Source: a virus
Reading direction: 5' to 3' (one strand)
IMG/VR virus record: IMGVR_UViG_3300033183_000299
Location: 62,001-126,000 of that record
Length of the DNA: 64,000 bases
Shown: positions 1 through 64,000 of the stretch, one piece after another
How positions within the stretch are numbered: the first letter of the stretch is position 1
Layout: every line of letters begins with the position of its first letter
Position numbers and translations under genes: made by a program
Notes under the pieces: model-generated
Told to the model about the DNA's origin: nothing
The model's input: only the letters and a program-made list of their open reading frames with translations
Databases searched by the model: none

Positions 1-263
1 TTTGCAATAGTTTTTAGACCATAACCTTCCTCATAAGAACTGGTGAGATAATTTTTGAGAAAAAGAAAGTGGTCTGGATAAATCCTTTCGGCATTATTCC
101 GAATAAAAGATCTTTTATTTGATGATCTCGCAGAATTTCCCATTTGAGACACTCTTGCTGATGCATATTTTCTATATTCTTCCAAGAACTCTTCCGGAAT
201 TACCACTTCCTTTCCCTTGTCTGTGTTATAATAAATAACTTCTAAACATTCTTTTAAATTCAT
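1..263 (-). CDS. Partial gene, probable free-standing homing endonuclease inside the nrdJ split intein
   Basis: The first 87 codons are present; the rest lies beyond the window edge. The ATG at 263 follows a good AAGGAG site (274-280). The peptide starts MNLKECLEVIYYNTDKG and ends in EEGYGLKTIA, which looks like the start of a helix-turn-helix; the catalytic part would be outside the window. It lies directly downstream of an nrdJ N-half that ends in half an intein. In known fractured phage genes (NrdJ-1, gp41-1 type) a free-standing Vsr-like (EDxHD) endonuclease gene sits between the two intein halves. The endonuclease assignment therefore rests on context, not on visible catalytic residues. 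Translation is probably controlled by the hairpin at 262-312. Confidence 0.5.
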   Translation of the reverse strand, partial: MNLKECLEVIYYNTDKGKEVVIPEEFLEEYRKYASARVSQMGNSARSSNKRSFIRNNAERIYPDHFLFLKNYLTSSYEEGYGLKTIA

Positions 264-312
264 TTCGGGCTACACTCCTTACATTATTTTATTGTAAATA
301 GTGGCCCGAAAT
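262..312 (-). promoter_or_regulatory. RNA hairpin hiding the ribosome site, with late-type promoter motif inside
   Basis: On the minus strand, ATTTCGGGC (312-304) and GCCCGAAAT (270-262) form a perfect 9-bp stem whose 3' arm overlaps the ATG at 263. Inside it, CACT pairs with AGTG and TTACA pairs with TGTAA, so the AAGGAG Shine-Dalgarno lies in paired or nearly paired RNA. The motif CTATTTA (301-295), also found before structural genes, lies inside the 5' half of the stem. A transcript starting just downstream of it would lack the 5' arm and free the ribosome site. T4 uses this logic for I-TevI and MobE. Confidence 0.7.
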
Positions 313-322
313 GGCAAAATAA

Positions 323-1624
323 TTATTCAACGAATAAAAGAATGTCCTCTTCGGTTAAATGTGCCGCTTCAACATAGCCTCTGTTTTCAGTGAATACTCT
401 GTGGTCTGGGGTTAGGATTAATTCCTGTCCGTCCTCGGTTTCAATCTTGATGACATCGGCATCTTGTCTCGTAAGAAGACCCTCTTCAACCAACTCAAAC
501 TCCATTGACCCCGTGTTCTCATCAAATGATAAGACCTTTATTTCTTGACCTTCATTGACTTTTGAGACGATCTGTTCGATTGTCATTGTACCAGAATTCG
601 TCTCTATCTCAGTTGAGCCATCCAAACAACATGGGTTGCAACCCCAATCTTTGTCGTTCGAGAAGTAGAAACCGGGCTCTCCAGAGCGAGACTCTTCAAC
701 ACGCTTCCATAGATTCATGAATGTTGGCTTGTCGATCTTGTGACGCATTACAACTACAGAATTATTCGCTCTTCCTCGTTGTGGGTTGAGTTCCCACCAA
801 GCTCCGGCCTTTGCGCTAAGCATGTCTTCGTCATCAGCACTGAATAGACTAATGAGAGCGGCGCGACGAATACCGCCCGCCAAAACCGCATCCGCAATGT
901 GGCAGATGATATCATGAACCTCAATGGGTGAAAGCTTGTCTCCGTTTTCTTTCGCATCTAAAATTCCCTCCACTTTTACCAGACACTCCTTTAATGGCTG
1001 AGGGCCTGGTGCTTTACCACCTGATGTTACAAGTCTCGCACCTTTGGGGCGAATGTCCGAGAAGTCAAAACGCAACTTTGACGTTCCCTTAAAGTGAGAC
1101 ATCATAAGGGCTTTTACAGCATCGGCCCATCCTTCGATTGAGTCACCAATTAAGAAACGACGAGTTCTCTTTGATGAAGGCTTGCGAATCTCTGGGAGGT
1201 TATCTACATGATGCTTTTGCACTGAATAGCCCACACCTGTGCCTCCAAGAAGTAAGAACATGATCTCTCCGAACACTCGAGGATCATCAGCGGGTGCATA
1301 AGCGCAGTTAAAGATGCGGTTCGGCGAAACCTCAATTGGCTTACCTCCAAACTGCATCGATCTCATTGAAGGAAGAACCTTCTTGTCGAACACGAATTTG
1401 TAGTTCTCACGGATCTCTTGCTCGAGACTTGGAAACTTCTTGATGTGCATTTCCATATTACGAGTTACTAACTCGTTCCAGTTTTCTCGACGATTCTTAT
1501 CTTCAAGATATCGTGCATATTTCATGTGGACGGTGATGTCCGACAGAATCTTTTTCTCTAAATCCATACCTTTCTCCTGTAGTTTTTTGTAGTATTCTTT
1601 TTCCTTTTCTGTGTAGGTGTCCAT
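323..1624 (-). CDS. nrdJ: Class II ribonucleotide reductase, N-terminal part, ending in split-intein N half
   Basis: 433 residues. Residues 1-332 match adenosylcobalamin-dependent ribonucleotide reductase of the monomeric RTPR type: LPSMRSMQFGG, the redox cysteine region FNCAY (about residue 106), GGTGVGYSV, SGEPGFYFSN, and the finger-loop GCNPC that normally continues as GEI. The enzyme reduces ribonucleotides to deoxyribonucleotides for phage DNA synthesis. The reading frame then passes into an intein N half (326-628) and stops, so the catalytic core is incomplete. A second gene with the intein C half and C-extein is expected further down the minus strand, beyond position 1. The start at 1624 is 2 nt after the gp41 stop and probably coupled to it. 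No small (NrdB) subunit is seen here, which agrees with class II. Confidence 0.85.
   Translation of the reverse strand: MDTYTEKEKEYYKKLQEKGMDLEKKILSDITVHMKYARYLEDKNRRENWNELVTRNMEMHIKKFPSLEQEIRENYKFVFDKKVLPSMRSMQFGGKPIEVSPNRIFNCAYAPADDPRVFGEIMFLLLGGTGVGYSVQKHHVDNLPEIRKPSSKRTRRFLIGDSIEGWADAVKALMMSHFKGTSKLRFDFSDIRPKGARLVTSGGKAPGPQPLKECLVKVEGILDAKENGDKLSPIEVHDIICHIADAVLAGGIRRAALISLFSADDEDMLSAKAGAWWELNPQRGRANNSVVVMRHKIDKPTFMNLWKRVEESRSGEPGFYFSNDKDWGCNPCCLDGSTEIETNSGTMTIEQIVSKVNEGQEIKVLSFDENTGSMEFELVEEGLLTRQDADVIKIETEDGQELILTPDHRVFTENRGYVEAAHLTEEDILLFVE
326..628 (-). other. Split intein N-terminal half (NrdJ-1-like) within nrdJ
   Basis: 101 residues from C1 (CLDGSTEIET) to the stop. Block A starts with the nucleophilic Cys directly after the NPC of the extein. 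Block B is visible as LTPDHRVFT (residues 72-80), with the TxxH that assists the N-S acyl shift, and a NRGYV...LTEED segment follows. There is no endonuclease domain or C-terminal HN motif before the stop, so this is half of a split intein and not a truncated cis intein. Insertion after NPC is the site known for the NrdJ-1 split intein. The two halves would have to associate and trans-splice to give working reductase. Confidence 0.85.
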
Positions 1625-1626
1625 TG

Positions 1627-2979
1627 TTATTTCCCCATCTTAGCATATTTGTCTTTTAGCATTTGCAGAGCATCCGCTGTTGTTTGCATTTTCTCGGCAC
1701 TTTCATCACGGTCGAGAATGTTGATTGTTACATCAGACCAGTCAACGAAAGCGTCGAAAACTAAGCCATCAGGTCCATTACGATTCTTTGCGACGAATAA
1801 GCGACCTTTGTTGGCCTGCTTATCTTGGACTGTCCGAGACAAAGAAAAGATGAAGTCTGCTACGAAGCATTTGTTGAACGCTTCCGAGATCGCTTCCATT
1901 GTGATGACTTCCGCGTTGAGACCTCCACGATTGGTTTGCGAAGCGGTCCAAATGGGAAACTCATAGGTTTGAGCAAGTCCTCGAAGGCCTTCGTAAGTTT
2001 CTTCCAATTCGTGTCGTTTTTCACCTGAACTCCTAACGGGACGTAATAAGTCCGCATAATCTACTAATACCATGTCTGGCTCAATGCCTCGCTTACGCAA
2101 CTTCTCAATATGATTCTTGAGAGTTTGGACTGAAGCAGACTTGGTTGGGTACTCTTTAATTATGAGTGTTCCATCAATATCTTTAATCTTTTGAACGATT
2201 TCTTTTTGTCTCATTCTGTGCTCTTGCAAAGGCACGTCTGAGATACAGCAATCAAATCTTTGACCCACGACGGTGTCCTTAAGTTCGAGTGTATAGTAGA
2301 CCACAGTTTTCCCTTCGAGTAATGCACGAGACGCGAGGTGAACCAGAACCATAGACTTACCAGCACCGGTGGGAGCAATAACAACTCCAAGCTCAGATTT
2401 TCCAAGACCGCCTTTGCAAATCTCATCCATTCGTGCCCATCCAGTTGAGACTGGATCTCGTGACACCAATTCAAAACGCTTAAGCAAATCTTTGCGAAAG
2501 TCATGGCCAAAGTTATTGTCGGTTCCAAGAACTAAGGCCTCCTTGATCACTTTCTCGATCTCTTCAAATGATGATGATTTCAGTAATTTTGCTGACTTAA
2601 GCATCGCTCCTTTGAGAACTTGCTTTCGGCAAAAGTCGAGAGCCTTATCTTTAATGTATTCAGCTTCCTCAACTCCGTCTGAAGTGTGGATTCTCGCATA
2701 GTATTCGCGAACAGCTTGAGCGGTTGCTTTATCGTGATGATTGAGTTCTGTCCTTAATAGGGACATCATGACTTCTGAGTTAGGATGGGTATTGTATTTG
2801 TCTCGATAATTCACGAGAGTTTGAGCGAAGATTTGTATATACTTCTTCTCAAAAAAGTTAATATCCAATACCTCCATGATCTGATCGAAAAAGGGTCGAT
2901 CTTCAAGCATAAGTTGTGCTAGTTTCTCTTGGAAGTTCTTTCCAAAGCGTGTAAAAGTTTCATTTTGTGTTAAATCCAT
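1627..2979 (-). CDS. Replicative DnaB-type helicase (T4 gp41-like)
   Basis: 450 residues. A helical N-terminal domain (about 1-160) is followed by a RecA-like motor: Walker A APTGAGKS near residue 205, YYTLELKD (motif H1a-like), Walker B MVLVDYADLL near 305, and WTASQTNRGG near 345. It should form the hexameric 5'-3' helicase at the phage fork and work with gp32 and the polymerase. The length is close to T4 gp41 (475), and there is no intein, although gp41 is a common split-intein host in related phages. The ATG at 2979 follows GGAGGACAA and lies 30 nt downstream of a near-consensus promoter (3008-3036). nrdJ follows 2 nt after the stop. Confidence 0.9.
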   Translation of the reverse strand: MDLTQNETFTRFGKNFQEKLAQLMLEDRPFFDQIMEVLDINFFEKKYIQIFAQTLVNYRDKYNTHPNSEVMMSLLRTELNHHDKATAQAVREYYARIHTSDGVEEAEYIKDKALDFCRKQVLKGAMLKSAKLLKSSSFEEIEKVIKEALVLGTDNNFGHDFRKDLLKRFELVSRDPVSTGWARMDEICKGGLGKSELGVVIAPTGAGKSMVLVHLASRALLEGKTVVYYTLELKDTVVGQRFDCCISDVPLQEHRMRQKEIVQKIKDIDGTLIIKEYPTKSASVQTLKNHIEKLRKRGIEPDMVLVDYADLLRPVRSSGEKRHELEETYEGLRGLAQTYEFPIWTASQTNRGGLNAEVITMEAISEAFNKCFVADFIFSLSRTVQDKQANKGRLFVAKNRNGPDGLVFDAFVDWSDVTINILDRDESAEKMQTTADALQMLKDKYAKMGK

Positions 2980-3007
2980 TTGTCCTCCGAATTTATTTGG
3001 TTATATA

Positions 3008-3036
3008 AGTATAACCTGTTTAGATCAACTTGTCAA
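3008..3036 (-). promoter_or_regulatory. Sigma70-type early promoter for gp41/nrdJ
   Basis: TTGACA (3036-3031), 17-bp spacer, TATACT (3013-3008). It belongs to a family of nine promoters in 3-17 kb that share TTGACA, exactly 17 bp, and a (A/G)(T/G)GTTAT-type -10 region. Confidence 0.8.
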
Positions 3037-3045
3037 GTAAAATAA

Positions 3046-3261
3046 TCAATTTTTCTTAACTTTGATCCAGCCACACTCTATGGCTCCGCGTTCAGCATCC
3101 TTGATCGCTTGTGATAAATCTTTGTGACTATTTACCTCATTTCGACCAAGGACATTGGTGAACCATTTGTTGTCTGTTTTAAAAAGATGGATAACGAGTG
3201 TGTCGTCAAAAAAGAATTTAAGCTCGTTATCCGATGATACAAGTTTCCATCTTTCTTCCAT
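3046..3261 (-). CDS. Small protein of unknown function (71 aa)
   Basis: 71 residues starting MEERWKLVSSDNEL. The ATG at 3261 follows a clear GGAGG site inside the end of the exonuclease gene, 1 nt after that gene's stop. The sequence is soluble and mixed in charge (WFTNVLGRNEV, AIKDAERGAIECGW), without membrane segments or known motifs. Its position after the exonuclease makes it the last gene of the phosphatase-thioredoxin-exonuclease operon. Product family not recognised. Confidence 0.6.
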   Translation of the reverse strand: MEERWKLVSSDNELKFFFDDTLVIHLFKTDNKWFTNVLGRNEVNSHKDLSQAIKDAERGAIECGWIKVKKN

Positions 3262-3262
3262 T

Positions 3263-4213
3263 TTACCTCCGAATGTTTCTAAAGATGTGCTGCAAGGTAT
3301 CAAAGTTTAGATGCCCTGCGTCGTCTGCAAATAGCATTTGAGTAAATTTTATTTTATCAAAGTAAGGCTCAAAATCGTCAACTGCCTTTGTGATTAGTTG
3401 CCTATTCATTGGCCTGATGTTGGGATGTTGAAGCTGCATGATAGCATAATTGTCTTTGATTAGCTTTTCATTGTTCTCAATGTTTTCATGGATTTTCAAC
3501 TTCTTTCCAGTCATCGCACACTCTCTAATCAGGTCAGCAACGACATATTCATCTTCTCGAATAAGAAATGGAAATCGTTTTGCGATTGTCTTTAAGCCCG
3601 CTCCTTTGATGCCGGGCAAGTTATCAGAAGAATCCCCAGCCATTGCCCTTGCTAAAGCAAAGTTGTTTGGATGAATACTGAACTCTTCAATCACAGAATC
3701 TTTCGTAACAATTTTTTTCTGAATTGGTCGGTAAATCTGAACATCATCTCGGCATAGCTGGAAGAAGTCTTTATCGGACGATATAATGGTCTTTAACCAG
3801 CCTTTGTAGCGATCGTGATTGATCACAAGGGCTATCACATCATCTGCTTCTGTAAAGTCTGCTACGAGCTGAATAGAGGGCGTATTGTTGAGATATTCCA
3901 TTAGTCTGACCTGCTGGTATCCTTTGTTCGCTTCTTCAGCCTTTGGATCAAGCTCAATCATGCGTCTGTTAAATCTCACAGGTTTGCGGCCGCCTTTATA
4001 GTCCTTGTTCATGGAACGCTTACGTTGAGAGCCCTCATGGCCATCCCAAGCCACGATAATCTCGTCAGCGTTAAAGTCCCTTGCGACCTTCTGTAAAGAC
4101 TTTAGAAAGCCAATTGTGCCTCCCACAGGGTTGCCTTTACGGTCCATGTGAGGGCTTACAACATAGCTTCTGAGAAACATGTTGAGAGCATCGATTATTA
4201 TTACATTTTTCAT
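3263..4213 (-). CDS. 5'-3' exonuclease / RNase H of the FEN family (T4 Rnh-like)
   Basis: 316 residues. The PIN-like FEN fold is seen from acidic and basic motifs in order: IIDALNMFLRSY (N-terminal Asp), IIVAWDG (second Asp), RKRSMNKDYKGGR (arch region), DFTEADDVIA (metal-binding Glu/Asp), IISSDKDFFQL, and GDSSDNLPGIKGAGLKT (helix-hairpin-helix DNA-binding segment). In T4 the homologue removes RNA primers and flap ends from lagging-strand fragments, and the same role is inferred here. The length is close to T4 RNase H (305). The start codon overlaps the thioredoxin stop by one base (TAATG), so translation is probably coupled. Confidence 0.88.
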   Translation of the reverse strand: MKNVIIIDALNMFLRSYVVSPHMDRKGNPVGGTIGFLKSLQKVARDFNADEIIVAWDGHEGSQRKRSMNKDYKGGRKPVRFNRRMIELDPKAEEANKGYQQVRLMEYLNNTPSIQLVADFTEADDVIALVINHDRYKGWLKTIISSDKDFFQLCRDDVQIYRPIQKKIVTKDSVIEEFSIHPNNFALARAMAGDSSDNLPGIKGAGLKTIAKRFPFLIREDEYVVADLIRECAMTGKKLKIHENIENNEKLIKDNYAIMQLQHPNIRPMNRQLITKAVDDFEPYFDKIKFTQMLFADDAGHLNFDTLQHIFRNIRR

Positions 4214-4509
4214 TAGTCCTCCGTTACAAAACTGATAATAGCGTCTCGAGGCTTAGCCCCGGGAGCCTTGCGAAGCTCTTGACCGTCTTGAAAGACAACT
4301 AGGAACGGAACCGCTCGAACGCCAAAGTCCATTGCTAGTTCTCGATCATTGTCGATGTCGACTTTCGCAAACTCAACTCCTTCGAGATCAATGTCTTCGA
4401 TTGTCTTTGTAAGCATCTTACATGGTCCGCACCATGATGCTGAGAACTGGACAACCTTGCGTCCTTCCGAGATAAAGTCGTTAAACTCGTTTTCTGTAAT
4501 TGTTTTCAT
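4213..4509 (-). CDS. Thioredoxin
   Basis: 98 residues with the classical redox site FSASWCGPCKML (Cys near 27 and 30), the cis-Pro loop VRAVPFLVVF, and the usual beta-alpha-beta length. It should reduce disulfides, most likely in the phage ribonucleotide reductase encoded in the same early region; that pairing is inference. The start overlaps the upstream phosphatase stop by 4 nt (ATGA), and its own stop overlaps the exonuclease ATG by one base. T4 NrdC is a functional counterpart. Confidence 0.92.
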   Translation of the reverse strand: MKTITENEFNDFISEGRKVVQFSASWCGPCKMLTKTIEDIDLEGVEFAKVDIDNDRELAMDFGVRAVPFLVVFQDGQELRKAPGAKPRDAIISFVTED

Positions 4510-5051
4510 AAAACCTCCGTGTATTTTTTAAATTTATAAATAAAATTTTCTTGTAAACTGTTTTCTATTGTTCTTGGTCTTGTCTGCCTAGTGTGTATTA
4601 CCGATGTGATAGCATCATTGCCTAGCAAGACTAAGGTACAAGCACACATAGTGCCTGCTCTTCCTAAGCCGCCTCTGCAATGATACACAACTCTTTTGCC
4701 TTCTTCCATTCTTTTCTTTGCGAATAATGCTACTTGGCGAGCATCTTCTAAAGAGGGCACGTTTGTATCAGGAATTGGAAACCTTACAACTTCTATGCCA
4801 AAGCTTCTTGCTTCTTCTGTCAAGTTTGCTATCTTAAGCTTGTGAAGCTCATCATCCTCCACAAGAGAAATGAGAATGTCGCACTTATGCTCTTCCTTGA
4901 GTCTCTGAAGATCTGATTTAAGATCTCTTTTCCAGGGCTTGCCAAACATTGATCTAGCATGCTTGCCTGGGGCAAACGACATTCCTAAATTTTCTGTTGC
5001 CCAATCAACTTCGATTGGGTCTGTTATTGAATCTCTAAACTTTTTCAACAT
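4506..5051 (-). CDS. Dual-specificity / tyrosine phosphatase-like protein
   Basis: 181 residues. The phosphatase P-loop HCRGGLGRAG (HC-x5-R; Cys near residue 123) is intact and followed by TMCACTLVLLG, as in dual-specificity phosphatases. An upstream general-acid region is plausible around FPIPDTNVPS (Asp near 95). It may dephosphorylate host proteins or RNA 5' ends; nothing in the sequence fixes the substrate. The promoter at 5070-5098 and an AGGA site precede the ATG at 5051, making it the first gene of a four-gene operon (phosphatase, thioredoxin, exonuclease, 71-aa protein). Confidence 0.8.
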   Translation of the reverse strand: MLKKFRDSITDPIEVDWATENLGMSFAPGKHARSMFGKPWKRDLKSDLQRLKEEHKCDILISLVEDDELHKLKIANLTEEARSFGIEVVRFPIPDTNVPSLEDARQVALFAKKRMEEGKRVVYHCRGGLGRAGTMCACTLVLLGNDAITSVIHTRQTRPRTIENSLQENFIYKFKKYTEVL

Positions 5052-5069
5052 AATTCCTCCGTTTTACTT

Positions 5070-5098
5070 AATGTAACACGTTGAGGATGATTTGTCAA
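5070..5098 (-). promoter_or_regulatory. Sigma70-type early promoter
   Basis: TTGACA (5098-5093), 17-bp spacer, TACATT (5075-5070), 18 nt upstream of the phosphatase start codon. Confidence 0.75.
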
Positions 5099-5107
5099 GT
5101 AAAAAGT

Positions 5108-5461
5108 TTATGCGTTCATTTCTCTCTCAACATCGGAAATGAACTGCTCCTTCTTGGATACAAGTGGATCAATTTGCGACTTGCGGAACCAATCCTGGTC
5201 AAAAACATTATTGCCCATATAGTATCCACTTTTCTGACCTCTAAGTTCTACATCCCTTATCTTATCTTCCCACATCTTAACAACTTCATTGAGCAAATTA
5301 GCACCAGCTGCTAGCATGACTGCTTGATTGTATATTTCTTCCGACTCTGTAAGGTTCCCGTCTGGGAATAGCATTTCAAATATCTTCAATGCTCGTCTCG
5401 CATTTTCTTTCATCAATTCTTCTTTGATAATTCTTGTTAGTGTTTGCTTTGTTAGTCTCAT
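5108..5461 (-). CDS. Unknown protein with TK..L..IIKEEL N-terminal helix (117 aa)
   Basis: 117 residues starting MRLTKQTLTRIIKEELMKEN. The ATG at 5461 is preceded by TTGGAG, so an in-frame ATG 4 codons upstream lies within the ribosome site and is not chosen. The first 20 residues form a basic amphipathic helix also seen at the start of the proteins at 5484, 50901 and 51970. The rest is a soluble, mostly helical protein rich in Glu and Asn. The shared helix may be a capsid-targeting tag removed by the prohead protease after Glu (inference). It is followed by the early promoter at 5070-5098. No family recognised. Confidence 0.6.
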   Translation of the reverse strand: MRLTKQTLTRIIKEELMKENARRALKIFEMLFPDGNLTESEEIYNQAVMLAAGANLLNEVVKMWEDKIRDVELRGQKSGYYMGNNVFDQDWFRKSQIDPLVSKKEQFISDVEREMNA

Positions 5462-5483
5462 TTTTATCTCCAATAAAAAAGTT

Positions 5484-6128
5484 TTATAATTCCCAAATTA
5501 GTTTGTCTCGGATCTGATTCAAGATAGCTGGAGGCTTTGTATAACGCTTTGAGAGCGGATTATCTCTATCATTCCATTCTCCGCCATAGTCTTCCGATCT
5601 TTCTCTTGCCCTACTTTGACCACAGTTATCAGATTCTTCGGGTGTTAAATCATTATATTCGTTGTCTAATTGGTGTGACTCTACGTCCGGACGATTCTTA
5701 TTATAAAAATCCCATACACCTTGAGCATCTTGTGAAACAACATCTCTATCTGGTGTGAGGCCGCCAAAGTTCATAGTTGTCAATTCCATTGCAATGTCAT
5801 AGAGAAACGGACCCCAACCATCAGCAACATTCGTTATGGCTATTACAGCTGCTTTGTCGCATGGTCTTCCGTTTGGGTCTTGCTTCCAGAAACTCACATC
5901 TCCCCAAATAGGCTTATCTTCACCTGTATGAATATCTACTGGTGGTAGCATATTTCCGTCCTTATCTGTAAACATGATGGTGACTAGATCTCCATGCTGG
6001 CCTCTCTCGAAAACACGAACATAAGCATAGTCAGGTAAATCATTTGGACCCTTAGCCTCTTCTTTCAAGAGCTCTTCATTCATTGTTTCGATAATAAGTT
6101 GTTTTAATTTTTTTTCGGTTAGTTTCAT
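5484..6128 (-). CDS. Unknown protein with targeting-like N-terminal helix (214 aa)
   Basis: 214 residues starting MKLTEKKLKQLIIETMNEEL, with a GGAG site 9 nt upstream. The N-terminal helix resembles those at 5108, 50901 and 51970. The body includes DYAYVRVFERGQHGDLVTIM and an ITNVADGWGPFLYDIAMELT segment, which looks like a globular domain with a GPFLYD motif known from uncharacterised phage and host GNAT-like proteins; function is not claimed. It has its own CTATTTA late-type motif (6156-6150), unlike the early genes on either side, so it is probably made late and may be a virion component. Confidence 0.6.
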   Translation of the reverse strand: MKLTEKKLKQLIIETMNEELLKEEAKGPNDLPDYAYVRVFERGQHGDLVTIMFTDKDGNMLPPVDIHTGEDKPIWGDVSFWKQDPNGRPCDKAAVIAITNVADGWGPFLYDIAMELTTMNFGGLTPDRDVVSQDAQGVWDFYNKNRPDVESHQLDNEYNDLTPEESDNCGQSRARERSEDYGGEWNDRDNPLSKRYTKPPAILNQIRDKLIWEL

Positions 6129-6149
6129 GGGTGGTCTCCGACAACTCAT

Positions 6150-6156
6150 TAAATAG
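6150..6156 (-). promoter_or_regulatory. Late-promoter-like CTATTTA motif
   Basis: CACTATTTAATGAG is located 21 nt upstream of the ATG at 6128. The same core is found before several structural genes, for example at 31157, 35539, 36381, 39544, 42569 and 50696. Confidence 0.5.
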
Positions 6157-6168
6157 TGCCTCAAACAA

Positions 6169-6199
6169 CAAAAAACCCCAAGACCGAAGTCAAGGGGTT
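6169..6199 (-). terminator. Rho-independent terminator after uvsX
   Basis: Minus-strand stem AACCCC..GAC, TTCG tetraloop, GTC..GGGGTT, followed by TTTTTT. It lies just after the uvsX stop and upstream of the CTATTTA motif. Confidence 0.85.
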
Positions 6200-6220
6200 G
6201 CAACAAAGTTCCTTCAGGAT

Positions 6221-7327
6221 TTAACCTTCTTCGGACTCACCTTCAAGGCCAAAGTTCTTACCTTCAGACTCGAATAGTTTAATGATTTCTTCATCCATGA
6301 TGTCGAATACGCATGCTCGGAACTCATCGTCTTGGAGTTTCTTCATCCAACTGGATCGTTGAAATTTAAACTCTTTGCCGTCTCGATCAAGCATTTTATT
6401 CCAAGCGCCTGATTTAAAGCGATCGGAGCCAGAGGCCTTTAAAGCTTCAAACCAACTTTCCTCGTCTTGGATGCCCACATCTTTGCCCCAGAGAATCTTA
6501 AAGCCACATGTGCGACCCTCAGATCCGAAACGAGACTTTTCGATTTTGACTTTTACTTCAGAGCCGATACGTAAACCACCCTCATCTAGAACGTGAGCAG
6601 CCTTGCTTTTACGTTTTGTAAGCCAAATACGAAGAGAGCAGAAATACTCAATTGCTTTTCCACCGGGAGCAACATATGGAGTCACTAAGGCTTCCCAGCC
6701 TTGAGCACCAATGTTGGTCTTTAGTTGATTGATAAGCAAAAGAGTGCATTGTTGGTTCGCCAATGGAATGGTAAGCTTTGGGAAAGCTTTTGCGAAGATG
6801 CGGGGCTTCACAGCCATTGACGATTGAGGATTAAAGTCGCCTTCAAGATCCTTCTCTGATGAAGTTGCGGCGATTGAGTCCCAGATAAACAAAAACTGAG
6901 TTTCTGGATATTCAGTCATTAGATCCTCAATGGTCTCCAATGTTTTCTCAACTGAGACTGCTTGGATGTACAAGAAGTCATCGTTGATATCGATACCTGA
7001 GTTAGCAAGGAAATTAGGATCGATGGCGGACTCCGCATCGAAGTAAACGACGCAGTGGCCCATCTTTTGTGCTTGTGCAGCGATTTGACAAGCCATATAG
7101 GACTTTCCAGCCGATGATAAGCCAGCAAGTTCTGTGATCTTTCCAACGGGGATCCCCGCCATTCTACCTCGGCAAATGATAGAGTCCAACCAGCGTGAGC
7201 CAGTTGGAATCCATTCTTTGACTTCGGTAGGATTGTCTTCATTTAAATCGTGAGCAATGTCAAGTCCGACTTTCTTATTGACGAACTTTTTCATTGAGCC
7301 GATATCAATCTTACCAGCTTTAGCCAT
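6221..7327 (-). CDS. uvsX: UvsX/RecA-like recombinase
   Basis: 368 residues. The RecA fold is supported by Walker A GLSSAGKS (about 70-77), the catalytic-Glu region VVYFDAESAI, Walker B LFIWDSIAAT, the L2-like TLLLINQLKTNIG, and APGGKAIEYF. An acidic C-terminal tail (EGESEEG) matches T4 UvsX, where it regulates DNA binding. It should carry out strand exchange for recombination-dependent replication together with gp32 and the gp46/47 nuclease. It is followed 22 nt after the stop by a strong terminator. The small lipoprotein gene ends 1 nt before its start, so the two are cotranscribed. Confidence 0.92.
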   Translation of the reverse strand: MAKAGKIDIGSMKKFVNKKVGLDIAHDLNEDNPTEVKEWIPTGSRWLDSIICRGRMAGIPVGKITELAGLSSAGKSYMACQIAAQAQKMGHCVVYFDAESAIDPNFLANSGIDINDDFLYIQAVSVEKTLETIEDLMTEYPETQFLFIWDSIAATSSEKDLEGDFNPQSSMAVKPRIFAKAFPKLTIPLANQQCTLLLINQLKTNIGAQGWEALVTPYVAPGGKAIEYFCSLRIWLTKRKSKAAHVLDEGGLRIGSEVKVKIEKSRFGSEGRTCGFKILWGKDVGIQDEESWFEALKASGSDRFKSGAWNKMLDRDGKEFKFQRSSWMKKLQDDEFRACVFDIMDEEIIKLFESEGKNFGLEGESEEG

Positions 7328-7328
7328 C

Positions 7329-7484
7329 TTATTGCTCCTCGGAAGTTGCTGTATCTTCAGCCTCTTCTTCGGTTGAACCAGTCTCCTCTGTTTCCTCAGC
7401 AGGTTCTGATGTTGGTTCAGTCAATGCTGAATCTTGATCTTTTTCTCCGCAAGCGAAGAATAATGTTAATAATAATGTAGTCAT
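7329..7484 (-). CDS. Small acidic lipoprotein (51 aa)
   Basis: 51 residues. The N terminus MTTLLLTLFFACGEKDQ has a short hydrophobic signal ending in a lipobox-like FFAC|G, so Cys12 would be lipidated. The mature part is almost entirely Glu, Thr, Ser and Pro, a disordered acidic tail. A ribosome site AGGAG lies 7 nt before the ATG at 7484. It fits exactly between clpP-like and uvsX (3 nt and 1 nt spacing). Envelope-anchored phage lipoproteins often act in superinfection exclusion; that role is only a guess here. Confidence 0.7.
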   Translation of the reverse strand: MTTLLLTLFFACGEKDQDSALTEPTSEPAEETEETGSTEEEAEDTATSEEQ

Positions 7485-7486
7485 AT

Positions 7487-8092
7487 TTACTCCTGAATGT
7501 CTATGTCTAAACTTACTTTAATTTGTAGTTTCGGCATACCGATCTTATCGGCAAGGCCAAGATCGATGGCTTCGTCTGCTTCAATGAACCAGTCTGCTCG
7601 ACCTTTCTTGTTTAACTTTTTGTTAAACCATTTCTTTGTTTTCTTTGAGTTATCTGCGAGGATCTCATAGATCTTCTCATTTAATCTCTCGGTTTCCTTT
7701 GCGCTTGCTTGGATTTCCGAATTCTTGCCCCATGAGCCACTTGATACATCGTGAACCATCAGCGTAGCGTCTTCCGTAATATAACGATAACCCTTTGTTC
7801 CACACGAGAACAGGATCACGCCACAACTCATCGCTTTTCCCTCTACGATTGTCGCAACAGGCAATTCAGAGTTTTTGATTGAAGCAATCATACTCATGAG
7901 AGAATAGACCTCTCCACCATATGAGTCGATAATCACAGGGATTACTTTTTGACCCGTATTGTGAGCTTGTCCCATCTTTTGAGCGAACTCTTTTGCTGCC
8001 GCTTCGTTAAACTTATTTACTCGAATAACGACAGGTGGTTGACGCAAGTCAACATCTTTGATGTTATTATCAACCGTTGTTTTCCATAGCAT
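7487..8092 (-). CDS. ClpP-like serine protease
   Basis: 201 residues from MLWKTTVDNN; the chosen ATG at 8092 follows AAAGGAG. ClpP features are in order: VIPVIIDSYGGEV (oxyanion-loop Gly pair), GKAMSCGVIL with the nucleophilic Ser near 87, and DATLMVHDVS with the catalytic His near 113. The general acid is probably in the helix that follows. The length matches bacterial ClpP. No partner ATPase gene is seen, so it may use host ClpX/A or act alone. It is separate from the prohead protease at 51327, which carries out head maturation. Confidence 0.85.
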   Translation of the reverse strand: MLWKTTVDNNIKDVDLRQPPVVIRVNKFNEAAAKEFAQKMGQAHNTGQKVIPVIIDSYGGEVYSLMSMIASIKNSELPVATIVEGKAMSCGVILFSCGTKGYRYITEDATLMVHDVSSGSWGKNSEIQASAKETERLNEKIYEILADNSKKTKKWFNKKLNKKGRADWFIEADEAIDLGLADKIGMPKLQIKVSLDIDIQE

Positions 8093-8154
8093 AGTGTCTC
8101 CTTTGTGTTGTTTGATGAGGCATCTGTAGCCCATGCCTCCCTGTGGCTTGAGTC

Positions 8155-9309
8155 CTATCTAAATAAAGACTCATCTCTTGCGAACGGAATTACCGCTCTA
8201 CTTACGAGGTCTATTTCTATATCTTCCCAAACTACAAACTTGTAGAACCCCTTTGGTTTTCTTCCCTTATTGGCGGTCTTGAATACTTCATTCCACTTTC
8301 TCATAAGAGCTGCTGCCCCGTACGTACCATAATTGTTAGAAGAGTCATACTTCAAAATTGAGACCCAGTTATTCAAATCTGATAATCTTTCATCAGAATC
8401 TTTTACTCGCTTAACGAATTCAACAAGTCGATCGTGACCAGATTTACCAGAAGGCAATCGATTTTGAGACGCGTGAATAAATGCTGTTAACGCAAACAAA
8501 GTTGAAACTGGAATCTCTTCAATATCAGGAAACGATGCTTTAATAACATCAATTGCCTTTACAATATTGGGACCAGAACGCGAACCCCACTTTGTACCCT
8601 TGGTATCTCCAGAAATATCGTTTCCAAGAATCTTTTGTAAGATACCTAGACCCTCAATCAAAGGATTTTCGACACTTGAATGACTATTATGAAGGCTAAT
8701 TCCAGCAGACTTTGATAAGGCAAAGGTATCTAAAGCCTTCTTGTGTCTAGCACTGTTTGAATTGGCCAAGTCTTGCAAAAATTTATCATACTTTGAAATT
8801 GCTGCTGAGTTTTTATCTTGCGTTATAAACAGTCTTCTGCTTTCATCGGCCGAAGAGACATCCCGTATCATGGCTGGAACTAGATAAATTCCATTCATAA
8901 TAGCGGCGTGACTTCTACCGCCGCCATCTCGAATAATATAGCATTCTTCAGAAGGAACGTAATCAATGCTGATGGGTTCAAATAATTTTGGATCAAAGTT
9001 CTTCGCCATGCTTAGAATCTTTGCTTTTCGACCCTCTTCCAGAAGAGCATTTCTTTGTCCCCAATCTTCTCTGATCTCTGCATCTCTGATATCAAATAGA
9101 GGGAATGGATATTTTTCATGCATTACTGACTTGAAGCTTGGAGTTATTTTCGAGACTTTTTGCTTTGTTCTCCAATCCTTAAACTCATCATGGATTTCTG
9201 GATAGTCCTCTAAGTTTTCTTCAATTGTGTATCGAATTTTTCGATCACTTGTTTGTTCTTTGTACTGCTCTGTTACTTCAGATGTATATTGTTTTTTAGC
9301 TATTTTCAT
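8155..9309 (-). CDS. ParB/Srx-fold DNA-binding-like protein
   Basis: 384 residues. The central segment FDPKLFEPISIDYV...YIIRDGGGRSHAAIMNG...VPAMI matches the ParB N-terminal domain pattern (E/R-x-GGGRS-box), found in ParB-type CTPases and phage DGQHR/ParB-like proteins. The N-terminal ~110 residues are charged; the C-terminal half (FALTAFIHASQ, LSDLNNWVSIL) is helical. It may bind DNA or modify phage or host processes; no catalytic residue is assigned. The ATG at 9309 follows GGAG and is preferred over an upstream ATG at 9363 without a site. A 20-nt hairpin (9331-9350) precedes it. Confidence 0.65.
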   Translation of the reverse strand: MKIAKKQYTSEVTEQYKEQTSDRKIRYTIEENLEDYPEIHDEFKDWRTKQKVSKITPSFKSVMHEKYPFPLFDIRDAEIREDWGQRNALLEEGRKAKILSMAKNFDPKLFEPISIDYVPSEECYIIRDGGGRSHAAIMNGIYLVPAMIRDVSSADESRRLFITQDKNSAAISKYDKFLQDLANSNSARHKKALDTFALSKSAGISLHNSHSSVENPLIEGLGILQKILGNDISGDTKGTKWGSRSGPNIVKAIDVIKASFPDIEEIPVSTLFALTAFIHASQNRLPSGKSGHDRLVEFVKRVKDSDERLSDLNNWVSILKYDSSNNYGTYGAAALMRKWNEVFKTANKGRKPKGFYKFVVWEDIEIDLVSRAVIPFARDESLFR

Positions 9310-9330
9310 AATTACTCCATTGTTATAGCT

Positions 9331-9374
9331 ACTTGGTAAACCCACCAAGTTTTTATTGAACAATTCAATTGTTC
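9331..9374. repeat. Hairpin plus 17-bp palindrome in the leader of the ParB-like gene
   Basis: ACTTGGT (9331-9337) pairs with ACCAAGT (9344-9350). Eight bases further is GAACAATT-C-AATTGTTC (9358-9374), a near-perfect palindrome. The first can fold in the leader RNA 21 nt before the ATG at 9309; the second has the shape of an operator for a dimeric protein. Confidence 0.5.
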
Positions 9375-9390
9375 ATAAATCGTATAAATC

Positions 9391-9430
9391 AAAAATAAAG
9401 TGCCGTTCCTTTGACCTAGGGCGAACGGCA
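9391..9430 (-). terminator. Terminator after gp32
   Basis: TGCCGTTC (9430-9423) pairs with GAACGGCA (9408-9401), followed by CTTTATTTTT. It lies 31 nt after the gp32 stop. Confidence 0.85.
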
Positions 9431-9460
9431 TTTCCCTTAACAACACAGGAGGTCTATGAC

Positions 9461-10237
9461 TTATTCGTCTTGCATAAAGGCTGCGAATGCTGCGTCTACG
9501 CTTTCTCCGGTTTTCTTTGTGAACTTTTGAGTCTCACTAGAAGATGACTCTGCCGAATTGTCGGAGGACAGATAACCATCCAGCAAAGTCTGTACTTCTT
9601 CAGTTGTCTTAACTTCAAACAAGTTGTCGATGTTAGGAACAGAGTCCAAAAGATCTTGACAGTCAGCAATATTATCATCACACAACACAGATGGTCGACG
9701 ACGAGGCTGCAATGCTGTCTTAGGGAAGGAACCAGGTGTTCCTGGGATGGTATAAGTTAACTTAATATCTGTACCTGTTTGAGGGTCTGTGATGTCTCCA
9801 TAATCAGGATCTAAAACATATCCCAAAAGGGTTTCGTAAGCAGTCTTACCATAAGCCCAGATTTTTACACCTTCAGACTCGCTTCCACGAACCAAGACAG
9901 GTGAATAATAGCGTTTACGAGCAAACAACTTTTTTGCTTCATTCTTGAGATTTTGATCGTCACTTTCAACACCGTCACGCCATAATTTAGAGGCAAAGTC
10001 ACAGATTGGACATTCACCACCGTCATTACGTTTGTTACAGTAGATCCCAGGGTTTTTTCCTACATTATAGTGGAAATGAAACTCACGGAACGGGTCACCA
10101 TCTTGTGTAGGTAAGATTCGCACATGTTGAGTTCCTGCTTGAGGTTTCCACATGGTTGACTTACGTCCACCGGTAGCTTTGCCGCCGTTTTTTGATTGTT
10201 CGAGCTTTGCTCGCATTGCTTCAAGATTAATAGCCAT
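9461..10237 (-). CDS. Single-stranded DNA-binding protein (T4 gp32-like)
   Basis: 258 residues starting MAINLEAMRAKLEQ (ATG at 10237, GGAG site). A basic N-terminal segment is followed by an OB-fold with a zinc site like T4 gp32: His in FHFHYN, then GIYCNKRNDGGECPICDFA with three cysteines. The last ~40 residues are Ser/Glu/Asp rich and end in FAAFMQDE, the acidic tail that binds replication partners in gp32. It coats single-stranded DNA for replication and recombination. Promoter at 10332-10360 and terminator at 9391-9430 make it a single-gene unit with a ~90-nt leader. Confidence 0.9.
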   Translation of the reverse strand: MAINLEAMRAKLEQSKNGGKATGGRKSTMWKPQAGTQHVRILPTQDGDPFREFHFHYNVGKNPGIYCNKRNDGGECPICDFASKLWRDGVESDDQNLKNEAKKLFARKRYYSPVLVRGSESEGVKIWAYGKTAYETLLGYVLDPDYGDITDPQTGTDIKLTYTIPGTPGSFPKTALQPRRRPSVLCDDNIADCQDLLDSVPNIDNLFEVKTTEEVQTLLDGYLSSDNSAESSSSETQKFTKKTGESVDAAFAAFMQDE

Positions 10238-10331
10238 AATATACTCCATTGTTAGTCTATTTTATTGTGTTTTATCACTAAGGCAGGCAGGGTTTCAACC
10301 ATACCCCCGTTGTAATTCGTTTTATATTATT

Positions 10332-10360
10332 AATATAACATATTCAAAAAGGTTTGTCAA
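10332..10360 (-). promoter_or_regulatory. Early promoter for gp32
   Basis: TTGACA (10360-10355), 17-bp spacer, TATATT (10337-10332). The leader of about 90 nt between this and the gp32 ATG contains GGGT...ACCC pairing and a 15-codon mini-frame. Confidence 0.8.
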
Positions 10361-10429
10361 GTAAAAAAAGTAAAAATTTCAAAAAATGGTCAAAAAAAAA
10401 TTTTGAGGATTTTGGGTTTTTGAAAAAAA

Positions 10430-10461
10430 TAGGCGCTCTAGGATTTGAACCTAGGACCAAC
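10430..10461 (-). ncRNA. tRNA 3'-end fragment no. 1 (T arm plus acceptor 3' strand only)
   Basis: The sequence contains a complete T arm (CTAGG-TTCAAAT-CCTAG) followed by AGCGCCT-A, the 3' acceptor strand and discriminator base, then TTTTTTT. No D arm, anticodon arm or 5' acceptor strand is present; the promoter sits where they should be. The 3' end (AGCGCCTAT) is the same as that of the tRNA-CAT at 10952-11024, while the T stem differs with both sides changed. It could be a decayed tRNA or a small RNA. Confidence 0.6.
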
Positions 10462-10467
10462 ATCTAT

Positions 10468-10496
10468 ATTATAACATAATCAAAATGGTTTGTCAA
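10468..10496 (-). promoter_or_regulatory. Consensus promoter directly before tRNA fragment no. 1
   Basis: Perfect TTGACA (10496-10491), 17-bp spacer, perfect TATAAT (10473-10468). The expected start site is near 10461, at the first base of the tRNA fragment. Confidence 0.85.
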
Positions 10497-10542
10497 GTAA
10501 AAAAGTAAAGTTTTTTTAAAAAAGTTTATGAAGAACTTCATA

Positions 10543-10574
10543 TGTCCTCTACTTACTAATAGCGATGGAGGATA
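10543..10574 (+). promoter_or_regulatory. Possible hairpin over the ribosome site of the plus-strand HNH gene
   Basis: TGTCCTC (10543-10549) can pair with GAGGATA (10568-10574; one G-T pair), covering the GGAGGA ribosome site before the ATG at 10580. A second hairpin, TATGAAG-AA-CTTCATA (10527-10542), lies just upstream. No CTATTTA motif is found on this strand. Confidence 0.45.
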
Positions 10575-10579
10575 GTCGT

Positions 10580-10954
10580 ATGAAAAAATGTATTGTTTGT
10601 GAAAAAGAACTGGTTGGGCGCCAGACAAAATATTGCTCAAGCAAATGCAAAGGCAAAGATACAAATGTTAAGCACCAAAATTATCAAGCACAGCAAAAAA
10701 GAGGCATAGAGAGAAGAACTCTATTGATTGATAAGCTTGGGGGGAAATGTTGTAAATGTGGGTACAATAGAAACTCTAGCGCTCTCGCCTTTCATCACAC
10801 CGATGCTTCTAGCAAGTCTTTCCAAATTGATTTAAGACAGTGCTCTAACAGAAGCGAAAAGATCCTACTAGAAGAGGCAAAGAAATGCATACTAGTTTGT
10901 CACAACTGCCATGCTGAGATACATCACCCACATTTCAACATCAAAGAAGAATAG
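10580..10954 (+). CDS. HNH endonuclease with N-terminal zinc finger
   Basis: 124 residues starting MKKCIVCEKELVG; GGAGG lies 9 nt upstream. An N-terminal CxxC...C...C finger (CIVCEKEL, YCSSKC) precedes a second CCKCG knuckle, then LAFHHTDASSKSF and CILVCHNCHAEIHH, the ββα-metal (HNH) core. It is the only plus-strand protein gene in the window. Its stop codon overlaps the 3' end of the oppositely oriented tRNA-CAT by three bases. Free-standing HNH genes of this size are typical homing endonucleases that cut an allele lacking the gene; the target here may be the tRNA region, by position only. Confidence 0.8.
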   Translation: MKKCIVCEKELVGRQTKYCSSKCKGKDTNVKHQNYQAQQKRGIERRTLLIDKLGGKCCKCGYNRNSSALAFHHTDASSKSFQIDLRQCSNRSEKILLEEAKKCILVCHNCHAEIHHPHFNIKEE

Positions 10955-11024
10955 GCGCTGCTGGATTCGAACCAGCGACCAAGAATTTATGAGATTCCTG
11001 CGCTAACCGCTGCGCCAAGCGCCC
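10952..11024 (-). tRNA. tRNA with CAT anticodon (Met or lysidine-type Ile2)
   Basis: 73 nt, full cloverleaf: acceptor GGGCGCT/AGCGCCT (G-T at 1-72), D stem GCGC/GCGC, anticodon stem GGAAT/ATTCT with loop CTCATAA, T arm GCTGG-TTCGAAT-CCAGC, discriminator A, and no encoded CCA. The CAT anticodon is used by initiator and elongator Met and by Ile2 after lysidine modification; initiator hallmarks (three G-C pairs in the anticodon stem) are absent. Confidence 0.9.
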
Positions 11025-11030
11025 AAGGCT

Positions 11031-11050
11031 GCCTCCAAATTAATGGAGGC
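11031..11050 (-). promoter_or_regulatory. Hairpin just upstream of the tRNA-CAT
   Basis: GCCTCCA (11050-11044) pairs with TGGAGGC (11037-11031) with a 6-nt loop and no U run. It may separate the tRNA from the upstream mRNA by RNase processing. Confidence 0.5.
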
Positions 11051-11062
11051 ATTATAAAAGAC

Positions 11063-11386
11063 TTAAGCAGAGAAGGTCCTCCATTCTTTCAGCGAAGGAG
11101 CCTTAGAGCCAGGTCTTAACTCAAGGCAAAATTGAGCATAAGCATAGTGTTCGTCATCTGAGTCATTCTCATACTTGTGCCCATTTGTTTGTCCATTGTT
11201 TTCCAACCTGTCTTGTTCTTCCGACCAGACTTCGTATTCTTCAATAAGATTGCTTAACTTTCTCACTTCAGAGCTGCATATAATCAAGGGTGCTTCCAGG
11301 TCTCTTAGTTTCTTGAGTTTGTTTACACTCAAATCAAATTTTTCCAAGATTTCTCCAAATTTTTGTATTTCTTCTGATAGATTCAT
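11063..11386 (-). CDS. Unknown coiled-coil protein (107 aa)
   Basis: 107 residues starting MNLSEEIQKFGEILEKFDLS. The ATG at 11386 follows AATGGAG. An open frame continues upstream through the tRNA fragment to 11563 but uses a TTG and has no ribosome site, so it is not used here. The N-terminal ~75 residues have a heptad-like pattern (LSVNKLKKLRDLEAPL, LSNLIEEYEVW); the C-terminal part includes HYAYAQFCLELRPGSKAP. It is cotranscribed with the tRNA-CAT from the promoter at 11567-11595. No family recognised. Confidence 0.55.
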   Translation of the reverse strand: MNLSEEIQKFGEILEKFDLSVNKLKKLRDLEAPLIICSSEVRKLSNLIEEYEVWSEEQDRLENNGQTNGHKYENDSDDEHYAYAQFCLELRPGSKAPSLKEWRTFSA

Positions 11387-11523
11387 AGTTTTTTCTCCAT
11401 TTTTCAATTTTAATAATCTATGCTCTATAGTTTTTTTGGAGGTACCCACAGAAACCCTCTCATTTCTCCGTTCCTTAGCGACCCTGCTTCCATTATCAGA
11501 AATCAGAACGAAAACATAAAAAA

Positions 11524-11561
11524 GTACACCCGACAGGATTCGAACCTGTGACCTAGTGTAC
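11524..11561 (-). ncRNA. tRNA minihelix-like fragment no. 2 (acceptor plus T arm)
   Basis: 38 nt: GTACACTAG, GTC linker, T arm ACAGG-TTCGAAT-CCTGT, CGGGTGTAC, then TTTTTT. GTACAC pairs perfectly with GTGTAC and a further 2 of 3 positions pair, so an acceptor-like stem stacked on a T arm can form with the D and anticodon arms exactly missing. The 3' part resembles that of tRNA-Arg at 12282-12364 (GGTTCGAATCCT....GGTGTAC). The predicted transcription start falls on its first base. Confidence 0.6.
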
Positions 11562-11566
11562 AATAT

Positions 11567-11595
11567 ATTATAACATAGTTTTGATAACTTGTCAA
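11567..11595 (-). promoter_or_regulatory. Consensus promoter directly before tRNA fragment no. 2
   Basis: Perfect TTGACA (11595-11590), 17-bp spacer, perfect TATAAT (11572-11567). The -35 hexamer overlaps the stop codon of the HNH gene ending at 11592. Confidence 0.88.
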
Positions 11596-12182
11596 GTATT
11601 TTTATAAGATTTTTGATATCTCTCTTTTCTGCAAGAATTTTTGTTTTTAGATTTGTAAGTCTCTAATTGAGAATCACAATTGTGACAGATTAGTCTGAGA
11701 TTATTTCTCATATTGTTAGATGCTCGACCATCAATATGATCCAAGATAAAATTCAACTCTTTCCCATTCCACTCATTCTTCATTCCGCAAATATCACAAC
11801 GCTCCGCCTGCTCTTTCAATATCCAAGGTTTTACAAAACGCATGTTTCTATCATTACAATATTCTTCTTGATTGCTTATGAAGTGAAGATATTTTTTTTG
11901 CCTTCTATGTTCAGACGAACAAAAATGAGAGCAGAACTTGGCATTCTTGCTAGGGCTTTTAAATTCACTCTTACAATACATACATTCCTTATGTCTTCCT
12001 AGACCAGCATTGTGAGGTTTCCAGCCAGAAGGATTCTTCTGTCTTATTGGAAGGGTTATTCCCAACTTTTTAGAAACTTTTCTAATATATGCTCCAGAGA
12101 CACCATAGAGTTTTCCGATTTTCTCATAAGATAGATTTTCTTCAAAGATCAGTTTTTCTAATTCTTCTTTTTTGTATTTCAT
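11592..12182 (-). CDS. HNH homing endonuclease with N-terminal helix-turn-helix
   Basis: 196 residues. The N-terminal helix-turn-helix (LSYEKIGKLYGVSGAYIRKV, about 17-36) is followed by a zinc knuckle ECMYCKSEF...KFCSHFC, then CDICG...LNFILDHIDGRASNNMRNNLRLICHNC, the HNH core with DHIDG and the asparagine loop. This combination is common in free-standing phage homing endonucleases. A GGAGG site precedes the ATG at 12182, and the hairpin 12175-12205 covers both. It lies between tRNA-Arg and the tRNA fragment at 11524-11561. Confidence 0.85.
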   Translation of the reverse strand: MKYKKEELEKLIFEENLSYEKIGKLYGVSGAYIRKVSKKLGITLPIRQKNPSGWKPHNAGLGRHKECMYCKSEFKSPSKNAKFCSHFCSSEHRRQKKYLHFISNQEEYCNDRNMRFVKPWILKEQAERCDICGMKNEWNGKELNFILDHIDGRASNNMRNNLRLICHNCDSQLETYKSKNKNSCRKERYQKSYKNT

Positions 12183-12210
12183 AACATTTCCTCCGCTATG
12201 AAATAAATAG
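12175..12210 (-). promoter_or_regulatory. Start-codon hairpin with overlapping late motif, HNH gene at 12182
   Basis: TATTTCATA (12205-12197) pairs perfectly with TATGAAATA (12183-12175), a 9-bp stem that buries the ATG in its 3' arm and leaves GGAGG in the 13-nt loop. CTATTTA (12210-12204) overlaps the first bases of the 5' arm, so a transcript from it would start inside or beyond the arm and lose the hairpin. Same design as 262-312. Confidence 0.75.
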
Positions 12211-12281
12211 ACTTAGAAAAAACATTTGAACCAATAAGCACCAAAAAAATAAGACAAACTTATTGGTTCAAATAATAGAAG

Positions 12282-12364
12282 TACACCAGGTAGGATTCGA
12301 ACCTACGATGGGAGTTACCCGTCGGCTTAGAAGGCCGATGCCATATCCACTAGGCGACTGGTGC
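12282..12364 (-). tRNA. tRNA-Arg (anticodon TCT) with long variable arm
   Basis: 83 nt: acceptor GCACCAG/CTGGTGT, D arm with GGCATC, anticodon stem TCGGC/GCCGA with loop CTTCTAA, a 15-nt variable region CGGGTAACTCCCATC that can form a GGG/CCC stem, T arm GTAGG-TTCGAAT-CCTAC, discriminator A, and no CCA. It reads AGA codons, which are frequent in this AT-rich genome. A type-II-like variable arm is unusual for Arg. Confidence 0.88.
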
Positions 12365-12365
12365 A

Positions 12366-12394
12366 TAAAAAGCGGCCTTTTGAAGGGTAGCCGC
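12366..12394 (-). terminator. Possible terminator between the 87-aa gene and tRNA-Arg
   Basis: GCGGC (12394-12390) pairs with GCCGC (12376-12372), with an inner CCTT/AAGG pairing, followed by TTTTT that directly abuts the tRNA 5' end. The stem is short, so termination may be partial. Confidence 0.45.
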
Positions 12395-12407
12395 AAACCC
12401 AAAACGC

Positions 12408-12671
12408 TTAAAATAAACTAATGCTTACATCTTGAGTATTAGAAGTAACATCACCAATCTGAGTATTGGAATTAAATGTACGATACTGTTGACGATCAAT
12501 ATCAAATACGGTTTCATAACCAGGCTGTAGATTGCGCTCTCGCAATGTTGAAGGAAACACTCCAGATGGCGCCTCAGAAGGACGTACAAAGTTCATAGTA
12601 CGTTGTTCTCCACGTTGGGTTACAAAAGTCCCAGTGTATACAGTCATTGATTGTGAATTATTGTTGCTCAT
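12408..12671 (-). CDS. Small SH3-barrel-like protein (87 aa, WYL_2-like)
   Basis: 87 residues starting MSNNNSQSMTVYTGTFVTQR, with GGAGG before the ATG at 12671. The arrangement GEQRTMNFVRP...GYETVFDIDRQQYRTFN resembles the small Sm/SH3-like phage family annotated WYL_2, where an RTM-F strand is followed by a V.D...W/YR.F strand. Function of that family is unknown. It is driven by the promoter at 12717-12745 and followed by tRNA-Arg and the HNH gene. Confidence 0.55.
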   Translation of the reverse strand: MSNNNSQSMTVYTGTFVTQRGEQRTMNFVRPSEAPSGVFPSTLRERNLQPGYETVFDIDRQQYRTFNSNTQIGDVTSNTQDVSISLF

Positions 12672-12716
12672 AAAACCTCCATTTTGTTTTGAGTCATTAA
12701 TTGTTGTTGTTTATAT

Positions 12717-12745
12717 AATATAGCATGTTTTGTTCATGTTGTCAA
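12717..12745 (-). promoter_or_regulatory. Early promoter for the 87-aa gene
   Basis: TTGACA (12745-12740), 17-bp spacer, TATATT (12722-12717). Confidence 0.8.
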
Positions 12746-12753
12746 GTATTTTT

Positions 12754-12831
12754 TTAAAGTTTTTCTTCCAGCCAATACCAAAGCCACGTAAATGCGAAAA
12801 CGAACACCGTCGTTCCTAATATTAATTCCAT
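12754..12831 (-). CDS. 25-aa single-span membrane peptide
   Basis: The peptide begins MELILGTTVFVFAFTWLWYW and ends LEEKL: one hydrophobic, tryptophan-rich span with a charged C terminus. The ATG at 12831 follows GAGGAAAG, and a dedicated early promoter (12862-12890) lies 31 nt upstream, which argues that it is real despite its size. Early phage peptides like this may target a host membrane protein; the function is unknown. Confidence 0.6.
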   Translation of the reverse strand: MELILGTTVFVFAFTWLWYWLEEKL

Positions 12832-12861
12832 TTTGCTTTCCTCTGTTTTTCTTATACTTAT

Positions 12862-12890
12862 AATATAACATATCTGAGATGGTTTGTCAA
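12862..12890 (-). promoter_or_regulatory. Early promoter for the 25-aa peptide
   Basis: TTGACA (12890-12885), 17-bp spacer, TATATT (12867-12862). The -35 overlaps the end of the upstream gene. Confidence 0.8.
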
Positions 12891-13381
12891 GTAAAAAGGC
12901 AAACTTTTTTTAGAAATTCTTTCTCTTCTTCTAGTCTCTCGAGCTTTTGGGCATAATACTCAGTATCAAAATATTGCTTCGCCTTTCCTTCGTTCAGCCA
13001 CTTCTTTCTGTCCTCGATATAAGCTAAAATTTCTTCTTCTGTATCGTAAAGGTAAGTTGAGTAGTCCATTCCTTCTCGGATTGCTTTCTCATATTGTGGA
13101 AACAGCTTGATGGCTTCTTTATAGACTGAGCGGTAGTGTTTCGCATCTTCTAAGAATGTCTCTTCACTAAATGAGACGTATACTCTCGGAGATCCAAACT
13201 TTTCTTTTGTTTGAAGAACGCTAATATTTGATAACGGCGTTATCTCTGTTGTGTAGGGACTGTGTCTCGGACCAATCAAAGCATATCCGATCCAGTTTGC
13301 GATAGTGCTAATGATTTGGAAGTAGTCTTTGTGCTCTTCGCTTTCACTTCCCCACATGTTGTAATAAATTTGTTCAGTCAT
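12887..13381 (-). CDS. Unknown protein (164 aa)
   Basis: 164 residues starting MTEQIYYNMWGSESEEHKDY, with GGAGG before the ATG at 13381. A hydrophobic patch (IANWIGYALIGPR) is followed by a strongly helical acidic C-terminal half (YAQKLERLEEEKEFLKKV). Its start overlaps the end of the 57-aa gene by 8 nt, and its end overlaps an early promoter. It is part of the 13-15 kb cluster of small overlapping genes. No family recognised. Confidence 0.6.
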   Translation of the reverse strand: MTEQIYYNMWGSESEEHKDYFQIISTIANWIGYALIGPRHSPYTTEITPLSNISVLQTKEKFGSPRVYVSFSEETFLEDAKHYRSVYKEAIKLFPQYEKAIREGMDYSTYLYDTEEEILAYIEDRKKWLNEGKAKQYFDTEYYAQKLERLEEEKEFLKKVCLFT

Positions 13382-13547
13382 TAATCCTCCAGTATTGACC
13401 TGTCCACTCTAGTTTTGATAAATTAATTTTTATTTTTTCATCGGTAATATAAAGTATGATTGCTTCATCGTTTCTTATTTTCTCTATTTGACCCAGCAAG
13501 TTTTCTATTGGGTGCTTTACTTGATCTTTTAGCTTAGGTGTCTTCAT
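13374..13547 (-). CDS. Small protein (57 aa)
   Basis: 57 residues starting MKTPKLKDQVKHPIENLLGQ and ending WTGQYWRIND. AAGGAAA lies upstream of the ATG at 13547. It overlaps the previous gene by 14 nt and the next by 8 nt, filling an otherwise empty 150-nt gap, which supports translation by coupling. The pattern EAIILYITDEKIKINLSKLEW suggests a small beta-rich domain. Function unknown. Confidence 0.55.
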   Translation of the reverse strand: MKTPKLKDQVKHPIENLLGQIEKIRNDEAIILYITDEKIKINLSKLEWTGQYWRIND

Positions 13548-13719
13548 CGTATATTTCCTTTAGTATTATTTGAAGCCTTACGATGTAATCACATACTTCA
13601 AAGATCTTCATCGTTACTTGTGTTTGGTCATCGTAACTCTCATATAGTAGATCTGCTAAAAGTCTTTCCTCAAGAACCTTGAGATCGTATAGTTTCTGTT
13701 TTATCTCTTGCAAAGTCAT
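13534..13719 (-). CDS. Small coiled-coil protein (61 aa)
   Basis: 61 residues starting MTLQEIKQKLYDLKVLEERL, almost entirely helical with leucine heptads. It overlaps the upstream gene by 4 nt (ATGA). The internal promoter at 13893-13921 would express it and the genes after it separately from the 270-aa protein. Function unknown. Confidence 0.55.
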   Translation of the reverse strand: MTLQEIKQKLYDLKVLEERLLADLLYESYDDQTQVTMKIFEVCDYIVRLQIILKEIYDEDT

Positions 13720-14528
13720 TTTGGTTCCTGTATGAAGTGAGTTGAGTGCTTAGCATAATAATGATTGTCTTCAGATGATTTCCAAATCGCAAATGAAGCA
13801 TCTCTATTCTTTTGCTTAGCCTCTCTTATAATTTGTTGGCATGTTGGAATGATTGTTTCATCATTATCCAAGTCCTCTTCCTCTATATTAATATAATAAC
13901 ACGTTTCTGTTATGTTGTCAAGTGGAAAAAGAATTTTTTCATCAGTTGATGTAAATTTTGAGTAAGCTAATGTCGAAATTCTGGAAATATTGCGAGATAT
14001 ATGTAATTTTCCAAAGTCTGGTTTTGTGTTCTCGCAATACATGATGTTTTGTATCAGCGAATAGATAAAGTAATTGACCTTAGAGTAGTAGTCGCTTACA
14101 GTTCCTGCTCCGGCAATCTTCATCAGCGTCTTATTATCTAATATTACCATCTCATGTAGCATGCCTGAGCGGGCATACTCCTGTAGTACCCCAAAATGCA
14201 CTTTGTGTCTCAAATATTCTTCTCTGGATAGAAACTCAACATCAGGGAAGATATAATATACCGTTGTTTTATAGCCTCTCAGAGCCTCCAGGACACGTAA
14301 AGAAGCTCCGGCTATCTTACCGCTCCCACAAACAAATAAAATCGCTTCATCGTGAGATTTGAGGCCTCTCTGTTTAAATTTGATTGGCTCTTCATCATAT
14401 TCTTCGACAGTACCTTTCTTTTCAATACCGTCATTTTCGTCAAGAATTATAATTTTGTAATTCTTTGTGTGAGGCTTGAATAATTTAACAATATTCTTAC
14501 CCGCCTCTCCTAATCCAACTAAGATCAT
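13716..14528 (-). CDS. Putative tubulin/FtsZ-like or Rossmann-type protein (270 aa)
   Basis: 270 residues. The N terminus MILVGLGEAGKNIVKLF is a glycine-rich nucleotide-binding turn after a beta strand. Around residues 65-85, AILFVCGSGKIAGASLRVL occupies the place of the tubulin/FtsZ signature (GGGTGTG), although the motif differs. YYIFPDVEFLS and a helix with YFIYSLIQNIM follow, as in the FtsZ core order. If correct it could position DNA or capsids as PhuZ does in other large phages. GTP binding cannot be established from the sequence; a different Rossmann fold is equally possible. It overlaps both neighbours by 4 nt. Confidence 0.4.
   Translation of the reverse strand: MILVGLGEAGKNIVKLFKPHTKNYKIIILDENDGIEKKGTVEEYDEEPIKFKQRGLKSHDEAILFVCGSGKIAGASLRVLEALRGYKTTVYYIFPDVEFLSREEYLRHKVHFGVLQEYARSGMLHEMVILDNKTLMKIAGAGTVSDYYSKVNYFIYSLIQNIMYCENTKPDFGKLHISRNISRISTLAYSKFTSTDEKILFPLDNITETCYYINIEEEDLDNDETIIPTCQQIIREAKQKNRDASFAIWKSSEDNHYYAKHSTHFIQEPK
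13893..13921 (-). promoter_or_regulatory. Early promoter inside the 270-aa gene
   Basis: TTGACA (13921-13916), 17-bp spacer, TATTAT (13898-13893). It would drive the downstream small genes. Confidence 0.7.
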
Positions 14529-14728
14529 AAGTGCTCCTCAAGTGTTTCAATATAATAGGATGGGATTGGCTCAACTCTCATGGTATCAAAAAAGTAAACA
14601 TCTAGCATAAGGGTCCTATCAAACCCTCGTCGTACATTTTTTATTATGCCGATTTGACCTGTTCTATATCTGAGCCAATCCCAATCGGGAAAATTTTCAA
14701 TTACAATTACTAGGTTTCCAACTTTCAT
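14525..14728 (-). CDS. Small KOW/SH3-like protein B (67 aa)
   Basis: 67 residues starting MKVGNLVIVIENFPDWDWL; GAGG precedes the ATG at 14728. The pattern MKVGNLVIV...GQIGIIKNV is that of a small beta-barrel (KOW/SH3-like). It resembles its neighbour at 14697-14906 (MVVGDLVVI...GEIGLLTKK), so the two look like a tandem duplication that has diverged. The genes overlap by 32 nt. Role unknown. Confidence 0.6.
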   Translation of the reverse strand: MKVGNLVIVIENFPDWDWLRYRTGQIGIIKNVRRGFDRTLMLDVYFFDTMRVEPIPSYYIETLEEHL

Positions 14729-14906
14729 CCATGGCCTCAATCTCATTTTCCCAAAATGGGACTGTTCTATTGTAATTACCCATGAAAACCCAATATATCA
14801 CATCGCTTTTGTTAACGATTTCTTTTTTTGTTAATAGCCCTATCTCTCCGTTCTCAAATCCCGTTGTTTGACTATTGGTTATAACGACGAGATCTCCAAC
14901 TACCAT
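14697..14906 (-). CDS. Small KOW/SH3-like protein A (69 aa)
   Basis: 69 residues starting MVVGDLVVITNSQTTGFENG. The start overlaps the upstream stop (ACATGGTAG), and the ribosome site is weak (GGTGAAAAC), so coupling is likely. Paralogue of the protein at 14525-14728. Function unknown. Confidence 0.55.
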   Translation of the reverse strand: MVVGDLVVITNSQTTGFENGEIGLLTKKEIVNKSDVIYWVFMGNYNRTVPFWENEIEAMDESWKPSNCN

Positions 14907-15268
14907 GTGTTTTCACCGTTTTTAACGCAAGGAGTTAGAACATCTCTTGTTACCTTGCCGTTCTTGTAGAAATACTCCCAAAAGAATAGCCTATTCTCAT
15001 CGTCATAACAAAGCTCCGAGTTCCTGTGTTCTCTCCAGCACTCCATTTTATCTTTTGTATATGTTGACTCGATGTTCTTGGAGACCCTCTCGATTTCAAA
15101 AGAATTTTTATGAATAATTAGTTGGAGTGTTGGTGCGCTATAGAAAGATCTAACGTTCTCGGTTTTGTATTCTTGGTTCACCTCAGACCACACTTGTTTT
15201 TCGTGAACGCAAATCTCATAAACATCAGATGCGTATACCAACGAAGTAATAAAAAATAAATTTACCAT
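14900..15268 (-). CDS. Secreted or periplasmic small protein (122 aa)
   Basis: 122 residues from MVNLFFITSLVYASDVYEIC, a short signal peptide with a likely cleavage after YAS. The ATG at 15268 follows GAAGGAG inside the end of the polymerase gene. Four cysteines remain in the mature part (EIC, MECW, ELCY, TPCV), which could form disulfides in the periplasm. Two hydrophobic/aromatic strands (LFFWEYFYKNGKV) suggest a beta fold. It may act in the envelope, for example on superinfection; no family is recognised. Confidence 0.55.
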   Translation of the reverse strand: MVNLFFITSLVYASDVYEICVHEKQVWSEVNQEYKTENVRSFYSAPTLQLIIHKNSFEIERVSKNIESTYTKDKMECWREHRNSELCYDDENRLFFWEYFYKNGKVTRDVLTPCVKNGENTW

Positions 15269-16449
15269 GTGAACTCCTTCATGTTGCCCAAATTCTTTCC
15301 TAATGAACAATTTACTTTAAACTTTCCCAACTTAGTATCTCCAAACATCTCTTTAAGTTGAGGTATCAATCTTCTGTCATCTCGATGTAAGTCGATAACA
15401 ACGCTGTCGTGAACAACAAAAGCAACATGGGATCTTGTTGCCCTAAGGAAGTTAGAAAGTTTGCAGAAGCGTTCAATGGTGTTGTCTGAGGAGGTTGATT
15501 GCAGTAAAAAGTTGAGGGCTTTACGAACGGGAGCAGCAATTGTCCGTCCAAATGGGGTATGTACTTGTCCTTCTTTGTAGTGCTGTTCAAGCAAGACTTC
15601 CCTGTCGTAGTAATCGGATTGGATAGCTTGTGATTCTTGATTATAGAGCCAAGCGAATATTTTTGTTTTTGCTTTTTCTCGAGCAATTTGCTCGTTAAAT
15701 ACGTTTTTGATATTCCATTCATGTATGTCTTCCTCTGGTTGGTCGTGTCCTTGTAGTGCAAGCATTGTTCTAATTTCTGCTGCGTTGAAATCCAATTCTA
15801 AAAACACATCGTTTGTTGGTGTTACGAAATTCTTAAGTTCTTTTTTCAAATTTAAGATTGGAAATGAATTTCTTTTTGTTGTGAGTCGACCAGTTACTGT
15901 TCCAAATAGATCGTAGTCAACATATGGTGTTGTCTCACCAAATTGATCATAAAGGTATTTTGCTTTCTGATCTTCAGCTGAAATGCAATAGAGAGCGAAT
16001 GTATTTAATTTCACAGGGTGCTTTTTCAACTCTTTAATTGCTGCTTGGGCATCTTTCAGCAGAGTGTAGTGGGCTGGTCTTTCATAATTATCAAATACCC
16101 ATTGTGTGATCTCGTTCTTAGTGTCGAAGTAGTGCTGAAGGTGCTTCTGTGGGACCACATCATAAAAGCATACATCTTCGAGGTTAATCCCTGCTGTTCT
16201 AATTCCTTTGAAGTGAGACTTCAAGAGATCTTCGGCTCGTAGCCACTGTGTTTTTAAGTGCTCTGGGCATATATCGGCGATTGTCTTTCCTCCAACTATC
16301 AATTGTGCATAGTCAATATTTCTACCGAACAAGTGGTCCGAATATGACCATGTTTTGGTGATTCCGTTTGGAATTTTATCCCAAATGAATTGTCCATCAA
16401 TGTAAGTTCCGGCACAATCAAGTTTTGAATCTAAAAGTTGAAAATACAT
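15262..16449 (-). CDS. Family A DNA polymerase, polymerase domain only
   Basis: 395 residues from MYFQLLDSKLDCAG; GGAGG precedes the ATG at 16449. Family A motifs are complete: FGTVTGRLTT, motif A ELDFNAAEIR (near 220), motif B REKAKTKIFAWLYN (near 262), FGRTIAAP, and motif C VVHDSVV (near 347). Motif A has FNAAE in place of the usual YSQIE, and motif B ends YN instead of YG. No 3'-5' exonuclease motif set is seen in the first 150 residues, and the protein is much shorter than Pol I or T7 polymerase. Proofreading, if any, may be encoded elsewhere. The promoter at 16607-16635 lies inside the upstream structural gene. Confidence 0.85.
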   Translation of the reverse strand: MYFQLLDSKLDCAGTYIDGQFIWDKIPNGITKTWSYSDHLFGRNIDYAQLIVGGKTIADICPEHLKTQWLRAEDLLKSHFKGIRTAGINLEDVCFYDVVPQKHLQHYFDTKNEITQWVFDNYERPAHYTLLKDAQAAIKELKKHPVKLNTFALYCISAEDQKAKYLYDQFGETTPYVDYDLFGTVTGRLTTKRNSFPILNLKKELKNFVTPTNDVFLELDFNAAEIRTMLALQGHDQPEEDIHEWNIKNVFNEQIAREKAKTKIFAWLYNQESQAIQSDYYDREVLLEQHYKEGQVHTPFGRTIAAPVRKALNFLLQSTSSDNTIERFCKLSNFLRATRSHVAFVVHDSVVIDLHRDDRRLIPQLKEMFGDTKLGKFKVNCSLGKNLGNMKEFTW

Positions 16450-16462
16450 TTGTCCTCCTTTG

Positions 16463-17716
16463 TTAATAGGACGATGTACCTCCACCAGAACCTCCAGCCC
16501 CAAACTGTTGTCTCTTCGCATTGGTCATCGTCTTGCCTTCGAGTTTGGCTTTTGTGTCATGAAAACCGAAATCTTTATTCCACACCTGATCTCTGAAGGT
16601 ATTATTAATATAACCTATTGCTTCAAGCTTGTCAAGTTTTTTTAGAAAATATTTTGACTTTTTATAAATGGTCTCGACTTTTTGGGAGCTGAATGGGCGA
16701 CCTTCCTCAAGGTTTCTTAATTTACAGTACATCTCCAACTCTTGAGCATCAGTATAAGGCCTTGTTTGAACCGGTATCTGCGAGAGTCTAATGTATTCTG
16801 ATGTAGTTTTCCCGCACTTTACCGAGACAACTTTCGTTTGTGAGTTTTTTCTGACATATTTATTATAATATATATTAATATTAGTATATAAGATATTATT
16901 ATCTATAGTATATGTTTTTATATATCTATTATTGAATAATGTATCTAAGTTATATAATCCATATGATGATCTTATACTTCTAGTAGTAGGTGAATTAACA
17001 TCAAATAATAATATATTTGGATTGTTATGTAAAATACTAAATCCCATATTCAATGCTAAGTTCTTCATATATCCAAATGAAGGATGGTCTACTATCTGAT
17101 CTATTTTTATTTGATCAGCATCATATGGAATATTGGAGTATGAGAATGCAAGTCCTGTATCTAAAATTCTAGAATACTTGGATGTGCTCCATCTAGTCAT
17201 GGTCACAGGTACATTTGAATAATTTTTTAATAAAAAGTCAAAAAAGTACTTGACATAGAGTTCATAAGATGTTATACTATTAGTACCAATGATAGTTGGT
17301 ATGTGTGTTTCGTTGTAATATCGGAGAATATCCCCAAAATATTCTCCGTATTTTAACCTAGGATTAGTGTATGAATCAGTCATCGACATGTTTGAAAAAG
17401 CAGAACCTTCAACGGACACCAGACCTTTTTGTAAGGCGGTTGTGAAATTCAGCCTCAATAGTGAGTATGCGTCAGCTACAAAGTCAAATACTCTACCGTT
17501 ACTTGTGTTTACGATGAAGTTTTCATTTGGTATGACTGAGTTATTCTCATGATCAATCATACCATAGTGGATTCTCTCAAGAAAGTTTGCATCTTTGATC
17601 ATATTTGGGCCAAGCCCATCGTTTTGTGGATATGCTTGCGTTTCCCACTTTCCTCTTAGTTGCAAGCGGTTTACATTTGGTCTTGTTTTATTTGTTGAGT
17701 CAAAGTGTCTGGTCAT
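16463..17716 (-). CDS. Tail/baseplate-associated virion protein, unknown (417 aa)
   Basis: 417 residues starting MTRHFDSTNKTRPNVNRLQL and ending in a Gly/Ser tail (GAGGSGGGTSSY). No enzymatic motif is seen. Rich in Tyr and Asn. It overlaps the large protein upstream by 4 nt and ends the baseplate gene block, so a virion role is inferred. About 16850-17060 is much more AT-rich than its surroundings and uses ATA and TAT codons heavily. The promoter for the DNA polymerase lies inside its 3' part. Confidence 0.5.
   Translation of the reverse strand: MTRHFDSTNKTRPNVNRLQLRGKWETQAYPQNDGLGPNMIKDANFLERIHYGMIDHENNSVIPNENFIVNTSNGRVFDFVADAYSLLRLNFTTALQKGLVSVEGSAFSNMSMTDSYTNPRLKYGEYFGDILRYYNETHIPTIIGTNSITSYELYVKYFFDFLLKNYSNVPVTMTRWSTSKYSRILDTGLAFSYSNIPYDADQIKIDQIVDHPSFGYMKNLALNMGFSILHNNPNILLFDVNSPTTRSIRSSYGLYNLDTLFNNRYIKTYTIDNNILYTNINIYYNKYVRKNSQTKVVSVKCGKTTSEYIRLSQIPVQTRPYTDAQELEMYCKLRNLEEGRPFSSQKVETIYKKSKYFLKKLDKLEAIGYINNTFRDQVWNKDFGFHDTKAKLEGKTMTNAKRQQFGAGGSGGGTSSY
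16607..16635 (-). promoter_or_regulatory. Early promoter for DNA polymerase, inside the 417-aa gene
   Basis: TTGACA (16635-16630), 17-bp spacer, TATATT (16612-16607), about 160 nt before the polymerase start. It marks the boundary between the late and early blocks. Confidence 0.75.
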
Positions 17717-20700
17717 ATTCGTTTTGTTCCAATATATATCTGGCCATATTTATCATAGGATATGAGGTATGTTTTACCATTTCTATCTTCGAACCAGCCT
17801 TTTTTAGGTGTACCTCCTAGTTCTGCTCCAATGTCATAGACGATATTCACCATACTATTATCATCAGAGAGTTTGGGGTCTAGACCTCTAAGGCTCTCGA
17901 TAGTACCAGTTGAGCCACCATCTGGTTGCTCGATAGCGGTTAGCCCAAAGTGTTTTTGAATCACGCTGATGAACTTCGTATTGTTATCAACCAACTCCTC
18001 AACTTCATCATCAGGAGTTGGGGCCTCAACGACTTCTGGTTCCCTCTCACACTCAGGAGCTTCAAAATCTTCAGAATTATCGCTTTCTTCATATTCAGTA
18101 TAGACAAAATCTTCTCTAACTGACTCTTTGGTAACTGTTGCTGTATCGCTTTCGGTTTCAATTGTTGCATTTATGAAGTATTCATCGTCTTCGCCTCCAA
18201 GCTCTCTTGCACGAGTGGCTAGTTTATCAAATGCTTTGACACATTTCTCTTTGTCTTCGATAGATACTTCGGAATTATCTTTTCTAACTGGATCTTTCTT
18301 TGCGTCCGTTCCCATGAATTTTGTTGTTATTGATATTTCCCATAAATCTTCTGTTTGTCCAAGCTTATAGGTCACTGATTTGATAATGTAATATCCTCCG
18401 AACCCTAAGATATGGGCTAGCGTCTCTTCCGAGTGTGGATTAGCTTGCCCAAATACTGTATAGTCATCTGAATTAGATGGGTTACCTGCGGCTCCACTGT
18501 TATTGGCTAACATGATATATGGAGATGTGGACCCGGTGGTGTCCCAATCTAGTAATACAAAGTTAATTATAATCCCGGGATACAAGTAGGTGTTGGCTTT
18601 TCTTTTTATGAAAGAAAAGTTTAGATCATATACGTTTGATAGCAAACTGAGATTGCCGTAATTACTGTTAAAGTATCTTGCTTCTCGAAGAAAGTCTGAA
18701 TCTGTCTTTGAGAAAGAAACATTCGATACGTAATTGAAGTTGGTGTTTTTTGCACCATAGAAAATCGTTGGGACAAAAGGTTTGTTTCTTAGTTTTTGAG
18801 TCTTGTCTTTTGTTGTGTAGTGCGAGAAGGTTGGGAACTGCTGATAGATAACGCAATAGTTATAAGGCTTTACATCATAAACTTCTTGATTTGGGTTTGT
18901 CCTGTTGAACAATGCATTTTTGACGAAGATATTGTTTTCTCTTAATTCCTTCCTATATAACCTTTGGGATTGACCCTTTCTTCTCCAGTAGGGAATATCA
19001 GACTCAAACCAACCATCGTCATTTTTCACAAACCATCCTTTGTCGTCAAAATTGCTTATGAATTGAATTCTAATCAATGGAGGGTTTTCTCCCGGCAACA
19101 AAGAAGAGAAACAAACCTCAAATATGATATTGTTAATCAACCTTTCAATCAATTCTTTTATAAAGAGGCCAACTGGGAACGTAGTTAGGCCTTTGTTTAC
19201 AATTGTTGAATTGAACCATTCAATAAAATAGGTTAAATCAACTGGTATACATGCGGGATTGATTGTTATCATGGACCCATCTCTAGTTTTAGGATTGGGA
19301 ACATTGATAGACCCAAGAACAAATCTCATGTTTAGGTTTTTAACGATAGGTCTCATCTTGAGCGGATCATTAGGGTCATATAGACATTCTGAAACGTAAT
19401 ATAGTAGATCTCCGAGAAAGAAGAATTTGTTTTTTGCAAAACTTAAGTTTACCTTCTCTGAATCATCGTCCTTATCTTTTTCTTGAGTTGCTTTATCTAG
19501 GTCATCAAGTTGTTGTTGAGACAGGGTTGTTCCCGGCACAACATTAGTCACATAATCTTGTCTTGAATCTAAAGTTCCATTAATGGCTCGAGCAAAAAGC
19601 TGTGACTCATCCAAAGAGTATCCGTGAATGTTTTTGGAGTTGCTTAGTTTTGCAAGAATCGAGCTTGGAGAGTTTGTTTTGGTCTCTCTTCTAAATATTT
19701 CCTGCTCTATTCTCATTGCTCTATTGATCAACTCTGGCTTACAATCATTTGTTTGCAATACCTTCATAGCTTCTGCATGCAATTCCTCTCTTCTTTTGAG
19801 TGTGTCTTCGCTAGCCAATGCATCATTGAACGGCATATTCATCATGGCCTCAAAGAAGCCTCTATAATTAACTGTTAATGTCGTAGCACCAGTCTCGCTC
19901 GATCTTGAGATTGAGTGATCTATTGTGGACAGGTCAATGATTAAGTCTGATTTGTGATCAACGCCATTGTATACCTTTAGCCTTACTCTTGAGTATTCTG
20001 GATTAAATTGATTCTTGAGAAAGGCCCCTGGACCCTTTGATATCTTGTTGGTAACTGGGAGGGTTATTAGTTCATATAGTTTAATTTCCGGGTCTTCGTC
20101 GGTTCTAGTATGTTCTTTCGGGATTGTAGCCATAACACACTGTAGAGCCTTCATGGAACTTAGTTGAAAAGTCAATTGCACTTGGACATCGTTTCTGGCT
20201 GTTGATGGGTTTGTCCCTTCATATTTTATCTCAGCATTTTCAAGAAAATAATAAGCATCACCAGACTCTTTAAAGGTGTCTGATGTATTGAGAGCAGTTG
20301 ATAACCCTTGTTGTACTGCATCTTCCGACTTAGCTGCACCAAAAATAGATTTGACCCTGGAACTTTTCTGATCAGCTGTCAAAGATCTATCGTTATAAAT
20401 TGACTGAGCTTGCACAAGCTTGTAGTAATTTTTAACCTTTACTTTCTCAGCAGCATTTTTGGTTAATGCTAATTCAATTTCTTTAAGTCCTTCATCCGTG
20501 TCGAATACCCACCACAGTGTCTTGTGCAGGGTTGCTGGAGAGTCAACATCGGAGGTATCATTGACTTCCAATGTTTTTCTTGCTGCATTAGATATGTTGC
20601 ATTTATTGTAAAATACATTTGGATCCTCACTGGGATCTACGGGATAAATTCTTGAGTGACCGGGATTGTTTGTATTCAATGGAGATTTTGTGAAATTGTG

Positions 20701-21642
20701 GTCATTGAAATAGTTGTGAAATTCTTTAGGGCCTGTTTGGTGCAAAAGTCTTGTGATCAATGCACATTGTCTTAGACTGACCAATTCTTCGTCGGTTGGC
20801 TTTTTGTAACTAACGCCTTGAACCCCAGACGTTATTTTTGCAAATGCTGCCGGGTCCTTTTTTAGTTCCGCTTCTAATTCCTTCGCAGTTCTTGCTCCAA
20901 ATGACCCATTATCAGATCTATCTTCTGAGAAGATGTCGTCTAATAACTGGTCAAATCCTAGGATGGCTGGGACATCTAGGTTTGCTTTTCCAATTTCATT
21001 ACCAGCAAAAGCCTGAATCGATAAATCTTGATCTGTTAGATCGTTTGTTGCATTTAAAAGATCATCAAAGAAAGCGTTTGCGGGCACTTGGAGATAAGAC
21101 ATATCGTCTTGATATTCAAATATGATATTATTAGGAATAGCTTTGTATAGATAGTCTTCTAGTTCACTTCCGATAGCAACCGCAGCATCTGCTATGCTTT
21201 CTAAGTTTGATTCTGTGGTGATCCATTTTTTATATATAAGAAGCGCGTCCGGATCTGTTATATTTTTGTTAATCCATTTAACAAGCAGCGGTTGGATGTG
21301 TTTTTTTGCTATCTCTTTTTTGCTTGGGATTTTTAACGACTTTGATTTCAAAGCAGTAATCACACTCAGATAACTATCAACCTTGCTTATATTCAAGGTT
21401 GTCCCTAGGTGTGGCGAGTTTAGTAGAATAAATAAATTTACTAGTTCACTAGAATTTTTCAATATTTGCTTGTGCAAGTAGAATAAAATAAGAGCATTGT
21501 TTACATCCCAGTGACTACCAAAAAAGGCACCCCATTCATAACGAATATGTTTGCCTATAACACTTTTGTCGAGAGAAACAATATCCTTGCCTGTTCCGTA
21601 ACTATCTTTATAGAACTTATTAGCATCATCAACAATACTCAT
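17713..21642 (-). CDS. Large baseplate/tail structural protein (1309 aa)
   Basis: 1309 residues, the largest gene here. The N-terminal 500 residues are charged and helical. A middle part carries beta-rich segments (FKFLSSMK-type and YPGIIINFVLLDWD), and GFGGYYIIKSVTYKLGQTED near 1150 is like the C-terminal strand-swap region of phage hub/late-control proteins. A Glu-rich linker (about 1190-1240) precedes a final ~70-residue module (FISVIQKHFGLTAIE...YGQIYIGTKRI). Position between the LysM wedge protein and the 417-aa protein suggests a hub or wedge component. No T4 gene can be matched with confidence. Confidence 0.5.
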   Translation of the reverse strand: MSIVDDANKFYKDSYGTGKDIVSLDKSVIGKHIRYEWGAFFGSHWDVNNALILFYLHKQILKNSSELVNLFILLNSPHLGTTLNISKVDSYLSVITALKSKSLKIPSKKEIAKKHIQPLLVKWINKNITDPDALLIYKKWITTESNLESIADAAVAIGSELEDYLYKAIPNNIIFEYQDDMSYLQVPANAFFDDLLNATNDLTDQDLSIQAFAGNEIGKANLDVPAILGFDQLLDDIFSEDRSDNGSFGARTAKELEAELKKDPAAFAKITSGVQGVSYKKPTDEELVSLRQCALITRLLHQTGPKEFHNYFNDHNFTKSPLNTNNPGHSRIYPVDPSEDPNVFYNKCNISNAARKTLEVNDTSDVDSPATLHKTLWWVFDTDEGLKEIELALTKNAAEKVKVKNYYKLVQAQSIYNDRSLTADQKSSRVKSIFGAAKSEDAVQQGLSTALNTSDTFKESGDAYYFLENAEIKYEGTNPSTARNDVQVQLTFQLSSMKALQCVMATIPKEHTRTDEDPEIKLYELITLPVTNKISKGPGAFLKNQFNPEYSRVRLKVYNGVDHKSDLIIDLSTIDHSISRSSETGATTLTVNYRGFFEAMMNMPFNDALASEDTLKRREELHAEAMKVLQTNDCKPELINRAMRIEQEIFRRETKTNSPSSILAKLSNSKNIHGYSLDESQLFARAINGTLDSRQDYVTNVVPGTTLSQQQLDDLDKATQEKDKDDDSEKVNLSFAKNKFFFLGDLLYYVSECLYDPNDPLKMRPIVKNLNMRFVLGSINVPNPKTRDGSMITINPACIPVDLTYFIEWFNSTIVNKGLTTFPVGLFIKELIERLINNIIFEVCFSSLLPGENPPLIRIQFISNFDDKGWFVKNDDGWFESDIPYWRRKGQSQRLYRKELRENNIFVKNALFNRTNPNQEVYDVKPYNYCVIYQQFPTFSHYTTKDKTQKLRNKPFVPTIFYGAKNTNFNYVSNVSFSKTDSDFLREARYFNSNYGNLSLLSNVYDLNFSFIKRKANTYLYPGIIINFVLLDWDTTGSTSPYIMLANNSGAAGNPSNSDDYTVFGQANPHSEETLAHILGFGGYYIIKSVTYKLGQTEDLWEISITTKFMGTDAKKDPVRKDNSEVSIEDKEKCVKAFDKLATRARELGGEDDEYFINATIETESDTATVTKESVREDFVYTEYEESDNSEDFEAPECEREPEVVEAPTPDDEVEELVDNNTKFISVIQKHFGLTAIEQPDGGSTGTIESLRGLDPKLSDDNSMVNIVYDIGAELGGTPKKGWFEDRNGKTYLISYDKYGQIYIGTKRI

Positions 21643-21965
21643 TTCAACAACTCCGCGACGTGATATGGGTTGGCTGGTATATAAGTTACATCACCAATTG
21701 AAAAATGCGCATCCGTTGGTTTAGAATTTAAAAGACCTATGACCCACCAAAACTTGGTGTCTCCATAATACTTATGAGACAGCTTTAATAGACTATCTCC
21801 CTTGGTCCAAGAGTGCTCTGATGATACATCAAATTCGTGACCTTGAAGTCTGTCGAATGTAGATGTCCTCCTTATCCTTAGGAACTTAACTCCTTTCCTT
21901 TCAAACACTTCAAAATACAAACCCGAAGACAAGATGGCTGTTCTGTTATTTGATATCGATGGCAT
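21639..21965 (-). CDS. LysM-type baseplate wedge protein (T4 gp53-like)
   Basis: 108 residues. The C-terminal half is a LysM-like module, HSWTKGDSLLKLSHKYYGD with FWWVIGLLN and DVTYIPANPY, as in T4 gp53, which joins baseplate wedges. The length is about half of T4 gp53 (196). It overlaps the 1309-aa gene start by 4 nt and starts 2 nt after the upstream stop. Confidence 0.75.
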   Translation of the reverse strand: MPSISNNRTAILSSGLYFEVFERKGVKFLRIRRTSTFDRLQGHEFDVSSEHSWTKGDSLLKLSHKYYGDTKFWWVIGLLNSKPTDAHFSIGDVTYIPANPYHVAELLK

Positions 21966-21966
21966 A

Positions 21967-23574
21967 TTAGCCTCCTATTGTAATTTTTGATGTTTGTCTT
22001 GGAAATGGAAATAGATGCTCTTTTCCTTTGTATTCTGGATTTGAACTTGGCAACATTTTATATTTATCCCCATTTACCATGGCGTAGTTCTTAATTAGGT
22101 CTCCAGATGCATAACTCATCTTAAAATCTAGAGAGAACACCTTTGGCCATAATCTTCCATCTTCTTCAAAGAACCCTGCTTCAAGGTCTATATCGATTCC
22201 AACATCCATCAAAAATAATTGCAAAGAGTTTCTGTACATTGTTGCGAAGTCTGTCGCATAATAGGTTGTTGTACTTGGAGCTTCAATAAAAGAAGGGCAA
22301 TAGACTCTAATGGAGTGTCTTTTTGGATCTCCATTTGTTGTCGTGGGTTCTTTCTTGAAGAACATTCTTACGAGATATTGTATTTTCGCACAGTTTGCTT
22401 TCGCCTCAGCTAAGTCAGCAGCAGGTGCAACAATTTTTATGGAGTAATCCAATGCTTCAAATGTAGTTTCTTTATCAAAATCCATTGGCTTGCCTAAGAT
22501 GCGCGATTTATCTCCATCAATTTTTGGTATATTGACTTTGTGATCTCTATTGAAGGATTCGACAAATCCTTTAAATGCTATCCACCTCTTTCTTTTACTG
22601 GAGGTATCACTTAAGGAGTCTGGCCCAACATTCTCAGCAACATTGAGTGAGAGGAATAAAAGTGAGCTCTTGTTCGCACTTCTAGTTCCATGAAATGAAT
22701 AATCTAACTTGTTTAATGAATCTGTATCGAAATCATAAACAGACCCTACGCTATACTCGGCATGATCTTTAGTATTAACAAGTAGTCCGAAAGGAAATCT
22801 ACCATTGTCTCCCTCGACATAATGCCCACTATCTTTGAAGGCATATAATGGTCTCGCTACATTCCCACCAAGCTTTGCAAGTCTATTTAGTTTCTCTCCG
22901 GTAAACTCTACTCCGAAATTTAACTTCAAAGAAAGCTTTATGTTTTTTGGGAAAAGAAAGGATCCAAGCTTTTTGTCCGTAACGTCATCATAGTCAAAGA
23001 AACCTGCTTCCAAATCTGGCTCATAATTAACGGAATCAATATAGCAAAGAAATCCATTCTTCATTAAAGAATCATAGTTGATAGTTTGCGGCGACGGGTA
23101 GTTATCATAGTTATTCCCGGAGTGAATAAGGTTCTTCAACCAAACAGAGAAGTATGTATTCTTTGTTCCATAGAATGCATCTACTTGTTTTGGGCCTCCA
23201 AGTGGAGCGATTAGTCTTTGAATCTCTTCAATCTTAGCTATATTATTTCTTGATTCATTAACCGAATGAGCAGGTAAGTTTATTGTTATGTCAAAGCTTA
23301 AGTCTGATGAATTTTCGGTATACGTGTGAGATTGCTTATCTGATTCTTTACCAACCTCAGTTTCTTTTGTTAAATTAAGCTTGTATGATTCCACAAAAGC
23401 TTTAAAGGAAACGAGTCTCTGCAATGCTGGAGATCCAATATAAAGTATGTTGTCTGTCTGATCAGTTATGTCTGAGCCATATCCTCTAAAGGTTCTATTG
23501 CCGTTTTTGTAAGTCGCACCTTGTTTGATATCTGATAGGTGATATGGTGAAAAGAAACCTGGTTCAATAGCCAT
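21967..23574 (-). CDS. Baseplate/tail-tube junction protein with duplicated domain (535 aa)
   Basis: 535 residues. Two homologous halves are visible: SFKAFVESYKLNL / AFKGFVESFNRDH, then a strand and helix (DITINLPAHSVNESRNNIAK / YSIKIVAPAADLAEAKANCA), then DLEAGFFDYD / DLEAGFFEED each followed by KL/KVFSL-type strands. This duplicated tube-like domain would suit a tube-initiation or baseplate-cap protein such as T4 gp48/gp54; that match is by position and not by clear similarity. It starts one base into the tape measure stop. Confidence 0.55.
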   Translation of the reverse strand: MAIEPGFFSPYHLSDIKQGATYKNGNRTFRGYGSDITDQTDNILYIGSPALQRLVSFKAFVESYKLNLTKETEVGKESDKQSHTYTENSSDLSFDITINLPAHSVNESRNNIAKIEEIQRLIAPLGGPKQVDAFYGTKNTYFSVWLKNLIHSGNNYDNYPSPQTINYDSLMKNGFLCYIDSVNYEPDLEAGFFDYDDVTDKKLGSFLFPKNIKLSLKLNFGVEFTGEKLNRLAKLGGNVARPLYAFKDSGHYVEGDNGRFPFGLLVNTKDHAEYSVGSVYDFDTDSLNKLDYSFHGTRSANKSSLLFLSLNVAENVGPDSLSDTSSKRKRWIAFKGFVESFNRDHKVNIPKIDGDKSRILGKPMDFDKETTFEALDYSIKIVAPAADLAEAKANCAKIQYLVRMFFKKEPTTTNGDPKRHSIRVYCPSFIEAPSTTTYYATDFATMYRNSLQLFLMDVGIDIDLEAGFFEEDGRLWPKVFSLDFKMSYASGDLIKNYAMVNGDKYKMLPSSNPEYKGKEHLFPFPRQTSKITIGG

Positions 23575-25955
23575 TATCCTGCTCTCCCAATAACTGCCTT
23601 AGCTTCTGTTCTTATTATATCTCGAAGCTCTCTGTCTCCGATATATACTTTGACACTAATATCAGGCATTTTCATTTCAGGCATCTTAACGTCTACGACG
23701 AGTTTTCCTTCACTGATATTTTTAATCATTCCTTCGGAACCCATGATGAAAGATGAGTTTGTACCATCTGTGGTCATTGCGAGAAATCCATCGATCTTAA
23801 CCGTTGATAATTCCATAAGAACTGATTTAACTTTTTCTAATCCGCTAGCTATCGCTGACGTATCTATGCTGGCAGCGGCTTGGATATCCATGGCTTTTCC
23901 GCCTGGATGTGCTGCGTCATAAACATTGCTCATTTCGTCAGAAAGAGCACTTAATTCTCCTCTAGCGCCGGAAGCATCTTTGCCCATTCTTGTGAACGTA
24001 GGGCCCAAGTCTTTATCGAACATTCCTTCGGCCATCGAACGAGAACCAGGTTTGTGGATAATATCCCACAGTTGACTCAAGGCTCCTACGAAAGCAATAA
24101 TGCCGGCAATAGCCCATCCAACAGGAGTTAACATGCCTGCAATACTCGCGCCTACTGCTCCGAATTTGACTGCTAATGCTCCGAGAAAAACGACCGTAGG
24201 CGCAATCACAGCAACAAACTTTACAACATACGCTATGAGAGGAGTAATAAAGGAAATAAATTTGGCAATCATCATAATAACAGGGCTAAAGGCTAAAAAC
24301 AATTCCGTAACGGCTAGCTTCAGCTGAGTCATAAATGGTACTAAACTTTCTGTCGCATCAGAAAGTTCTTTTTGGATATCTGCTTGTTGTTTTTGGCCTT
24401 TCTCGTATTGTTGATATTCCGCCATACTCATATTTAATAACTTCTGAGCCTCAGCTACATCCTTCACTCCCATTGCTTGGGCGATGTATTGTTTTGTATA
24501 TTTGTCGAGAGAGTCAAAGTTCCCAACAGACATTTGAACTTGTTGCTTTAACATTAATATTCTCTCGGAATCTGTGGCTTGCATCATTTCAAGAGTCGAA
24601 AGTTGCGTACCAAGCACTGCGTTTAATTTAGCGGCAGATTCTGCCGCGGAATCAAACTTGTCAAACTTCTCTGTAATTCCAAGAAGTGTTTGCATTTCAA
24701 TACCCGATGCTTTAGCTGCAGCCGCAAGTTCTTTAAAAACTTTGATATTGTTTTTTCCATATATTGCTAAACGACCAGAAGCAGAATTGAAGTCTTCAAT
24801 CATCTTAGTGCCGGTAATTCCAATTTCCTTGCCCATTCGCGCAAGTTGAGCTGTGGCATCGGCTGCCTGCTCTCCAGTCATGCCCATGGATCTTTGCATA
24901 TGCTCCATTGATTTAACTGAAGAGGCAGCAGAAACCCCAAGCTTCTCCAGTCTTGCGACAGTCAGTCCCATATATTCGTTTGTTTTTTCTGATTTTGGAT
25001 TAAAAGAAGACAACCCCTGCGTCAAAGCTTTCAAGGCCTCGGCAGACTCTCTGAATCCAATACCGGCCATGTTTCCTTGTTTCGCCATTCTTGTAATTTC
25101 TTCATTGAATTGATCGCCAAAGCCGGTTGCTGCGCCCAATTGTTTAGATAAATTGTTCACCTCCAAACCCATTTTTACAATTACCCCAATGAAAGCTACC
25201 CCAGCTAGTACCGCGGCAACGCTCCCCTTAGCAAATTTTTCTGAACCCTCTAAGAAAAATTTGCTAGTTTTCAACATGCCTTCGCCTATTTTCCCACCGG
25301 TTTTAAGGCCTATCTTTCCAATGAAACTTCCAAATTTTTCCATGTTGTTTGTGACTTTAAAAGTTTTCGAAAGTAAATCGCCGACAACAGGTAATTTACC
25401 AGCATAATCCCCTAGGATGTCAAATACATCTTCTTGTCTTTCTTCCATATCTTTCATGGAATCCTTGTTTTTGTCTATCTGCTCGCCAATTTTTTCTAAT
25501 AAAGCTTTTTGCTTTTTAAGCTTCTCTTCGGTTTCGTTCATGCTTTTTTCAGCATCCGAGACCATCTTTTTTCTTTCTTCTCTTTGCGCTACTAGTGCGT
25601 TTCTTTGTTTTTTTAGGGTTTCAAGGAGATCTTCTTCTTCTGCTGATGTAAGACCTTCTTGGGACTTCTTTCTTAGGGACGCTATTTCCTTAACTATAGA
25701 GCTGTATTCTTCTTGAAGCTTATTGTTTTCTTCTAAAATTTTGTTTAGTTTTTCTTGCTTTTTTATTCGTTCAGCTAGATACCTCTCTTCTCTTTCTTCT
25801 GCATCTTTGCGAGAGTTTATCAGCCTCTCTTCTCTTTCTTCCTGTTCTTTTAGTAGCTTGTTGTATTCTTCTTGAGAAACTCTTTTTTTCTTCAAGAGTT
25901 CCAATACTTCTTTAGCTATCTCGGATTCATTGTTTGTTGGTTCATCAGTAGCCAT
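23574..25955 (-). CDS. Tail tape measure protein
   Basis: 793 residues. The first ~170 residues are a highly charged coiled coil. A long helical body follows with hydrophobic segments around 245-265 (SVAAVLAGVAFIGVIVKMG) and 560-640 (MIAKFISFITPLIAYVVKFV and following), as in tape measure proteins that set tail length and help DNA entry. A Met-rich region (EMMQATDSERILMLKQQVQM) lies between. Position directly after the tail assembly genes and before the baseplate block is the standard one. Confidence 0.85.
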   Translation of the reverse strand: MATDEPTNNESEIAKEVLELLKKKRVSQEEYNKLLKEQEEREERLINSRKDAEEREERYLAERIKKQEKLNKILEENNKLQEEYSSIVKEIASLRKKSQEGLTSAEEEDLLETLKKQRNALVAQREERKKMVSDAEKSMNETEEKLKKQKALLEKIGEQIDKNKDSMKDMEERQEDVFDILGDYAGKLPVVGDLLSKTFKVTNNMEKFGSFIGKIGLKTGGKIGEGMLKTSKFFLEGSEKFAKGSVAAVLAGVAFIGVIVKMGLEVNNLSKQLGAATGFGDQFNEEITRMAKQGNMAGIGFRESAEALKALTQGLSSFNPKSEKTNEYMGLTVARLEKLGVSAASSVKSMEHMQRSMGMTGEQAADATAQLARMGKEIGITGTKMIEDFNSASGRLAIYGKNNIKVFKELAAAAKASGIEMQTLLGITEKFDKFDSAAESAAKLNAVLGTQLSTLEMMQATDSERILMLKQQVQMSVGNFDSLDKYTKQYIAQAMGVKDVAEAQKLLNMSMAEYQQYEKGQKQQADIQKELSDATESLVPFMTQLKLAVTELFLAFSPVIMMIAKFISFITPLIAYVVKFVAVIAPTVVFLGALAVKFGAVGASIAGMLTPVGWAIAGIIAFVGALSQLWDIIHKPGSRSMAEGMFDKDLGPTFTRMGKDASGARGELSALSDEMSNVYDAAHPGGKAMDIQAAASIDTSAIASGLEKVKSVLMELSTVKIDGFLAMTTDGTNSSFIMGSEGMIKNISEGKLVVDVKMPEMKMPDISVKVYIGDRELRDIIRTEAKAVIGRAG

Positions 25956-25992
25956 ACACAGGGTCCTCGTTCATTATATTAATTAGTTTAAT

Positions 25993-26021
25993 AAAGAAAA
26001 TGCTCGGACAAAGCCGAGCAT
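25993..26021 (-). terminator. Terminator between tail chaperone and tape measure genes
   Basis: GATGCTCGG...CCGAGCATTTTC on the minus strand: 8-bp stem with 5-nt loop and a T-rich tail. Confidence 0.75.
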
Positions 26022-26025
26022 CGTT

Positions 26026-26247
26026 TTATCGAGAAGATTTTTTCATTTCTTCCGCTTCTTTCTTGTATTCTTTAATTGTTCTCTCAAGCCACCAAGTTCT
26101 TAAGCCCACGGGCAAGTTGTACAATTCAAACAAAGACCATCCACCATAATGCTTTAAAGTAAAAAAGCATTCATAGACGTTCTCCATATATTCATCGGTC
26201 AGGCCAAAAAAAGTCGGTTCCGAAAGGAACCAGCATAGCCTCCTCAT
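26026..26247 (-). CDS. Tail assembly chaperone extension (possible frameshift product)
   Basis: Frame ending ...LFELYNLPVGLRTWWLERTI with a Lys/Glu-rich C terminus. It overlaps the end of the gp26-like gene by 56 nt and has no ribosome site at its ATG codons (26247, 26187). The overlap contains a run of seven T (26212-26206); a +1 or -2 shift there would extend the gp26-like protein by ~59 residues. A gene overlapped by a downstream frame just before the tape measure is the classical position of the frameshifted tail assembly chaperone pair. The LP...R.W pattern fits that family. Confidence 0.5.
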   Translation of the reverse strand: MRRLCWFLSEPTFFGLTDEYMENVYECFFTLKHYGGWSLFELYNLPVGLRTWWLERTIKEYKKEAEEMKKSSR

Positions 26248-27028
26248 GTTCGCAGTTTTTGCAAACAAATGTTTGTTCCATCTTGATGTCTGGCGATATC
26301 AACTTAAAAGCATTGCGGATATATTTTGCATCAGCAGCAGTCATGTTGTCCGCAACGTAATTAATTGTTTTAGCGTCAGAGTATCCATTTAAGTCCACAA
26401 TAAAGCGCTTCATTTGCTTTGTAATCAAGTTTTCGGTTGCGTCCTTGGCTTTACCCTCGGAAAGCATTTCAACCTCGTCTTGGCCCGTTAGTGGGCGAAT
26501 ACGAGCAGCTATTGTTGACATCGGCAAAGTTAAAGAAAATGTGCCGTCATTATTATTCTTGATTTCTGACTCTGGATATTCATTTCCGCAATACTCTTCG
26601 TGATCAGCCAGGTCAAACTCAAACTTTGACACCGTACCACAAGCAGGGCACTGAACAGATGTCTTATAGTCTGCCCCATATGCACTTGCTCTTGCGTTGA
26701 TGATGATAGCGTTTCGGTCTCCAATATAAAGAGAGCGAGCATTGATGCTTTTGTCTTTGATTACATTCTGAATAAGACGATCAATGGCCAAACCTTTCTT
26801 TAGCAAAGAGCGATTCGTCAAGATGTCTTCATCTTTAGCAGTCATATATTTAATTTCAATTGAATCTTGTCCGTGAAGAGGGTGTCCTTCTGGATATCTC
26901 CCTTTTGATGGTAATTGTACGAATTGCGTTGGTGTAACGAAATCCATTGGATTGGCCATTTGAGGAGTTTCCTCTGTTGGCGTTGGTTTGTGACCGCCCA
27001 TTAAACGATCTTCATTATTTCTTCTCAT
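26192..27028 (-). CDS. T4 gp26-type baseplate hub / tail assembly protein
   Basis: 278 residues. The conserved start VQLPSKGRYPEGHPLHGQ and YMTAKDEDILTNRSLLKKG match the T4 baseplate (gp26) family. A zinc site is visible: VQCPACGTVSKFEF near 125, paired with a later FVCKNCEHEE near 258. The ATG at 27028 follows AGAGG. It sits between tail tube and tape measure, where chaperones for tape-measure folding are encoded. Its last residues contain the slippery T7 run. Confidence 0.75.
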   Translation of the reverse strand: MRRNNEDRLMGGHKPTPTEETPQMANPMDFVTPTQFVQLPSKGRYPEGHPLHGQDSIEIKYMTAKDEDILTNRSLLKKGLAIDRLIQNVIKDKSINARSLYIGDRNAIIINARASAYGADYKTSVQCPACGTVSKFEFDLADHEEYCGNEYPESEIKNNNDGTFSLTLPMSTIAARIRPLTGQDEVEMLSEGKAKDATENLITKQMKRFIVDLNGYSDAKTINYVADNMTAADAKYIRNAFKLISPDIKMEQTFVCKNCEHEEAMLVPFGTDFFWPDR

Positions 27029-27047
27029 TTTTACCTCTAGTTATTTA

Positions 27048-27689
27048 TTATGGAACCGTTGGCGATTTACCAGTATCTATGAAAATATTGCTGGTATAGA
27101 ACTCAGCCCAGTCGTAAGAGATGTCTAGTGAATATTCAACTAATCCATCATCCCCATAGTCTAGTTCTCCCCATGCAATACTTGTGATGATTGGGTTCTT
27201 GAGATCCCAAACTTCAGTACTTATAAGGCCGGCTTCATTTCTTCCCGCAGGATCTAGCTGATGGATTCTAAGGAATGTCCCAAAAGATATGTCCATTGAA
27301 GCTGCTTTCTCTGGAGAAGAGATAGTCTTATCTCTTCCGGATCTACCACCTGAACCATCCGGTGTTGTATAGCCAGAAGCCAACAACATTTCCCATAGGG
27401 TCTCAGCTGTGCCTCTAGATTTTGGACTTGGAATGGTACCGAAGTCTTCTGGGTTTCCTTCTTTATTTCCCCAAAACCCTGCGTCTACAAATTTAATTGA
27501 AATAGGCTCCCACCTAACCAACCCTGGATAATTGTAGTAATGGTTGATTAAGCGGTATTCTTTTTTTTCAATAGTTGCTTTTGGTTTAGATACGCTAGAT
27601 ACAGACAAAAGATCGCCACCATTGCCCATTTGGACCATGAAGCGATTCTTTAGTTTTGGTTGGTTTGTAGCTGCACTCCACCAAGTCAT
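27048..27689 (-). CDS. Tail tube protein gp19 paralogue 2
   Basis: 213 residues starting MTWWSAATNQPKLKNRFMVQ. It shares with the following protein the order RF.VQ(M/I)G, SKP-type strand, NYPG.V.W..I..KFVD and a C-terminal DDGLVEYSLDISYDWAEF (compare DDGLSEINLGIKFDWAEF). These are hallmarks of gp19-type tube subunits. Two tube proteins in tandem suggest one major subunit and one specialised for the tail end or baseplate junction. Start 9 nt after the upstream stop. Confidence 0.82.
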   Translation of the reverse strand: MTWWSAATNQPKLKNRFMVQMGNGGDLLSVSSVSKPKATIEKKEYRLINHYYNYPGLVRWEPISIKFVDAGFWGNKEGNPEDFGTIPSPKSRGTAETLWEMLLASGYTTPDGSGGRSGRDKTISSPEKAASMDISFGTFLRIHQLDPAGRNEAGLISTEVWDLKNPIITSIAWGELDYGDDGLVEYSLDISYDWAEFYTSNIFIDTGKSPTVP

Positions 27690-27697
27690 TATTTCTC

Positions 27698-28273
27698 CTA
27701 GTTTTCAAAGAATTTGGAGTCTGTTGAAGGTCCTTTCGAAAATTCAGCCCAATCAAACTTAATTCCTAAGTTGATTTCTGAAAGACCATCGTCTTCATAA
27801 CTTAAGTCATTGAAGGATACTTTTGTAATGAAAGGATTGTGCAAAGTCCAGCGCTCAATTGTGTTTTGGCCTGTTGCATCAAGTTGATGAATTACGACTG
27901 CCCCAAGAGCTGAAGTTGATTTGCCTTTAGAGATAGTCTCTAACTGTTGAGCTGTTTTTGGAAAGCGATAACCAGCGTTCTCAATAACCTTAAGCAATTC
28001 TACAGCAGCATCAACGCCACCTTCGTTTTCTTCTGCTGGGTCAACGAGTGTTACTTCGATATCGTCCCAAGAAACGCTACCTGGAAAGTTAAAAGTATGT
28101 CCCATAAATTTGTGAGTAGTATCACCGCTAATATTCATTGTTGGCTTATTGATTGTTTTCGCATACCAAACAATACCAGAGCCGCCACCTAAGTCACCAA
28201 TTTGAACTTTAAATCTGAATTTTCTCTTAGGGTCTCTCATGCCAGAGTCTAAATTTGTTCCCCAAAATGCCAT
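27698..28273 (-). CDS. Tail tube protein gp19 paralogue 1
   Basis: 191 residues starting MAFWGTNLDSGMRDPKRKFR. The gp19 pattern is clear: RKFRFKVQIGDL, FNFPGSVSWDDIEVTLVD, VVIHQLDATGQNTIERW, HNPFITKVSFNDLSYEDDGLSE and DWAEF. It follows the sheath gene directly, as in T4 (gp18 then gp19), so this copy is the more likely major tube subunit. GGAG lies before the ATG at 28273. Confidence 0.88.
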   Translation of the reverse strand: MAFWGTNLDSGMRDPKRKFRFKVQIGDLGGGSGIVWYAKTINKPTMNISGDTTHKFMGHTFNFPGSVSWDDIEVTLVDPAEENEGGVDAAVELLKVIENAGYRFPKTAQQLETISKGKSTSALGAVVIHQLDATGQNTIERWTLHNPFITKVSFNDLSYEDDGLSEINLGIKFDWAEFSKGPSTDSKFFEN

Positions 28274-28307
28274 AATAATAATCTCCTATTTAATCTTAAT
28301 TAGTGGC

Positions 28308-31121
28308 TTATACGAAATCTGCGCCGGTCTTAGTGATTACAAAGTCAACAACAATGTATTCGATAGCACGTGCGGGCTTGATATAAATCTTAGCATACAT
28401 GATGTTACGATCAACCAAGTCAGCAGTAGTTGTAGTTGAATCCAAAATTAACTTATAATCAGATAAACCAAATCTTGCTCTTGTATCAGCCAAAATAGGG
28501 TTAACTTGAGACTTGAAGCGGTTCCATGTTGATTCAATGTTTTGGTCAAACAACAAGTTTCTAGAAACAGTTGAAACGCGAGACTTCAAGTAAAGAACCA
28601 AGCGACGAACATTGATGCGATCCAAAGCAGACTGATCTGCTTGCAAAGTCTTTTGTCCAAAGATTACAAGACCTTCCGCAGGGAAAGTTGCGATTGGGTT
28701 GATGTTGACTTCATATAGTGCGTCACGCTCTCGAGAATCCAATCTCTGGCGTGCTTGAACTGCTTTTGGTCCACGAGGTCCACCAAGCTCTCCAAGGCCG
28801 CCACGGTTAAAACCTGCCGGTGCAAACCACAATTCGGATTGTGCTTGAGACTTACCGAAGGCTCCCAATGCTGCAACTGAAGGAGGAACCCAAAGCAATT
28901 GATTTCCACTTAAATTGTCTGAGATTTGAACCCATGGGTAGAATGTGCATGCGTAAGATGAATTAAGGTTTCGCTCTTTCAATGCGTTAACAGCTTGAGT
29001 TACATCTCCAAGAGATGAGGTTTCTTCTGCATCACTAGCTCTTTCTGCTTGAGGTGTATAGTCCTCTTCTAAGTCGATAATTGCAAGAACATCTTTTCTG
29101 CTCTCGGCAACATCAATAACTCTGTTGGTAATTACTGGTTTACGGATACCTGGGACTAGCAACATGTTTGCCGGAACTACCTCTGGATCCAAGACCGTAT
29201 CTAAAGCCTTGTTTAGAGTGTAGTGCAAGTAGCTTGTCTTGTCATCACGAGTATCAGGAATATCTCTGAATGGCTCTTTTTCTGTGATATCGAAGCCGTC
29301 AAACCCACCGTGAAGAGGCATTAAGAATTGACGTACACCAAGATCCAAGAGATCAGAGAAAGACCCTGAATCGGATGTGAAGCTATCGGTTGATGTATAT
29401 GGAGCGCTAGTTTTGTAGGATCCTGAAGTATAAGTAACTTCATTTGAACCTGTATTAATGACCAAGTCATCCAAAGTGAAAACAAATGATGGTTCAAAAT
29501 CGGCTGCACCGTCTGTAATACCAGCAGGTAAAGCTCTTAAGTAGTCGACATAATCTGGGTCGTTTTTGTTTGAGGCAGCAGAAATCTTTGGACGAATACC
29601 GTAGTATGCTCTATAAGGATTTGGTGCACCTCCCTCAGTACCGTTTTGTCTCAAAGGAATAGAAGGGAAGTTTACAGAGGCTGTAAAGTCGGTAGGTCCG
29701 AATACGAAGTGTCCTGAATTTTCTGTACCGGGAACAGAACCAGACCCATCAACGAAAGCACCGGCAAAATCTTCAGTTGGGTCATCATATGCACTTGCGC
29801 TAAGGGCACCAGAAAGAAGACTAAAACCTTTTGGACGAGTTGGTCCAACGAAACCAGCAGGCAAATAGCCTTGACCAGCACCATCTTTAATAAATTGTTT
29901 TACTTCAATGTAAATTAAGTCTGATTGATTTTGGAAGTCGCCATAAGTTCTGTAACGACGGTCTTTGTCACTCCATTGAATGAATTGGTCTCCAATCTTT
30001 CTAGCAACATAGCTAGGAGATGAAGGGTTCAAATTACAACCAGAGAATCTCTCAATTGTTTGACCAGAAAGGTTTTTGACAGCAACGGTGAAAGTTCCAA
30101 ATGGATCAACAGTTGGGTTAGCCGCAGAGCGAATCTCTTCGATTGCGATCATATATTCTTTTTCAACTTCGTTACCAACGTGAAGACATTTAAATTTGAA
30201 CAACTCTTCTTGTCCCATTTCTTGCTGAGAGATAACCCAGCCAGTTTTGGATTCTAAAGCACCTTCTTTGTGATCAGCCCAGTTTGAAGTTCCACTTACT
30301 AAAGGTAAGAGCATGGCATAAGAATTACCAGCTGCCGTTCCCAAGCTTAAGTCTTCCACTTGACGATTAAATGTCTCACCAAGCCAATAGGTCTTTCTTT
30401 GCGCTGCTGGAGTGGTCTCTGAGTTAACGAGTTGAGGGTTCGTATTGAATACTGAGCGAATATATTTGGAAGAGTTTCTATTGAAGTTAAAAGTGATGGC
30501 GTTTCCGACATTGTTATCGTCTGCATCTTTGATTCTTAGGTTAAATTCATTATTAGCCTCAGACTTCATAAAGGTACCAGCTTGCTCAACGGAGTCTCCA
30601 TTCCAATTTCTACCAGCCAAAGTTAGATACCCAGAGTCACAATAGAATACTGCACCAAGAGCACCAGTCAAGTCTGTGTTTGTTGAACTTGAGGTAAACA
30701 AGAATAGCCCATATGCAGTAGAGTTCTGAGCATAGTCTGGGCTGATAGTACCAGAAAGGGACCATCCAGCCAAACCATCAGGATCGGCATTCGGATGATC
30801 TTCGCCAGCCAATCTAACCATTGTAACTGGGGATTGATCAGAAGCAAGCCACGCCTGAGCGGCATAAGAAGCGTAAGTCGGACCAGACATGTTACCGTCT
30901 CTCCACATATCACCTTGAACTCCATTTCCACCAGCAACAGGAAGGCCAAAGACAGAAACAAAGTCATCCAAGTTGCGAATTTTTACAGGCTTGTTGGCAG
31001 GACCTTTTCTTGTGCGACCAATAATAATAGGTCCTTCAGCATCCACTTGAGCTGGGATAAAGCTTTGGTCGATCTCGCGGATTTCAATTCCGGGTGATAG
31101 AAAATCAAATTTTTTAGCCAT
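28308..31121 (-). CDS. Contractile tail sheath protein (T4 gp18-like)
   Basis: 937 residues. The N terminus FLSPGIEIREIDQS and the fold of alternating sheath domains are typical of gp18, and the C-terminal part (LVIFGQKTLQADQSALDRIN, RRLVLYLKSRV, followed by DVRARFGL-like ADTRARFGLSDYKLI) is strongly conserved in sheath proteins. It is much longer than T4 gp18 (659); the extra length lies in the middle (about 150-600), where decorations face the outside. GGAGAG precedes the ATG at 31121, and a CTATTTA motif lies 35 nt upstream. Confidence 0.93.
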   Translation of the reverse strand: MAKKFDFLSPGIEIREIDQSFIPAQVDAEGPIIIGRTRKGPANKPVKIRNLDDFVSVFGLPVAGGNGVQGDMWRDGNMSGPTYASYAAQAWLASDQSPVTMVRLAGEDHPNADPDGLAGWSLSGTISPDYAQNSTAYGLFLFTSSSTNTDLTGALGAVFYCDSGYLTLAGRNWNGDSVEQAGTFMKSEANNEFNLRIKDADDNNVGNAITFNFNRNSSKYIRSVFNTNPQLVNSETTPAAQRKTYWLGETFNRQVEDLSLGTAAGNSYAMLLPLVSGTSNWADHKEGALESKTGWVISQQEMGQEELFKFKCLHVGNEVEKEYMIAIEEIRSAANPTVDPFGTFTVAVKNLSGQTIERFSGCNLNPSSPSYVARKIGDQFIQWSDKDRRYRTYGDFQNQSDLIYIEVKQFIKDGAGQGYLPAGFVGPTRPKGFSLLSGALSASAYDDPTEDFAGAFVDGSGSVPGTENSGHFVFGPTDFTASVNFPSIPLRQNGTEGGAPNPYRAYYGIRPKISAASNKNDPDYVDYLRALPAGITDGAADFEPSFVFTLDDLVINTGSNEVTYTSGSYKTSAPYTSTDSFTSDSGSFSDLLDLGVRQFLMPLHGGFDGFDITEKEPFRDIPDTRDDKTSYLHYTLNKALDTVLDPEVVPANMLLVPGIRKPVITNRVIDVAESRKDVLAIIDLEEDYTPQAERASDAEETSSLGDVTQAVNALKERNLNSSYACTFYPWVQISDNLSGNQLLWVPPSVAALGAFGKSQAQSELWFAPAGFNRGGLGELGGPRGPKAVQARQRLDSRERDALYEVNINPIATFPAEGLVIFGQKTLQADQSALDRINVRRLVLYLKSRVSTVSRNLLFDQNIESTWNRFKSQVNPILADTRARFGLSDYKLILDSTTTTADLVDRNIMYAKIYIKPARAIEYIVVDFVITKTGADFV

Positions 31122-31156
31122 CGACTACTCTCCTTAAATAATATTCATTTTCCTAT

Positions 31157-31163
31157 TAAATAG
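31157..31163 (-). promoter_or_regulatory. Late-promoter-like motif before the sheath gene
   Basis: TACTATTTAATAGG, 35 nt before the sheath ATG. Confidence 0.5.
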
Positions 31164-31187
31164 TAGACGCAAACCCTAAAGTCCGTT

Positions 31188-32027
31188 TTAAAACTCTCTA
31201 AAACTATCATCGTCATTTTCCCAAGGTTTTTTGTCTCCGACAATGGTTCGCTCTCTTATGATTTTAACTTCAACAATGGACTCTTTCTTTACTACTTTTG
31301 GAACTTCTTCGTTTACTCCGTCTCCCAAAAGGTAGCCCAAAACCTTTAAAGTGATGGTTGTATCAAATGATCTCTCATCTTCTCCTAAGTTAGACGCATT
31401 ATTGCTCTGACTGTAATCTCCTTCGATAAACACTTCGTATTGGTGTCCGTTATGGTGAGCCAACAGCGCGTTTATATTACCAGTTCTCGTAATGAATGGA
31501 GTTAGCAAGTCATTCATTTGTTGTTGATACTCTGTTCTTAACTTCACTGAGTATGTGACGTTAATCCAAGTTGGAATTGGGGCATAATACTCTTCATAAA
31601 CAATTTTTTGATTAGCTGTAGGATAGTTCTCTTGACCAGATTCTTTCTGGCTCTCTATCGAGGCTTGTTTGCGGGTACTTTTCTGTGAAATTTGTCTCGA
31701 AATTATTCTTTGGTGCTTCTGATAGCCTCTCGGGCCTGTTAATTCGGGAAACACGTTTGCTTGAAAGGCACCTTTGAAGGAAGGGTCCTTTGAAATACCG
31801 GTTCTTTCAAAAGAAATCAATGGAAGCTTTAATTTTCCAACAGAATCTCGTATTTCTTTGTTTTTGGAGTTATGAGCTCTTTCCGGTGACACCCATAAAA
31901 GTGGAACTTTCTTAAATCCTTCATTCGTAGTTGTGTGAAGGTCGAAAGTCTTGTCTAATAGGTCATGAATAGCCATATCTATTGTTTCAATAGTTGAAGG
32001 CTCCACTCTTGTTGCGTTAGTTTCCAT
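31188..32027 (-). CDS. Tail sheath terminator / stabiliser (T4 gp15-like)
   Basis: 279 residues from METNATRVEPSTIETIDMAI; a start 4 codons upstream is also possible. The pattern VPLLWVSPERA...LKLPLISFERTGI...YYAPIPTWINVTYSV...TEYQQQMNDLLTPF matches the gp15 family of proximal tail-end proteins that cap the sheath and bind the neck. It overlaps the neck gene upstream by 11 nt and precedes the sheath gene. Confidence 0.75.
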   Translation of the reverse strand: METNATRVEPSTIETIDMAIHDLLDKTFDLHTTTNEGFKKVPLLWVSPERAHNSKNKEIRDSVGKLKLPLISFERTGISKDPSFKGAFQANVFPELTGPRGYQKHQRIISRQISQKSTRKQASIESQKESGQENYPTANQKIVYEEYYAPIPTWINVTYSVKLRTEYQQQMNDLLTPFITRTGNINALLAHHNGHQYEVFIEGDYSQSNNASNLGEDERSFDTTITLKVLGYLLGDGVNEEVPKVVKKESIVEVKIIRERTIVGDKKPWENDDDSFREF

Positions 32028-32505
32028 TGAATACACCATCTCTTGCTCTAATACACTCTGCTGTTACTTCAAATCTACTATCTATCTGCCCAAACAGAGC
32101 CTTTGGTTCATTAATCTTGACGATTTCGTAATAGATTTCTCCGTATCTAACGAAATCACCTTCTCTAACAAACAATTCTTGATCTTCCGTCAATCTTCTC
32201 TTGTGAAAGTTGACTTTAAGACCTGTTGTCTTGTCTATACCCACGCCTTCTAAAAAAGATGTCTCAACTCCCAAGTATTCTACGAGAGCATATACACGAA
32301 TTGGGTGAAGAAAGTTTTTTTCAATAGCTTCTCCATATAGTGGATGGAAGTTTGTGGTCTCCATATCAATTGGAAAGTATAAAATCTGTTGACCAACAAC
32401 TCTTTCGATGATTTCATCATTGACTTGCTTTACGAGGTTCTTTTCCTTTTCTCCTAAGAACAGTGGAGATGGAGGTTGCGTTGGTCTTTCCCATTTAGAC
32501 ATCAT
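32017..32505 (-). CDS. Neck protein (T4 gp14-like position and pattern)
   Basis: 162 residues. EKNLVKQVNDEIIERVVGQQILYFPI and TNFHPLYGEAIEKNF, then VRYGEIYYEIVKINEPKALF, resemble the gp14-type neck completion proteins of marine T4-like phages, though the match is weak. It starts in ATGATG overlapping the upstream stop (TGA) and lies between the internal-protein candidate and gp15. Neck proteins join head and tail. Confidence 0.6.
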   Translation of the reverse strand: MMSKWERPTQPPSPLFLGEKEKNLVKQVNDEIIERVVGQQILYFPIDMETTNFHPLYGEAIEKNFLHPIRVYALVEYLGVETSFLEGVGIDKTTGLKVNFHKRRLTEDQELFVREGDFVRYGEIYYEIVKINEPKALFGQIDSRFEVTAECIRARDGVFNGN

Positions 32506-34268
32506 AGTTTCCTTTTGATTCTTATTCTATATCGAGATCTGCTTTCGTTTAGTGCTTCTGGTTTTAGAAAATCATGAAAAATTTCTTTAAGCACTTCAGG
32601 ATCATTGTTTATCTTGGCCATTATGCTCTTGTAATATTCAATTTGAGAGATTTGGACTTTTTCTAGTTGATAAAAAGCATCAACCAATTCATCGACCTCA
32701 ACTGACCCGTGAGAATAGCTACTTTCAAATTTAACAATAACGGACTCTTGTTCTGAAATCACAGTAGTCCTCATTACTCCTGGAAAATATTTTGAAAAAC
32801 TATTCAAATCTTTACTTGGCCTAGCATGAATACTTTGTAAAAAATCACTCAATTTTTTTAAGTCTATTTGTGGTGCGATACTGGAGATATCTAAATGTAC
32901 ATCGGTCCGACAGCCAAAATAATCGTAATATCCACTTCCATCGTCTTCTGAAATATAAACGTATGAATTAATTTTGCTATCGGATTCGCTGTCCTTAAAG
33001 TAAACATCTTCCTCTCCTCTCTGAATTGAGTTGTATACCTTAAGGCTAGTTACTACAAAATCTTCCTCATTTGTTTCATGCTTTTCTATTGAATTAGAGT
33101 GTTTTATTTTAAAGAAATCAAGTGCTTCTTTTACCATCGCATCAAAGGGTGTATCCGCATATGACCCACCATGCGAGACTGCTTGAGTCTTTAAGTTTAC
33201 GGGCTGTGTTAGTTGGTTGAATTTGCTTTGTTGAATATCCATTAATGTTTGAAAGATCTTATCTCTTGACCCAACTGGGAAAGATCCATAAATAGCTTTT
33301 TCAATAACAGCAAACTCAATTCCTTGTATCAAAACTTTTCTAAGCCTCACACGACCAGTGGGCTCAACTCCTTCGACACCTTTTCTATCTATATCTTTGA
33401 AGATTTCTTTACCCTCAAACTTATCTAGAGAAGCTTGATTAAGTTCAAGTCCATAGTGTTGTTTAAAACCACTCTTTGATAATGAGTATATCACAGCACC
33501 ATCTTGCGTAGAGTCGGCAAGAGCACAATGTCTATAATCTGAGTCAAGGCTATGACAAGATCTAAGAGCAGGAAAGTCAGACATTCTAATAACATCTTCA
33601 GGGAATCGTGTCAACATGAAAGCAGCATCTGATGTATTTTCGGGCCAGCCAGCTGATCGTCCAGTAAGTTCTCTTTTGTTTTTAGCAAATAGTTTGACTA
33701 GTTCATCAGCTTCTGTTTGGACTCTTTCGACATCAAGGTTGTCCACAATGGTTTCCAAGTCGATTTTCGGTTCTCCGGTTGGCTGGAAGTCTTTGTCAAA
33801 AAAGCCAACAAAAGACTCTAGAATACCGGTAGCTCTATTATGGTCCATAGTTTTGAGATCAGCCATTATCTTTGGTATATTGTCGGCAGCTGCCCTATAT
33901 TGGTTGATAAATTTTTCTAAATTAATTTTCTTAGTTGTCTTTTCGCCTAAATATCTTTTTCTAGTTGCCTGATTGAAAGAAGACTTAAAACTTGTAACAT
34001 GTATCACTGGTATCGAGTTTACAATAGACCTATTGCCCTTTTCTGTTGTTTTCTTCTCCATCTCTATGGAGATAGCTGACTTTGAAAGAATTTGATTTAT
34101 GCTGTCCAAGTCAGTTTGGGCATAACTTAATAGAGCTCTATCACCTGAGCTACCCAGGCTAGAGAATATATCCTGAAAGGAGTTGTTGTCGTATCCATCA
34201 AGATTAGAAAGAACATCTTCTGTTGCTTCGTTAAGATATTTTTTCCAGCTTTCCATTAATAATTTCAT
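32502..34268 (-). CDS. Unknown large protein with capsid-targeting-like start (588 aa)
   Basis: 588 residues. It begins MKLLMESWKKYLNEATEDVL, close in form to the T4 internal-protein targeting peptide (MK..EFI.EA), which gp21 cuts after Glu. The centre has RMSDFPALRSCHSLDSDY followed by HCALADSTQDGAVIYSL and GRVRLRKVLI, a Cys-containing motif (about 235-265) recalling uncharacterised phage families with a MST..GW.SC motif. The C-terminal 30 residues are strongly basic. An injected internal effector is a plausible guess. Gene order places it among the neck genes. Confidence 0.5.
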   Translation of the reverse strand: MKLLMESWKKYLNEATEDVLSNLDGYDNNSFQDIFSSLGSSGDRALLSYAQTDLDSINQILSKSAISIEMEKKTTEKGNRSIVNSIPVIHVTSFKSSFNQATRKRYLGEKTTKKINLEKFINQYRAAADNIPKIMADLKTMDHNRATGILESFVGFFDKDFQPTGEPKIDLETIVDNLDVERVQTEADELVKLFAKNKRELTGRSAGWPENTSDAAFMLTRFPEDVIRMSDFPALRSCHSLDSDYRHCALADSTQDGAVIYSLSKSGFKQHYGLELNQASLDKFEGKEIFKDIDRKGVEGVEPTGRVRLRKVLIQGIEFAVIEKAIYGSFPVGSRDKIFQTLMDIQQSKFNQLTQPVNLKTQAVSHGGSYADTPFDAMVKEALDFFKIKHSNSIEKHETNEEDFVVTSLKVYNSIQRGEEDVYFKDSESDSKINSYVYISEDDGSGYYDYFGCRTDVHLDISSIAPQIDLKKLSDFLQSIHARPSKDLNSFSKYFPGVMRTTVISEQESVIVKFESSYSHGSVEVDELVDAFYQLEKVQISQIEYYKSIMAKINNDPEVLKEIFHDFLKPEALNESRSRYRIRIKRKL

Positions 34269-34271
34269 TTC

Positions 34272-35519
34272 TTACCCCACAAAAATTTTCATTGGTACTT
34301 TAGCAACGATAGCGTCCATGTTATCGATCATTGCCTTATCTGTCTCAGCAAGTTTGGAATATAACATCTCGTCCAATTGTTTATTGAGCTCTTCTCGAAG
34401 TGCTTGCTGCTCAGCAGAAGCTTGCGATAGAAGGTCTGAGGCGTTCAAGGAGACGTTATCGCCTGGTATAGGTACATTGCCGCCAAACTTTCCCCTAACT
34501 TGCCCTAGGGTCTCTTTTGAAAGCGCCAAGGCAAATCTTCTGATCCATTGTTGACCTATGGAATTGATACTTTCAAATGGAATATTCTCCATAGGCATAG
34601 TATTCATATTGTTCACACCATCAATACCAGAGTCATACGCTCCAGCGTCATAAGCGTTATCTCCAGACTCAACAGTAAATCTGAACCAGAACTGTTGCTC
34701 TGTAACGCTGTCTGGCGTAGGATAAAGTCTAATTTTATTGTCTATTATCTCATATGAATAGTGCGAAGTTCTAGTATATAAATGATCTTCGTATGCGATA
34801 GCTTGAGCCTTGTTTTGCCATGGAGGAATAACATTGAATGTGGAATCATCGGCATACTGACCGTAGTTGTGGAAATCTCCAACAACATTTAATCCGCCAT
34901 AGTATCCGTAGAATCTCCACATTTGTCGAGGAGATACGTAATACACTTGTCTGATTTTAATTCTCTTGTTGCCCATGTTAGAAAATGGAAGAGAAGGGTC
35001 GGCAACAGCAGAGGCGCTTACGATTGATTGTAAATCGTAATCTTGCTGCTCTGGCTTTATATTGAAGGAGGCCGAATATATTGGCTCTGTCCCTCCAACC
35101 ATTGCTTCTGAAGAAAACTTGTCGGCATTTCTAAATGCATAGTCAAATTGAAACTTTGGGTATTTAAGAGAAACCGAATCTGAGCCTTCCACTTCGCCTC
35201 TATGGTCAAATGTGCCCGTAGGACCTCCTAGGGCGCTCCCTAAGGCATTTCTAGCTTGATGGAGGTTCAATATATAGGAATACTCTAAACAAGCCTCCTC
35301 GTAGTGATTATAGACATTCTCGGCGGTGATTTCAATATCAAGGACATCCCCACCTAACCTCTTGTATGTATATGCTACTTGAGCTGTTGCACCTGATACA
35401 AAAGCATCTGATGTGTAGAAGCCGATTGCTAAAGAGTCAATAACATTTGACTCCGTTCCTACCGCAGGTAACACGATGGCCGACTGTTTTGATACCGGCG
35501 TTAAATCAGGAAATGACAT
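34272..35519 (-). CDS. Neck protein (T4 gp13-like)
   Basis: 415 residues. ENVYNHYEEACLEYSYILNL and the conserved C-terminal block IRRFALALSKETLGQVRGKF followed by IPIPGDNVSLNASDLL match a conserved head-completion/neck protein found in the gp13 position of marine T4-like phages. In T4, gp13 and gp14 close the portal and form the tail docking site. The C-terminal helix is coiled-coil-like (EQQALREELNKQLDEML). CTATTTA lies 19 nt before the ATG at 35519. Confidence 0.65.
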   Translation of the reverse strand: MSFPDLTPVSKQSAIVLPAVGTESNVIDSLAIGFYTSDAFVSGATAQVAYTYKRLGGDVLDIEITAENVYNHYEEACLEYSYILNLHQARNALGSALGGPTGTFDHRGEVEGSDSVSLKYPKFQFDYAFRNADKFSSEAMVGGTEPIYSASFNIKPEQQDYDLQSIVSASAVADPSLPFSNMGNKRIKIRQVYYVSPRQMWRFYGYYGGLNVVGDFHNYGQYADDSTFNVIPPWQNKAQAIAYEDHLYTRTSHYSYEIIDNKIRLYPTPDSVTEQQFWFRFTVESGDNAYDAGAYDSGIDGVNNMNTMPMENIPFESINSIGQQWIRRFALALSKETLGQVRGKFGGNVPIPGDNVSLNASDLLSQASAEQQALREELNKQLDEMLYSKLAETDKAMIDNMDAIVAKVPMKIFVG

Positions 35520-35538
35520 ACTAAACCCTCCGTCAATG

Positions 35539-35545
35539 TAAATAG
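35539..35545 (-). promoter_or_regulatory. Late-promoter-like motif before the gp13-like gene
   Basis: AACTATTTACATTG, 19 nt before the ATG at 35519. Confidence 0.45.
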
Positions 35546-35550
35546 TTTAA

Positions 35551-35587
35551 AATAAGAGAAACCCCCGAGCATCTACATGTCCGAGGG
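35551..35587 (-). terminator. Terminator after the charged coiled-coil gene
   Basis: CCCTCGG (35587-35581) pairs with CTCGGGGG (35569-35562), followed by TTTCTCTTATTTT. Confidence 0.7.
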
Positions 35588-35615
35588 AAAGGAGGTTAAA
35601 AATGAACAACAATTC

Positions 35616-35939
35616 TTATTTTTTCTTTGTTGTTGTCTTCTTGCGAGTTGACTTTCTCTTTGTCTTTTTTTCTTTGACTTCTTCGACAGCTTCCTTCGCT
35701 TCTTCAACAACATCTTCGGCTGTTGCTTTTGCTTCTTCGAGCATCTCTGCAACATCCTCTTTTGTTTCTTCGACAATCTCTTCGACCTTTTCGACGACTT
35801 CTTCGACTGTCTCAACAACTTCTTCTTTTACTTTCTCTGCAACTTCTTCGACCTTTTCGATGACTTCTGTTGCTTTTGCTCGCACAGCCATTGCTGCTTT
35901 GCGAGCTTTTAATTTTAATCTTTTCTTTTTGATTCCCAT
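35616..35939 (-). CDS. Charged coiled-coil, lysine-tailed protein (107 aa)
   Basis: 107 residues. The start MGIKKKRLKLKARKAAMAVR and the end (KKTKRKSTRKKTTTKKK) are basic, while the middle is a continuous amphipathic helix of EEVVEKVEEIVEETKEDV type. The basic tails suggest DNA or capsid-interior binding, like histone-like or LEA-like condensing proteins; this is inference. AGGAG precedes the ATG at 35939. Monogenic unit with its own terminator. Confidence 0.6.
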   Translation of the reverse strand: MGIKKKRLKLKARKAAMAVRAKATEVIEKVEEVAEKVKEEVVETVEEVVEKVEEIVEETKEDVAEMLEEAKATAEDVVEEAKEAVEEVKEKKTKRKSTRKKTTTKKK

Positions 35940-35954
35940 TTCATTCTCCTATTT

Positions 35955-36359
35955 TTATGATTGAATCCAATTAACACCATGAGCCATGCCGGTCACATAC
36001 CACTTGTCTCCATCGCATATTAAGTCGACATACGAACCGGCTGAGGCGCCTGAGGGCAAAGTTAATCTAGTTTGACCACTATCTCCGACATTAAGCAAGG
36101 TTGCACCACTTCCATTGTCTGATATAACCACTCCCTCAACTCTTGGAAACGCTATGCTTAAATTAGATGATGAATCTCCACGAAGAATTATCTTGAAGTA
36201 AGATCCTTTTTCTAAAAAGTCTACATTTAAAGTAACTGGATTATTTGCCGTTACGAAAATACACTGACCTGTTAGCTTATAGGTTATTTTGGTATCAGAT
36301 GAAACATTTTTAGTAAGCCATCTAGATCCATTATAGGGTGTTCTTGCGATTTTAGCCAT
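35955..36359 (-). CDS. Short virion surface protein, anchor domain only (134 aa)
   Basis: 134 residues starting MAKIARTPYNGSRWLTKNVS. The whole protein aligns in pattern with the N-terminal ~130 residues of the 1030-aa protein next to it: ...VISDNGSGATLLNVG...YVDLICDGDKWYVTG against LLLNNTNGSLSIMKIP...TISDGDDWFFWG. It therefore looks like the anchor module without a binding domain. CTATTTA lies 21 nt before its ATG. Confidence 0.55.
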   Translation of the reverse strand: MAKIARTPYNGSRWLTKNVSSDTKITYKLTGQCIFVTANNPVTLNVDFLEKGSYFKIILRGDSSSNLSIAFPRVEGVVISDNGSGATLLNVGDSGQTRLTLPSGASAGSYVDLICDGDKWYVTGMAHGVNWIQS

Positions 36360-36380
36360 TGTTTTAATTCCTTTTGTTAA

Positions 36381-36387
36381 TAAATAG
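36381..36387 (-). promoter_or_regulatory. Late-promoter-like motif
   Basis: GACTATTTATTAAC, 21 nt before the ATG at 36359. Confidence 0.5.
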
Positions 36388-36422
36388 TCTGTCTAGACTT
36401 AAGTGATTTAATTGTTAGTAGT

Positions 36423-39400
36423 TTATAGTGAGCTAGCATCTTCAATAGTTAATTGCCGATCTGATTGATTAGCAATGGCTGCGATCTGAGGATCAGTTAG
36501 GATTGTATTAGCTTTGATTTGTAAACTATCAATTGAGTTAAGATGAGTTGGGCCACCATAACTCGGACTACTACCATTGTTAAATGCATTAATATATTTT
36601 CCAATACCAAATCCTCTATGGGTTCTTGCTTTTGGTAAAATATAGAGGCTAGAAGATAAACCAGATTGGTCATATCCCTTCACACCATTCACATATATCT
36701 TGAGTCTGTATCCTCCGGCACCATCATTCTGATAAGTGAAGGCAAGATGATACCACTCATCAACATTGATAGAGCCTCCAGGAACTGAGGCAAGCCTGTC
36801 TACTTCACCGGTACTACCATTTCCTGTTCTTACTCCAAGTTTGTTCCCGCCGGCTGCTTTAAGCCTAAAGTCACTTCTAATAACACCAGTACCACCAGGT
36901 CCATAAGCTCCACCAAAGAAGCTGTTGTTTGTTCCTATGTTTTGCGTGAATTTAATCCACAAGGAAATTGTAAACTCTCTCTCATTCATCAAACTAGTGG
37001 TTTCATCGTATGTAATTCCGCCATCAGCTTCTAAATCAGTAAAAGTTGCTCCATTAATGTCTGTAACTTTTGAGAAGATACCATTTGTGATCTCGGCATT
37101 ATTGATGAGATTGTCTATTGCTGTTTGAGTTTCTTCAAGGAATACTGGAGACGGCTCTACCACTACTACTTGTAAAGTTGCCGTTGAAGAATTATTAGAG
37201 CTATCAGTAGCACTAAAAGACAAGTTATAAGTCGCAGCAGTATTTAGGTCTAAGGTGTCTCCACCTGCAATCACTTCGTTGCTTATGTCTCCATCAACAT
37301 TATCGGTAGCTGTAACCGTGTAAGTAAAGGTACCTCCTGCCGATAATGTAACCTGACCATTAGTAATGTCTGAATCATCTTCATCGTTAGTAATTGTAAT
37401 CACTGGACTTGTTACATCTGGGATTACCGCGGTAATACTTAAGGCCTCTGAAGGATCCGACTCTTCACCTTCACTATTGATTGAGATAGCAGTGACTGAA
37501 TAATCACCGACACCCAATTCGCTAGTTGTAGCTGTAAATGTATTTCCTGAGACCTCAACTGGTATACCATGGTCCAAACCATCTATGAGCAGCTGAACTG
37601 TTAGGTTATCTGCATAATCCCCAACTACATCACCAGTGACTGTAAATGTTGCATCTCCATTATCTACGACAACTAGATTTGTTGGTACGATAACTGCGGT
37701 TGTTACTGTGATTATCCTAGTATCTGTCGCGGTATTCCCAGCAAGGTCGGTGGCGGTATATGTTGCAACATATGTTTCTTCTGCATTAGTAAGGGCTGGG
37801 ACATAAGCTGCTGTTACTGTAGCTGTTGAGAATGCATCTGCTGCTGAAGGAAGTGTATCTAGGTCCTGACCTAAGTAGGATGTTGTGTCTCCGATTGCAT
37901 CCGTAAAATATGGCGGCGTTCTGTCAACATTTACTCTGAAGGATGTTGATGGCTGAGAAGTTGTAAAACCAGCTTTTGACGCTTGTGCCGTAAGTGTGTA
38001 CGCGGCATCACCAGATAGGTTTATGGTTGCATTCCAGTCACCATTTGAGTCAACAATCACTGGTGAAGACAAGGGAGCTGCTCCATTTAAAGTTATCTCT
38101 GCGCCAACAACTCCTGTTCCGCTAATATCGATAGGGTTCGGTTGGTTTGTATGGGAGTTATTTGAGAGACCATCCACTACAATTGTGGGGGCATCTAAAA
38201 CATTTTGTTGATATACTACGGTAAAGTCTTGTGATGATTCTGACCATCGGGATCCCCTATAGGTCTGCTGTTGAGCTCTTATAATGCAAGATGAATTTGT
38301 GTTAAATCCAAAATCGTGTGATGATATAATCCAATCTCCATTTCCATCTGCGGTGATGGTAGCTATCAGCGTATTTGGAGTTCCATCTTTCCAAACATCT
38401 ACGCGCGCATTTGGACTGGCTGTGCCTTCAATATTAGCAACTGTGGTACTAATCGCAACGCCACTAGTATTCCCTCCGACTGTGGTTATCACAGGAACAG
38501 ATGGTTGAACTAAATTAACCACTACTCCATTTACTGTTTGTTGGTAAGGATTGGTTTCATAGCTATAATCAAACGTTACAGTAAATGTATCTCCCTCAGC
38601 CATTGTGTCTAGATATGTTGTCGAATTAACTGTCGGAGTTATTGAGCCGCCTAAAGGATTTGTGATTGTTGGAAATGCTGGGAAGTTTGGACCAGATGTT
38701 CCAACTTCTATTTGAATCTCCGGACATTCAAAAGTTACCGAGGCCCCATCTACAGTATCGGTCCAAGAAAGAGTTTCCGCTACTTGACTTCCGCCTACAA
38801 ATGATTTAAATTTAAAAGTATGCTCTCCATTAGCCAAGTCCTCAATTGTCCAAGACCAGCGGCCATTACTACCCACAGATACGGTATCTATTAGAGTATC
38901 CAATCCATCATAAATATTTAAGGTTGAACTAGGCTCAGCAGTTCCTGTAAATTGTAAATCATTTTCTGCCGGACCAGAAGGATAATCGGCAGTGGTTACG
39001 AGGTCCGTAATGAGAACGGGGGCAAATTGTTGCTCCTGCTCTGTACTGTTGAGGTCCCCACCAGAAGACTCGCCATTTCCTCCTTGGCTATTTCTATCAT
39101 ATGTTATTGTGGAGGTCGCTAGACCATTTCCAACACCAACGCCCCAAAAGAACCAATCATCGCCATCAGATATGGTGTTGGCATAAGACCCATCTTTCAT
39201 CTCGGATCCAAACTGAATCTGCTTAGAGCCGGCTGGTATCTTCATGATCGACAAGCTACCATTGGTATTGTTCAATAGAAGTCCCTTTAGTGAACCAGCC
39301 GTTGCGACAACCTTAATATCCCCAGACATAGAGTCTGAATTTACAATCTCATAGGTGAAAGTCTCTTTTGTTGCTGGTAGCTCAACGGTTGCAGTTTCTG

Positions 39401-39515
39401 AACCAGCTGGTATCAGAGTCTCTCCATGTCTAGTACTTGGGGATATTGGGTCTAAACCAGTCTTTCTTACGACTTTCTTTCTGTATGAATTAAATGAAGA
39501 TATTTTGTTTTTCAT
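36423..39515 (-). CDS. Large modular surface fibre/adhesin with Ig-like and LamG domains (1030 aa)
   Basis: 1030 residues. An N-terminal anchor module (about 40-130, shared with the 134-aa neighbour) is followed by a string of Ig-like/HYR-type beta modules (NGDWNATINLSGDAAYTLTAQ; YVATYTATDLAGNTATDTRI; FTYTVTATDNVDGDI) and a C-terminal LamG/concanavalin-like domain (about 820-1010: FTISLWIKF, EWYHLAFTY, YRLKIYVNGV). Such proteins bind glycans or host surface polymers. Placement next to the capsid gene suggests a head fibre or decoration, but a tail fibre is possible. CTATTTA lies 28 nt before the ATG at 39515. Confidence 0.7.
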   Translation of the reverse strand: MKNKISSFNSYRKKVVRKTGLDPISPSTRHGETLIPAGSETATVELPATKETFTYEIVNSDSMSGDIKVVATAGSLKGLLLNNTNGSLSIMKIPAGSKQIQFGSEMKDGSYANTISDGDDWFFWGVGVGNGLATSTITYDRNSQGGNGESSGGDLNSTEQEQQFAPVLITDLVTTADYPSGPAENDLQFTGTAEPSSTLNIYDGLDTLIDTVSVGSNGRWSWTIEDLANGEHTFKFKSFVGGSQVAETLSWTDTVDGASVTFECPEIQIEVGTSGPNFPAFPTITNPLGGSITPTVNSTTYLDTMAEGDTFTVTFDYSYETNPYQQTVNGVVVNLVQPSVPVITTVGGNTSGVAISTTVANIEGTASPNARVDVWKDGTPNTLIATITADGNGDWIISSHDFGFNTNSSCIIRAQQQTYRGSRWSESSQDFTVVYQQNVLDAPTIVVDGLSNNSHTNQPNPIDISGTGVVGAEITLNGAAPLSSPVIVDSNGDWNATINLSGDAAYTLTAQASKAGFTTSQPSTSFRVNVDRTPPYFTDAIGDTTSYLGQDLDTLPSAADAFSTATVTAAYVPALTNAEETYVATYTATDLAGNTATDTRIITVTTAVIVPTNLVVVDNGDATFTVTGDVVGDYADNLTVQLLIDGLDHGIPVEVSGNTFTATTSELGVGDYSVTAISINSEGEESDPSEALSITAVIPDVTSPVITITNDEDDSDITNGQVTLSAGGTFTYTVTATDNVDGDISNEVIAGGDTLDLNTAATYNLSFSATDSSNNSSTATLQVVVVEPSPVFLEETQTAIDNLINNAEITNGIFSKVTDINGATFTDLEADGGITYDETTSLMNEREFTISLWIKFTQNIGTNNSFFGGAYGPGGTGVIRSDFRLKAAGGNKLGVRTGNGSTGEVDRLASVPGGSINVDEWYHLAFTYQNDGAGGYRLKIYVNGVKGYDQSGLSSSLYILPKARTHRGFGIGKYINAFNNGSSPSYGGPTHLNSIDSLQIKANTILTDPQIAAIANQSDRQLTIEDASSL

Positions 39516-39543
39516 TTTGCAACCTCTTGTTAATTATTCTCAA

Positions 39544-39550
39544 TAAATAG
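39544..39550 (-). promoter_or_regulatory. Late-promoter-like motif
   Basis: GACTATTTATTGAG, 28 nt before the ATG at 39515. Confidence 0.5.
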
Positions 39551-39569
39551 TCACTCCAAGCCTTAAAAA

Positions 39570-39599
39570 CAAAAAACCCCCATTCCGAAGAATGAGGGC
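39570..39599 (-). terminator. Terminator after the major capsid gene
   Basis: CCCTCATTC-TTCG-GAATGGGGG followed by TTTTTTG on the minus strand: strong stem with TTCG loop. Confidence 0.9.
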
Positions 39600-39625
39600 C
39601 GATTGTCTTAAAGTGTATTTTAAGA

Positions 39626-41389
39626 TTAGACTCCTTCGCCACCGATAAGGTCACGAACGATAACTAATCCGTACATATCCGGACGAACCATCTTCTTACC
39701 GTAACGAGTCATTACACCCTTACGAGGAACGAAGTCTTCAGGGCCAAAGATGGTAGGTGTGGTTTGCAAAGGCACGTAAGGTGCGTAAACATAACCAGAC
39801 TCCAAGAATGAAGAGCCTTTACGACCAACCAAGATAGCGTTACGTGGGAAGTAAGGATCAACGATAACATCGAACTTACGGTTCAAAGAACCAACCTTAA
39901 CAGCACCGATGTCGCCTTTATCAGCGTCAGCAGTAACGTTAGCACGGAAACCAGCAGTGAATTCCAAGATGTTAGCAACTTCAGGAGAAAGAACTACGAA
40001 GTTAGCACCACCACGCAAAGTCTTACGATGGATTTGTGCAGAAACGTCGTTGATAGTTTCAATCAAAGTTTCATACCATTCAGAAACGGTACCAGTGAAG
40101 TCAGGAGCAGCAGAAGTGCCGCCGATTTCAAGACCAGTAGCACGGTCAACAAACAAACCAGGTGAACGAGACCAGTAGAAAGTACCAGCAGTTGCACCAT
40201 TGATCAAGTCAGACAAGATTTCACGGTCGATTTCAAGAGCGATTTGCTCAGACAAGATAGAAGTCAATTCAACCTCGGCATCCAAGTTATGGTAAGCATT
40301 CAAGTCTTGACCCAATTCAGGAGTCCACTTTGCTTTCAACTTTTTGGTTGTTGCTGTGATAGCGATAGAATCAACTTTGATATCGATCTCGGGAATATTT
40401 CCGTTGTTTTCAAGTCCCCAAGCAGCAGTACCTTTGATCGCGCCCAAGTCATGAGCAGCACCTTTGGTGAATTGGTCCAAGATTGGAAAAGAAGCATCGC
40501 CATTAACCGCACCAGAAATCTCTAGAGTATCTGCAGAAGTAATCGCGGTAGTGGCTCGAGCATCACCCCAATAAACCAAATCTACTTTGTCTGTACCATT
40601 AAGGGCAGTCAATCGACGAACTTGAGTTAAAACTGATCCGCTCATGTCTTCCAAAGGAAGAACAAGTTGAGACAAGTGGTTTTTATTAAACTTGCGAGTT
40701 CCGGCAGGTAATGTCGCAGCAGCTTCAATATCGGCAATATTTACTGTTACTTTAAGGGCGTATCCATCAGCTCTCTCAGACAATAAATCAGCATCGAATT
40801 TTAACTCCGCATCAACAGCTGGTGTACCAATAGTAGACGAACTGAGGTCCAATACAACAGCTTGAATAGCAATAGTGCTAGTATTTGGAATAGATGCAGT
40901 TGGCGAAGAGTAGGCAGCGCCAAACGCGTATGGTTGCTTGTCCAACTCGGCGCTATCCAAAGTAACACCACCAGTTACTTGTGATCCGACAACTCCTTGA
41001 CCGTAGATAGAATCTTCACCAGTTTGACCTAAACGACGACCAGGATCAGTATCAGAGAATTTGAAATCCAAGAAGAAGATCAAACCAGAAGGCAAAGACA
41101 TTGGTTGAACAGAAACCAAGTCGTTAGCAATCAATCCGGCGAATACACGACGAACGATTGGGAAAGCAACAGCAGCGAAACCTTCAACATCGCCACCAGC
41201 CATTGTGTTAGACTCACGCAACAATTCGCGAGCTTGATTTTCCAAAAGACGAGCCATGCCAGCCTTTTGTTCGTCGTTAGACAAGCCTTCCAAAAGACCA
41301 GTCTGAGACCATTTGTTTAAAAGGGCAGCACCTTCTTGTTGCATGTTGCGGTGTACCATCCCTTCTGTAAGTGTTTGTACGATAGACAT
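39626..41389 (-). CDS. Major capsid protein (T4 gp23-like)
   Basis: 587 residues. The N-terminal ~60 residues are helical and polar (LLNKWSQTGLLEGLSNDEQK), matching the propeptide that gp21 removes in gp23. The conserved capsid core follows: AFPIVRRVFAGLIANDLVSVQPMSLPSGLIFFLDF, AELELTSILSEQIALEIDREILSDL and NARFRANVTADADKGDIGAV-type motifs, and the end GVMTRYGKKMVRPDMYGLV. The codon pattern is more regular than in neighbours, as expected for a highly expressed gene. It lies between scaffold and a strong terminator. Confidence 0.93.
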   Translation of the reverse strand: MSIVQTLTEGMVHRNMQQEGAALLNKWSQTGLLEGLSNDEQKAGMARLLENQARELLRESNTMAGGDVEGFAAVAFPIVRRVFAGLIANDLVSVQPMSLPSGLIFFLDFKFSDTDPGRRLGQTGEDSIYGQGVVGSQVTGGVTLDSAELDKQPYAFGAAYSSPTASIPNTSTIAIQAVVLDLSSSTIGTPAVDAELKFDADLLSERADGYALKVTVNIADIEAAATLPAGTRKFNKNHLSQLVLPLEDMSGSVLTQVRRLTALNGTDKVDLVYWGDARATTAITSADTLEISGAVNGDASFPILDQFTKGAAHDLGAIKGTAAWGLENNGNIPEIDIKVDSIAITATTKKLKAKWTPELGQDLNAYHNLDAEVELTSILSEQIALEIDREILSDLINGATAGTFYWSRSPGLFVDRATGLEIGGTSAAPDFTGTVSEWYETLIETINDVSAQIHRKTLRGGANFVVLSPEVANILEFTAGFRANVTADADKGDIGAVKVGSLNRKFDVIVDPYFPRNAILVGRKGSSFLESGYVYAPYVPLQTTPTIFGPEDFVPRKGVMTRYGKKMVRPDMYGLVIVRDLIGGEGV

Positions 41390-41406
41390 AATATAAACTC
41401 CTTAAA

Positions 41407-42537
41407 TTATTTTTTAATGCCCGCAAGTTTCTGCATCTTTTCCATAAATGGATCGGAAGCAGTCTTGCTTTCGTTAATGTTTTGTCTTGAGTTCAGCATT
41501 GCGCTTAAATTACTTCGACGATTGACTGACTCGCTAAGTGATTGTGGACCTTTGTTACTATTAGGCGTTGATCCCACTGTAGCCTTGAGTGTCTCGTGAA
41601 GACGCTTTGCTTCCTTCGGAGACTCCGCATTTGCGATGGCTTCGACAATTTTTGATTTTTGTCGCTCATTCAGGGAGGCATCACCCAGAGTGCGGTTCTG
41701 GTATAAAAGTTTTGCGTTAGACAATAGGGTCTCGTCCAAGTGTTCTTCCAACTTGGCAAGGACGCGTTCTAATTGTGTATTTTGACGCGTCAAGTACTCC
41801 ACTGTCTCATGTAGTTCGTTTACTTTGCCCATTAGCTCATTGTCTTCAGACTCTGATTCAGATTCTTCATCATCGAGCAATTCGGCCATTTGGGCATTAA
41901 ATTCTTCTCTAGATCTGTTATGGCGCCATACACCGGTTGCATCTGCTTGAGGGTCATAATCAACTTTCTCCTCAAGAATATCACCAAGAACTTCATAGAC
42001 TTCCTCAAGTGCATCACCTTCAGGTTCGGCTTCTAAATCGCCTAATAGACTATCTAAGTCATCTTCACCACCTTCGGAAGGTTCTTGTGCTGGTTCTGCT
42101 TCAAGGTCGCTTGAAAGGTCTCCTAGGGGCTCTTCTGGTGCTCCATCGGCAGCAGCGATTTCATCTTGAGGTATTTCAAGATCTCCAAGATCTAATTCAA
42201 TCATTCCATTTTCATCTTCTGGGAGGTTGTCCACCATTGCGGTCAACTTCATTGAGATATCGTCAAATCGAGAGTCCCAAGCTGCTGGAGCTTCTATAGC
42301 TGTAGATTCAGCGCTCCCGCCACCCATGGCCATCTCTTCTTCTTGCATTAATTCTTCTTCTGCTTCACTTATGACATCGTTAACTCGTGAAGAGACATCG
42401 TCTGATTCAAGCATTTGATCAACTGCTTCTTTAATTTGCTTTGAATACTTATCCAAAACTGATTGTTCTGCGTTTCTAATAGCTTGCTCTCTTAAAGCCG
42501 CTGCATCGGCGATTGCTTGTTCTAGCATGTTAGACAT
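41407..42537 (-). CDS. Prohead scaffold/core protein (T4 gp22-like)
   Basis: 376 residues. An N-terminal helix (MLEQAIADAAALREQAIRNA) is followed by very acidic Glu/Asp-rich blocks, coiled-coil segments (NELHETVEYLTRQNTQLERV) and the C-terminal DPFMEKMQKLAGIKK, a form also seen in other phage scaffolds. It precedes gp23 with 17 nt between, as in T4 (22 before 23). The core is degraded by the prohead protease during head maturation. Two CTATTTA motifs lie at 42569 and 42578. Confidence 0.8.
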   Translation of the reverse strand: MSNMLEQAIADAAALREQAIRNAEQSVLDKYSKQIKEAVDQMLESDDVSSRVNDVISEAEEELMQEEEMAMGGGSAESTAIEAPAAWDSRFDDISMKLTAMVDNLPEDENGMIELDLGDLEIPQDEIAAADGAPEEPLGDLSSDLEAEPAQEPSEGGEDDLDSLLGDLEAEPEGDALEEVYEVLGDILEEKVDYDPQADATGVWRHNRSREEFNAQMAELLDDEESESESEDNELMGKVNELHETVEYLTRQNTQLERVLAKLEEHLDETLLSNAKLLYQNRTLGDASLNERQKSKIVEAIANAESPKEAKRLHETLKATVGSTPNSNKGPQSLSESVNRRSNLSAMLNSRQNINESKTASDPFMEKMQKLAGIKK

Positions 42538-42568
42538 TAATTCATCTCCCGAAATTGTTTTTCTCCAA

Positions 42569-42575
42569 TAAATAG
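42569..42575 (-). promoter_or_regulatory. Late-promoter-like motif before scaffold and capsid genes
   Basis: ACTATTTATTGGAG, 31 nt before the ATG at 42537, with a second copy (TCTATTTAC) at 42578-42584. The doubled motif fits the need for high capsid expression. Confidence 0.5.
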
Positions 42576-42608
42576 TGTAAATAGAGTTTAAAGTCCAAAA
42601 GGGGCCTT

Positions 42609-42644
42609 AAAAAGAAAATGCCTCAACACTTTCGCATTGAGACA
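42609..42644 (-). terminator. Terminator after the 361-aa LamG protein
   Basis: TGTCTCAATGC-GAAAGT-GTTGAGGCA followed by TTTTCTTTTT on the minus strand. Confidence 0.8.
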
Positions 42645-42673
42645 TCCCTTTGTGCTAAGTAAGATAAACTTAA

Positions 42674-43759
42674 TTAAACACCAGCACTATAGGCAGCAGA
42701 AACTGCGGTTGCATCCCAAACACTGTTTTCGATAGTCATGTTCGTGAATTGACCTAAGTAAGCTTGGTTGCTTTGGAGTCCTCCATTTAGAGACATGGTA
42801 CCAATTATAAGTCCATAAACATCGTCTCCATTTCTATATGGATCCGATTTAGGCGAGAATGCTCTTTCCGCTTTGAATAAGCCATCCATGTATATTTTGG
42901 ACATCCCAGAAACATTGTCCCATGTTACAGTGACCATGTGCCATTGACCATCAGAAGTGCTCGTATGGTTGGAAGAAACCCCATTCCCAACAACTGGGTC
43001 AAAGTCTGTACGACCAGAGTTCCATTGCCTTACAGCTGAACCGTCTTTATTATTGTCTGACCCATTAATCCATCCAAAACCAAACATATGCCCATAGCGA
43101 TCACCGCCATCATTCTTGTACCACAAGTTAACGGTTTGGTAATCAGTATACATATATTCAGAGATATCTCCGTGAGTCATGAAGGATGTACCATCGAGAG
43201 TCAAAATTCCATTTTCATATGTTGGGTTACCATACTTTGTTGTATTTGGATGATTCCATACATTCGCGATAACATCAACTACAACTGGCTCGTTTGGAGC
43301 CATACCTTCCTCTCCGACAGTGAATGATTCACTTGCCAACAACCAAGCCAAAGACCCGTCAGACATAATAGTCAACATCTTGTTCGCATCAGAAGGTCTG
43401 TAGACAGGAATCTCTTCAACATCATAGAACTTAACTTCGCGATTAACACCGGCCAATGGCGGTATTGAGTTTACTATGTTGTCTGTCGAGAAGAAAGAAA
43501 CAGACATAACCTCTTCACTACCAGTCAAAGACTTGAGGTAGTAGCTTTGATATGTATTCTCAAACTTGAATTGTGGATCCAAACTGTTCCACGTGTAAAT
43601 TGTTGTCCATGCTGAACCGTCCCAACCATGAATGGAGATGTTCTTTCCCTTGAAAACAACAGAGATCTCGCCTGAGTGAGACACTGGTGCAGAGAAAGAA
43701 TTCTCCAAAGATGGATCGGAAACGAAAGCAGACAACTTCATAAATTTTTGCTTTTTCAT
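42674..43759 (-). CDS. Surface protein with anchor module and LamG domain (361 aa)
   Basis: 361 residues. Residues 1-145 correspond to the whole 133-aa neighbour (KSLTGSEEVMSVSFFSTDNI against KSNTGSEETMRGVFMEDSLI; PSDANKMLTIMSDGSLAWL against SAADAGKVLSVDADGNLVWI). Residues ~175-361 form a LamG/concanavalin-like lectin domain (YQTVNLWYKND, WHMVTVTWDN, KIYMDGLF). The protein is probably displayed on the virion. GGAG lies before the ATG at 43759. Confidence 0.65.
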   Translation of the reverse strand: MKKQKFMKLSAFVSDPSLENSFSAPVSHSGEISVVFKGKNISIHGWDGSAWTTIYTWNSLDPQFKFENTYQSYYLKSLTGSEEVMSVSFFSTDNIVNSIPPLAGVNREVKFYDVEEIPVYRPSDANKMLTIMSDGSLAWLLASESFTVGEEGMAPNEPVVVDVIANVWNHPNTTKYGNPTYENGILTLDGTSFMTHGDISEYMYTDYQTVNLWYKNDGGDRYGHMFGFGWINGSDNNKDGSAVRQWNSGRTDFDPVVGNGVSSNHTSTSDGQWHMVTVTWDNVSGMSKIYMDGLFKAERAFSPKSDPYRNGDDVYGLIIGTMSLNGGLQSNQAYLGQFTNMTIENSVWDATAVSAAYSAGV

Positions 43760-43776
43760 TTCTTAATCTCCTTAAG

Positions 43777-44178
43777 TTATCTTGTAATCCAAACCAAGTT
43801 TCCATCAGCGTCAACTGATAAAACTTTTCCAGCATCAGCAGCTGAGAATGCAGGCATGTCACCAATCTCGCTTACAGAAGCAGGTGTTGGCGCTTGAGAT
43901 TTGATCAGAGAGTCTTCCATGAAAACTCCACGCATGGTTTCTTCTGAGCCAGTGTTTGACTTAAAGAAGACAGCTGAATAGGTTGTAAAAGGAACGAAAA
44001 CAACTTTGTCTTCAGCAGTTGTTGTACCAACGAGTTCCCATGATGAACCATTTTTTCCATAAACTTCCATCTCTGCGAATCCGATGCAGATCATTGTATT
44101 TTGGTTTGCTTCTGGTAAGATCCCAGCATCTCCAGAAGTTGGTGCTGATGTACCAGCAATATATTTTGTAACAGACAT
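43777..44178 (-). CDS. Short virion surface protein, anchor module only (133 aa)
   Basis: 133 residues starting MSVTKYIAGTSAPTSGDAGI. Equivalent to the N-terminal part of the 361-aa protein but without the LamG domain. It ends ADAGKVLSVDADGNLVWITR, a sequence style common in phage fibre attachment domains. GGAGG precedes the ATG at 44178. The downstream LamG partner starts 17 nt after the stop. Confidence 0.6.
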   Translation of the reverse strand: MSVTKYIAGTSAPTSGDAGILPEANQNTMICIGFAEMEVYGKNGSSWELVGTTTAEDKVVFVPFTTYSAVFFKSNTGSEETMRGVFMEDSLIKSQAPTPASVSEIGDMPAFSAADAGKVLSVDADGNLVWITR

Positions 44179-44211
44179 TCTTAATCCTCCAAATTGTAAA
44201 GTGTGTCTTAA

Positions 44212-44245
44212 TAAAAAAGGGCCTCGAAAGTTTCCCCCGAGGCCC
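44212..44245 (-). terminator. Terminator after the repetitive fibre gene
   Basis: GGGCCTCG pairs with CGAGGCCC across an 11-nt loop, followed by TTTTTTATT (minus strand). A second hairpin AATACCT-TAG-AGGTATT lies just upstream (44255-44271). Confidence 0.9.
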
Positions 44246-44287
44246 CAAGGTTAATACCTCTAAGGTATTATGCACTAGCTAATCAGA

Positions 44288-46705
44288 TTAGAACAAGTAC
44301 ATTACTCCACCTTTCTTAACGAACATAGCAGAAGAACCACCGTGAAGAACAACGTTACCGTCAGTTTCGCCGTCGATTGACTCACCACCAGCAGCAGAGA
44401 AAGTTACAGAAGAAGAACCTTCAGCAACCTTAACCATGATGAAGTATTCTTCAGTCATAACTGGTAAAGTGAAAGACTTAGGAGCAGAAGCGTTAACGAT
44501 GTAGTGAGTAGCAGCACCCATTGCAGAGTCAGCTTCAGTCAAGTAAGCAACTTTAACGAAACCGTCGAAGTGAGCATCATGCTTAGCTTCGATACGTGCT
44601 TCTTCGCCTTGAGCGCGAGTTACTTCAGCAGCCAAGTTAGCAGTCAAAGTAGCTTCAGCAGCATCAGACTCAGACTCAACACGAGCAATTTCTGCTACAA
44701 AGTCAGTTTCCATTTGAGAGAAAGTAGACTCAACAGCACCAGACAAAGCATCAATGTTACCTTGAAGGGTAGCGTCACCAGCAATACGTGCAGCTTCTTC
44801 AGTGGTGATAGAAGCAGCCAATACAGCTTCAGCAGCCAAGGCACGAGCTTCTTCATCATCAACTGCGGTTTGAAGCAATGCGTCAGCAGCAGCAAACTCA
44901 GAGCGGATCAAAGCACGGTCATTGTCGCCGTCCAATTCATTTTGGTCAACATCAGCTTGAAGAGCAGCGAAATCAGAAGCAACAGCACCAGAGAACGCAT
45001 TCAATTCAGAAGTGTGAGTTCCCAAAGCAGCAGTGATTGCATCATTCAAGTCAGAATCAGCAGATTGGAATGCAGCAACGATTTCAGACAAAGAGTCCAA
45101 AGCAGCAGGATCAGTGTTAGACAAGATGTCATTGATTTGTGCTTGAAGACCAGCATCACCAGAAATACGAGCAGCTTCTTCTGCATCGATGTTGCCTTGC
45201 AATACGCCTTCAGCAGCAAGAGCACGAGTCTCTTCGGCCAAGATAGCAGCATCAGCATCAGCTTCGTTTTGATCTACGTCAGCTTGCAATGTAGCCAATT
45301 CACCAGCGAAGAATGTTTCCATTCCTGAACGATAAGCAGCAGCAGAAGAAGACAATGCATCGATGTTACCTTGAAGAACGCCATCGGCAGCAATACGTGC
45401 AGCTTCTTCAGCATCAATGTTTCCTTGAAGAGCAGTGTCGCCAGCAGCACGGTCAAGAAGTTCTTGAGCCAAGTTAGCAGTCAAAGTAGCCTCAGCAGCA
45501 TCAGACTCAGACTCAACACGTCCAATTTCAGCTAAGAAGTCAGTTTCCATAGAAGCAAAGTCAGCAGCTACAGCACCAGACAATGCGTCGATGTTGCCTT
45601 GCAAAGTAGCATCTGCAGCAGAACGTGCAGTTGCTTCAGCAGTTTCACGAGCATCAGTGTAAGCTTTAGCGTCAGCCAATGCTTGAACATCACCAGCGGC
45701 ACGGTCAAGAAGTTCTTGAGCCAAGTCAGCAGCTAATGCATCATCACCTGCGATACGTGCAGTTTCTTCAGCATCGATGTTTCCTTGAAGAACACCGTCA
45801 GCAGCGATACGAGCAGTTTCTTCAGCAGAAACAGCGTTTGCACGAGCAGTAGCTTCGTTGTTGATAGCAGTTTGCAAGTTAGCATCAGCAGATTGACGAG
45901 CAGTTGCTTCGTTGTTGATGTTAGTTTGCAATACAGCCTCAGCAGCCAAAGCGCGAGTTTCTTCTGCATTAACATCAGCGATGCGGTCAGCAATCTCAGT
46001 ATCAACTTTTCCGTCCAAAGTAACGATAGAAGTTACGATGTCGGTATCAGCCAATTGGTAAGCGTCAACAATTTCTTTCAAAGTGTCGAAGTCAACAGTA
46101 GAACCAGACAACATTGCATCGATACGACCTTTTTCAGTGTCGATTGCAGATTGCAATGCAGAGTCACCAGAGATGCGAGCAGACTCTTCAGCACCCAAAG
46201 CAGCTACAAAGTCAGTTTCCATTTGAGAGAAGTCAGCAGCTACAGCACCAGACAAAGCATCAATGTTGCCTTGAAGAGTAGTGTCGCCATCAATACGATT
46301 TTGAACTTCAGCAGCAAGAGCAGCATTGTTAGAAGTAACGTAAGCGTCGTGCTTACCTTCGATGCGTGCTTCTTCACCAGTTGCGCGAGCGATTTCGCCA
46401 TCAACTTTTCCTTCAATACGAGCTTCTTCACCAGTTGCACGGGTTACTTCAGAAGCAAGATCGCCTTCAACAACAGAGATTGCAGCTTCAGCAGCAGCTT
46501 CAACAGCTTTCAAGTGCTTTTCTTGAACAAGTTTTTCACCACCAGCTTGTGGTTCCAAAGCGCCTACCTTAACAGCATCAGAAATTTCTGAGATGTTCTT
46601 AACAGCGCCAGTAGGAAGGGTAAGTTTTCCTTCCGCCAATTCCGACATATCAAATTCTGAAACCTGATCGTCAACCTTGACTTTTCCAATAAATAATTTA
46701 GCCAT
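44288..46705 (-). CDS. Repetitive coiled-coil trimeric fibre (805 aa)
   Basis: 805 residues from MAKLFIGKVKVDDQVSEFDM; GGAGG precedes the ATG at 46705. The bulk is made of imperfect repeats such as ATGEEARIEGK, EETARIAADGVLQGNID, LAQELLDRAAGD and ALSGAVAADFSQMETDFV, recurring many times, as in long trimeric phage fibres. The C-terminal ~100 residues (HYIVNASAPKSFTLPVMTEE...GGSSAMFVKKGGVMYLF) form a beta-rich tip or anchor. The repeats are also strong at DNA level, so length variation by recombination is likely. Confidence 0.75.
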   Translation of the reverse strand: MAKLFIGKVKVDDQVSEFDMSELAEGKLTLPTGAVKNISEISDAVKVGALEPQAGGEKLVQEKHLKAVEAAAEAAISVVEGDLASEVTRATGEEARIEGKVDGEIARATGEEARIEGKHDAYVTSNNAALAAEVQNRIDGDTTLQGNIDALSGAVAADFSQMETDFVAALGAEESARISGDSALQSAIDTEKGRIDAMLSGSTVDFDTLKEIVDAYQLADTDIVTSIVTLDGKVDTEIADRIADVNAEETRALAAEAVLQTNINNEATARQSADANLQTAINNEATARANAVSAEETARIAADGVLQGNIDAEETARIAGDDALAADLAQELLDRAAGDVQALADAKAYTDARETAEATARSAADATLQGNIDALSGAVAADFASMETDFLAEIGRVESESDAAEATLTANLAQELLDRAAGDTALQGNIDAEEAARIAADGVLQGNIDALSSSAAAYRSGMETFFAGELATLQADVDQNEADADAAILAEETRALAAEGVLQGNIDAEEAARISGDAGLQAQINDILSNTDPAALDSLSEIVAAFQSADSDLNDAITAALGTHTSELNAFSGAVASDFAALQADVDQNELDGDNDRALIRSEFAAADALLQTAVDDEEARALAAEAVLAASITTEEAARIAGDATLQGNIDALSGAVESTFSQMETDFVAEIARVESESDAAEATLTANLAAEVTRAQGEEARIEAKHDAHFDGFVKVAYLTEADSAMGAATHYIVNASAPKSFTLPVMTEEYFIMVKVAEGSSSVTFSAAGGESIDGETDGNVVLHGGSSAMFVKKGGVMYLF

Positions 46706-46735
46706 TATTATATTCCTCCAAATAATGATCATAAG

Positions 46736-46760
46736 GCCCAGATACAGCGGTATCTCGGGC
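46736..46760. repeat. Long hairpin in the leader of the repetitive fibre gene
   Basis: GCCCAGATAC pairs with GTATCT-GGGC (one bulged C on the plus strand), 31 nt before the ATG at 46705. It could stabilise the mRNA or terminate transcription from the upstream gene, although only a weak T run follows. The remaining part of the 181-nt gap (46761-46886) has poly-A/T tracts but no clear feature. Confidence 0.5.
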
Positions 46761-46886
46761 TACACATAACTACTACGTTTTCAGGCCAAAGGAATATTTT
46801 TTTTCGGCACTTGCGGAATGAGTTTTTTAAACGGTGAAAAAAAAATTATTTTTCTATAATGTCGGTAGCTACGGAAGAGTAGAGGA

Positions 46887-49193
46887 TTACATTATAAAGA
46901 ATTTCGATTGCCCATCGGTGTAAATGTTGACTGACGTTCCCGCAGAGGCGAGAGTTAGACTGTTTCTATTTTCAATGAGTTGGTTCGGTTGAGCGACAAC
47001 TTGGATTAGGTGCTGGTCAGCGGTCTCGGATTCATCCTTGAGAACCATGATTTGACCATTGAATAGTGTTGATGCATCTGGCAGTGTGATGACAATGTCT
47101 GACTGCGCTTGGATACCAATAAAGTAGTCAGTAGTGGAAACTCGATAATCTTCAGAGACAACGACCCTGTTCCTCACTTCTATGCCTGATTGCACTGCTG
47201 GTGAGAGGATAACGTTTCCATTTGCATCAATAGATAGGAAATTACTTGATGATCCCTGAGGGACATTTGATAGATTTAAACTAGGAACCTTGACTATACC
47301 CGAGGATGGTATCAGATGTAGGTCTCCATCATCTTCAACATGTATATCGGCATATGTATGAGATGATATTCCGAACACCTCTTCTGTATTTGTTAGTCTT
47401 AATTGTGGATTAGAATCTTTTATCTCGACCTTCCTATTAGCATTTGAAGTCCCAACCGCCAAGGAAGATCCAACATTAAGATTGTTCGCAATCCCAGCGT
47501 CACCGCTTACATTAAGAAAGTCTAAGGAGCCAACTTGAGTTATATTTGGCTGCTGAGGTGTCTGAACTTGCCCTGTTATTGTTGAAGCATTAACGCTAGA
47601 AGCATTTAGGGTCGGTGTAGTCACGCTGCTGGACGCTATGACTGTATCTCCATTGGTAATCGTGTTTGTCTCAAGATTATTGAAGATACCCAGATCTGAG
47701 GAAACGGACACCGAAGATGAGATAGTACCAACGTCAGACAATATAATATCGTCACTAGGGCCTACACGAAGGTCTCCAAAGACTTTTGTTGAGTTTGCTA
47801 TGTCTATGGTGCCTACATTGGTAGAGAGCGTTGTGGAGCTATTTGAGACGTTTATAGATAGCTTATTTGTTTGAGTTCCAACCTTGAATTGATTTGAGGG
47901 AGACTCAACCATCAATTTGGCTTCCGGACTGGTTGCCCCAATACCAACTGTATCTTCATTAATAAATATCTCATTCGCAATTGCTAGGCCATTTGGGGCC
48001 GTTATTGTTGATGCGTTTATAGTAACGGTATCTGTAGCTGCGTCTCCAAGAGTCATTGTGTCCGCAGATACAACAAAGTCCGTTGTTCTTGCGTGAAGCG
48101 TGCCTGTAATATAGAGGTCTCCAGATATCCCAACGTCTCCTTGGACATCTAGGGAGTAGCTTGGACTAGTTGTATTGATACCAACTCGATTGTTTGTTGG
48201 AAGTATGTGGAAGTTACCATCAGAATCAGTTCCTATATCGGTATGTCTTTCTGAGAAGGCCGGAAGAAATGTGCCCGGTTGAATTGTGGCGGCGGATGAA
48301 AGCCTAAGTTGCGATCCTAAGCCATCAAAAACTTCTAATCTTCTTGAAGGGACACCGGTTCCAATACCAACTCGATCGTTTTTTACAACGAGATCTCTTA
48401 TTCCAACTTCCAACCCTTCTTCAACAACCATATATTCAAAACCAGCGATTGAAGAATTTTCCGTGGTCGCAAAGGATGTTGGAGAAATGGAAGTGGTACC
48501 TCCGGCCTGTGTAGTTGAGATGTTTGTTTGAGTCTCCCCTGTACCAGCGTCTAGAATCACTTTTCCGTTTACATCAACAATTCTACCGGTGAGGATGATA
48601 TCTCCAGCTCTCATATTTGAAGACGTTAAGTAAGTTGAAGTTGTTTGAGCTGATGTGAGTTCTTCCGTCTCGGCTATGTCAAAATATGCAAGAGAAGAGC
48701 TAAGTTCATCTGTCTGTATGGTTCCAGTAACATATAGAGTGTCGTTCTCGTAACTAAGGTTTGACTCTGTCTTGATTGCTTTTTGGCCACCTCCGAGAAC
48801 AAGATGGTTTACCTCTTGGGTCTCGTATGTATTTACGGCAACGCCAATTAGATTGGCTCCGTTACCATAAAGGTTTGTCGCCGTTATATCCCCAGAAGCA
48901 TCTAAATCGCCAGTTAAAGATATGGATCCTGTGAATTGATGCTCGTCATCTAGAGTGTCTCCGAACTTTGAGGAACCAGTAACATCAAGGTGAACAACGG
49001 TCGTTGTTTGAGATTGGATCTCAAAGTTTTTTGCTATGATGTTCCCAGAGACAACAAGCGCTTCGTCATCTTCTGACCATACAAGTTTGCTGTCATGGTC
49101 TAAGTTGGTATCAGATCCTGCTATCTGAATAGAACCCTTAGGTCCAGAAGCCTCCGAACCAACAACATATGCCCAACCTTGTTCCAAAGCCAT
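46887..49193 (-). CDS. Beta-rich tail fibre protein (768 aa)
   Basis: 768 residues. Repeated fibre motifs VGIGTGVPSRRLEVFDG, VGINTTSPSYSLDVQGD and VGIGATSPEAKLMVES occur, with LTGDLDASGDITATNLYGNG-type turns, all typical of beta-helical or knotted trimeric fibres. The C-terminal domain (IVITLPDASTLFNGQIMVLK...SVNIYTDGQSKFFIM) resembles small fibre-end modules. Start overlaps the upstream stop by one base. No chaperone or intramolecular peptidase domain is seen. Confidence 0.7.
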   Translation of the reverse strand: MALEQGWAYVVGSEASGPKGSIQIAGSDTNLDHDSKLVWSEDDEALVVSGNIIAKNFEIQSQTTTVVHLDVTGSSKFGDTLDDEHQFTGSISLTGDLDASGDITATNLYGNGANLIGVAVNTYETQEVNHLVLGGGQKAIKTESNLSYENDTLYVTGTIQTDELSSSLAYFDIAETEELTSAQTTSTYLTSSNMRAGDIILTGRIVDVNGKVILDAGTGETQTNISTTQAGGTTSISPTSFATTENSSIAGFEYMVVEEGLEVGIRDLVVKNDRVGIGTGVPSRRLEVFDGLGSQLRLSSAATIQPGTFLPAFSERHTDIGTDSDGNFHILPTNNRVGINTTSPSYSLDVQGDVGISGDLYITGTLHARTTDFVVSADTMTLGDAATDTVTINASTITAPNGLAIANEIFINEDTVGIGATSPEAKLMVESPSNQFKVGTQTNKLSINVSNSSTTLSTNVGTIDIANSTKVFGDLRVGPSDDIILSDVGTISSSVSVSSDLGIFNNLETNTITNGDTVIASSSVTTPTLNASSVNASTITGQVQTPQQPNITQVGSLDFLNVSGDAGIANNLNVGSSLAVGTSNANRKVEIKDSNPQLRLTNTEEVFGISSHTYADIHVEDDGDLHLIPSSGIVKVPSLNLSNVPQGSSSNFLSIDANGNVILSPAVQSGIEVRNRVVVSEDYRVSTTDYFIGIQAQSDIVITLPDASTLFNGQIMVLKDESETADQHLIQVVAQPNQLIENRNSLTLASAGTSVNIYTDGQSKFFIM

Positions 49194-50263
49194 TACTCAT
49201 CGATTCCTGGTCCGGTTAGCTCATACATGTTATCTGCAGGGATGCTCGTAAGGGAAGCGAGAATATCAATTTGAACATCCGCCCCATCAGCATAGATGTG
49301 AAGTTTTTTGAATTTTCCGTTAAATTCAAAAACATCTTTGCCCACTAATGAGATAGTATTGTTGAAGGTTGCGGAGTTGGATTGAACGAACCATCCTTCC
49401 TTGGAATCGACAAAAGATGCGTCTGTTGAGCCGTTATTGTTCAAAGTCAAGTTTGCTATCCCAACTCTGTCTTGAATGGTGGTTATTGTATCCACCCCAT
49501 TTGAATCTATAAAGTCTCCAACACCAACTCCGTCTTCAATTGCCCACCAATGTAGAAGATTCGCCAAAGCAGAGTGGCTTCTTGGATCAAGATAATTTCC
49601 TTCATTTAGTAATTCTATGACCTCTTGTTCGCTCAAGCTTTTATTCCAAAAAGAAATGGAATCATATGGGCCATCAAAGACACCTGCACTAACATTTGAA
49701 AAACGTAGCTCTCTGATACCATTAGACCTACTATTTGCTTGATTTACGACAGCTACACCGTCAACAAAAATTTTAAAAATTCCGGATGAGTTATCGTATT
49801 GATATGTAAAGTGATGCCACTCATCAAAAGAGAAGTTTTCCACACTAGCGCTTATCGAAGTTCCACCAGTATTAGATTGGTTTATTTCCAAAGAGTCTCC
49901 ATTCTTGTTTAAGTATAGAAAATCGTTCGCATACCCACACTGCAATACAGATACTTGACTAGTTGTAAGATTACCCGTATACATCCAAAAGGATACGGTA
50001 AATGTTGTATGAGTCACACCTACATTTGTACGATACCAATCATCTGGTTCAATATCTATTGCCCTAGAGCGTTGCATAAACATATCTCTAAAGCCAAGAT
50101 AAGCCGTACCACTTGTTGACTGTTTTTTAATCCTAATTCCCTTTGAAACGTTGGGAAGCTCAATGATTGCTTGAGTTCCACTTGAGACCGTTAAGGTCTT
50201 CACCCAGGGTCGACCAGATACCTGATATGAGCCAACATTTTGTAAACCAACTGAATAAGCCAT
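49193..50263 (-). CDS. Surface protein with LamG domain inserted in an anchor module (356 aa)
   Basis: 356 residues. The N terminus (YSVGLQNVGSYQVSGRPWV) and C terminus (HIYADGADVQIDILASLTSI, then PADNMYEL) match the corresponding ends of the 136-aa protein directly upstream (YSVGLNHVGAYQVSGRPWI; AVEIYAELTNIPSSRMFDV). Between them, residues ~75-270 are a LamG/concanavalin-like domain (FTVSFWMYTGNL, EWHHFTYQYDN, FKIFVDGVAV). It overlaps both neighbours by one base. A glycan-binding decoration is the likely role. Confidence 0.65.
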   Translation of the reverse strand: MAYSVGLQNVGSYQVSGRPWVKTLTVSSGTQAIIELPNVSKGIRIKKQSTSGTAYLGFRDMFMQRSRAIDIEPDDWYRTNVGVTHTTFTVSFWMYTGNLTTSQVSVLQCGYANDFLYLNKNGDSLEINQSNTGGTSISASVENFSFDEWHHFTYQYDNSSGIFKIFVDGVAVVNQANSRSNGIRELRFSNVSAGVFDGPYDSISFWNKSLSEQEVIELLNEGNYLDPRSHSALANLLHWWAIEDGVGVGDFIDSNGVDTITTIQDRVGIANLTLNNNGSTDASFVDSKEGWFVQSNSATFNNTISLVGKDVFEFNGKFKKLHIYADGADVQIDILASLTSIPADNMYELTGPGIDE

Positions 50264-50673
50264 TAGCTAATCCCCTCTAAACCATCTACATCAAACATTC
50301 TAGATGAGGGAATATTTGTTAGTTCAGCGTATATCTCAACAGCTTCAGTCCCAGAAGCATTTGGAGAGGAAATGAAAACTTCTTTGCACTTTACGTCAAT
50401 TTCTATTTGACCAGAGCCAGACAGGACAATAAAGTTGTTATCAGTTGAGGCACCATCTGAATATCCAAAGCTAGCAGTATATGGAGCAAAATGCACTCTT
50501 ATGTCTACAGTATCGTTTGTGCGAACACTGATGGACTTGGTCACAGATTCAAATTGGAACCTTAGTGACTCATTGGTATCGGTAGGCAATACAGAGCCAC
50601 TGATCCATGGTCGACCAGATACTTGATATGCTCCAACATGATTTAGTCCAACTGAATAGAAATTTGAGCTCAT
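50263..50673 (-). CDS. Short virion surface protein, anchor module only (136 aa)
   Basis: 136 residues starting MSSNFYSVGLNHVGAYQVSG. It is the LamG-free paralogue of the 356-aa protein. CTATTTA (50696-50702) lies 22 nt before its ATG. Beta-rich and without cysteines. Confidence 0.6.
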   Translation of the reverse strand: MSSNFYSVGLNHVGAYQVSGRPWISGSVLPTDTNESLRFQFESVTKSISVRTNDTVDIRVHFAPYTASFGYSDGASTDNNFIVLSGSGQIEIDVKCKEVFISSPNASGTEAVEIYAELTNIPSSRMFDVDGLEGIS

Positions 50674-50694
50674 AATTATTCCTCTCTTTTTGAA

Positions 50695-50898
50695 CTAAAT
50701 AGTTATTTTTTTGTTCTTCTTAAGTCTTGCTCTCCACTTTTTACGAGCAAGCCGCTTTTTCTCAGAGTCGGAAGTAAAGTGTTTTCTATCTCTAGTTTCT
50801 TGGATGATCCCAAGTTTCTTACATTTTTTTGTAAATCTTTTGATGAATCTCTCCATCGTTTCGCCCTTGCGAGGTTTTGCTTTGTAGTTTGTAGACAT
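50695..50898 (-). CDS. Ribosomal protein bS21-like (67 aa)
   Basis: 67 residues from MSTNYKAKPRKGETMERFIK; AAGGG precedes the ATG at 50898. The pattern ETMERFIKRFTKKCKKLGII followed by RDRKHFTSDSEKKRLARKKW matches S21: a helix with F.R..KK, G-I-L/I, then R.R..(F/Y) and a Lys/Arg-rich second helix. bS21 is the ribosomal protein most often found in phages and sits near the mRNA 5' end/anti-Shine-Dalgarno. It could steer host ribosomes to phage mRNA. Cotranscribed with late head genes, 2 nt after the upstream stop. Confidence 0.7.
   Translation of the reverse strand: MSTNYKAKPRKGETMERFIKRFTKKCKKLGIIQETRDRKHFTSDSEKKRLARKKWRARLKKNKKITI
50696..50702 (-). promoter_or_regulatory. Late-promoter-like motif
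   Basis: AACTATTTAGTTCA, 22 nt before the ATG at 50673. It overlaps the last codons of the S21-like gene. Confidence 0.45.
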
Positions 50899-50900
50899 TG

Positions 50901-51326
50901 TTATCCCTTTGCTAGTTTGGACCAAATAGCGGAAGACATTCCGAAAGCAGACAGGTCAACACCGGGATCGTTTGGAGCAACACCATCAAGGGCTTTTGAA
51001 CCATGAGGTGAGCTACCAGACTTACCGCTGTCTCTATTTGTGAGAGGCTGGGTTCCTTCAAAGAGGTCAACACCATTGTAAGCGTCTCGACCAACTGAGT
51101 CCAGCATCCTTCTTCGTCTTTCTTTCATCTTTCGCTCTTGAGCTTCATAATCGACTTGAGGCGCTTGATAGGCAGCAGGTCTTTGTGTCTCGACAATACG
51201 TTGAGATCCCGTGCCTTTGACAACCTCAGAAATGATTCCAGAGAGAACTCCGTCTTCAAAAATAACTTCTTTGATACACTCTTTAATGAGTGGCTTAAGT
51301 GTTTTTTTTAATTGTTCTTTGTTCAT
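50901..51326 (-). CDS. Conserved head-region protein with targeting-like helix (141 aa)
   Basis: 141 residues starting MNKEQLKKTLKPLIKECIKE, another member of the basic N-terminal helix group, here followed by VIFEDGVLSGIISEVVKG. The C-terminal part RDAYNGVDLFEGTQPL and NDPGVDLSAFG is recognisable from conserved marine phage proteins next to the prohead protease, but the role is unknown. Its ATG is directly adjacent to the gp21 stop. Probably a core or vertex component. Confidence 0.55.
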   Translation of the reverse strand: MNKEQLKKTLKPLIKECIKEVIFEDGVLSGIISEVVKGTGSQRIVETQRPAAYQAPQVDYEAQERKMKERRRRMLDSVGRDAYNGVDLFEGTQPLTNRDSGKSGSSPHGSKALDGVAPNDPGVDLSAFGMSSAIWSKLAKG

Positions 51327-51953
51327 TTAGTCTCCAAGAATCTTCTTAAATAGATTGTCTATATTATTTTCTCTTTGTTCTCGCAATCTCATGTTGAATG
51401 ATGAATGGGAACTTTTAGATTTTTGACCGGGATAGACATAGGCATCCGGTGTGGACGGCTCAGATACAATATCAAAGCAAATCAATTGAAAATCTTCTTC
51501 CACCACTGTGCTGCCCATCGACTCTTTCACCGATCCAAGTCCTCGAGATGAAATCCCAAGTTTCACTCCGGCATTGATGAGGTCTTTTAAGATACGTCCA
51601 CTAGGAGTGTCTAAGACCTTGATCTTGCCCATTACATCATTGCCTTCCCACCAACACTCTACAACCATGTGAGAAACGTTTTTAAGGTTGATTACGGAGT
51701 CGTCAGGGTGGTCCAACTCACCTGTTGCTCGATTGTCTTTTACAATCTTCATGTAGTTGTCGATTTCTCGTTTTAAAACTTTTGACGGATAAACTCGTCC
51801 GTTTCCATTTTTCTTATCTGCTGTTTGAATTCTTCCTGTGAGATACACTGCGCCTTCTTGAACGACTTCTTTCTTTTCTCGTTCGGTCAACAGATCAAGG
51901 CACATGCCGTCTGGACATAAGGCGTGGAATTCTCTCAATAATTGTTTTGACAT
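51327..51953 (-). CDS. Prohead core protease (T4 gp21-like)
   Basis: 208 residues. Serine protease of the gp21 type: conserved YPSKVLKREIDNYMKIV, ATGELDHPDD with the catalytic His near 80, KLGISSRGLGSV with the nucleophilic Ser near 134, then VEEDFQLICFDIVSEPSTPDA. The enzyme cleaves core and capsid proteins, mostly after Glu, before DNA packaging. AGGAG precedes the ATG at 51953. Gene order gp20...21...22-23 resembles T4, although here fibres separate 21 from 22. Confidence 0.92.
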   Translation of the reverse strand: MSKQLLREFHALCPDGMCLDLLTEREKKEVVQEGAVYLTGRIQTADKKNGNGRVYPSKVLKREIDNYMKIVKDNRATGELDHPDDSVINLKNVSHMVVECWWEGNDVMGKIKVLDTPSGRILKDLINAGVKLGISSRGLGSVKESMGSTVVEEDFQLICFDIVSEPSTPDAYVYPGQKSKSSHSSFNMRLREQRENNIDNLFKKILGD

Positions 51954-51969
51954 TAGTTGCTCCTAAAAT

Positions 51970-52542
51970 TTATTGACCCGGGAAGAGATCACCCAAATCA
52001 AAACCACCAGATTCGTCGTCGATGTCTCCATCCTTAATTGCACCAGCATCAATAGCGGCGTTCATTGCAGATTGAAATTCCATTCCTCCATCATAGTAGG
52101 GTTCGAATGCATACTCCCCATTGTTGTAACCCCACATATACACGTAAGGTAATTCGCCATCCTCATCTACGCCCAATGCCTCAATGGCTTTGTGCTTTGC
52201 TCGTAGCAAATCATCTAGTGCTTGACGAATCCTGCTATCGGATGGCCACCGTTCCTCGGGGTCGAATCCCCGATATCCACCAGACGGCTGTTCTGGTTCA
52301 GCTAGTGGGGTGCTTGATGTTTTTTTAAATGCATCCAATCTTCCTTGCGTTCTGGCTCTCTCGTACTCTCTCTTTCTTCGTTCTTCCTCTTCGGCTTTAG
52401 CTTTCTTAGACGCTGCCGCCGCTCTTTTGTGCTTGGCCGCGGCTGCAATCCCGAGACCGTAGATTAAAGGATTGGATTCCATAACAACTTCCAATTCTTC
52501 TTTGATAATTCTTTTTAATACTTCTTTTGTGATTTTCACCAT
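51970..52542 (-). CDS. Probable prohead core protein with targeting-like helix (190 aa)
   Basis: 190 residues starting MVKITKEVLKRIIKEELEVV, a basic amphipathic N-terminal helix ending in Glu residues. It continues through an Ala/Lys/Glu-rich helical region (AAAAKHKRAAAASKKAKAEE, about 33-65) like internal core proteins, then an acidic globular C-terminal half (PYVYMWGYNNGEYAFEPYYD). GGAG precedes the ATG at 52542. A packaged internal protein cleaved by gp21 is likely by position; specific function unknown. Confidence 0.5.
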   Translation of the reverse strand: MVKITKEVLKRIIKEELEVVMESNPLIYGLGIAAAAKHKRAAAASKKAKAEEEERRKREYERARTQGRLDAFKKTSSTPLAEPEQPSGGYRGFDPEERWPSDSRIRQALDDLLRAKHKAIEALGVDEDGELPYVYMWGYNNGEYAFEPYYDGGMEFQSAMNAAIDAGAIKDGDIDDESGGFDLGDLFPGQ

Positions 52543-52557
52543 TTTTCTCCATTATTT

Positions 52558-52640
52558 AGAATATGGGTGGAGACTTGCCCCACCCCTGCGGGCGCTACCC
52601 GCGTGATCTAGGATCCGCTGCAACAGCGACGGACAGGTTG
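52558..52640. other. GC-rich structured region between two genes
   Basis: Three GC-rich hairpins in 65 nt: GGGTGG/CCACCC (52565-52585), GCGGG/CCCGC (52588-52602), CGCTG/CAGCG (52616-52628). The base composition is strikingly GC-rich against the AT-rich genome. No U run follows on either strand, so it is not a plain terminator. A 19-codon frame (52652-52593, MSMIKRWVLQPVRRCCSGS) crosses it but has no convincing start site. Confidence 0.5.
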
Positions 52641-52653
52641 TAAAACCCAGCGC

Positions 52654-52983
52654 TTAATCATCGACATGCTCACCCCCTGGTCTCGATGATAGTCTTAAGC
52701 CGAAATCATCGACCAAGACCGAAATTAAATAAGATGTTCCGGCTGAAATACAACCAAGAACAATAGCGTTAATCAAAGAACGCTCATAGCTAAATAGTTC
52801 AGTAAATGGAGAAAGCATCACTAAGACCACCCCAGCCCAAAAACCAGTGCACAAAGGACAATTCCAAAGTGTGTTCCATTTTTTTGTGTAATCTTTTTTT
52901 GGTCTTATGTCCTCAAAGATTTTCCCATAAACAATTATAAAGGTCATGCCGTAAGAGGCAAGAATAAAGTGCATTAAATCCAA
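52654..52983 (-). CDS. DUF1360-like small membrane protein (109 aa)
   Basis: 109 residues with an N-terminal span (MDLMHFILASYGMTFIIVYG), the motif WNCPLCTGFWAGVVLVMLSP and a third span (SLINAIVLGCISAGTSYLIS). The C-P-x-C-x-G-F-W motif is typical of the DUF1360 family of small membrane proteins found in phages and spore-formers. Function unknown. It starts 8 nt after the acetyltransferase-like gene. Confidence 0.7.
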   Translation of the reverse strand: MDLMHFILASYGMTFIIVYGKIFEDIRPKKDYTKKWNTLWNCPLCTGFWAGVVLVMLSPFTELFSYERSLINAIVLGCISAGTSYLISVLVDDFGLRLSSRPGGEHVDD

Positions 52984-52991
52984 TGTTTCTC

Positions 52992-53735
52992 CTACAAGTG
53001 GTCCTTGAAGCTTTCGTTATCTTTTTCTAATAGCTCAGCTACAAACTCTCTTTCTGTTACCCATTGCGTTGGTAATAGCTCTTCCATAAACCTCATATGG
53101 TTTTCTTCATACATAGCCATGGGTGCTTCATAGATCTCTGGGTTCTTATGCATGAAGGCATGGTTCGTTGCATTCTCTTCATCTTCATCGTCAAGATATG
53201 TAGCACAATCATCGTTGGGATCTGGGGTTACACCTTTGTAGTCAAACTCTGTGCTGTTGTAGGGAGCATCTGTTTGGGCCATGCTATACACTTGACTGCT
53301 GGCTTTGAATTGATCCCACTTCTCGATAGCTTCTGGCTGCGTTCCAGCATGCTTGTCTGATGTGAGAGCTGCATTATTTTGCTTAGCAATCAAGAAAGCA
53401 AAACCGTATAGCAACGCTCCATATCCAACTCGTCTATGGTCATCGGAGGTATGAATAGCCTTAACATGCCATGCTGGACCTCGACCATTACCCGAAAGGC
53501 AAGGGCCTTCTTCGCTTAGCTTTTCGATCCAAATAGAACCTATTATTTCCATGTTATCAAATTGGTCTTCAACCTTTTCTCCTACCCCTCTTTTATAAAG
53601 GATGAGTGCGGCCTCTTCACCTGGGGCGATCATTGCTTTTAAGCATACTTGATCTTCTGGGAGCCTTACTCCCCTCTCCTCTTGTTCTCGTAGAAAGCGT
53701 CTCCATCCTTCCACGATAAGCTTGTGTCTATTCAT
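52992..53735 (-). CDS. GNAT acetyltransferase-like protein with targeting-like start (247 aa)
   Basis: 247 residues from MNRHKLIVEGWRRFLREQEE. The ATG at 53735 overlaps the upstream stop; a longer open frame to 53861 lacks a ribosome site. The GNAT core is seen as IIGSIWIEKL, then AWHVKAIHTSDDHRRVGYGALLYGFAFLIA, where RRVGYGA is the acetyl-CoA pyrophosphate loop. TSDKHAGTQPEAIEKWDQF follows. The start resembles T4-type capsid-targeting peptides, so the enzyme may be packaged and injected to modify host targets (inference). Confidence 0.6.
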   Translation of the reverse strand: MNRHKLIVEGWRRFLREQEERGVRLPEDQVCLKAMIAPGEEAALILYKRGVGEKVEDQFDNMEIIGSIWIEKLSEEGPCLSGNGRGPAWHVKAIHTSDDHRRVGYGALLYGFAFLIAKQNNAALTSDKHAGTQPEAIEKWDQFKASSQVYSMAQTDAPYNSTEFDYKGVTPDPNDDCATYLDDEDEENATNHAFMHKNPEIYEAPMAMYEENHMRFMEELLPTQWVTEREFVAELLEKDNESFKDHL

Positions 53736-54312
53736 AAGTGTATCTTCCATATAGGTAGGGACTGAAGAGGTTATGCTGTCTAATTGAGCCCTTCTCTTCT
53801 TCGTGTGGTACTTCTCCAAGCTCTGTTGAATATTCTCCATCTGGTGACAATAGATGATCATCCATCATATCTTCATATCCAGTCCTTCCCGACATCATTG
53901 GCTGTTCTTTTTCCATCCATTCTGATATCTTCATTAAGGTTATCTCAACAGACTTATCACTTTCCATTAGCTTTCCCTCTAGAGACCCATAGATATTCCC
54001 ACCTTGGATAGAATCGTAATTCAAAACTCCACTCTTTCTAAGGTACTCAAGCAATCGAGACTCAGCACCATATACAAGATCAGACATTGTTTCTTTAGCG
54101 AAAGCTACAATCTTTTTTTCATTCTGCTTTATTACAATATCAATATCCTTATGATCCATAATCATCAAGTCGCCATTTAAAGCGGATCTAAGTTTAAGCT
54201 TACCTTCTAGCCTATCTTTCTCAACAATTTCAATTTTAACTCCCTCAGGCTCTTGAGGTACTTCTTCTACTTCTGGTTCTTCTTGATTTGTAATTTTAAT
54301 ATTAATCGGCAT
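53728..54312 (-). CDS. Conserved head-region protein (194 aa)
   Basis: 194 residues starting MPINIKITNQEEPEVEEVPQ with an acidic disordered N terminus, then a segment (KLKLRSALNGDLMIMDHKDIDIV) followed by charged helices and an acidic C-terminal tail (SPDGEYSTELGEVPHEEEKG). Found beside portal and protease genes; likely a prohead core or assembly factor. Overlaps both neighbours (8 and 11 nt). Family not recognised with confidence. Confidence 0.5.
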   Translation of the reverse strand: MPINIKITNQEEPEVEEVPQEPEGVKIEIVEKDRLEGKLKLRSALNGDLMIMDHKDIDIVIKQNEKKIVAFAKETMSDLVYGAESRLLEYLRKSGVLNYDSIQGGNIYGSLEGKLMESDKSVEITLMKISEWMEKEQPMMSGRTGYEDMMDDHLLSPDGEYSTELGEVPHEEEKGSIRQHNLFSPYLYGRYTYE

Positions 54313-55117
54313 TTCGTTTTACCTCCGCTAAAAGATCTTGAATGTAAAACACTTCCTCAACGATGTTGGAATTTAAAGGCTTTGTTGCATAACTGCCTAG
54401 CTTAGACTTAACTTTTTTAAAATTTTCTTTTAATGATTCGTTTTGTGCTCTCGCTATTTCGGCCTCAACGGCTTCTTTGAGGCGACCAATTTCATCATTT
54501 AAGTAAGACTTCAGCCCCAAGCCATTATCTGAGAATGATGTGATGAAGTTGGTCAAAAGATCCTTTTGTTCTTTGAGCAATGAATTCTCATAAGTCTCAT
54601 TGAACCTCTTGACGAACATGTTGAATTCAAGATTATCGATATGCTTCATTTCATTCAAAGTCTCTTCTTTTCTTGATAAAAAGTTGACCATTTTGTTTTC
54701 AAGCATGATTCTTTTTTTCGCATTTAGGTTGTCGTTTTGAAAGAACAGCCCGAGAGTCGCAAGATCCTTATAGTTCGGAACAAAATTTGCAAATGTTTGA
54801 GGTCCAAGAGCTTTGTTTATTTTGTTAATCAACGCTGTTTGTTCGTTGAAGATGCTCTTGCGATCTAACTTGTCAAAGTCAATTTTGCTTTCCTGCAAGA
54901 GTCGTCTCGAGAAATCTTCTTTGGCTTCTTTTGTCTCCATCAAACTACGGTAGATACTAAGCTCTTCCTTAAGAACCTTTCCTTTTGAAAAAAATTCTTT
55001 TAAAAGACCCTTGACTTTTGTTTGTCTTGTTTTGTCTTCTTTGATGACTGCTTTCGTTAATTCACGAATCAAACATTCGTAAAGAAAAGCGGTATTTCTT
55101 TTCTTATTGTGCTTCAT
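54302..55117 (-). CDS. Conserved helical head-region protein (271 aa)
   Basis: 271 residues starting MKHNKKRNTAFLYECLIREL. Almost entirely helical with charged heptads (LLKEFFSKGKVLKEELSIYR; NDEIGRLKEAVEAEIARAQ), consistent with a prohead core or scaffold accessory protein. Overlaps the portal stop by 4 nt. A CTATTTA copy (55182-55176) lies inside the portal gene 58 nt upstream. No enzymatic motif. Confidence 0.55.
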   Translation of the reverse strand: MKHNKKRNTAFLYECLIRELTKAVIKEDKTRQTKVKGLLKEFFSKGKVLKEELSIYRSLMETKEAKEDFSRRLLQESKIDFDKLDRKSIFNEQTALINKINKALGPQTFANFVPNYKDLATLGLFFQNDNLNAKKRIMLENKMVNFLSRKEETLNEMKHIDNLEFNMFVKRFNETYENSLLKEQKDLLTNFITSFSDNGLGLKSYLNDEIGRLKEAVEAEIARAQNESLKENFKKVKSKLGSYATKPLNSNIVEEVFYIQDLLAEVKRNAD

Positions 55118-57042
55118 GCTTTGTCTTCCTTTTTCGTTAATGATTCAATTAGCGTTTTAAGTTCGCTGCTTGTGTTAAATAGTTTCTCTTCTTCAATTTC
55201 ATTTGACTCGTAAATACCGCGGGCAAGAGAGTCCATTCCCCCAAAGCCAACTTTACCAGGAAATGTTGTTCTTGAAGTTGACCCTCGTACTTCTCCACTA
55301 AATGCTTGGTTCTTCATTTGCTTTGAAAAGCCGCCTTTGCGATATGAAGATTTGTGTCTTTTATATGGTCCTCGAGGCTTTGCGTCATCATCACGCTTTG
55401 CTGGTGGTTCTGCTAAAAGATCTCCCTCTTCTCCTCCGGCATCTCCTCCGGTATCTCCGCCAAGGTCGTCACCTAGGTCACCGCCTAAGTCATCTCCGCC
55501 TCCGAGGTCATCTCCCAAATCTCCTCCAAGGTCTCCACCACCGCCAAAGTCTCCGAGACCACCACCGGCATCACCACCGCCTTCTTCTGGTGGTTGACCT
55601 GCAGCCTCTAGTGAAGCCATGAATTTCTTGTCTGAGAACATTTCACGTTGCATACGAAGGTATTCATCCTGAGATAAGCCAAGTAGATTTTCAGAAATCC
55701 AACGACGAGAGAAGTATCCTTCGGTTGCAGCACCAGCAATATCGAATTTGGTCTTCCAGTGCTCTAGCTCTTGCATCTCAGCAATCTTCGATGGGTTATT
55801 GAGCGACAGTTTGAAGTTCAAAAGGTCATCACCGCGATAGCCTAATGTGTATAGATGGACAATTCCGATCTTCTCAAGTTCAGATATCAATACACGTTGT
55901 AATCTTTGAATGGTTCTTGCAAACCTGATATCTTTTTGTGCGAGAGTTGTCTTATCTTCGGTAGCGCCTTCGCCCATTGAGAGATAAGACTGTGGAACTT
56001 TCAGCGCTGAAAATAGTTTGTCTCGAAGATACTTAACGTCTTCGATCTGTGCTGTAAATTGCCCTCCAGGAAGGTTAACGATGTCTGTGGAGCTTTGTCC
56101 GCCTTTAATAGGGATAAAGTAGTCCTCTTCGATGGAAAGTGGATTGTAACGCAAATCTACGCGTCCTGTGGTTGGGTCTACAACTTGGTGACGTTTCATC
56201 TGAGTCATTACTTTCTGCATGTATTGCTCAACGTCTTGAGGAGCAATGCCTCCAACGTCAATCTTGAACACACGTCGCTCTGGAGACCTTGTAATACGAT
56301 AGGCCATCATTGCGTCTTCCAAGAGCGTAAGCTGTCTCCAAATGCGTCTGGAGGGCTCTAAAACGGATGTTCCATAGGGGGCATGCTTATCATTTCCGAG
56401 AACTCTGAAGTGGGCTATTTGCCAATTCTCCAAAGTTAAGCCGGCGTTATTCCATTGAAACTGAACGTAATTAGGATTTGTTGGGTCTTCACCTTCAAGT
56501 CTCTCGACCTCCTGTGGAGGCAATCCGATGCAATTTTGAATTCCTTTGTTTTCATCTAAATCTAAATACAGAAACATGTCTCCATATTTGCACATGGTTC
56601 TAGCCCAACCGAATAGGTTGTGCTCAATATTCATTACATTGAAGTACAAAGAATGAAGAAGATATTTGATTTCATCATTAGGGCAATTAATATGCAACAT
56701 TGGAGTTAGCGCAGAGTGCGTGGTCATCTCGTCTGCATAGATATCGAGAGATGAGGCAATCTCTGGTGTGAATTCCATCTGATCAAAATCAACATATCTC
56801 TCGGAACGATTTCTATTTGAAATCATATTGAGAGTCATAATGTTCATTGGATTATATTCAGTCTTTTTGAACTGCTTTCCAGATGCTGACTTGAAACGCT
56901 TTGCGTATATGTCCAAGTGTCTGCGTCTTAACTGACGACCAGACTGAGTTCTCCTTTGAGTAAGAGGTCCGGAGAACATTCTCGTCAAAGATTTGAATAA
57001 GTCATTTTGATTGTTGTTTGGGTTTCTATCGTTGCGAGCCAT
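55114..57042 (-). CDS. Portal protein (T4 gp20-like)
   Basis: 642 residues. Conserved portal segments: NPMNIMTLNMISNRNRSERY, MEFTPEIASSLDIYADEMTT, PYGTSVLEPSRRIWRQLTLL and YRITRSPERRVFKIDVGGI, KALKVPQSYLSM followed by LAQKDIRFARTIQRLQRVLI. The portal forms the dodecameric gate for packaging and the nucleation point for the prohead. The C-terminal part has a Gly/Asp low-complexity block (GGDLGDDLGGGDDLGG, about 490-545) that is unusual for portals and may be a flexible linker. It starts 3 nt after the terminase stop. Confidence 0.92.
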   Translation of the reverse strand: MARNDRNPNNNQNDLFKSLTRMFSGPLTQRRTQSGRQLRRRHLDIYAKRFKSASGKQFKKTEYNPMNIMTLNMISNRNRSERYVDFDQMEFTPEIASSLDIYADEMTTHSALTPMLHINCPNDEIKYLLHSLYFNVMNIEHNLFGWARTMCKYGDMFLYLDLDENKGIQNCIGLPPQEVERLEGEDPTNPNYVQFQWNNAGLTLENWQIAHFRVLGNDKHAPYGTSVLEPSRRIWRQLTLLEDAMMAYRITRSPERRVFKIDVGGIAPQDVEQYMQKVMTQMKRHQVVDPTTGRVDLRYNPLSIEEDYFIPIKGGQSSTDIVNLPGGQFTAQIEDVKYLRDKLFSALKVPQSYLSMGEGATEDKTTLAQKDIRFARTIQRLQRVLISELEKIGIVHLYTLGYRGDDLLNFKLSLNNPSKIAEMQELEHWKTKFDIAGAATEGYFSRRWISENLLGLSQDEYLRMQREMFSDKKFMASLEAAGQPPEEGGGDAGGGLGDFGGGGDLGGDLGDDLGGGDDLGGDLGDDLGGDTGGDAGGEEGDLLAEPPAKRDDDAKPRGPYKRHKSSYRKGGFSKQMKNQAFSGEVRGSTSRTTFPGKVGFGGMDSLARGIYESNEIEEEKLFNTSSELKTLIESLTKKEDKA

Positions 57043-57045
57043 TTT

Positions 57046-58623
57046 TTATCCTTTGTATATCCACAAAAAATCTTTTGTGCTTTTTATTTCCTCCTCGTAT
57101 TTTTGCTCGAACGTTTCATTGTAAATTTTCTGGCCTTTGATTTGAGTGTTCATCGTTGTTGTCGATTTCATCAAACCACCTAGCATCGCCTTTTTGTAGG
57201 CCATCTCTCTTTCATTTTCTGATAGTGCCGTATCTCTAACCCAGCAGGCTATTGCGAGAGACATCACCAAATCATCATTGTAAGATCGCATGGCTTGAGG
57301 TTTACCGTTGTGCCAAATAAAAGTTTTTAGTTCGTGAAAAACACGATTTGAGTGTATATTAATTAGTTTGTTTCTAACGTACTCTTCTAATTTGGCCACA
57401 ATAAGCGGTCTTGTCTTTGTTGATGTCGTAAAACCCAGTACTGCTCTAGAGTCACCTTCTGCTAGATATGACTCGACATACTCATGAGTTGATTTAATAG
57501 AGTAATAAAGTTTTTTATACTCCATGTCTTTTAGCTTTTCTAGAATTGCTATACCAATACCATTGTTCTCGACAACAAGTAGGCACGAGCCATACTCATT
57601 ACCAGCACTGTAAAGTATCCCAGCATACATATCTAAATCTGGCTTGCCCTGATATTCAGCTACCACAGTCATGGTATCTACTCTCAAAATGTGAAAACAT
57701 GAAAAGTCAGCACCATCACCCCTAGCCACATCAGCAACCAGAAGATAGGGAACTCCTTCTTGGTACTTTTCCCAAATCCAAAAATTTCTATCATAGCCAG
57801 TTTTGTATTGCGGCTCGGTGATTTCTCCATGAATTCTTTCAAGATCCTCTGGATTAATGACTGTCTCCCCGGAAGCATTGAAGGAGCACTCAAGCTCTTG
57901 TGCGATTTGTCTCTTAGACATGTTGCGAGTTTCTTTTTCAAACCATGCTTGGTCTCTATCTGGATGTACATCCCAATTTAAAGTTGTAGGATAGAAATCA
58001 TTCATTTCTGTTTCAGCTTCGGTAAACGTTTTGTGAAACCAATTTCCAACCCCGTTAGGAGTGCTCAGAGCGATACAGCGGCCCCCTGTAGACAAAGTAG
58101 GGTAAAGACCCGTCCAAAGCTCTTCGAGGCCGTCAACGAACGCTGCCTCGTCTATAATGAGCAAGGACAATGCTTCCGAACGACCAGCATCTCCAGATGT
58201 GGTTCCGGCTTTTACCTGAGATCCATTTGTAAGCTCAAATGACTGTTTGTTGTCGGTTTGGATTTTCGCGATCATCATCCACGATGGGAGATTTCTGAAG
58301 ATCATTTTTACCTTTTTTACAAGGTTTGTTGCTGTGGAAAGTTTCGTTGCGATAACGAGAACATTCTTTTCTCGATGAAACAGCATGAACCAAGCAACAT
58401 AGGCAGCTGAGATTGTCGAGATCCCAAGCTGCCTTGCTTTTAAAATAACGTTGAAACGATAATCATTAAAGGACTTAAGCATGTCTCTCTGGTAGTCGTA
58501 AGTCTTAAATGGAATTTGACCTTTGAGAGGATGAGAGATCTTACAATAATTGTCGATGAAGTATTGAGGATCTTTTCCGCACCTTACAAGTTCTTTAACG
58601 ATTTCATTTTTGGTGAGTTTCAT
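57046..58623 (-). CDS. Terminase large subunit (T4 gp17-like)
   Basis: 525 residues. ATPase motor: variant Walker A KARQLGIST near residue 62, Walker B LLIIDEAAFVDG near 156, coupling motif region CIALSTPNG. The C-terminal RNase H-like nuclease starts with LLVADVARGDGADFSCF near 300 and continues with LLVVENNGIGIAILEKL and SYNDDLVMSLAIACW, supplying metal-binding acids. It translocates DNA into the prohead and cuts concatemers. The protein is smaller than T4 gp17 (610). The partner small terminase is not identified in the window. Confidence 0.93.
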   Translation of the reverse strand: MKLTKNEIVKELVRCGKDPQYFIDNYCKISHPLKGQIPFKTYDYQRDMLKSFNDYRFNVILKARQLGISTISAAYVAWFMLFHREKNVLVIATKLSTATNLVKKVKMIFRNLPSWMMIAKIQTDNKQSFELTNGSQVKAGTTSGDAGRSEALSLLIIDEAAFVDGLEELWTGLYPTLSTGGRCIALSTPNGVGNWFHKTFTEAETEMNDFYPTTLNWDVHPDRDQAWFEKETRNMSKRQIAQELECSFNASGETVINPEDLERIHGEITEPQYKTGYDRNFWIWEKYQEGVPYLLVADVARGDGADFSCFHILRVDTMTVVAEYQGKPDLDMYAGILYSAGNEYGSCLLVVENNGIGIAILEKLKDMEYKKLYYSIKSTHEYVESYLAEGDSRAVLGFTTSTKTRPLIVAKLEEYVRNKLINIHSNRVFHELKTFIWHNGKPQAMRSYNDDLVMSLAIACWVRDTALSENEREMAYKKAMLGGLMKSTTTMNTQIKGQKIYNETFEQKYEEEIKSTKDFLWIYKG

Positions 58624-58633
58624 TTACTCTCCA

Positions 58634-59191
58634 TTACTTCTTTTGATTATCGGAAGCCTTAATCTTTTCATTTTGAGGGCGCTTTGCTTTTGCGAACTCT
58701 AAAAACTTTTTAGTAATGTCGCGAGTTGTATCTTCCGAAGGAGATTGAATCTCATCCATTTGTAAGCCGCCAATCTTGTAATGTTGGTAAGCCTGAACAA
58801 ATGTGCGAACGTTTGAGGTCGTTTGAACAATAACTTGCGGATCACCTTTCGCAGTTAAAGAAACAGAGTTTCCAGTGATTGCTTTATATTCTTTTTGTAA
58901 GAACTTTTTTACTTCATTGATTGTGCGAGTGATTTCATTCTCAAAACCATTCTCCTTAAGGTCTTTCATCATCACATCAGATTGATAATTGATGATCATG
59001 GAGTCGCCATAGAACTTAACCTTGAAGCCGTCGATACAACGCTTATCAAGAAGAGGAATGCCTTCCTCTCGCATTAGGCCAACTTTGCGTGCCTTGCCGT
59101 CGTGTGAATAGTTTTCCATGTGAGCGCCGTCATAAGCATTTGCTGCTGCTTGGGCGAGCCCTTGGACAATTTCTAAAATTTCTTTACTCAT
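58634..59191 (-). CDS. Conserved phage protein near terminase (185 aa)
   Basis: 185 residues from MSKEILEIVQGLAQAAANAY; GGAGG precedes the ATG at 59191, preferred over a frame reaching 59218. Segment GFKVKFYGDSMIINYQSDVM and KKFLQKEYKAITGNSVSLTA, then FVQAYQHYKIGGL, suggests a mixed alpha/beta structural or assembly protein. Conserved in marine phages in this position; function not known. Confidence 0.5.
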   Translation of the reverse strand: MSKEILEIVQGLAQAAANAYDGAHMENYSHDGKARKVGLMREEGIPLLDKRCIDGFKVKFYGDSMIINYQSDVMMKDLKENGFENEITRTINEVKKFLQKEYKAITGNSVSLTAKGDPQVIVQTTSNVRTFVQAYQHYKIGGLQMDEIQSPSEDTTRDITKKFLEFAKAKRPQNEKIKASDNQKK

Positions 59192-59556
59192 TTGTTTGGC
59201 CTCCAACCTGATTTCCATCTTTCTTCACGCCCTTCAACCCATTGAATATAGCACTTAAGACAGCAATCAAATTTTGTCATGTAAAGGTCATCAACGGATT
59301 TGAAAGAATAAGTATTGCAAATTGGGCATGAACGCTTTGATTCTCTATTAAGTAGTTCTTTTGAGATTAAAACACCGTTCAAGTCTCTCATTGGAGACTC
59401 TTGTTTTTCTTGTCTGTAATTTGACTTAAGTTGTTCGAGATATTCTTTTTCCTTTTCATTATCCCATTGAGACTTTGGATTGACTATGGCTTCTTCGCCA
59501 TATTTTTCAGCGATTGCTTTTTCAACTTTTGCAGCATAATTTGGATCTTTGCTCAT
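59188..59556 (-). CDS. Zinc-ribbon protein near terminase (122 aa)
   Basis: 122 residues. An N-terminal helical part (NYAAKVEKAIAEKYGEEAIV, YLEQLKSNYRQEKQ) precedes LNGVLISKELLN and a zinc-binding region RSCPICNTYSFKSVDD...FDCCLKCYIQW (CxxC...CCxxC), ending in EGREERWKSGWRPNK. It lies just before the terminase group and overlaps both neighbours by 1-4 nt. It could act as a packaging accessory or DNA-binding protein (by position); a small terminase role cannot be excluded. Confidence 0.6.
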   Translation of the reverse strand: MSKDPNYAAKVEKAIAEKYGEEAIVNPKSQWDNEKEKEYLEQLKSNYRQEKQESPMRDLNGVLISKELLNRESKRSCPICNTYSFKSVDDLYMTKFDCCLKCYIQWVEGREERWKSGWRPNK

Positions 59557-59960
59557 TAATTCTCCACGATTTGATTAACAGAATAGTAAGTCAATAGAGA
59601 TGCTGCCGTACCAGTTAGAAATCCTCCAAAAAAGATCCATGATGCTCTTTTTGGGTTCACATGCTTTCTCAACATCTCGATTTCATTATCTTTGATCTCC
59701 ATGAGAAGCTCATGTCTCTTTGTCAAAGTTTCCTTTTCAGCCTCTAAATAGTCAATGTGGAGGTCTTTTTCTGCTAACTTGAGAGAATAGTCGAGGGTCT
59801 TTTGGATGTCGCACTGTTCCTCGGTGAACTCCCTCATGGTCAAAATTGAGGCAACTGCTTCATCGTTGAACAATCTACCATTAAAAGGAGCCGTCTCGCC
59901 CTCGGAGAGTGGGGTCATCAACGGCTCTGCAAATGACAATGAAACTAATAGCCAAATCAT
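59556..59960 (-). CDS. Small membrane protein with signal peptide and C-terminal span (134 aa)
   Basis: 134 residues. A short signal sequence (MIWLLVSLSFAEPLM) is followed by a coiled-coil middle (KLAEKDLHIDYLEAEKETLT) and a C-terminal hydrophobic span (ASWIFFGGFLTGTAASLLTY). With the two genes upstream it forms three overlapping membrane-protein genes of lysis-cassette form; in that reading this one would span the periplasm as spanins do. No lipobox is present. Overlaps the upstream gene by 4 nt. Confidence 0.5.
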   Translation of the reverse strand: MIWLLVSLSFAEPLMTPLSEGETAPFNGRLFNDEAVASILTMREFTEEQCDIQKTLDYSLKLAEKDLHIDYLEAEKETLTKRHELLMEIKDNEIEMLRKHVNPKRASWIFFGGFLTGTAASLLTYYSVNQIVEN

Positions 59961-60328
59961 TTTAATTTCGCAATATTAAATTCTTCCAACAACAATCGAT
60001 CGATTGCTTCAGGGTCCTCTTTGGCAAGCTCAAGCAACTCAAGCTTTCTATTTAGAGTTTCTTTCTCGAGTTCCGTCTTCGCAACTCTTGCTTCTTTTCT
60101 AAGTTTGATCCGTGTATTCACATACTTCTGATGTGCTTTTGCTATGGACAACTTTTCTTCAGCAGATAGTTCTTTCTCTATTTCAATTTCTTTTTCTTTG
60201 CTCTCGGTAACTTCGAGAACTAGTTTATCGGATGCTCGCTTTCCACTGCGTCCAATAGCAAAGGCCAATAGTGCAACACCAGCAGCAGCGAACCATTCCC
60301 ACTTTTCTTTAATGTATTCCCAAATCAT
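59957..60328 (-). CDS. Membrane-anchored coiled-coil protein, i-spanin-like (123 aa)
   Basis: 123 residues from MIWEYIKEKWEWFAAAGVAL. One N-terminal span (WFAAAGVALLAFAIG) then a long charged coiled coil, the layout of an inner-membrane spanin subunit (Rz-like). GGAG precedes the ATG at 60328. Assignment rests on topology and neighbours, not on sequence similarity. Overlaps the putative holin gene by 4 nt. Confidence 0.45.
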   Translation of the reverse strand: MIWEYIKEKWEWFAAAGVALLAFAIGRSGKRASDKLVLEVTESKEKEIEIEKELSAEEKLSIAKAHQKYVNTRIKLRKEARVAKTELEKETLNRKLELLELAKEDPEAIDRLLLEEFNIAKLK

Positions 60329-60540
60329 CCGTGTCTCCAAGTTCTTGCGAAGTCAATCGCAGTTTGGCCACCGATGTAGGTCATGGCGATCATCCCCCAT
60401 GTGTCGGCATCTAATCCAACGCCCAAATACAAAAGGGCAGTAGCGACAGCGAATACAAGGAGCTTTCTTGAGATTGCTCTTTCCATTACGCTATCGATAA
60501 TGCCCTTCTTTTCTTCTTTTGATTGTTTAGAGTCTTCCAT
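60325..60540 (-). CDS. Small membrane protein, holin candidate (71 aa)
   Basis: 71 residues. Charged N terminus, then two hydrophobic stretches (LLVFAVATALLYLGVGL and WGMIAMTYIGGQTAIDFA) joined by a short turn. YIGGQ..IDFAR resembles the C-terminal region of small phage holin-like membrane proteins. Size and topology fit a holin that would start lysis. No endolysin gene is visible in the window, which lowers certainty. Confidence 0.45.
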   Translation of the reverse strand: MEDSKQSKEEKKGIIDSVMERAISRKLLVFAVATALLYLGVGLDADTWGMIAMTYIGGQTAIDFARTWRHG

Positions 60541-60580
60541 AATAAGTTCTCCTATGGTTGACCCTAAGTAGTTTCAGAGT

Positions 60581-63190
60581 TTACAATTTGACTTGTGCAT
60601 ACCCGTCAGTCTTATCGATCTCAATTGTTGTATCAACAATGTCCTTGAGACTTTCTAAATGAGTGATCAGCAATACTGTTTTGAATTGAGTTTTGATCAT
60701 CTGAAGTAATTGAACAAAACCTTCCATATGCTCAGCATCTAATGCCGTTGCCGGTTCATCAAGAATGAATAGTTGGCTCTTTGGTAGAGACGATACTGAG
60801 ATTAGGGCAAGTCGAACAGCCATAGAAGCAATTGTCTTTTCAGCACCAGACCCCATGGACAATGGTCGAGCATCATATTTCGGATGCTTTAGGTAGACCT
60901 CCAACTTATCTCCATCCTCAGCAAAGAACACTTGAAAATCAACGATGGAAGAAAGAACTTTTTGGATCTCATCGTTGATGATTGGAAGCATTGATTTGAT
61001 AACTTCGTATGAAATTCCATTCGCATGAGTTGCTTTTACAAAGATGTCATAAGCAATGTAATCACGCTCAGCTTCTTTGATTTGTTCAATTCTCTCATTG
61101 GCTTCCTGAATCATACGTTCAGCAGAACCTTTTTCAGACATGTACCCAAGAACCTTTTCATCGCATCGTTTGATATCGGCAATCTTCAAATCAACAGTCT
61201 TATTGATTGCTAATAAGTCTCTCTTAAGGGAGGAAAGGTTTTCATACGCTTCAATGTTTTCGTTGTAGTATGCGATATCTGAATTGAGCTTCTCGATACG
61301 ATGCTCAGCTAAAGATGCTTTACCTTCAAAGTTTTCCCACTGAATACTCATGTTTCTGATTTCATCAGTTAGTTTCTTATGAGATGTTTTGCTATCTGAA
61401 TATCGATTGATAATGTTGTTCAGCGCTTCTTCATCAAACAAAGAACCTTTCATTTTAAGATCCAAAAGCTTTGACTTGATGTCTTCAATCTCAATATTCA
61501 TTGGAGGTACTTTGCTTTTTGCTGCTTCCGCTTCCTTTACAAACTCATTATCGCAACAATATTTACAATCCGGATCGTACTCATGACCTTTGAGCATATC
61601 TATCTTTGATTGTAAGTTATCTCTCTTACGAGTTTTGCTTTGGAGGTCTTTGGTCAACTCTTTTAATTCTGACTTGATGGTCTCTAGGTCTTTGAGTTCA
61701 AGTTCAGCCTTATTGGAAGCTTCAAGCATGCTTGGAAGAGAAGAGGTCAAATCTTCAATCTGAGAGCGTTTTGACTTAATCTTGGTAGACAATGCCTCCA
61801 TTTGATTGCGAGAACTTGAGAGTGTCTTTTCGGCCTCTTTAAGAAGTGATTTGACTGAATCAATATCTATCTCTTTTTGGGATGCTGCCTCTACTTGTTC
61901 TTTGATCATCGTTTGTTCTTGTTTAAGGGTATCTAAACGGATATTGTGTCGATCGCATAAGTCTTTTTGAACCTCGATATCTTCAAGGATCTCGGACAAC
62001 TCCTCTTTCGCTCGAGACAATTTCTTATCCCAATCAGCAGATTGAAGATGTTTGATTACGCCACGCATTTCGGCAGAGTCTTGCTTTGCTAGTTTGTGCA
62101 TTTGATCAAATATTTGAAGATCCAAAAACTTAGCCAGAATTTCTTTGCGTTTCGTTGATCCTTCGCTGATAAATCCAAAAGAATCGTTCTGTGCTGCTAG
62201 AGAGGTCATCATAAAGTCCTCTAATGACCCAAAAGTATCCTTGATGTTATCATCAGTTTTGTTTCGGGTATCTCCATTTTTGGACTCCGGAGTTGTTCCA
62301 AAGTTATACTTTGTAAAGTCTAGCTCTGTTTTAGCCGAGATGACTTCTCGACCTTTAGACTTTCCGGTTGTTTTTTCGAGGCTTCGAGCAATTTTATAAA
62401 CATCATCGCCGACAGCGATCTCGAGCTTACAAGAAGCTCTTTCTTGGTTTTGATTGATGATATGGACATTCTTTCTTTCTCCCTTAGATGTAGTATTAAA
62501 TAGGCCAAACAAAGCAGCGTCAATAATTGAAGACTTGCCTGAATAGTTTTTACCGAAGATGCCCACAAGCCCATTTAACTTGCTGAAATCTAGAGTATTG
62601 CCTTTTCCGTAATTAAATAGGTAGTCCCACTTCATTTTCTTAATATCCCAAACAACATTTCGAGATACGCCGTTCGATGAATCAACTTTCTTTAAATACT
62701 CTTGCGAAAGCTCAACTACGCGATCTTTGACTGAGTCTTCAACTTCATTTGTCTCCATAAATTCACGAAGAAACTTTTCTTGATTCTTTGGGTCTCGCAT
62801 GTTGATTGCCTTACCGCCATTGGCTGAAGACACCGAAGCTGATGACTGAGAATTGTTTACAAAAGAAACCGAATGAGTCGACCACTTAACTTGGGCGTAA
62901 TCGCAGGCTCTCTTTAATTTTGCTGTGGGTAAGTTATAATTACAAACCAATCGTAAACGAGCATTCTTGGGTACATCTACATTGGGTAGTGTACCATCTT
63001 GATTTAGATGCACTGTAATAAATGGTCGAGGAGATTGGAATAATCTTTTCTCGATTGAATGCTTGTCTTTGGAGTGAATATTCCAAATCAAATAACCTTT
63101 TAGGCGAGACTCTCCAAAGTTCTGTTGCACAGTGCTGCCTGCATAAATGCAGATGCACTTCTTTTTTCTTAATTTAATTTTTTTAGCCAT
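60581..63190 (-). CDS. Rad50/SbcC-like recombination nuclease subunit gp46, fused to the C-terminal half of gp47
   Basis: 869 residues. Residues ~210-869 are gp46/Rad50: Walker A GKNYSGKSS near 215, long coiled coils, a zinc hook CKYCC near 541, ABC signature LSMGSGAEKTIASMAVRLAL near 780 and Walker B LFILDEPATALD near 810. Residues 1-165 match the C-terminal half of Mre11-like gp47: YAGSTVQQNFGESRLKGYLI (T4: YIGTPWTLTAGDENDPRGFW), PKNARLRLVCNY, and the capping helix QEKFLREFMETNEVEDSVKD (T4: LQTLMEEYINAIPDITDSDR). The phosphoesterase half with the metal ligands is missing and should lie upstream of the HNH gene. GGAGG precedes the ATG at 63190. The complex processes double-strand ends for UvsX. 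Confidence 0.85.
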   Translation of the reverse strand: MAKKIKLRKKKCICIYAGSTVQQNFGESRLKGYLIWNIHSKDKHSIEKRLFQSPRPFITVHLNQDGTLPNVDVPKNARLRLVCNYNLPTAKLKRACDYAQVKWSTHSVSFVNNSQSSASVSSANGGKAINMRDPKNQEKFLREFMETNEVEDSVKDRVVELSQEYLKKVDSSNGVSRNVVWDIKKMKWDYLFNYGKGNTLDFSKLNGLVGIFGKNYSGKSSIIDAALFGLFNTTSKGERKNVHIINQNQERASCKLEIAVGDDVYKIARSLEKTTGKSKGREVISAKTELDFTKYNFGTTPESKNGDTRNKTDDNIKDTFGSLEDFMMTSLAAQNDSFGFISEGSTKRKEILAKFLDLQIFDQMHKLAKQDSAEMRGVIKHLQSADWDKKLSRAKEELSEILEDIEVQKDLCDRHNIRLDTLKQEQTMIKEQVEAASQKEIDIDSVKSLLKEAEKTLSSSRNQMEALSTKIKSKRSQIEDLTSSLPSMLEASNKAELELKDLETIKSELKELTKDLQSKTRKRDNLQSKIDMLKGHEYDPDCKYCCDNEFVKEAEAAKSKVPPMNIEIEDIKSKLLDLKMKGSLFDEEALNNIINRYSDSKTSHKKLTDEIRNMSIQWENFEGKASLAEHRIEKLNSDIAYYNENIEAYENLSSLKRDLLAINKTVDLKIADIKRCDEKVLGYMSEKGSAERMIQEANERIEQIKEAERDYIAYDIFVKATHANGISYEVIKSMLPIINDEIQKVLSSIVDFQVFFAEDGDKLEVYLKHPKYDARPLSMGSGAEKTIASMAVRLALISVSSLPKSQLFILDEPATALDAEHMEGFVQLLQMIKTQFKTVLLITHLESLKDIVDTTIEIDKTDGYAQVKL

Positions 63191-63978
63191 TTGTCCTCCA
63201 TTTTATTTGACTTTTTTAAATTTTCTTTCCATGGAATGAATTGCAAGTTTGATATATCACCTATGATATCTGGGGATATATCGTTTAACCATCCATAGGA
63301 AATTGGTATGATATGGTCCAAATGATAACAATCTTCATTCAAATCAGATCTCCCCCTTTTATCATAATGAGGCAAGGTAGATAAATCTTGAGATTCTGTT
63401 ATTCTCTTTACTTGTTTATAATATCTTTCTTTATTGCTCAATTTGGCCTCATATTCTTCAAATGGAATTCCAACCATCGTCTCTATTAATGTTTTGCGTC
63501 GGCGCTCTATGACATCTGCATCAATCATAGAGGCTGCGAGTTCAAGCGAGCCGGAGCCATACATCTCTATGCATGTTTGTTCACATTTTTCTCGGCATTC
63601 TTTATTGGACCAATTGTGTCGAGAGCCATATTTTTCTAAATAAGTCTGTTTTCTCCTTTGAATAGATTCTGGTGACCATCCAAAATTATAGCCTGTTTCT
63701 TCAAAAAATTTTTCTCTTGCTTCTTCTCGAGAAGACAAAACTTTGTCGACATAGTCTTCGTCTTTCCAAAATTCAATCATTGCTTTAGATTTCAAGAGTT
63801 TTGATTTCTCAGACTGCTCTTTCCCATACATATGGTTTCCTTCACCTTTCATTATTTTCTTTTTATGTTCATCGACGCAGTTTCTAGAGCAATAGTGTCT
63901 TTTCGATCTCTTGAGTCTAGATGTTGCTTTTTCAAATTCAACACAGCAATTATCGCACTTTATTTTAGTCATTTTCAT
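63169..63978 (-). CDS. HNH homing endonuclease interrupting gp47
   Basis: 269 residues. An N-terminal zinc finger (KCDNCCVEF, HYCSRNC) is followed by a NUMOD3-like GNHMYGKEQSEKSK region, a repetitive middle with W/Y-rich motifs, and the HNH core CYHLDHIIPISYGWLNDISP continuing IIGDISNLQFIPWKENLKKS. This form is typical of phage homing endonucleases. It ends inside the first codons of the gp46 fusion (22-nt overlap), so the fusion is translated by coupling or by its own GGAGG. GGAGG lies 8 nt before its ATG at 63978; an upstream hairpin arm could be outside the window. Confidence 0.82.
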   Translation of the reverse strand: MKMTKIKCDNCCVEFEKATSRLKRSKRHYCSRNCVDEHKKKIMKGEGNHMYGKEQSEKSKLLKSKAMIEFWKDEDYVDKVLSSREEAREKFFEETGYNFGWSPESIQRRKQTYLEKYGSRHNWSNKECREKCEQTCIEMYGSGSLELAASMIDADVIERRRKTLIETMVGIPFEEYEAKLSNKERYYKQVKRITESQDLSTLPHYDKRGRSDLNEDCYHLDHIIPISYGWLNDISPDIIGDISNLQFIPWKENLKKSNKMEDKWLKKLN

Positions 63979-64000
63979 TTTTTACTCCTCCCTTATGTTT

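Follow-up and report, generated by a model that had tools for sequence, protein, structure and literature searches.

The leader of a putative homing-endonuclease gene nested in the split-intein nrdJ gene of a phage very probably acts as a translational switch, which would be off early and on late in infection. An RNA hairpin pairs the ribosome-binding site and start codon of this gene, and its 5′ part holds CTATTTA, the predicted late-promoter motif of the phage. The window analyzed, a stretch of 64,000 nucleotides, corresponds to bases 62001–126000 of a parent phage record of 183,930 bases (G000, IMG/VR record IMGVR_UViG_3300033183_000299), which encodes a gp23-like capsid protein of T4 type and carries 210 of its 229 ORFs on the minus strand. 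Along this strand, an early promoter is followed by the helicase gene, the NrdJ N-terminal half with the intein N-part, the hairpin, the endonuclease gene, the intein C-part with the NrdJ C-terminal half, and an HNH gene (table 1). The window edge truncates the endonuclease ORF, whose complete form in the parent record encodes 275 amino acids and shares 49 nt with the beginning of the intein-C/nrdJ-C ORF. Sequence prediction found no terminator on the minus strand between the early promoter and the hairpin. Early transcripts driven by this strong sigma70-like promoter would thus provide the read-through from gp41 and nrdJ that was assumed in an earlier note on this DNA.

Table 1. Features of the helicase–nrdJ region (window positions, unless a locus is named)
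Feature	Position	Strand	Basis
Sigma70-like early promoter of the helicase–nrdJ operon, TTGACA-17-TATACT	3008..3036	−	Sequence prediction
gp41/DnaB-like helicase, first gene of the operon	1627..2979	−	
NrdJ N-terminal half fused to N-terminal half of split intein	323..1624	−	
Outer stem, 5′ arm (CATTTCGGGC)	304..313	−	Fold
Inner helices 303-300/276-273 and 298-293/283-278, loop 292-284	273..303	−	Fold
Predicted late-promoter motif CTATTTA	295..301	−	Genome-wide motif behaviour
Predicted late transcription start, 6–8 nt past the motif	287..289	−	Inferred by analogy with T4 late promoters
Shine–Dalgarno AAGGAG, 11 nt before the ATG	275..280	−	Sequence
Outer stem, 3′ arm (GCCCGAAATG), containing the whole ATG	261..270	−	Fold
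Start of putative PD-(D/E)xK homing-endonuclease gene, 275 aa	1..263, continuing beyond the window to L002:9436	−	
Intein C-part and NrdJ C-terminal half	L002:9484-8441	−	
Second endonuclease gene (HNH), after nrdJ	L002:8360-7803	−	

Folding the RNA of positions 330–255 (minus strand), a check suggested in the earlier note, gave a minimum free energy of −24.0 kcal/mol against a mean of −9.8 (SD 2.5) for shuffled sequences (z = −5.6), and none of 200 shuffles was as good. The perfect outer stem described before is present, but it counts 10 bp (313–304 with 270–261) instead of 9 (312–304 with 270–262), so that all three bases of the ATG (263–261) are paired. Both inner helices recur in the fold. 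Five of the six bases of AAGGAG are paired, mostly in these helices, and CTATTTA (301–295) lies in their 5′ strands, in agreement with the sequestration of the Shine–Dalgarno region and start codon and the location of the motif in the 5′ half of the stem described previously. The occlusion of the ribosome site, 18.5 kcal/mol, ranks third among 203 G000 leaders (mean 6.1), after the HNH gene following nrdJ and a UV-endonuclease-like gene that has its own promoter within its hairpin. A search of the first 3 kb against Rfam returned no match. As no T-run follows the stem, an intrinsic terminator was rejected.

CTATTTA is almost certainly the late promoter of this phage, since it is enriched upstream of ORFs and precedes tail-sheath, head–tail, and head genes. 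The 184-kb phage contains 44 copies on the coding strand versus 5 on the other strand, and 21 of the 44 are upstream of ORFs, where about 2 are expected. Of the 7-mers upstream of ORFs, CTATTTA is one of the most enriched, ranking first in one count and second in another of different design, and it sits 24–48 nt before the starts of the genes for the tail sheath, the head–tail adaptor, and other head or structural proteins. This genome-wide behavior supports the late-type promoter assumed in the earlier note, as well as its difference from the T4 motif: the T4-type late-promoter octamer TATAAATA has no copy on the coding strand of G000. Among the papers searched, none links CTATTTA to the term "late promoter". 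TTGACA-type sites form a second promoter class in G000. By analogy with T4, an RNA initiated at the late-class promoter in the 5′ part of the hairpin would lack the 5′ arm. On the coding strand of G000, G007, G003, and G002, the motif is often extended to TATTTATA, the reverse complement of the T4 late consensus.

In silico, an RNA that begins at the predicted start, and so lacks the 5′ arm, has an accessible ribosome site, consistent with the proposal that the late RNA would be translatable. For an RNA starting after CTATTTA, the cost of opening this site falls from 18.5 to 1.8 kcal/mol and that of the Shine–Dalgarno from 7.1 to 1.5; with starts varied from −4 to +14 nt around the end of the motif, the latter cost drops from 7.1 to 1.3–2.5 kcal/mol at every position. 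When the 21 G000 genes with the motif and a Shine–Dalgarno were ranked for release, the two nrdJ-linked endonuclease genes came first and second (9.9 and 5.6; median 0.3). The top gene is likewise an endonuclease gene in G007 (13.1, first of 23), G002 (13.3, first of 13), and G006 (10.8, first of 12). Median release is 8.0 for 21 leaders (20 split-intein endonuclease genes and the G000 HNH gene) and 11.5 for 38 HNH homologues, compared with 0.76 for 547 control ORFs (p = 1e-7 and 7e-10, respectively, the relatives not all being independent). In this comparison and in the scan of start positions, the G000 start was set one base 5′ of the ATG, which barely altered the values. Short motifs are common, and an AT-rich promoter might meet an inverted repeat by chance; given the fold z-score of −5.6, the comparisons with 547 control ORFs, and the presence of the device in both nrdJ-linked endonuclease genes of the genome and in most homologues, such a coincidence is extremely improbable.

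The hairpin could also be a constitutive brake or couple translation of the two genes: if ribosomes ending at the nrdJ-N stop opened it, the timing would depend on nrdJ translation instead of a late promoter. About 10 nt separate the stop codon from the 5′ arm downstream, and a terminating ribosome could touch the base of the hairpin. However, when up to 18 nt beyond the stop are blocked, opening still costs 7.1 kcal/mol for the Shine–Dalgarno and 14–24 kcal/mol for the whole site. Nor does this reading account for the recurrence, from one phage to the next, of a phage-specific promoter motif in the 5′ half, and we consider it very unlikely.

In the late-start mechanism that we favor, early RNA from the sigma70-type promoter would extend beyond nrdJ-N to include the endonuclease gene. 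With the complete hairpin folded, the Shine–Dalgarno and ATG would be hidden, so that the nrdJ halves would be made but not the nuclease. Late in infection, the polymerase would start just 3′ of CTATTTA, inside the hairpin, and the short RNA devoid of the 5′ arm would be translated. We infer the 5′ ends, the timing, and the translation of the endonuclease message. One likely benefit would be to keep ribosomes off the 49-nt overlap, as early translation of the endonuclease could interfere with production of the second NrdJ half; another would be to delay cutting until replicated copies are available for repair.

The 275-aa protein is a candidate PD-(D/E)xK nuclease, with an E, PD, ExK catalytic motif and a predicted common core fold. 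E172, RPDF 201–204, and E217xK219 are invariant in eight endonuclease sequences, and the structure model resembles XisH, Bax1, TnsA, and VRR-Nuc, all at weak scores. A search of PDB sequences with the endonuclease profile gave no match. Neither this endonuclease nor that of L128 had a match among named phages, and we therefore found no cultured phage carrying it. Intein_splicing matches both intein halves, each slightly under the Pfam cut-off, and the host gene is, by its sequence, a split-intein nrdJ with the endonuclease gene between its halves, as in fractured genes. The split arrangement is conserved in many loci, and the nrdJ site at NPC/CEIG is empty in L007 and others. As nrdJ is uninterrupted at NPC/CEIG in most close relatives, the split intein and endonuclease gene represent an insertion; both empty and occupied sites exist among close relatives, and as a putative homing endonuclease the protein would cleave the empty site and drive its own insertion. 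The related cultured Microcystis phage Mel-JY01 also has an uninterrupted nrdJ, and in this phage a ATATTTAT motif precedes structural genes.

A scan for close homologues with the 275-aa protein alone yielded nothing, and the relatives came from a query across the intein–extein junction. This search recovered numerous loci in which an endonuclease gene separates the two halves of a split nrdJ. The leaders of these loci fold into hairpins that are unrelated in sequence and hold a promoter-like motif in the loop or 5′ part: CTATTTA in L100, L103, L105, L117, and L131, TATAAATA in L121, L158, and L159, and ATATTTAT in L128. The HNH gene after nrdJ in G000 has the device too, as do HNH homologues, many of them after nrdJ (e.g., L181–L184, L187, L190–L192, L201, L207, L208, L213, L215, and L222). 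Altogether, it is present in most of the homologous split-intein and nrdJ-flanking endonuclease genes examined.

The earlier note had predicted that pairing would be kept among relatives through paired changes, and many relatives do keep the stem with a changed sequence. In six close HNH leaders (A6), 95.5% of the cells are paired in a 19-bp helix, versus 39–62% when the arms are slid; two pairs are changed on both sides. The helix does not strongly exceed within-column shuffles. A C-G pair shared by G000 and L100 is replaced by G-C in L105, as is the A-T of G000 at the start-codon pair. MAFFT places the 5′ arm wrongly in A5, so these pairs were read by hand. Divergence of the stems, some of them new sequence, keeps column-by-column covariation modest, and conservation of the Shine–Dalgarno itself in the MPRKSKYDG HNH family limits variation. 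The prediction fails in L102, the one clear case of a stem broken without compensation next to an intact endonuclease ORF, and L134, L144, and L147 show neither release nor sequestration by the measure used. L105 has ACG (L105:2644) at the position homologous to the start ATG. Its likely start lies 4 nt past CTATTTA, and the late message would then either have no leader or begin too late to contain this start.

The inverted repeat overlaps the promoter, and instead of an RNA switch it might be a transcription terminator or a DNA operator, for example one through which the nuclease represses its own promoter; I-TevI is known to do so via an operator over its late promoter (PMC2988022). Such a role is very unlikely, as pairing is kept in relatives while the sequence changes, and the leader matches the empty homing site at 13 of 20 positions, a score equaled by 42 of 150 shuffles. 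Operator-like similarity of the leader to the homing site is therefore not above shuffles.

For eight phage records, the hairpin motif also belongs to the upstream motifs enriched in that record: CTATTTA in G000, G007, and G003, ATATTTAT in G002, ATAAATA in G001 and G005, TATAAATA in G004, and TGTGTATA in G006, with low motif counts in the small records G001, G004, and G005. As each hairpin holds the phage's own promoter motif, the switch appears to evolve with the promoter and not as a fixed sequence. On balance, we favor the view that it is a general, repeatedly rebuilt accessory of RNR-linked phage endonuclease genes (PD-(D/E)xK, HNH, and GIY-YIG; in split inteins and after nrdJ). This would bring split inteins under the kind of timing control described for T4 introns. 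It also suggests that an endonuclease within an essential early gene must stay silent during early expression, irrespective of its fold or the splicing mode. A hairpin whose motif is enriched elsewhere in the genome could make late-promoter motifs of uncultured phages readable from sequence, and offers a way to find endonuclease genes.

The late promoters of T4 I-TevI, I-TevII, and I-TevIII lie inside hairpins that sequester the ribosome-binding site (PMC2988022, PMC3014915). As in the I-TevI system, the endonuclease gene is located in an early nucleotide-metabolism gene, the hairpin of the read-through RNA hides the ribosome-binding site, and RNA from a late promoter situated in its 5′ part would lack the hairpin (PMC2988022, PMC3014915). 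The T4 genes belong to group I introns and use TATAAATA, whereas here we find a split intein, a putative PD-(D/E)xK nuclease, and CTATTTA. Early translation of I-TevI harms splicing of its host intron (PMC2988022). The mobE gene of Aeromonas phage Aeh1 is likewise an endonuclease gene that interrupts a ribonucleotide reductase gene with no intron involved, and it has a hairpin over its ribosome-binding site and a late promoter (PMC2988022). MobE is an HNH enzyme, whereas the nrdJ halves described here bear split-intein halves. The halves of Aeh1 nrdA function as separate pieces. In T4 gene e, late promoters are also located in a hairpin through which the longer early transcripts are kept from being translated, and soc is listed alongside it for sequestration of the ribosome-binding site (PMC3014915); unlike the gene studied here, these are not endonuclease genes. 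Fractured genes, in which a free-standing endonuclease gene lies between the halves of a split-intein host, and inteins in nrdJ were reported by Dassa et al. (2009), as cited in PMC3653736, a citing text that describes no hairpin or promoter. The earlier note had compared the gene to I-TevI and MobE and placed it in a split-intein host, and the analysis supports both points. The logic of the switch is already known from I-TevI and Aeh1 mobE; the extension concerns hosts with split inteins, nucleases of other folds, and promoters unlike those of T4.

Other arrangements were observed around nrdJ. A different HNH gene at the nrdJ 3′ end (L007:7751-8326, L020:6972-7562) has a hairpin-like leader with CTATTTA before its start, and L007 carries a tandem pair of endonuclease genes. 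In L195, L198, and the window HNH gene 11592–12182 (minus strand), a terminator-like hairpin is followed by the late motif, an alternative way of isolating a gene from read-through; the window gene is preceded by a tRNA-like sequence, and CTATTTA lies before its Shine–Dalgarno. A diverged second copy of the nrdJ 3′ end follows the G000 HNH gene (L002:7664-7855, minus strand), and the duplication is also present in L007/L093 and L051/L094. This HNH gene may have been inserted together with its own replacement nrdJ tail.

A similar arrangement, with sigma70-type promoters, may control some of the early genes of this phage. The UV-endonuclease-like gene (G000 minus strand, start at window coordinate −9816) and about seven other early genes have a TTGACA-type promoter inside a hairpin pairing the Shine–Dalgarno. 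In G000, release exceeds 5 kcal/mol for 8 of 23 early-promoter genes versus 11 of 160 genes with neither motif. The early-promoter class accounts for 7 of the top 11 leaders (hypergeometric 2e-5, for a class chosen after looking), and a rank test against no-motif genes gives p = 0.08. A 15-bp inverted repeat, AAAACGTGTTATACT...TATAACACGTTTT, spans the −10 of an early-type promoter at L002:7449-7401 (minus strand).

What the first reader, a model, noticed from the sequence alone, without database searches (positions are those of the whole stretch)
1..1624. Fractured nrdJ: split-intein N half followed by an endonuclease gene
nrdJ stops 101 residues into an intein that begins at the known NPC|C site with block B TxxH intact, and a new gene starts 60 nt downstream. 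This matches the rare fractured-gene arrangement in which trans-splicing is needed for the product. The intein differs in sequence from NrdJ-1 as I recall it and could be a new fast split intein.
Basis: partly seen in the sequence, partly recalled or inferred. Interest (0 to 1): 0.7.

Follow-up and report, generated by a model that had tools for sequence, protein, structure and literature searches.

The report
Split-intein fractured phage nrdJ
A phage's DNA-precursor enzyme gene is cut in two by a mobile DNA-cutting gene, and two self-splicing protein tags should stitch the enzyme together again; the arrangement is known, but its relatives show a shared on-switch and one case where the cut gene appears to have fused back together.

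Summary
The window lies in a 183,930-bp virus record; past position 1 come a complete 275-aa endonuclease gene, then a 42-aa intein C half (…NHNFFANGLLVHN|CEIGL) fused to the rest of nrdJ. This is a complete fractured nrdJ of the NrdJ-1 kind (IntN about 39% identical). The intein sits directly after the cysteine that aligns with thiyl-radical Cys408 of L. leichmannii reductase. 77 of 80 close relatives have the exact empty site; over 20 contigs carry the same cassette. Two predictions failed: the endonuclease is canonical PD-(D/E)xK, not Vsr/EDxHD, and +1 is Cys, not Ser.

From the comparison: (1) most such cassettes carry a hairpin over the endonuclease start, often with a late-promoter-like motif inside, the logic T4 uses for I-TevI; (2) near-identical contigs L149 and L159 carry the fractured and contiguous form of one intein, and L159's linker keeps a fossil of the endonuclease C-terminus, so it looks like a natural re-fusion; (3) the same phage has a second broken gene (dnaE) around a LAGLIDADG gene. 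Trans-splicing and homing are inferred, not shown. New member of a known kind.

The parts
629..1624 (-). nrdJ N-extein, 332 aa, class II ribonucleoside-triphosphate reductase; ends ...DWGCNPC. The last Cys aligns with the thiyl-radical Cys408 of L. leichmannii RTPR (1l1l)
   Evidence: role of Cys408 from established knowledge
323..628 (-). Split-intein N half (IntN), 101 aa plus TAA stop; Cys1, block B TPDH; net charge -19
261..313 (-). Leader hairpin: 5' arm CATTTCGGGC (313-304), 3' arm GCCCGAAATG (270-261), which contains the endonuclease ATG (263-261); the Shine-Dalgarno AAGGAG (280-275) is mostly paired inside the structure
   Evidence: z about -5.7 against dinucleotide shuffles; structure
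295..301 (-). CTATTTA, inferred late-promoter motif inside the hairpin, 38 nt before the endonuclease ATG
   Evidence: In 80 kb of this phage, 10 intergenic sites on the coding strand against 1 on the other; upstream of tail sheath, head-tail adaptor and three other homing-type endonuclease genes
1..263 (-). 5' part of the 275-aa free-standing PD-(D/E)xK endonuclease gene, cut by the window edge. Whole gene: G000:C1:61436-62263. Next, overlapping its end by 49 nt, comes IntC plus nrdJ C-extein (347 aa, IntC 42 aa, ...LLVHN|CEIGL), G000:C1:60441-61484, with SD CAGGAG

Best explanation
A complete fractured gene: a mobile cassette (IntN tail, leader hairpin with internal late promoter, PD-(D/E)xK homing endonuclease gene, IntC head) sits in nrdJ directly after the codon of the active-site radical cysteine. 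Shown by sequence: the order of parts, all intein sequence blocks and splice residues (Cys1, TxxH, HN, Cys+1), the exact empty site in relatives, and a distribution that does not follow the host gene. Inferred: the two products associate (acidic IntN, basic IntC) and trans-splice into a 637-aa NrdJ; in mixed infections the endonuclease cuts the empty nrdJ site so that repair copies the cassette in; the hairpin blocks endonuclease translation from nrdJ read-through mRNA, while late transcripts that start inside it lack the 5' arm and allow translation late in infection.
For: Gene order read in the same record. IntN and IntC score as intein halves. 77 of 80 close nrdJ relatives are contiguous exactly at this junction, up to 97% identical in the N-extein. 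The same cassette (IntN 61-72%, endonuclease 65-68%) sits at the same site in nrdJ genes only about 68-80% alike in the N-extein, so it moves independently of the host gene. Against L083 the IntN, endonuclease and IntC have near-saturated synonymous change with dN 0.23, 0.27 and 0.06: all under purifying selection. The junction splits the loop that holds Cys408, so an unspliced enzyme should be dead. The endonuclease model is an HTH-like part plus a PD-(D/E)xK fold (TnsA Z 8.2, Bax1 6.2, I-Bth0305I 4.9). Leader hairpins: z<=-3 in 20 of 31 cassettes against 16 of 97 control gene junctions (p=9e-7). Late-type promoter motif in 17 of 31 leaders against 1.35 expected and 9 of 97 controls. T4 precedent: PMC2988022.
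Against: No activity was tested: neither trans-splicing nor cleavage of the empty site. About a third of cassettes lack a clear hairpin, the close relative L087 among them. That CTATTTA is the late promoter is inferred from position and strand bias only. No trace of donor sequence was seen in the flanks. An operator resembling the homing site, as T4 I-TevI has, was not found.
Confidence: 0.88

Rival explanations
1. Gene in pieces without splicing: the two NrdJ halves associate and work as two chains, as reported for Aeh1 NrdA split by mobE; the intein halves are only a dimerisation clamp.
For: A functional genes-in-pieces RNR exists (Friedrich 2007, cited in PMC10448857). Split-intein halves bind tightly (established knowledge).
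Against: All splicing residues are intact and the halves are under purifying selection. The break lies directly after the radical cysteine, where a chain end with a 101-aa tail should abolish activity.
Confidence: 0.06
2. Assembly or sequencing artefact, or a decayed contiguous intein with a chance stop.
For: Metagenomic record; contiguous mini-inteins of the same family exist.
Against: The same stop position, spacer logic and gene order recur in more than 20 independent contigs. IntC has its own SD and ATG and is not reached in frame from IntN.
Confidence: 0.02
3. The leader hairpin is a transcription terminator or mRNA-processing signal for the nrdJ N half, not a translational timer of the endonuclease.
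For: Strong hairpin just after a stop codon.
Against: No U-run follows it; the ATG lies in the 3' arm and the SD is mostly paired; a late-type promoter motif lies in the leader in 17 of 31 cassettes. Termination here would also silence nrdJ-C, for which no promoter of its own was noticed in this phage.
Confidence: 0.15

Closest known systems
NrdJ-1 split intein (fractured nrdJ; structures 8ubs, 9omb)
   Same: NrdJ host, NPC| junction, IntN about 105 aa, IntC about 40 aa. Locus L151 carries an IntN 105/105 identical to the NrdJ-1 sequence and has an endonuclease of the same PD-(D/E)xK family between its halves.
   Different: Ours is about 39% identical in IntN, 38% in endonuclease, 55% in IntC. 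+1 is Cys (CEI) against Ser (SEI). The host gene is on another nrdJ branch: the L151 and L156 N-exteins are only 38-39% identical to ours.
Fractured genes (Dassa et al. 2009, Nucleic Acids Res 37:2560; text not held here)
   Same: Conserved enzyme broken by a split intein with a free-standing endonuclease gene between; mainly phage; RNR a frequent host (7 nrdA and 2 nrdJ cases per PMC3653736).
   Different: Endonuclease is canonical PD-(D/E)xK rather than the Vsr-related family named in that work (from memory). Here the leader and promoter logic and cis/split interconversion are examined over many loci.
T4 homing endonucleases I-TevI/II/III, SegB and Aeh1 MobE
   Same: Hairpin sequesters the RBS on read-through mRNA; late promoter inside so that late mRNA escapes (PMC2988022).
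   Different: Different nuclease families; intron-encoded or free-standing, not in a split intein; promoter motif here is CTATTTA, with T4-like TATAAATA in other cassettes.

Membership tests
Fractured gene / naturally split intein | Enzyme gene broken in two; N half ends in IntN with block A nucleophile and block B TxxH | tested here: met
Fractured gene / naturally split intein | Separate downstream gene starting with IntC (blocks F/G, ends HN) and a nucleophile at +1 | tested here: met
   IntC 42 aa...NHNFFANGLLVHN|C
Fractured gene / naturally split intein | Free-standing endonuclease gene between the halves | tested here: met
   275-aa ORF with invariant PD-(D/E)xK residues
Fractured gene / naturally split intein | Exact uninterrupted alleles exist | tested here: met
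   77 of 80 relatives
Fractured gene / naturally split intein | Trans-splicing activity | not testable with these tools
   needs expression of both halves
Vsr-like EDxHD homing endonucleases (I-Bth0305I) | EDxHD catalytic motif in place of (D/E)xK | tested here: not met
   E217-I-K219 follows PD203; the ExK pair is invariant in 24 relatives. Same broad nuclease fold (3r3p Z 4.9, 1cw0 Z 4.6). Definition of the motif from memory
PD-(D/E)xK nuclease superfamily | Core fold with E...PD...ExK | tested here: met
   Motif; model aligned to TnsA (Z 8.2, rmsd 3.4, 119-120 aa) and Bax1 (Z 6.2, rmsd 2.6, 78 aa). Foldseek alone gave no match at E<=0.001
T4-type hairpin/late-promoter controlled homing endonuclease genes | Hairpin covering the translation start with a late promoter motif inside | tested here: met
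   (structure and motif only)
T4-type hairpin/late-promoter controlled homing endonuclease genes | Translation from late transcripts only | not testable with these tools
   needs RNA mapping and reporters
Homing endonuclease | Cleaves the empty host allele near the insertion site | not testable with these tools
   Indirect evidence only: empty sites, mobility; NUMOD3 motif in the distantly related L066 enzyme

The most novel reading that the evidence does not exclude
Fracturing is reversible: a fractured split intein can be re-fused into a contiguous mini-intein in nature. L149 and L159 are about 99% identical over 5.2 kb and 2.3 kb on either side, one fractured, one contiguous. L159's intein linker still encodes, in another frame, the endonuclease C-terminus ELKWWKQKRLLNLES* (L149: ELKWWKQNRLLNLES*), and the IntC start ATG has become GTG. 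L159 sits inside a clade of fractured alleles.
Probability: 0.65. Interest if true: 0.65.

Novelty: new member of a known kind. Interest (0 to 1): 0.5.

Why it matters
The locus adds a complete, sequence-divergent NrdJ split intein (acidic IntN, basic IntC, Cys+1) with its endonuclease to a small set of natural trans-splicing pairs that are also tools. The comparison makes an open question testable: how split inteins arise and whether the state is permanent. Near-identical fractured and contiguous forms of one intein can be expressed side by side. It also suggests that phage split-intein cassettes carry their own timing device, so that the interrupted enzyme can be made early and the endonuclease late.

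Tried and rejected
A single-protein search with the endonuclease found no close relatives in viral contigs; relatives came through the IntN alignment. Rfam: one chance-level hit, no intron or riboswitch. Donor-derived flank conversion: no signal, our exteins resemble the empty alleles up to the junction. I-TevI-like operator resembling the homing site: not found. CTATTTA as a late promoter in the literature: no paper held. Dassa 2009 itself is not in the library; statements on it come from memory or from papers citing it. NCBIfam and PDB searches with the dnaE intein-like halves gave no significant hit. MAFFT alignment of the leaders was not informative for covariation because the arms do not align; shuffles and control junctions were used instead.

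Full report
Observation. The minus-strand ORF at window 323-1624 is nrdJ (332 aa) running into 101 aa of intein. The window is G000:C1:62001-126000 of a 183,930-bp virus record, so the other side of position 1 could be read. There lie, in order on the same strand, a 275-aa endonuclease gene (G000 61436-62263) and a 347-aa gene (60441-61484) whose first 42 aa are an intein C half, METRTYNRTKIKKITVEKNRDVYDIQVRKNHNFFANGLLVHN, followed by CEIGLRPFQFCNL... to the nrdJ end ...CGGGSCEIF. IntC starts inside the end of the endonuclease gene, with its own Shine-Dalgarno sequence. A profile search of the whole record with the Pfam intein model finds only these two halves.

What it is. IntN is 39% and IntC 55% identical to NrdJ-1. 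NrdJ-1 appears in a natural setting as L151: the IntN there is identical over 105 aa to the NrdJ-1 sequence, and its endonuclease is 38% identical to ours. So ours is a relative of the whole NrdJ-1 cassette, endonuclease included. Alignment of an uninterrupted relative with L. leichmannii RTPR puts the last N-extein residue on Cys408, the thiyl-radical cysteine (its role is established knowledge). The cassette therefore cuts the active-site loop, which makes splicing, not mere assembly, the likely need. In other RNR genes the same family of cassettes sits at NP|CGE, so that there the conserved cysteine itself is the +1 nucleophile.

Mobility. Of 80 close nrdJ relatives, 77 are contiguous exactly at NPC|CEI. 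Two others carry inteins there: L065 a contiguous one with an HNH domain, L066 a fractured one with a NUMOD3-bearing, distantly related endonuclease. An IntN alignment search brought 80 more loci. L083-L104 hold the same cassette in nrdJ genes only about 68-80% identical to ours in the N-extein, and more cassettes are in other RNR genes. Endonuclease ORFs fell into 34 clusters; 24 of the relatives align with invariant W166-L-R-S, E172, Y200-x-P-D203-F, E217-x-K219 and W261. The model of the L083 enzyme (mean pLDDT 86.6, pTM 0.51) has an N-terminal helical part with HTH matches and a PD-(D/E)xK domain (TnsA Z 8.2, Bax1 6.2).

Control element. Between IntN and the endonuclease lies a hairpin, CATTTCGGGC...GCCCGAAATG, that contains the endonuclease ATG, with CTATTTA inside. 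In 80 kb of this phage CTATTTA occurs 10 times in intergenic DNA on the coding strand and once on the other; it lies 25-47 nt before tail sheath, head-tail adaptor, other genes of that region and four homing-type endonuclease genes. Over 31 cassettes, 20 have z<=-3 just after the IntN stop against 16 of 97 control junctions (p=9e-7); 17 have a CTATTTA- or TATAAATA-type motif in the leader against 1.35 in shuffles and 9 of 97 controls. The stems differ in sequence between cassettes while pairing is kept in most. This is the design documented for I-TevI, SegB and MobE (PMC2988022). Late timing is inferred.

Fractured and contiguous forms. An IntN+IntC tree needs at least 7 cis/split changes. Well-supported mixed pairs are L107/L141 (100/96), L121/L125 (100/87) and L159/L149 (99/90). 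L149 and L159 are 98.9% identical over 5,195 bp before and 98.6% over 2,299 bp after the junction; L149 is fractured, L159 contiguous. L159's linker derives from the endonuclease/IntC overlap: the endonuclease frame still reads ELKWWKQKRLLNLES*, with a tryptophan (W261) conserved in the whole endonuclease family, and the IntC ATG has become GTG. Nested among fractured alleles, L159 is best read as a re-fusion. Clustered differences in the last 45 nt of IntN, mostly synonymous, suggest that the fused version came from a sister allele by recombination. It was seen in one contig only, so an assembly error is not wholly excluded.

Same phage, other elements. nrdJ's 3' end carries an HNH homing gene with a duplicated nrdJ tail, and dnaE is broken around a LAGLIDADG gene; see Noticed in passing.

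Verdict. Observation confirmed, interpretation supported, endonuclease class corrected. New member of a known kind; the wider value lies in the leader statistics and the fractured/contiguous pair.

Noticed in passing
L166 7414-12190 (-) = G000:C1:45413-50189, outside the window: dnaE (Pol III alpha) of the same phage is broken by a free-standing LAGLIDADG+Myb gene with CTATTTA and a weak hairpin before it. The halves carry intein-like ends (...LTLSPNLFVKVSRNGDKKEVMVKNLQEGDALLAS* / MNFTISKIEKLDN...GLLVHN) without canonical splice residues; relative L168 ends FRN instead of VHN. Six close relatives are uninterrupted (FERFLTRGSxGFPDIDIDF). Possibly a decayed split intein or a non-spliced gene in pieces.
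   Followed up: partly
L002 13665-14442 (-) = window about -2336 to -1559, outside the window: An HNH gene after nrdJ, followed by a second copy of the nrdJ C-terminus. The tail inside nrdJ matches other HNH-bearing phages (91%), the displaced copy matches HNH-free relatives (96-98%): the element seems to have replaced the gene's end and left the old end behind.
   Followed up: yes
window 11592-12210 (-): Another HNH endonuclease gene preceded by CTATTTA and a small hairpin pairing over its start: the phage seems to use the same control for several homing genes.
   Followed up: partly
window and L002, intergenic, minus strand: TTGACA/CTTGACA and TGTTATA are strand-biased (8-9 to 0-1) in intergenic DNA: likely sigma70-type early promoters. 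One (TTGACA...TGTTATATT) lies just before the dnaE C half.
   Followed up: no
L117, L119, L132, L149: Some phage nrdJ genes carry two or more intein-like insertions at different sites (N-extein residue 128, 332, and C-extein 114).
   Followed up: no

Follow-up and report, generated by a model that had tools for sequence, protein, structure and literature searches.

The hairpin that covers the start of a free-standing HNH homing endonuclease gene in this phage probably serves as a translational lock, and the gene it controls probably belongs to a mobile cassette inserted in a resident tRNA-Arg(UCU) gene. Judging from its layout, the control device belongs to the known T4-type endonuclease locks, and the cassette that carries it looks like a variant not yet described in the open literature searched. 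All evidence for the lock and the cassette was obtained in silico. The window, the whole stretch of 64,000 nucleotides, corresponds to bases 62001-126000 of a 184-kb viral record. The elements at the start of the HNH gene are as follows:

11592–12182, minus strand: HNH endonuclease gene (196 aa) with an N-terminal HTH-like region, a CxxC...CxxxC zinc cluster and an HNH core, assigned by a PHROG match and invariant columns
12204–12210, minus strand: CTATTTA, late-promoter-like motif of the HNH gene, assigned by motif enrichment and a gp55-like late sigma in the record
12198–12199, minus strand: putative late transcription start, placed about 6 nt downstream of the motif by analogy with the spacing in T4, and by folding of truncated RNA
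12197–12205, minus strand: 5′ arm of the hairpin, TATTTCATA, pairing perfectly with TATGAAATA (RNA folding)
12184–12196, minus strand: hairpin loop of 13 nt, which holds GGAGG
12190–12194, minus strand: Shine-Dalgarno sequence GGAGG, in or at the hairpin loop (sequence and RNA folding)
12175–12183, minus strand: 3′ arm of the hairpin, TATGAAATA, with the ATG (12182-12180) inside (sequence and RNA folding)

The leader and start of the gene read CTATTTATTTCATAGCGGAGGAAATGTTATGAAATA on the minus strand. The perfect 9-bp stem that buries the start with GGAGG in its loop, described in an earlier note on this DNA, is present, and CTATTTA overlaps its 5′ arm, as was also claimed there, by 2 nt. Counting G-U pairs the stem comprises 12 bp, with a folding energy of -10.8 kcal/mol (z -5.42), and none of 200 shuffles was as stable. 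When the leader was shuffled 4000 times with dinucleotides preserved, 27 of the shuffles had a stem of at least 9 bp over the start. The predicted structure hides both the start codon and the ribosome site, whose opening costs 12.2 kcal/mol (folding from -60 to +25). For an RNA begun about 6 nt past CTATTTA this cost drops to 1.4 kcal/mol. The exact transcription start matters here, as an RNA from 12201 (4 nt after the motif) would retain an 8-bp stem of -6.7 kcal/mol, whereas one from 12199 would keep a residual structure of only -2.1 kcal/mol. The position of the enriched motif, the presence of a late sigma and the folding of truncated RNA are thus consistent with a late promoter placed such that late RNA would lack the 5′ arm.

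The window contains 21 copies of CTATTTA against 10.6 expected, and none of 100 shuffles reached 21. In sense orientation it stands at most 55 nt upstream of 21 genes (1.35 expected), many of them structural genes, and in antisense orientation upstream of one. Among the proteins of the record is a gp55-like late sigma, recognised by a match to the late sigma transcription factor family (phrog_234, 8e-6), and by analogy with T4 the motif would be this phage's own late-promoter-like motif, used late. The T4 motif TATAAATA was rejected for this role, with no sense and four antisense occurrences upstream of genes. No published description of CTATTTA as a late promoter was found in the open-licence literature searched. 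Other motifs are also enriched upstream of genes in the record, namely ACGTGTTA and CATGATACACTA, which perhaps represent an early or middle promoter class separate from CTATTTA; CGTGTTA lies upstream of 11 genes (0.5 expected).

The device recurs at other endonuclease genes of the genome. Gene starts of the entire 184-kb record were called by a simple script; of the 156 genes that begin with ATG and have a ribosome site, only four show a stem of at least 9 bp over that site. Three of these four also have CTATTTA, and all three encode endonucleases, of different families. At no other gene with CTATTTA in the record, non-endonuclease genes included, was a start stem of at least 9 bp found. The other of the two devices that the earlier note had counted in the window is real as well:

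261–313, minus strand: first device, at a PD-(D/E)XK-like ORF starting at 263, with the 10-bp stem CATTTCGGGC/GCCCGAAATG over the start and CTATTTA (295-301) in the loop

Its PD-(D/E)XK label derives from a weak resolvase-family match and inspection of the sequence. The third device, also with a 10-bp stem, is found at an HNH/endonuclease-VII-like gene at record position 60360 (G000:C1 59664-60360), 1.6 kb outside the window. Among 157 genes ranked by opening cost, the gene at 263 is first, the gene at 60360 fourth and the HNH gene at 12182 tenth. Truncation at the motif lowers the opening cost of the two other endonuclease genes from 17.1 to 6.2 and from 19.5 to 2.2 kcal/mol. A scan with the protein of the gene at 263 found no relative. 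The ribonucleotide reductase seems to be split by an intein whose two halves lie on either side of this free-standing endonuclease (window 1-1624, G000:C1 60441-62263); the N-part ends near 323 and the C-part resumes with ...VHNCEIGLRPF. Fractured genes with split inteins of a similar layout have been published. A LAGLIDADG endonuclease gene with Myb-like domains (G000:C1 48556, minus strand) has CTATTTA at -25 and no notable hairpin.

For the gene at 60360, the lock is kept in all four relatives (L158-L161; 89, 64, 53, and 50% identity), with CTATTTA at -27 to -30. The arms of these relatives have been re-matched (ACCACC/GGTGGT, CCTCCTTTTG/CAAAAGGAGG, AGCCTCCTT/AAGGAGGCT), and such arms, which change together, are the strongest evidence for selection on pairing. 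The idea of the earlier note that the device is selected is supported by these compensating changes, by its presence in three endonuclease families and by its absence from non-endonuclease genes with CTATTTA. The further suggestion that it moves with homing genes holds in one respect, as the whole leader of the HNH gene lies within a segment that a close relative lacks (see below). It fails in another: a single hairpin module copied between genes is ruled out by the unrelated arm sequences of the three hairpins.

The HNH protein itself matches a PHROG HNH endonuclease (1.1e-17) and shows invariant Cys/His/Asn columns across ten relatives, so that it has the nuclease core of a homing endonuclease. 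Pfam returned only weak matches (HNH_3, sub-threshold, and Sigma70_r4), and neither Pfam nor solved-structure searches gave a strong family. No GIY-YIG domain was matched, and membership in SegB is ruled out, the protein being HNH and not GIY-YIG. Viral contigs contain many full-length relatives with 39-61% identity; a scan of bacterial genomes yielded only four, all distant.

The leaders of these relatives (27 distinct leaders) were compared with those of 313 control genes. Start sites of the relatives are more structured (median 5.8 vs 3.5 kcal/mol in controls, p 6.5e-6). They are also more structured than their own shuffles (p 9e-9 by Stouffer, but p 0.026 by Wilcoxon). Both differences come from about ten leaders with strong hairpins, which the others lack. 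Strong hairpins occur in L042, L045, L047 (15 bp), L052, L059, L060, L061 (19 bp), L063, and L069, and a late-like motif at -15 to -45 is present in 19 of the 27, compared with 71 of the 313 controls (p 8e-7). In about 17 of the 27 the hairpin is weak or none is convincing, and a hairpin universal in the family is ruled out. Absence of the repeat in close relatives that keep the gene, named in the earlier note as evidence against the device, is seen to this extent at 39-61% identity, the closest gene-bearing relatives found.

Where present, the hairpins are unrelated in sequence and are built around the late-like motif of their own phage. The motifs in the leaders match those enriched upstream of genes in the same phages, ATATTTAT in G001, G003, and G004, and in G006, where the enriched motif is TATATTTG, the leader has TATATTTA. 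The enriched motif of G010 that is matched by its leader is perhaps CGTATAA. This correspondence indicates that the device has been re-built in each phage and is no copied module.

Fifteen of the 27 relatives (leaders of L037-L060) have a GGTTCG box resembling a tRNA T-arm 35-46 nt before the HNH start, while none of 118 other late-like sites in the genomes of four relatives has it; the counterpart in the window is GGTTCA at -50, within the GGTTCAAAT box at 12232-12224. The box is a candidate operator or homing-site mimic. It lends some weight to a different view of the leader, in which CTATTTA would belong mainly to the operator region of an endonuclease that represses itself, a behaviour known from I-TevI and its late promoter, and the inverted repeat would be the site of a dimeric protein and form no RNA hairpin. 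We consider this improbable, as the arms differ wholly among relatives and yet pair, which argues for RNA pairing and not for the site of one protein, and as in most of them the box lies outside the hairpin. Operator and RNA lock could, moreover, coexist.

A chance palindrome, or a start structure that attenuates translation without any timing, next to a coincidental CTATTTA, appears slightly less probable still. The opening cost alone is barely distinct from that of shuffles of the gene's own leader (p 0.049), and many HNH relatives miss a strong hairpin, both of which speak for such a view. Chance would, however, hardly place CTATTTA at three of the four strongest start stems of the record, all of them at endonuclease genes, nor does it fit with the folding z of -5.4 or with the co-varying arms in the relatives of the gene at 60360. 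Finally, processing by a host RNase at the hairpin, which would free the ribosome site with no new late start and has precedents in the RNase E-like processing of segB, segG, and Aeh1 mobE transcripts (PMC2988022), is very unlikely, as it gives no account of why most relatives have a late-like motif in the corresponding position.

For the translational lock, early RNA must reach the HNH gene from upstream. The relevant elements are:

12717–12745, minus strand: sigma70-type promoter upstream of an 87-aa gene (11 of 12)
12281–12364, minus strand: intact tRNA-Arg(UCU) preceding the HNH gene and differing from the type resident in close relatives (comparison with L157)
12224–12273, minus strand: 15-bp perfect inverted repeat followed by T6, between tRNA-Arg and the HNH gene, containing the GGTTCAAAT box

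The order on the minus strand is the promoter (12745-12717), the 87-aa gene, tRNA-Arg and the HNH gene. With this promoter upstream on the same strand, early read-through is plausible, and the promoter is its probable source. RNA reading through the 87-aa gene and then tRNA-Arg would carry both arms of the hairpin and, as folding predicts, would fold so that start codon and ribosome site are hidden. The 15-bp inverted repeat with T6 may itself terminate transcription; a similar repeat is seen in L054. Later in infection, RNA polymerase with the gp55-like sigma would start at CTATTTA, placed inside the 5′ arm according to motif and geometry, and the resulting RNA without this arm would allow a delayed translation of the HNH protein. 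The likely reason for such a delay is that the enzyme would cut the tRNA-Arg genes of co-infecting phages at a time when recombination can copy the cassette in.

The cassette is delimited by comparison with L157, whose flanks are about 95-96% identical in DNA and in which the resident tRNA-Arg is uninterrupted, with tRNA-Met after it and no HNH gene. Two further elements lie at or behind the end of the HNH gene:

11567–11595, minus strand: perfect sigma70-type promoter TTGACA-17-TATAAT (12 of 12), overlapping the HNH stop codon
11521–11553, minus strand: 3′ half of the resident tRNA-Arg, left as an orphan; it comprises variable loop, T arm and acceptor with 3 further nt, and all 33 bases match the uninterrupted tRNA-Arg of L157

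From the alignment with this empty site, the resident tRNA-Arg has been divided in two: its 3′ half now lies as an orphan downstream of the HNH gene, and upstream stands another tRNA-Arg(UCU), intact and clearly different. According to this comparison the cassette entered in the anticodon-arm region of the resident tRNA-Arg(UCU) and left this native half behind. Promoter, hairpin and HNH gene all lie within the segment absent from L157. Syntenic relatives, found via a neighbouring gene, also lack the HNH gene, and most keep tRNA-Arg(UCU) in place; among near relatives the gene is hence present or absent at one and the same site, as is typical of a mobile element. A second perfect TTGACA-17-TATAAT (12 of 12) is found at 10468-10496, and both of these promoters directly precede an orphan tRNA 3′ half.

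The link to tRNA-Arg extends to the family. An intact tRNA-Arg(UCU) adjoins the HNH gene in 18 of the 27 relatives, mostly 60-100 nt upstream and in three directly downstream, and in crAssphage cr116_1 the HNH gene adjoins tRNA-Arg as well. Going by these neighbourhoods, the family is located at tRNA-Arg(UCU) genes in diverse phages. In L051, L061, L069, and L070 an orphan T-arm half lies no more than about 45 nt behind the HNH stop codon, and another was recognised by eye in L047. L062 and L072 are mirrored, with a tRNA 5′ half ahead of the HNH gene and the intact tRNA-Arg behind it. The window-type tRNA-Arg also occurs without the HNH gene in L135 and, from length and position, probably in L136, L137, and L146. 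L134 and L135 have near-identical flanks and differ in their alleles, L134 having the resident type and L135 the endonuclease-linked type without the endonuclease.

A parallel insertion is found at the neighbouring tRNA-Met:

10951–11025, minus strand: intact tRNA-Met(CAU), different from that of L157
10565–10954, plus strand: second HNH ORF, antisense, touching the tRNA-Met 3′ end
10430–10458, minus strand: orphan tRNA 3′ half, where the 3′ half of the L157 tRNA-Met aligns

Here the second HNH ORF sits between a tRNA-Met that is not of the L157 type and the orphan 3′ half (window 10430-11025). The HNH gene at 60360 lies behind the gene for ribonucleotide reductase, and after it comes a displaced copy of the last 50 codons of this reductase (72% identical); a displaced reductase end follows the HNH gene in L158 and L159 as well. 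This arrangement suggests that such cassettes supply their target with a new end, the native one being left behind.

A wider interpretation, which we offer only tentatively, is that of a home-and-rescue family, whose endonucleases would cut a conserved gene (the anticodon arm of tRNA-Arg(UCU) or, in the sister cassettes, tRNA-Met and the ribonucleotide reductase end), bring a diverged and presumably uncuttable replacement, leave the native 3′ end as a scar and stay silent until late by an RNA lock re-built around the late promoter of each phage. If the neighbouring tRNA is indeed such a replacement, the cassettes would parallel in nature the cleave-and-rescue gene drives that have been engineered.

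Translational locks of this type are known from T4 I-TevI, I-TevII, I-TevIII, segB, and Aeh1 mobE (PMC2988022, PMC3014915), a precedent to which the earlier note makes no link. In the known cases, and as predicted for the present one, a hairpin at a homing endonuclease gene hides the ribosome site on RNA initiated upstream, and a late promoter prevents it from forming in late RNA. The present device differs in its late motif, CTATTTA and not TATAAATA, and in belonging to a distant uncultured T4-like phage, in which it is known from sequence and would control several unrelated endonuclease genes of other families in one genome. With this lock, a textbook mechanism of T4 would be found also in uncultured T4-like phages, with a different late-promoter sequence and at several unrelated endonuclease genes of one genome. 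Locks in unrelated endonucleases argue that phage homing endonucleases have repeatedly come under selection for being expressed late only.

For the cassette the closest comparison is SegB of T4 and T6, a GIY-YIG endonuclease in a tRNA gene cluster (PMC2988022 Table 1; PMC13096335), which adjoins tRNA-Arg in T4 and cuts inside tRNA genes in T6 (PMC2988022, PMC13096335). Both are free-standing, adjoin tRNA-Arg, are often near tRNAs and have a hairpin and a late promoter, reported for SegB and predicted here. SegB, however, is an unrelated GIY-YIG enzyme reported without a tRNA isotype preference, whereas the present HNH family keeps to tRNA-Arg(UCU), interrupts the resident copy and is accompanied by an entire replacement tRNA. 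Cassettes with this combination of a tRNA-Arg-specific HNH gene, a split resident gene and a replacement tRNA were not described in the open literature searched. The split-tRNA layout offers a concrete explanation, open to testing, of why endonucleases are drawn to the tRNA genes of phages and why near-identical phages exchange tRNA alleles. The cassettes also resemble the intronless homing of SegF and SegG (PMC2988022), in which the endonuclease gene travels with the neighbouring target allele by co-conversion, but the present cassettes retain the displaced 3′ end of their target, be it tRNA-Arg, tRNA-Met or ribonucleotide reductase, as an orphan behind the endonuclease gene.
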